Part shown: positions 1 through 10,392 of the stretch, piece by piece
Layout: each line of letters opens with the position of its first letter
Position numbering within the stretch: the stretch's first letter is position 1
NCBI GenBank assembly: GCA_021160155.1
Contig: JAGHDB010000379.1
Span: forward strand, 1 to 10,392
DNA: 10,392 nt
Direction: 5' to 3'
DNA from: Bacteroidales bacterium
GTDB taxonomy: Bacteria > Bacteroidota > Bacteroidia > Bacteroidales > UBA12481
Notes under the pieces: model-generated
What the model saw: only the letters and a program-made list of their open reading frames with translations
Told to the model about the DNA's origin: nothing
Database searches by the model: none
Position numbers and translations under genes: made by a program

Positions 1-42
1 ACCGTTTAATAGTAAACAAACTTTAATACTCCAGGAGTTATT

Positions 43-1116
43 TCATTCGCTACTTTTAGTGTTTAACATTGATTTTTGTAAAATATGCTCAAAATACATG
101 GCAAAAGAGCGATACAGGAAATGGGTCCATTTACCAAACGGAACAATCAGCAAAGCCCATTGTACCAGGATTATCATGTGCACAAGATAGATCCATATGT
201 TGTTATTCAGAATATCAGTATCAATAAAAATACGTACCACAAACGCAGTTAAACCCATAAGAAACAACCAAATCACAAAAAACCAGTCGCTTGGGTGTGA
301 ATGTTTGCTGATCTCTTTATCCTTTTGAATACGACGACGCACGAAATCAAAGGTTACCACAAAAATTACCGCACTCTCCACATAGCCTAAGATAATCACA
401 AACATGCTCTGAGTGGAGAACCAGTCAAGAAACACGGTGGTAAAAAGCAAGCCAAGGTAGCCCAACACCAGGATAAAATGTTCAAACCAACGCACCTGGT
501 TATCATCGCACCCCAGTGTACGCTTTTGCGTGAACATATGAACAAAAAGCTCTCCCAGTGAGGTGAAATAGGCTGACAAAGGTGTTTTGATGCCTTTCTT
601 ATGTACGGTCAGCCACCACATGTGGATAATATTTGGGAGCAGGATGAATAGAAACACCAGACTAATGGCCGCCATCTCAAAAAGATGTCCGTAATGCATA
701 ACCGATTCTACATTAAAACGTTTGAAAGCTCCAAACCCAATCACTAATGCCGCGAGCACCAGAAAAGCCGTAATAGAAAAAGCAATCGATCTATAAAGCA
801 GTCCGGATAATCCTGTCCAGTCATATTTGCTTATTAGCCAGCGTCGCAGTGACATCATCAATTCTCCCGGATCAGCCTCCCGCGGGCAGGTAGTACTGCA
901 TTCTCCGCAATAATAACACAGCCAGGGATCAAGCGAAGACTCTATTTCATCATCCAGACCCAGAACGCTGTATCGGACCATCTTTCGGGGAAATGAATTT
1001 TCTTCAGTTGAAAGGGTGCATACCGCTGTGCAATTTCCACAATTATAGCACGCATTGGCATCGAATGCCCCATATTTTTTCAGTTCATCCGTAAATTCAG
1101 GATTTATTCTTGCCAT
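43..1116 (-). CDS. qmoC: QmoC-like (HdrC + HdrE/cytochrome b type) membrane subunit
   Basis: Probable membrane anchor that passes electrons between the soluble HdrA-type subunits and the quinone pool. With the start chosen here it has 357 residues. The N-terminus carries two HdrC-type [4Fe-4S] motifs, C23-x2-C26-x2-C29-x3-C33 and C67-x2-C70-x2-C73-x3-C77. Behind these come six hydrophobic segments at about 107-130, 145-170, 213-231, 237-257, 278-297 and 307-327. Several histidines lie in or beside them (H144, H165, H193, H213, H313, H332) and could be haem b ligands, as in the NarI-like domain of QmoC; the actual ligands cannot be fixed by eye. An in-frame ATG at 1173 would add 19 residues and overlap the upstream gene by 77 bp. 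I prefer the ATG at 1116 because it begins the family-like MARINPEF segment, overlaps by only 20 bp and has a weak AAGAG upstream. It contains no CCG (HdrB) domain, so no active site for a heterodisulfide is expected here. Confidence 0.85.
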   Translation of the reverse strand: MARINPEFTDELKKYGAFDANACYNCGNCTAVCTLSTEENSFPRKMVRYSVLGLDDEIESSLDPWLCYYCGECSTTCPREADPGELMMSLRRWLISKYDWTGLSGLLYRSIAFSITAFLVLAALVIGFGAFKRFNVESVMHYGHLFEMAAISLVFLFILLPNIIHMWWLTVHKKGIKTPLSAYFTSLGELFVHMFTQKRTLGCDDNQVRWFEHFILVLGYLGLLFTTVFLDWFSTQSMFVIILGYVESAVIFVVTFDFVRRRIQKDKEISKHSHPSDWFFVIWLFLMGLTAFVVRIFIDTDILNNNIWIYLVHMIILVQWALLIVPFGKWTHFLYRSFAMYFEHILQKSMLNTKSSE

Positions 1117-1393
1117 CGCTCTTGATTTTATAATAAAAATACTCGTCCATATCATCCATTTCACCGGTTTCAACCAAGCCGTATTTCAGTAAACTCATCA
1201 ATTGAAACATCATTTCGTGTGTAGAAAGATTCAATGTTTCCGCCAATTGGGGAACCGTTTTATCCCCCTCTTTCAAAGCATTGAGAATACTTTTTTTTGT
1301 CCTATTAAACTGCTTTAGTTGCTCTGTTACCTTTTTGGGGACAATATGCTTTTCTTTAAGATATTTGGCTGTTTTACCTTTTTCAACTTCCAT
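1097..1393 (-). CDS. Small winged-helix (MarR/ArsR-like fold) protein inside the Qmo-like operon
   Basis: A 98-residue protein with no recognised specific family. The central part, about residues 33-90, reads as a winged helix: a helix with SILNALKEGDKTVPQLAE, a putative recognition helix with LSTHEMMFQLMSLLKYG, and a wing ending in YFYYKI. Both ends are lysine-rich. There are no cysteines, so it is not a direct Fe-S protein. It starts 8 bp after the HdrA-like gene and overlaps the QmoC-like gene by 20 bp, so it is probably made along with the complex. It may be a transcriptional regulator of the operon, or an accessory protein that uses the fold for protein contacts. The sequence does not decide between these. 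Confidence 0.75.
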   Translation of the reverse strand: MEVEKGKTAKYLKEKHIVPKKVTEQLKQFNRTKKSILNALKEGDKTVPQLAETLNLSTHEMMFQLMSLLKYGLVETGEMDDMDEYFYYKIKSDGKNKS

Positions 1394-1401
1394 GATTATT
1401 C

Positions 1402-3336
1402 TTAAATATTTGGTATTAAAGCATCAATCATACTTTCCACATCCTCATCGGTCAATCCGATCAGGTCAAGTGCATTGGTGGGACAAACCGGCAAACACAT
1501 ACCACAACCTTTACACACGGCGGAATTCACTTTTGCAATAAATTTTCCACCTGTCTCAACTTTTTCAAAAGCATTATAGGGGCAGGCTTCATCACATTTA
1601 CCACACCATTCACAAGCTTCCAGGTTGACTTTTGCAACAGTCGGTTCCAACGCCAGTTCACCCGAATTAACGAGCGAGAACGATTTGGTAGCCGCAGCCA
1701 GGCCCGAGTTTATGGATTCCATAATGTTTTTCGGGCCCTGACTGGCTCCCGCAATGGTGATTCCGTCAATTACCGTTTCCACGGGGCGTAGTTTCATATG
1801 GATTTCATTAAAGAAATTATCCCGCCCCCTGGGGACTTTCAGTAGATTGCCGATTGAATTATCTTGTCGCGGCACCATTCCGGTTACCAATACAACCAGA
1901 TCCGCAACTACTTCTATCTCTTTATCGATGGTTAGCATATCTTTGATCCTAACAATGGTTTGCGTACCACTCTTTTCCACTACCGGGGGATCATACTCAA
2001 AAGATTGCAGGTAAATATCCCCGAGACGTGATGATTCATCATACCACACTTCTGCTTTGCCGTAAGTTCTTATTCCCCGGTTAAAATGGTAATTATGTAT
2101 GCCCTTATATTTTTTCTTAACCGTGATGGCGGTGTGGATGATAGCCGTACAGCAATAACGTGAGCAATATTTATTCTCCCCGTCAACCTGTCGACTTCCC
2201 ACGCAATAGATATAAGCAATGTTTTTTATCTCTTTCCCTTTATAAACCAGCTTATCATCACAGTAATGAACAATTCTTTTGAACTGTGGGAAAGTCACCA
2301 CATTGTCAATCTCTCCATATCCAAACTCACCCTTTTTAGGTTCGTAAGGATCAAAACCGGTGGCCAGTAAAATAGAACCAACCTTTAAATTAAGATATTC
2401 GGTTTTCTGACTAAAATCAATGTTGGGGCATACTTTTTCACACTCCCCGCAACGCGTACAATTTTTCATATCAATTGCAGGCAGTTGCGGATATTCACTG
2501 GGGTAGTTGTGATAAATAGCCTTCCTGGTGGTGATGTTAAAATTAAACTCATCCGGTACTTCAACCGGACAAACATCAATAGCCTGTTGGAGAGTTTCTT
2601 CGGTGCATCGCAGTTTAAAATGGCGCGGGGTAATTTTCACTTTCAAATTGAAATTCCCAACACTACCACTGTTTTCTATTACTTCCGCTCCGGTAAACAA
2701 CGTGATCTTTTTTTGACTCATTACCTGGTCATAAAGACGGGTGATCAACTCTTTTCCGGTCTCTTCTGTCAGACAGAGATCATCCCACTGAGCCACCCGT
2801 CCCCCCACAAAAAACTCGCGTTCAATCAGATAAACCTGTGACCCTGCTTCTGCCAGTTCAATGGCAGCACGCATTCCGGCTATACCCGCTCCAATCACTG
2901 CCACAGCATTCGTTGCCTCAACTATTACCGGTTCAAGTGATTCGGTATTTCGTACTTTGGCAATGGCTGCCTTGACTATTTGTATGGCTTTTTCCGTAGC
3001 CCCCATTTTGTTGTCAGAGTGTGCCCACGAAACCTGTTCGCGTATATTGGCATGCACATAATTGTATTTGTTCAGACCGGCTCTTTCAACAACGGCTCTA
3101 AAAGTAAGAAGGTGTAATTTAGGAGAGCAGGATGCAACCACTACACCATCCAGTTCCCTGTCCTTAATATCATCAACCATCTCTTTCTGGTTTGAATCGG
3201 CACAGGCAAACATGGTGGTTTTAGAGAGGATTACTCCTTCATCTCCTTCTACAGCCTGACGAACTTTCTCCACATCCACGTAATCTGAAATGTTCCCGCC
3301 GCAATGACAGATATATACGCCTATCTTCTTTTTCAT
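1402..3336 (-). CDS. hdrA: HdrA-like FAD/iron-sulfur oxidoreductase (QmoB/HdrA type, full length)
   Basis: At 644 residues it is about the length of methanogen HdrA. Domains in order: an N-terminal HdrA domain starting GVYICHCGGNI (C10, C12, C45, C70); a thioredoxin-reductase-like FAD domain with G149-A-G151-I-A-G154; an inserted ferredoxin region at about 240-305; the noncanonical HdrA cluster motif C378-x12-C391-x3-C395-C396; and a C-terminal two-cluster ferredoxin (C575, C578, C581, C585 and C608, C611, C614, C618). The inserted region is odd: its second motif is intact (C293, C296, C299, C303), but the first keeps only C244 and C256 before the conserved PVEVPDEFN, so that cluster is probably lost. 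In Qmo complexes such a protein pairs with QmoA and relays electrons by flavin and clusters in the cytoplasm. The QmoB of sulfate reducers carries an MvhD-like tail; here that part is a separate upstream gene. Its ATG overlaps the QmoA-like stop by 4 bp, with AAGGA 10 nt ahead. Confidence 0.9.
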   Translation of the reverse strand: MKKKIGVYICHCGGNISDYVDVEKVRQAVEGDEGVILSKTTMFACADSNQKEMVDDIKDRELDGVVVASCSPKLHLLTFRAVVERAGLNKYNYVHANIREQVSWAHSDNKMGATEKAIQIVKAAIAKVRNTESLEPVIVEATNAVAVIGAGIAGMRAAIELAEAGSQVYLIEREFFVGGRVAQWDDLCLTEETGKELITRLYDQVMSQKKITLFTGAEVIENSGSVGNFNLKVKITPRHFKLRCTEETLQQAIDVCPVEVPDEFNFNITTRKAIYHNYPSEYPQLPAIDMKNCTRCGECEKVCPNIDFSQKTEYLNLKVGSILLATGFDPYEPKKGEFGYGEIDNVVTFPQFKRIVHYCDDKLVYKGKEIKNIAYIYCVGSRQVDGENKYCSRYCCTAIIHTAITVKKKYKGIHNYHFNRGIRTYGKAEVWYDESSRLGDIYLQSFEYDPPVVEKSGTQTIVRIKDMLTIDKEIEVVADLVVLVTGMVPRQDNSIGNLLKVPRGRDNFFNEIHMKLRPVETVIDGITIAGASQGPKNIMESINSGLAAATKSFSLVNSGELALEPTVAKVNLEACEWCGKCDEACPYNAFEKVETGGKFIAKVNSAVCKGCGMCLPVCPTNALDLIGLTDEDVESMIDALIPNI

Positions 3337-4643
3337 AATGATTCTTTCCTTAAATAACTTGTTGTTTCGGCTGATGCAGCCCCACCGGATAAAATTGAAT
3401 CGGGAATATCCATCGGACCGGAGGCTGTTCCTGCAACAAAAACTCCTTCGATACTCGTTTTGGCCGGACTTGCCATGAGATCAACCTGATTCACAAAATG
3501 GAAGGGGTCAAGTTGAAGCTCTTCGTTTTCAAATACACCGGAGATACCCTGATTGGGCAACACACCAACTGAAAGCACTACCATATCGTGCTCGGCTTCT
3601 TTGACAGTACCAGCTTTTATATCCTCATAACGCACTACCAGATTACCATTTTCTTTTCCGGTAATCTTCCCCACTTTTCCTTTTATAAATTCCACACCCA
3701 TATCCTGTGCCTGTACATAAAATTCATTAAATCCTTTACCAAACGCCCTTATATGAAGGTAATAGATGGTAATATCCGCCATTGGCAAAGCACCCATCAG
3801 CAATTGAGCCTGCTTGATTGAATACATACAGCAGATTTGGGAGCAGATTGGATTACCTACCGATTTATCCCGTGAACCCGTGCAAAGAACATAAGCTATA
3901 TTGTCAGGCATTTTTCCATCGCCCGGTCTCAATACGGTATTAAACGGACGCGTGGGAGCCAATTCACGTTCCATCTGCATGGAAGTAATCACATTTTTAT
4001 ATTTCCCGTATCCGTATCTGGGTATTTTCAACGGGTCAAACAATTCAAAACCCGTAGCTATTACCACTGATTTTATTTTAACCAGGAACTCCTCGGGAGT
4101 TTGAGTAAAATCAATACATTTGGTAGGACATGCCCGCTCACAGGCACCGCAAAGAGTACAATTATCAATGTCAATGGCAGCAGCACGCGGACTGGCAATA
4201 CTAAAAGGGATATAGGCAGCTTTTCTTCCCACAAGGCCATACTGGTATTCATCAGTCACACTGACCGGACAAGCTTCTTCACAAAGCTGGCATCCGGTAC
4301 AGTCGGCTACATGGACATAGCGTGGTTTCTGCAGTACAACCGCTTCAAAACGATGTGATCCCTTTTTTAATATTTTTTGGGGTTCGGCACCGGTAAAAAT
4401 TGTGATATTGGGGTGCCTGGCGATTTCCGAAACTTTTGGAGTGGTAATACATGCTGCACAATCCAGGGTCGGAAATACTTTGCTGAGTAAAATCATCTTG
4501 CCGCCAATAGAGAGTTCTTTTTCAAGAAGCAACACTTTATAACCCAGATCAGCCAGGTTCAAAGCTGATTCCCCCCCGGCAATACCCGCACCTACCACAA
4601 GAACATCGTATTCCAATGTTTTCATCTGTTTCTGGATACTCAT
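3333..4643 (-). CDS. qmoA: QmoA-like HdrA-family FAD/iron-sulfur protein
   Basis: At 436 residues it matches the shorter QmoA form of HdrA, which lacks the N-terminal HdrA domain and the C-terminal ferredoxin. The FAD-binding fold begins at once with G18-A-G20-I-A-G23. The conserved DCAACITTPK segment has C62 and C65. The inserted ferredoxin has two complete [4Fe-4S] motifs, C115-x2-C118-x2-C121-x3-C125 and C162-x2-C165-x2-C168-x3-C172. The noncanonical HdrA cluster motif is present as C254-x12-C267-x3-C271-C272. The C-terminus has the usual GVFVAGTASGP flavin-fold ending. It probably forms the flavin core together with the longer HdrA-like protein encoded just downstream. The start abuts the MvhD-like stop; an internal Met7 is an alternative start, and neither has a clear ribosome binding site. 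An HdrA of another sulfur pathway (sHdr) is a less likely reading, because HdrB and lipoate-binding protein genes are absent here. Confidence 0.88.
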   Translation of the reverse strand: MSIQKQMKTLEYDVLVVGAGIAGGESALNLADLGYKVLLLEKELSIGGKMILLSKVFPTLDCAACITTPKVSEIARHPNITIFTGAEPQKILKKGSHRFEAVVLQKPRYVHVADCTGCQLCEEACPVSVTDEYQYGLVGRKAAYIPFSIASPRAAAIDIDNCTLCGACERACPTKCIDFTQTPEEFLVKIKSVVIATGFELFDPLKIPRYGYGKYKNVITSMQMERELAPTRPFNTVLRPGDGKMPDNIAYVLCTGSRDKSVGNPICSQICCMYSIKQAQLLMGALPMADITIYYLHIRAFGKGFNEFYVQAQDMGVEFIKGKVGKITGKENGNLVVRYEDIKAGTVKEAEHDMVVLSVGVLPNQGISGVFENEELQLDPFHFVNQVDLMASPAKTSIEGVFVAGTASGPMDIPDSILSGGAASAETTSYLRKESL

Positions 4644-5051
4644 TTAATTTGAAGATTTACTTAAGTATTCTGCAAAACTTTTAACATGTTTCACAAATGG
4701 CTCACTGCATACAGAACAAATTGCCGCCATTTTCAAACGGGCCGGATCAATTCCCTTTTCTTTCATCAATTGTTGCGTCACACTCATTAACTGACCTGTT
4801 TTTTCCGTACAGGATTCACCATAAGGACAATCGGTACCGTCAGCAGCAATAAACACCCCGTCGAAACCCTGTTCAAGAGCATGCAAAATCCAGCGGGGTT
4901 TGATGGAACTTGAACAGGGTACCGGAATGGTATACACGGTGGGCGGATAATGTAATTTCAATAAGCCTGCCATATCAATAGCCGGATCAGAAATTTTTTC
5001 TGTTGAAAAAACCAGGATCCTGGGGCTGTTATTTACTTTTCCACCAGTCAT
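4644..5051 (-). CDS. MvhD/FrhD-like iron-sulfur electron transfer protein
   Basis: A 135-residue protein resembling the MvhD/FrhD (hydrogenase delta subunit) family, which carries electrons into HdrA-type flavoproteins through a [2Fe-2S] cluster. The match rests on the layout: PCSSSIKPRWILHALEQGFDGVFIA (about 45-69), then a D-C-P-Y-G-x-x-C element (C75, C81), then a helix ending GIDPARLKMAAI. The five cysteines are C46, C75, C81, C112 and C115. The N-terminal CxxC of typical MvhD is replaced by VFSTEKIS, while C112-x2-C115 near the end is extra, so the ligand set may have been rearranged. In QmoB of sulfate reducers this domain is fused to the C-terminus; here it is a stand-alone gene between TusA and the QmoA-like gene. 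It has one of the best ribosome binding sites in the operon, AAGGA 7 nt before the ATG (5059-5063). Confidence 0.8.
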   Translation of the reverse strand: MTGGKVNNSPRILVFSTEKISDPAIDMAGLLKLHYPPTVYTIPVPCSSSIKPRWILHALEQGFDGVFIAADGTDCPYGESCTEKTGQLMSVTQQLMKEKGIDPARLKMAAICSVCSEPFVKHVKSFAEYLSKSSN

Positions 5052-5053
5052 AA

Positions 5054-5302
5054 TTATTTCCTTAAGAGGATTTTAAAAAAACCTGATTCTTCTATTGTAC
5101 CAAGATATTCGTAGCCTTTCTTGGTACACCATTTCGGGATATCACGCTTCGTGCCTTCGTCAGCCGACAGCACCTCCATTACCTGTCCTTTTTCAATTTG
5201 ACCAATGGCTTTTTTTGCAGCCAGTAAAGGTCCCGGACAGGATGTTCCCCGGGCATCAACTGATTTATCCACATGTAACTGTGCTAATTCTTCTGTATTC
5301 AT
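5054..5302 (-). CDS. tusA: TusA-family sulfur carrier protein
   Basis: An 82-residue protein of the TusA/SirA/YeeD family, small cytoplasmic carriers that hold sulfane sulfur as a persulfide on one cysteine. The signature CPGP is at C22-P-G-P after VDARGTS, followed by a helix (LLAAKKAIGQIEKGQ) and the strand VMEVLSADEGTKRDIPKW typical of the family. C59 is a second cysteine, often seen in this position region. It lies between a DsrE-family gene and the MvhD-like gene, only 2 bp from the latter. That context argues for a role in dissimilatory or redox sulfur transfer rather than in tRNA thiolation alone. The family is certain; the donor and acceptor are not. Confidence 0.93.
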   Translation of the reverse strand: MNTEELAQLHVDKSVDARGTSCPGPLLAAKKAIGQIEKGQVMEVLSADEGTKRDIPKWCTKKGYEYLGTIEESGFFKILLRK

Positions 5303-5333
5303 GATTTCTAATTTTACGTGTTAAATTTGATGG

Positions 5334-5753
5334 CTAAATAAACAGGTTAATATCTGCTTCTTCGGCCGAAGCCATATACTCACTGATACCACAGATATCA
5401 TCGGCCAGATCTATAAAATCATCCAGCTTGACACCTTTCCATACTTTACCTGCAAAACCGCAAATGTGCACTTTCACATTGGTCATCTCTTTGGCCGTAC
5501 GAAAAGCTTCTGTCCAATGCGGTGTACCTAAAGCTTTGAGTGAGGCTAAGAATTCATCCTTTTTATCCGTAATTTCCGCTACCCGGTCGTTGACCATTGC
5601 ATTTTCTTTTTTAAATGCAAATGCTGCCTGTAAAAGGACGAAAATGTCCACGTCCATATCTTCAGCCGCAGCTCCTCCCAGGATCACACCTGCAGCTGTC
5701 AGTTTGTCTACACTGCCCGAAAACAGTGCCAATGTCAATTTTTTGTTTTTCAT
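5334..5753 (-). CDS. DsrE/DsrF-like (DsrE_2 type) sulfur transfer protein
   Basis: A 139-residue soluble protein and the first gene of the operon. It begins with a strand and glycine-rich loop (LTLALFSGSVDKLTAAGVILGGAAA) and a second strand MDVDIFVLL. It then has VHICGFAGKVWKGVKLDDFIDLADDICGISEYMASAEEADINLFI in outline (about 95-139). That arrangement matches DsrE2/DsrE3-type proteins, where a Cys-x-x-S-x-x-x-M-G element precedes a GVA-x-Y-L and an acidic ADxxLxI ending. C98 aligns with the usual active cysteine, but the following residues are GFAGKVWKG rather than QMSMDVMG. C121 replaces a usual glycine, giving a possible second redox thiol. DsrE proteins pass persulfide sulfur to or from TusA, and tusA is the next gene, so they are probable partners. 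Only one DsrE-type gene is present, unlike the TusBCD or DsrEFH sets. Confidence 0.85.
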   Translation of the reverse strand: MKNKKLTLALFSGSVDKLTAAGVILGGAAAEDMDVDIFVLLQAAFAFKKENAMVNDRVAEITDKKDEFLASLKALGTPHWTEAFRTAKEMTNVKVHICGFAGKVWKGVKLDDFIDLADDICGISEYMASAEEADINLFI

Positions 5754-5856
5754 AACTTACTCTCTTTTAATGTTAATTTAACCCAATCACGTTGTAAATA
5801 AAGAACTACTATAAATATTTTTTATGAAAATTTGCGTGCGGTTACTCTCGTTTAAA

Positions 5857-5872
5857 TGTGATTCATGTCACA
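5857..5872. promoter_or_regulatory. CRP-type operator, perfect TGTGA-N6-TCACA dyad
   Basis: TGTGA at 5857-5861 and TCACA at 5868-5872 form the textbook half-sites of a CRP-type box with the standard 6-bp spacer. An AAA flank lies on the left and CATTT on the right. A second, longer register (TAAATGTG at 5853-5860 against CACATTTA at 5871-5878) overlaps it with a centre shifted by 1 bp. The box ends 7 bp before the -7 element of the Crp/Fnr gene, where a bound protein would cover the -33 region, so autorepression is plausible. It lies about 110 bp ahead of the divergent DsrE start, at a distance suited to activation. It is the only such site noticed in the window. The rest of the 147-bp intergenic region is AT-rich and shows nothing else clear. 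Confidence 0.75.
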
Positions 5873-5879
5873 CATTTAT

Positions 5880-5887
5880 TAACTTTG
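5880..5887 (+). promoter_or_regulatory. Bacteroidota-type -7 promoter box (TAnnTTTG) of the Crp/Fnr gene
   Basis: TAACTTTG is a perfect match to the TAnnTTTG -7 consensus known for Bacteroidota primary sigma factors. It lies 13 bp before the ATG at 5901, which implies a very short leader. No good TTTG -33 element is found at the usual distance upstream; that position is taken by the TGTGA-N6-TCACA dyad. Confidence 0.6.
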
Positions 5888-5900
5888 TAAAAAAATAAAC

Positions 5901-6581
5901 ATGCAAACAGTCAAGTGTGCAACCTGCCTGCTAAAATCCAAACCAGCTCAAAACCTGGAAGATTCTGAGCTTGCAATATTGGGACAAAGTTGTGTGGAAA
6001 CCGTATTCGAAAAAGGTGAGACCATCTTTAAGCAGGATGCCCTCTCTTCGAATATCATTTATCTTCAAACAGGTCTGGTCAAACTGATGATCAAAGGTCC
6101 CCAGCGCATGCAAATTATCAAACTTAAAAAAGCGCCGTGCTTTCTCGGTTTACCCACAACCATCGGAGATAAAATCAATCATTATTCAGCAGTAGCACTG
6201 GAACAAACAACCGCCTGTTTTATTGATCTGAGTCTTTTCAAAAGCCTGCTGCGCATGAATTCGGATTTTTCATGTGAGATCATTCTTGAACTTTGTAAAA
6301 ATGAACTGGATCAGTTTAACCGGTGTGTGAAACTGGTTCAAAACCAGGTTTTCGGAAGATTGGCTACTAATCTGCTTAATATGGCCAATGAGATATACCG
6401 TGCTAATGAGTTTGATTTACCACTAAGCCGCAATGAGTTTGCCGATCTGGTTTGTTCTTCGCGCGAAACAGTAAGCAGACTCCTATCTGAGCTTAATCAA
6501 GAAGGTATTATAGAGATCCGGGGCAAACATATCCGGCTTATTGATCTTAATAAACTGGAAGATATCAGTAGAAATGGATAA
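5901..6581 (+). CDS. Crp/Fnr-family transcriptional regulator
   Basis: A 226-residue protein of normal length for the family. Residues about 20-125 form the cyclic-nucleotide-binding-like sensor barrel, including a GETIFKQDALSSNIIYLQTGLV segment. A long dimerisation helix follows at about 126-165. The C-terminal winged helix is at about 172-215, with the recognition helix R188-E189-T190-V191-S192-R193. R, E and the last R match the DNA-contacting positions of CRP and suit a TGTGA half-site; such a site sits in its own promoter. The protein has nine cysteines (C6, C9, C31, C80, C106, C125, C132, C142, C185). C6-x2-C9 recalls FNR, but the full FNR spacing is absent, and C185 sits in the turn of the DNA-binding motif. 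The ligand is unknown; a redox or sulfur signal is plausible given the divergent sulfur operon. A Fur-family gene follows after 9 bp. Confidence 0.93.
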   Translation: MQTVKCATCLLKSKPAQNLEDSELAILGQSCVETVFEKGETIFKQDALSSNIIYLQTGLVKLMIKGPQRMQIIKLKKAPCFLGLPTTIGDKINHYSAVALEQTTACFIDLSLFKSLLRMNSDFSCEIILELCKNELDQFNRCVKLVQNQVFGRLATNLLNMANEIYRANEFDLPLSRNEFADLVCSSRETVSRLLSELNQEGIIEIRGKHIRLIDLNKLEDISRNG

Positions 6582-6590
6582 CTTAACGAT

Positions 6591-7004
6591 ATGAAGAGAG
6601 AACTTGATCATAAATTGCATTTGAGAAACATCAAACCAACCGCCATGCGGCAGTTGGTTCTGCATGTTTTAACCGAACAAAGTACAGCCATAAGCCTGCC
6701 TGAACTAGAACAAATATTTGACAGAGCTGATAAAGCCACGTTATACAGAACTTTAAAAACATTCGAAAAAAACAAGCTGATACATCGCATCAATGACGGA
6801 GCCGGTCCGGTGAAATATGCATTATGTCAGGACACCTGTAAATGCCAGCCTGAAGATTTACATGTGCATTTTCTGTGTACCAAATGCAACCAAACTTATT
6901 GCCTGACTGAAATTCCCATCCCTGATATTACCCTTCCCGCCAAATTCAGTTTTGAAAACGTGAATATGGTTGTGAAAGGTGTTTGTGCCAATTGTGCCAT
7001 CTGA
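6591..7004 (+). CDS. Fur-family metal-responsive transcriptional regulator
   Basis: A 137-residue protein. The N-terminal winged helix (about 15-70) contains the family pattern P-T-x-x-R near 16-20 and the recognition helix region with ATLYRTLKTFEKNKLIH (about 49-65). The C-terminal dimerisation domain has DLHVHFLCTKCNQTYCL (about 89-105) and a final VCANC. C96-x2-C99 and C132-x2-C135 form the structural zinc site usual for Fur/Zur/PerR proteins. H91 and H93 are likely regulatory-site ligands. C79, C83, C85 and C104 are additional cysteines. Subfamily (Zur, Fur or other) cannot be told from the sequence, but the next gene is a heavy-metal exporter, so zinc or another divalent ion is likely. 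It is probably co-transcribed with the Crp/Fnr gene (9-bp gap). A 15-bp palindrome just after its stop may be its operator. Confidence 0.92.
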   Translation: MKRELDHKLHLRNIKPTAMRQLVLHVLTEQSTAISLPELEQIFDRADKATLYRTLKTFEKNKLIHRINDGAGPVKYALCQDTCKCQPEDLHVHFLCTKCNQTYCLTEIPIPDITLPAKFSFENVNMVVKGVCANCAI

Positions 7005-7007
7005 CTT

Positions 7008-7022
7008 TGCAACCCGGTTGCA
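7008..7022. promoter_or_regulatory. Palindrome TGCAACC-C-GGTTGCA, candidate Fur-family operator
   Basis: Seven-base arms TGCAACC and GGTTGCA flank a single C in the 68-bp gap between the Fur-family gene and the RND gene, about 50 bp ahead of the RND start. A one-base loop cannot fold as a hairpin, and no T-run follows, so an intrinsic terminator is unlikely. A dimeric repressor site is the better reading. The adjacent Fur-family protein is the obvious candidate to bind it, but this is inference from position only. Confidence 0.55.
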
Positions 7023-7072
7023 TCAACTTTCATCGATATTTGCTGTAAAACTTACGGTAAAGTATTGATGAA

Positions 7073-10000
7073 ATGATTAACAGTATTATTTTTTTCTCAA
7101 TCAGGAGAAAGTTTGTCATCCTAACCTTTATGCTGCTATTGGTTGGATGGGGGATATTTTCAATGTTTAAAGTGCCGCTGGATGCAGTACCCGACATCAC
7201 AAATAACCAGGTACAGGTAATTACCACTACACCTAATCTCGGCACCGGGGATATCGAACAATTTGTCACCTATCCGGTTGAATTATCCTTGTCAAACCTT
7301 CCCGGGGTAATAGAATTACGCTCTATATCACGTTTTGGCTTATCTGTCGTAACAATCGTTTTTAAGGATGATATGGGCACTTACCTGCCGAGACAACTGG
7401 TACAGGAAAAGTTGAGCGAAGTCAGTGACCAAATCCCCAAAGGATTCGGAGAACCCTTTATGGCCCCGATTAGCACCGGCTTAGGTGAAATTTACCAATA
7501 CACTCTTGATGTAAAACCCGGTTATGACACCGTCTATTCTCCAATGGATTTACGAACCATACAGGATTGGATTGTAAAACGACAAATGTCGATGCTGCCC
7601 GGCGTGGTTGAAGTGAACAGCTTCGGTGGATACCAGAAACAATATGAAGTGGCGGTTGACCCCGATAAGATGAAAAGTATGGACATTGGTATTATGGAGA
7701 TTTTTAATGCACTGGAGAAAAACAATGAAAATACCGGCGGAGCTTATATAGAAAAAGATAAAATGGCCAACTTCATCAGAGGAGAAGGCCTGCTGAGAAA
7801 CATCCGGGATATTGAAAATATTGGCATTAAGAACGTAAACGGGGTTCCGGTTCTGATCAGGGATGTAGCAACCGTGAAATTCGGTAGTGCCGTTAGATAC
7901 GGAGCCTTTACCAAAAACGGCCGGGGGGAAGCAGTCGGAGGAATCGTTATGATGCTTAAAGGAGAGAATTCGAATGAAGTGATCGGTAAAGTTAAGGAGC
8001 GTATTGCCGAAATTCAAAAATCTCTACCTGAAGGACTTGAAATAAAACCGTTTTTAAACCGGTCTAAACTGATTCAAAGCACTACGGGAACGGTGGCTGA
8101 GAATCTTTCGATCGGTGCCCTTATCGTAGTTTTCTTTATGATGCTTCTCCTGGGAGGAGTGAGAGGAGGCCTGATCATCGCTTCGGTAATGCCCCTGTCA
8201 CTTTTGTTTGCCTTTTCACTGATGAACATCTTTGGGGTATGGGCTAACCTGATGTCACTCGGTGCCATTGACTTCGGTATCATCATTGACGGAGCAGTCA
8301 TTATCGTTGAAAGTGTCATGCTAATGGTGGCCCATCGATTGAAAAATGATTCAAACCAATTGATATCTGGGAAAGAGATGGCGAAAATTACCTATATGGC
8401 TTCTACACGCCGGGCAAACTCAGTCTTTTTCGGATTGCTAATTATCCTCATAATCTTCTTTCCCATTCTGGCCCTTACCGGTATTGAAGGTAAAATGTTC
8501 AAACCCATGGCACTCACAACCAGTTTTGCCCTGATAGGCGGTTTAATTTTAAGCCTGACCTATATTCCTGCCATGTCGGTTCTTTTTCTGAAGGGAAAAC
8601 CCAAAACAAAAAAAAGCATCAGCGACAGAATAATCAACGGACTGCTCAGTATTTATGAACCTGTATTACGATTCGCACTGAAATTTCGAAAAGCAGTTAT
8701 AATTTTGGTTGTTATCCTTCTGGCAATCTCAGTCTATACCTTTACCAGGATAGGCGGAGAGTTCATTCCCAAATTAGATGAGGGTGATATTGCCTTCCAG
8801 GCATTGCTGAAACCGGGGACTTCTCTTACAGAAGTTCAAGAAACATCCACTAAACTTCAAAAAATCATTCTGGAAGATTTTCCTGAGGTGGAGCAAATAC
8901 TGGGCAGAATAGGAGTAGCGGAAATTCCTGTTGACCCTATGCCAATGGATATTATTGACATGTTCGTGATACTGAAGCCTAAAAAGGAGTGGGTATCTGC
9001 AGATACCAAAAGCGAATTAATTAAAAAAATGAAAGAGAGAGTATCTGTTTTGCCGGGTGTAAATTTCGAATTCACCCAGCCTATCGAGATGCGTTTTAAT
9101 GAACTGCTCACAGGAGTAAGGGAGGATGTTTCAGTGAAACTGTATGGTGAAGATCTGAATGTACTGGCTGCTAAGGCTCAGGAAATGTCAAAGATCATTG
9201 CTACCGTTGAAGGGACTGCAGACCTGCGTGTGGAAGCCACAAAGGGACTTCCGCAAATGACAGTTGAATATGACCGTGCCAGAATAGCACAGTACGGCCT
9301 GAATATCCGTGATCTAAATACTATTGTCAGATCTGCTTTCAGCGGAGAATCTGCCGGTGTTATCTTTGAAGGTGAAAAACGTTTTGATCTGGTCGTCAGA
9401 CTTGAAAAACAACATAAAAAAAATATTGAAAGCATCCGGAACCTATATGTCCACCTGCCGGATGGAAATCAGATACCCCTGAAGGAGGTGGCAAAAATTG
9501 ATTACCAGGGAGGCCCAATGCAGATCTCGCGTGACGGCACCAAAAGAAGAATCTACGTGGGTATCAATGTCAGAGGCCGGGATGTGGAATCAACCGTAAA
9601 AGAAATCAGTCAGAAACTGGACGACCAATTGATTTTACCGCCGGGATATTACATTCAATACGGGGGCGCTTTTGAAAACCTTCAAAGAGCAAAAGATCGT
9701 CTTGCCATTGTGGTACCCCTCGCTTTGGTACTGATATTTGTTTTGCTTTTTCTTTCACTACGCTCTATCAAACAAACGTTCCTGATCTATATGGCTATTC
9801 CGATGGCTGCCATCGGAGGTGTCTTTTCTCTGTTTTTCAGAGATATCAACTTCAGCATATCGGCAGGTATCGGCTTTATTATTTTGTTTGGCGTATCAGT
9901 TATGAACGGACTTATTTTAATCAACCGGTTCAATACACTGAAAGAAGAGGGTGTTAGTGATCTTACAGATCGTATTACCAAAGGAGCTAAAGAAGTCATG

Positions 10001-10392
10001 CGGCCTATTCTGCTGGCGGCAAGCACCGATATAGTCGGATTTATTCCGATGGCCATATCGCAATCGGCCGGTGCTGAAGTACAACGGCCCCTGGCTACAG
10101 TTGTTATCGGTGGACTCTTAACTGCATTGGCACTAACCCTCGTGGTAATTCCTGTTCTCTATTACCTGTTTGAGTCGCGAGGTAAACAAAAAATAAAAAT
10201 CCCTGCGGATTCCGGAAAACTACCCGCCCTGCTGCTGATTTGCCTGCCGGTTATAGGAGTAGCCAGCGGTTTTACATCTGCTAACACACAGGATATCAGA
10301 AAAGTAACATTACAACAAGCTATTGAAATAGCATTAAAAAACTACCCGCAGATTAAAGCCGATTCACTACGGGTTGAAAAGCAGCAAACACT
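7073..10392 (+). CDS. czcA: CzcA/CusA-family heavy-metal RND efflux pump fused to a TolC-like domain (3' end missing)
   Basis: The open frame runs from ATG 7073 to the window edge: 1106 codons with no stop, so the gene is partial. Residues 1 to about 1045 are a complete HME-RND inner-membrane transporter that exports metal ions using the proton gradient. Membrane segment 1 is near 14-31. The proton-relay segment LGAIDFGIIIDGAVIIVES holds D400, D406 and E413, matching the acidic residues of CzcA. The periplasmic element QPIEMRFNELLTGV is CzcA-like. The CusA methionine triad appears replaced by T, I and E, so divalent ions such as Zn, Co, Ni or Cd are likelier than Cu(I)/Ag(I). After the last transporter helix comes an extra hydrophobic segment (about 1050-1067). 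From about 1076 a TolC/outer-membrane-factor start follows (VTLQQAIEIALKNYPQIKA). Such pump-outer-membrane-factor fusions are known in Bacteroidota. A membrane fusion protein gene would be expected beyond the edge. No strong ribosome binding site precedes the ATG. Confidence 0.93.
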   Translation, partial: MINSIIFFSIRRKFVILTFMLLLVGWGIFSMFKVPLDAVPDITNNQVQVITTTPNLGTGDIEQFVTYPVELSLSNLPGVIELRSISRFGLSVVTIVFKDDMGTYLPRQLVQEKLSEVSDQIPKGFGEPFMAPISTGLGEIYQYTLDVKPGYDTVYSPMDLRTIQDWIVKRQMSMLPGVVEVNSFGGYQKQYEVAVDPDKMKSMDIGIMEIFNALEKNNENTGGAYIEKDKMANFIRGEGLLRNIRDIENIGIKNVNGVPVLIRDVATVKFGSAVRYGAFTKNGRGEAVGGIVMMLKGENSNEVIGKVKERIAEIQKSLPEGLEIKPFLNRSKLIQSTTGTVAENLSIGALIVVFFMMLLLGGVRGGLIIASVMPLSLLFAFSLMNIFGVWANLMSLGAIDFGIIIDGAVIIVESVMLMVAHRLKNDSNQLISGKEMAKITYMASTRRANSVFFGLLIILIIFFPILALTGIEGKMFKPMALTTSFALIGGLILSLTYIPAMSVLFLKGKPKTKKSISDRIINGLLSIYEPVLRFALKFRKAVIILVVILLAISVYTFTRIGGEFIPKLDEGDIAFQALLKPGTSLTEVQETSTKLQKIILEDFPEVEQILGRIGVAEIPVDPMPMDIIDMFVILKPKKEWVSADTKSELIKKMKERVSVLPGVNFEFTQPIEMRFNELLTGVREDVSVKLYGEDLNVLAAKAQEMSKIIATVEGTADLRVEATKGLPQMTVEYDRARIAQYGLNIRDLNTIVRSAFSGESAGVIFEGEKRFDLVVRLEKQHKKNIESIRNLYVHLPDGNQIPLKEVAKIDYQGGPMQISRDGTKRRIYVGINVRGRDVESTVKEISQKLDDQLILPPGYYIQYGGAFENLQRAKDRLAIVVPLALVLIFVLLFLSLRSIKQTFLIYMAIPMAAIGGVFSLFFRDINFSISAGIGFIILFGVSVMNGLILINRFNTLKEEGVSDLTDRITKGAKEVMRPILLAASTDIVGFIPMAISQSAGAEVQRPLATVVIGGLLTALALTLVVIPVLYYLFESRGKQKIKIPADSGKLPALLLICLPVIGVASGFTSANTQDIRKVTLQQAIEIALKNYPQIKADSLRVEKQQT

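Follow-up and report, generated by a model that had tools for sequence, protein, structure and literature searches.

A conserved operon of sulfur carriers and Qmo-like subunits as a probable route of electron exchange with sulfur in anaerobic Bacteroidota

A conserved seven-gene operon probably encodes a so far undescribed route for electron exchange between sulfur and the respiratory chain in many anaerobic Bacteroidota. The copy analysed here occupies positions 43-5753 on the minus strand of a 10,392-nucleotide stretch of a Bacteroidales bacterium (contig JAGHDB010000379.1; the whole stretch is called the window below). The operon is a concrete candidate for the handling of zero-valent sulfur by anaerobic Bacteroidota that have neither Dsr nor Sat. 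Our specific proposal, termed S-Qmo, is a Mo-free, membrane-anchored persulfide oxidoreductase that runs reductively; we infer its direction and substrate, and the proposal as a whole stands at about an even chance.

Gene content, conservation and regulation

The preliminary description of this DNA had claimed an operon with DsrE, TusA, MvhD-like, two HdrA-type, winged-helix and QmoC-like genes, and all seven are present with the families that it gave (Table 1). Their order is DsrE, TusA, MvhD/FlpD-like, QmoA/HdrA, HdrA644, winged helix and QmoC-like. Spacers measure 31 bp (DsrE-TusA), 2 bp (TusA-MvhD), 0 bp (MvhD-QmoA) and 8 bp (HdrA-winged helix), and the QmoA/HdrA and winged helix/QmoC genes overlap by 4 and 20 bp. 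The two HdrA-type proteins score 468 and 559 bits with the NCBIfam HdrA2 profile, both below its cut-off of 1100. HdrA644 covers positions 1-641 of this profile and MvhD positions 645-770, so the pair corresponds to one HdrA2/QmoB-like protein that has been split. Most relatives begin M-x-x-I-N-P, which places the start of QmoC at the ATG at position 1116 rather than at the TTG start of the mechanical reading frame (43-1173). Eight cysteine ligands of QmoC are kept in 92-93 of 93 sequences, with conserved histidine and hydrophobic segments (alignment, hydropathy); as in QmoABC, it is predicted to be a quinone-linked membrane subunit with an Fe-S head.

Table 1. Features of the operon and its upstream region, in window positions
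Feature	Position	Strand	Evidence
DsrE-family persulfide carrier (predicted), 139 aa	5334..5753	-	Pfam DrsE_2 (PF13686) 1.8e-7
TusA sulfur carrier (predicted), 82 aa, CPGP motif	5054..5302	-	Pfam TusA (PF01206) 2.1e-22
MvhD/FlpD-like subunit, 135 aa	4644..5051	-	Pfam FlpD (PF02662) 7.7e-30
QmoA-like HdrA-type flavo-iron-sulfur protein, 436 aa	3333..4643	-	NCBIfam HdrA2 4e-140 over 133-562; tree
HdrA644, HdrA-type flavo-iron-sulfur protein, 644 aa	1402..3336	-	NCBIfam HdrA2 1.8e-167 over 1-641; tree
ArsR/SmtB-fold winged-helix protein, 98 aa	1097..1393	-	Pfam HTH_5, 22.5 bits vs 22
QmoC-like membrane subunit, HdrC-type 2x[4Fe-4S] head and hydrophobic segments with conserved His	43..1116	-	NF038018, alignment, hydropathy
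TGTGATTCATGTCACA palindrome between operon and divergent Crp/Fnr gene	5857..5872	.	Motif count
Divergent Crp/Fnr-family regulator, 226 aa	5901..6581	+	Pfam HTH_Crp_2 and cNMP_binding

The main comparison comprised 80 named loci, and each count covers only the loci readable at that position; this leaves out 23 of the 80 that have no MvhD because the contig ends inside the operon, as well as further loci with too short upstream DNA. TusA adjoins MvhD in 55/55 readable loci, with a DsrE-type gene upstream in 51 of the 51 readable there, which argues that the gene set is not a product of chance. The winged helix is found between HdrA and QmoC in 72/78 loci, and the membrane QmoC gene closes the operon in those that were mapped. 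All 20 loci chosen from the 45 QmoA matches of an order-wide draw carry the gene set, although these partly overlap the 80 (at least four contigs are identical). At least 45 of the 295 genomes sampled from the order carry the operon, a count that underrepresents copies with an NfnB-like insertion. When the phylum was drawn evenly, only three of 296 genomes, the window's own among them, have a QmoA at 50% identity or more. A distant clade of this phylum has the gene set as well; there a DsrE-type gene was found on both sides of one locus (L170) and only downstream of another (L171). The placement of DsrE and TusA beside Qmo-like genes, on which the preliminary description had built its reading, thus holds in relatives, including this clade. 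With window-type queries (tblastn), TusA and the winged helix were found at none of six apr-linked, three hydrogenase-linked and seven HdrABC loci. Source annotation names QmoC on 4 of the 120 relatives listed.

A perfect TGTGA-N6-TCACA site precedes the operon (one in the window against 0.01 expected). Among 50 homologous intergenic regions, 30 have the palindrome in perfect form, compared with 0.02% in shuffles, and a divergent Crp gene lies within 5 kb in 43/51 loci. The divergent Crp/Fnr protein is thus a probable regulator of the operon. For the winged helix, the best Foldseek match of an AF2 model is SmtB (E = 3.5e-4, TM 0.55). A role as a cysteine-based persulfide sensor was rejected, there being no conserved cysteine in 72 sequences, and so was a DsrD-like identity: the listed folds are mostly of ArsR/SmtB and MarR type with modest TM-scores, and none of the 50 Foldseek matches listed is named DsrD.

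Neighbour clustering (ORFs of at least 80 aa at 93 loci, many with short flanks) showed no gene outside the operon to be a strongly recurring neighbour; the commonest neighbours are a Nitro_FeMo-Co protein (10/93 loci) and HdrB-like, HdrC-like and DUF134 genes (8 each). The operon might instead encode an electron-bifurcating or redox-balancing HdrA complex whose carriers serve biosynthesis (Fe-S, cysteine/methionine, thio-cofactors) and not respiration. Membership in the HdrA family fits this, as do the NfnB/GltD-like domain inserted in QmoA in 15/80 loci and the genes for cysteine-synthase-type (PALP) proteins and Cys/Met PLP enzymes that lie close to some copies (L035, L040). However, such neighbours occur at fewer than five of the 93 clustered loci, and this explanation is unlikely given the membrane QmoC gene at the operon end and the dedicated Crp site.

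Sulfur carriers and the cysteines of MvhD

The carrier cysteines are invariant in relatives: C98 of DsrE in 32/32, that of DsrE2 in 43/43 and C22 of TusA (CPxP) in 70/70. The DsrE of the window (PF13686, over its cut-off) and the TusA each combine a family match with the conserved cysteine, and both are predicted persulfide carriers. A search with PF02635 found no DsrE in the window's own genome, but this negative carries no information, as the DsrE of the window belongs to a different profile, PF13686.

The MvhD-like subunit differs from known MvhD proteins in its cysteines. Its model (AF2, pLDDT 89.6) has the MvhD fold, with 5odc_D as the best PDB match in Foldseek (TM 0.86, rmsd 1.3). MvhDs linked to hydrogenase or HdrABC usually carry a CNWC, one mid cysteine and a GCxxxDC. 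By alignment, the window MvhD is without the N-terminal CNWC and one cysteine of the GC..DC, both of which we take to supply cluster ligands in usual MvhDs, and it has gained a C112-x-x-C115. This motif sits between a strand (106-110) and a helix (116-133) in the model, occurs in 71/71 relatives and is absent from 9/9 other-type MvhDs aligned. In the distant clade, it is found in 119 of the 120 homologues listed, and 90 of the 120 have no other cysteine. An MvhD with an altered cysteine set and an invariant CxxC at a predicted strand-helix junction is new here, and it offers a simple mutational handle on possible communication between protein persulfides and an Hdr-type complex. In Bacteroidales MvhDs, Cys 46, 75 and 81 are also conserved (69/71), and in these proteins the CxxC may therefore ligate a cluster.

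Two further cysteine sites were considered and rejected. Cys222 of QmoC (numbered in the 43-1173 frame) is present in 93/93 sequences as a candidate persulfide site, yet it also occurs in six apr-linked and four hydrogenase-linked QmoCs and is therefore not specific. The CxxC of QmoA (C62/C65) aligns with a C..X stretch of HdrA in 9sfi_A and was therefore taken as an ordinary HdrA feature.

Relation to sulfate reduction and direction of electron flow

The QmoC cut-off of NF038018 (300 bits) is missed by 6/6 window-type proteins (166.8 for the window, 133-223 for five others) and passed by 3/3 apr-linked proteins scored (358-498); one hydrogenase-linked QmoC scores 207. In trees, the apr-linked rows form one clade (100/100 for QmoC, 100/99 for QmoA+B) and the window rows fall outside it. 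The QmoCs of operons with the window gene order are not one clade, and some copies group with hydrogenase-linked QmoC. Searches of the window's genome (82% complete, 411 contigs) for AprA, DsrA and Sat gave no match, and AprA has none in the 80 related loci; over cut-off among 60 genomes are AprA in 3, DsrA in 0 and Sat in 0. One relative (G018) holds a separate aprBA-qmoABC alongside a window-type operon, which indicates that the two Qmo types are paralogues able to coexist. An ordinary QmoABC serving APS reductase, with its partner genes on missing contigs, would be compatible with the incompleteness of the genome and with the occurrence of apr-qmo in the order (the three AprA genomes), but the separation in trees and cut-off scores, the AprA-free loci and the coexistence in G018 make it scarcely credible, and we disfavour it. 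A 'QmoABC' annotation need not imply sulfate reduction.

The preliminary description had inferred a distinct sulfane-sulfur or persulfide redox system and had seen no sulfate-reduction partners at the locus. The results support the distinctness: the genome yields no AprA, DsrA or Sat match, and the apr-linked clade contains neither the QmoA nor the HdrA nor the QmoC of the window. Distinctness is tempered by the relative that holds both operons and by type II Qmo, which is already in print. The sHdr partners were likewise said to be missing at the locus, and no HdrB/HdrC or LbpA was recognised among the scanned ORFs of the window. In sHdr systems, TusA and DsrE carriers stand next to an HdrA-type flavoprotein. 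A similar arrangement here would suit a pathway, sHdr-like or based on Qmo, that oxidises sulfane sulfur to sulfite, and Qmo (with Hdr) has been proposed to perform such an oxidation in sulfur disproportionators (PMC4911364). We disfavour this as very improbable: the operon is without HdrB, HdrB-like (CCG) genes lie near only 8/93 loci, and no lipoate-binding protein was recognised within the window, LbpA genes being described as inevitably associated with sHdr genes (PMC6067878).

Under S-Qmo, DsrE and TusA would carry sulfane sulfur as cysteine persulfide in the cytoplasm, and one or both would dock on the MvhD-like subunit. The C112-x-x-C115 dithiol would cleave the persulfide, releasing HS- and leaving a disulfide that HdrA644 and QmoA could re-reduce (FAD, [4Fe-4S] chains) with electrons that reach them from menaquinol through QmoC. 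In one sub-type, the NfnB/GltD-like domain of QmoA may add electrons from NAD(P)H. The net flow would be from quinol (with or without NAD(P)H) to protein-bound sulfane sulfur, yielding H2S; the complex would be a Mo-free, sulfur-reducing electron sink under the control of the divergent Crp/Fnr protein. We favour S-Qmo because the gene order, the carrier cysteines and the MvhD CxxC are conserved, and because TusA and the winged helix are absent from the other-type loci compared and the CxxC from the other-type MvhDs aligned. H2S formation by the complex is probable, and the reductive direction is its least certain step.

Genomic context bears on this direction. Genes for sulfur import (YedE/PF04143, rhodaneses, a porin, a second TusA) lie beside the operon in some relatives (5/51 loci). 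YedE was matched in two of 60 genomes, both with the operon, the query itself coming from one import-gene locus; the import block is an exception (YedE in 2/12 operon genomes), and the window's genome has no YedE match at E<=1e-40. COX1 is over cut-off in 5/12 operon genomes and 26/48 others (p = 0.53), neither enriched nor depleted, and gave no signal as a clue to function; two of the seven operon genomes with no such match are incomplete (82%, 67%). Among 14 operon genomes, 9 match PF00384, 6 NrfD and 4 CoADR-rhodanese, so other sulfur reductases are possible there. Petrimonas sp. IBARAKI carries the operon and has no PF00384 (molybdopterin-reductase), NrfD or CoADR-rhodanese match (E<=1e-60). 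A passage on P. sulfuriphila describes Petrimonas as reducing S0 to H2S with stimulated growth (PMC9695182). The strain with the operon and the species with this physiology are thus different members of one genus. The reductive reading is favoured because of sulfur reduction in Petrimonas together with the IBARAKI gene content, and because of the import genes, the NfnB-like insertion and the seven genomes without COX1.

Menaquinol has a potential of about -74 mV and S0/persulfide of about -200 to -270 mV. Electron transfer from menaquinol is therefore uphill and would have to be driven by proton motive force or by confurcation with a donor of lower potential; an NAD(P)H domain in only 15/80 loci counts against confurcation for most QmoAs. 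By these potentials, the same complex would run downhill in the oxidative direction, with sulfide or persulfide electrons entering at MvhD/TusA to reduce menaquinone while TusA/DsrE accept the sulfane sulfur. Such a cytoplasmic SQR-like role, for detoxification or electron gain, suits the QmoC end and the five operon genomes with COX1. It is possible but rather doubtful, given the seven without COX1, the lack of a Dsr/Sat route for further oxidation (both 0/60), the YedE and rhodanese genes beside some operons and the description of Petrimonas as sulfur-reducing (PMC9695182). More tentatively than S-Qmo itself, we suggest that Hdr/Qmo-type complexes of this kind form a novel, Mo-free class among respiratory sulfur reductases, in which MvhD Fe-S ligands were swapped for a thioredoxin-like CxxC and menaquinol (with NAD(P)H in one sub-type) reduces the sulfane sulfur on TusA/DsrE; it might explain S0 reduction in fermentative Bacteroidota such as Petrimonas and extend to Kryptonia-like bacteria and possibly Chloroflexi.

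Comparison with known systems

We recognised no description of a DsrE-TusA-MvhD-QmoA-HdrA-QmoC system in the open-licence literature. The YTD cluster of sulfur disproportionators comprises yedE, tusA, dsrE and two or three conserved hypothetical genes, without Qmo/Hdr (PMC12998232). The operon shares TusA and DsrE with it, and YedE in a minority of loci, whereas no YedE is seen near the majority of window-type loci and none was matched in the window's own genome. The HdrA and MvhD folds recall MvhADG/HdrABC and bacterial HdrABC-MvhD (5odc), but hydrogenase and HdrB are absent from the operon and the MvhD cysteines are rearranged. Carriers of TusA and DsrE type beside an HdrA-type flavoprotein link it to sHdr (PMC6067878), from which it differs in having a membrane QmoC and no HdrB/HdrC1B1C2B2 or LbpA.

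The type I QmoABC of sulfate reducers and green sulfur bacteria likewise combines HdrA-type QmoA and QmoB with a QmoC that has an HdrC-type Fe-S head and a quinone-linked membrane part. The window operon adds TusA, DsrE, a winged helix and a separate MvhD with CxxC; it is without AprAB, lies outside the apr-linked clade and scores below the QmoC cut-off. 'Type II' Qmo, whose QmoAB are nearer HdrA than type I, occurs with or without Dsr/Apr and has had its role left open (Neukirchen et al. 2023, PMC10504309); the main text of that article uses the term 'Bacteroid' 0 times and 'TusA' twice, neither time about Qmo. The window QmoA and QmoB resemble type II in being nearer HdrA than type I (100/99 split; the midpoint root serves for drawing).

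Gene content, occurrence and regulation

The operon headed by DsrE and TusA that the preliminary description reported is present in full, and all seven genes belong to the families it named. Intergenic gaps are 0-31 bp, with overlaps of 4 and 20 bp. HdrA644, the 644-aa HdrA protein, matches positions 1-641 of the NCBI HdrA2 model and MvhD matches positions 645-770; together they therefore constitute a split HdrA2/QmoB. Divergent genes upstream encode a Crp/Fnr-family protein, a Fur-like protein and an RND pump. The pump domain spans residues 6-1033 of its ORF, which ends at the window edge; the ~70 residues beyond this domain resemble, by eye, the start of a TolC-type protein.

Features of the window and of mapped loci
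Feature	Sequence	Position	Strand	Basis
Seven-gene operon	window	43-5753	minus	window ORFs
DsrE	operon		minus	PF13686 family scan
TusA	operon		minus	PF01206 family scan
FlpD/MvhD	operon		minus	PF02662 family scan
Two HdrA-type proteins, ArsR-like winged helix, QmoC-like protein	operon		minus	family scans
TGTGATTCATGTCACA	window	5857-5872		one in window, 0.01 expected
Crp/Fnr protein	window	5901-6581
RND (ACR_tran) ORF	window	7073-10390
HdrC-like, HdrB-like (CCG) and QmoA-like genes	L038	11935-16962
Window-type QmoA split by in-frame TAG into two ORFs	L039 (genome G036)	12578-13891
Second QmoC-like sequence, at contig edge	L049 (own genome, contig C183)	3098-4050

A QmoC search over 60 genomes of the family and order (own included), followed by gene maps, places the window type, sorted by hand, in 12 genomes (G000, G006, G011, G013, G018, G023, G033, G034, G036, G043, G047 and G053); G011 contributes a QmoC gene alone, adjoining a contig end. 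Scanning an alignment of window-type QmoCs against genome contigs gave 527 loci, of which the best 80, biased to close relatives, come from Bacteroidota-type MAGs (two named 'Chlorobiota bacterium') and the non-MAG Petrimonas sp. IBARAKI. Among these 80, HdrA lies 5' of QmoC in 78, the other two being contig ends, and a winged helix separates them in 72 of the 78; the six misses have 272-414 bp there. TusA adjoins MvhD at all 55 loci having at least 400 bp upstream, and a DsrE-type gene lies within 3 kb at all 51 having at least 2 kb, counts that exclude 23 loci whose contig stops inside the operon. The expectation that both carriers stay beside the Qmo-like genes in relatives is thus borne out. 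A search of 295 genomes of the order with QmoA (E <= 1e-130, a threshold that undercounts QmoAs with an insertion) found it in 45, own included (36/243 good-quality genomes, 39/184 genera). TusA, MvhD, QmoA, HdrA, winged helix, QmoC and a DsrE-type gene (opposite strand in L201) occur at all 20 of these 45 loci picked by hand, at least four of which (L185-L187, L192) were already among the 80.

Across an even phylum draw, QmoA reaches 50% identity in only 3 of 296 genomes (own included); the remaining matches, at 36-41%, proved, where examined, to be of HdrA or apr type. The other two genomes, G098 and G318 (QmoA 51-52%), share a family that lies outside the class, and both have TusA (44%), MvhD, QmoA, HdrA, winged helix (27-36%) and QmoC. 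Of their two loci, L170 is flanked by DsrE-type genes on either side and L171 downstream only. Sources assign close relatives of their MvhD to Kryptonia, Acidoferrales and Chloroflexi, three names among 120 of 1822 matches listed. With window-type queries, TusA or the winged helix is found at 0/6 apr-linked, 0/3 hydrogenase-linked and 0/7 HdrABC-type loci; a DsrE2-like gene lies near apr-qmo in the two green-sulfur-type loci.

A divergent Crp gene lies within 5 kb at 43/51 readable loci among the best 80. The window's TGTGATTCATGTCACA fits the CRP consensus perfectly. Among 50 intergenic regions between Crp gene and operon, the window's own counted, 30 contain a perfect TGTGA-N6-TCACA and 39 deviate from it at no more than one position; ten have at least two mismatches, and the remaining one, of 11 bp, is shorter than the motif. 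Mononucleotide shuffles give zero mismatches in 0.02% and one in 0.4%. Cysteines C6 (59/64), C9 (63/64) and C106 (59/64) are conserved in the Crp/Fnr protein and its homologues. Judging from sequence, it is possible that this protein senses redox or sulfur.

Sulfur carriers and proposed electron path

The carrier cysteines are invariant (DsrE C98 32/32, longer DsrE2 form 43/43, TusA C22 70/70). Varying subsets of a second TusA, a YedE/Sulf_transp membrane protein, rhodaneses, a porin and another DsrE adjoin the operon in some relatives (L034/L057, L056, L086, L089, L091, L092, L120, L194, L195, L201), including 5/51 readable loci among the best 80. YedE, queried from one such locus, matches in 2/60 genomes, both operon-bearing. 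At L033 a CoA-disulfide-reductase/rhodanese fusion is adjacent.

MvhD was compared with nine domains from hydrogenase-linked, HdrABC-linked and apr-QmoB proteins. Missing from window-type MvhDs are one Cys of the GC..DC pair and the N-terminal CNWC, the latter absent also from the three apr-QmoB domains, whereas C112-x-x-C115 is present in 71/71 window-type proteins and 0/9 comparison domains. An AlphaFold2 model (pLDDT 89.6), best matched by MvhD of 5odc (TM 0.86), has strand 106-110 before this CxxC and helix 116-133 after it; thioredoxin-type dithiols occupy a similar strand-helix position. The motif would act as a dithiol that reacts with the TusA/DsrE persulfide. Alternatively, it could be part of an Fe-S cluster in the Bacteroidales MvhDs, which hold five conserved cysteines; C46, C75 and C81 are each present in 69/71 window-type proteins. 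The two distant MvhDs have three cysteines only, and among their homologues (120 of 1822 matches listed; contexts viewed for L170 and L171) the late CxxC is kept in 119/120 and comprises the sole cysteines in 90/120.

On the electron-transfer side, QmoC retains eight cluster cysteines and conserved histidines. A QmoA insertion resembling that of L038 occurs in 15 of the best 80 loci. In L038 it matches Fer4_20 and Pyr_redox_2, the domains of NfnB/GltD, and because of these domains some operon versions probably also take NAD(P)H. QmoAs of L040 and L044 have the same enlarged size; L038, L040b and L044 group together on the QmoA tree, and the trait requires at least five changes on the QmoC tree. 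HdrC-/HdrB-/QmoA-like gene sets (L038, L050, L083, L088, L098, L103) lie near the operon in 8/93 loci and elsewhere in other genomes; they could supply HdrB in trans.

The whole model of a persulfide oxidoreductase working reductively we regard as evenly balanced, and a sulfur-to-quinone link irrespective of direction as likelier. The reductive direction is favored by the lack of any DsrA or Sat above cut-off in the 60 genomes and by import genes at some loci. Energetics count against it, as does COX1, neither enriched nor depleted in operon genomes (5/12 vs 26/48 others, p=0.53). Also in favor, operon-bearing Petrimonas sp. IBARAKI has no match to molybdopterin oxidoreductase (PF00384), NrfD or CoADR-rhodanese (E<=1e-60), and passages of PMC9695182 and PMC11664143 describe the genus as S0-reducing. 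Among 14 operon genomes (own included), PF00384 matches in 9 and is missing from 5, NrfD in 6 and from 8, and the CoADR type (E<=1e-60) in 4 and from 10; therefore none is a general substitute.

Relation to QmoABC

AprA is above cut-off in 3/60 genomes (G001, G018, G025) and DsrA and Sat in 0/60, with a weaker Sat match in G024 (267 vs 323 bits), outside the 12 operon genomes. In G018 the window-type operon (L031) coexists with aprBA-qmoABC (L048). In these three same-order relatives (L046, L047 and L048, in G025, G001 and G018), aprBA-qmoABC occurs with no DsrA or Sat above cut-off, leaving APS reductase without the enzymes that normally accompany it. AprA matches at none of the best 80 QmoC loci, scanned over flanks of at most 10 kb and often less.

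On the QmoC tree (35 rows), apr-linked rows form one 100/100 clade apart from all others, and 19 window-type QmoCs form a core clade (100/99). On the QmoA/QmoB/HdrA tree (48 rows), window-type QmoAs (12) and HdrAs (12) are each one 100/100 clade; a 100/99 split places both with HdrA, away from apr-linked QmoA/QmoB. Six window-type QmoCs score 133-223 bits, all under the curated cut-off of 300, versus 358-498 for three apr-linked ones. Because the trees separate the apr-linked clade and QmoC falls below its cut-off, the predicted complex is Qmo-like in architecture, yet outside canonical QmoABC. The claimed distinction from sulfate-reducer Qmo stands: the own genome (82% complete) has no AprA, DsrA or Sat match, and its QmoA, HdrA and QmoC lie outside the apr-linked clade.

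QmoC seems to have been exchanged, since QmoCs of six further operons with the window order fall outside the core clade; those of L039 and L040b cluster with hydrogenase-linked QmoC, and L040a, L044, L170 and L171 stand apart. With its split QmoA and this grouping, L039 may combine decay and subunit exchange. The L049 sequence is spread over two frames, in pieces 38% and 66% identical. Loci L041, L042 and L043 (G003, G001) encode a QmoC-like protein and two HdrA-type proteins joined to MvhD; their neighbors resemble [NiFe]-hydrogenase genes by eye, and they apparently represent a quinone-linked Mvh-type hydrogenase.

Part of PMC4911364 proposes a Qmo role in sulfur oxidation for disproportionators. 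In the main text of Neukirchen et al. 2023 (PMC10504309), 'Bacteroid' has no match and 'TusA' two, neither on Qmo. Compared by description only, the window clade fits that paper's 'type II' Qmo, the group nearer HdrA, with or without Dsr/Apr.
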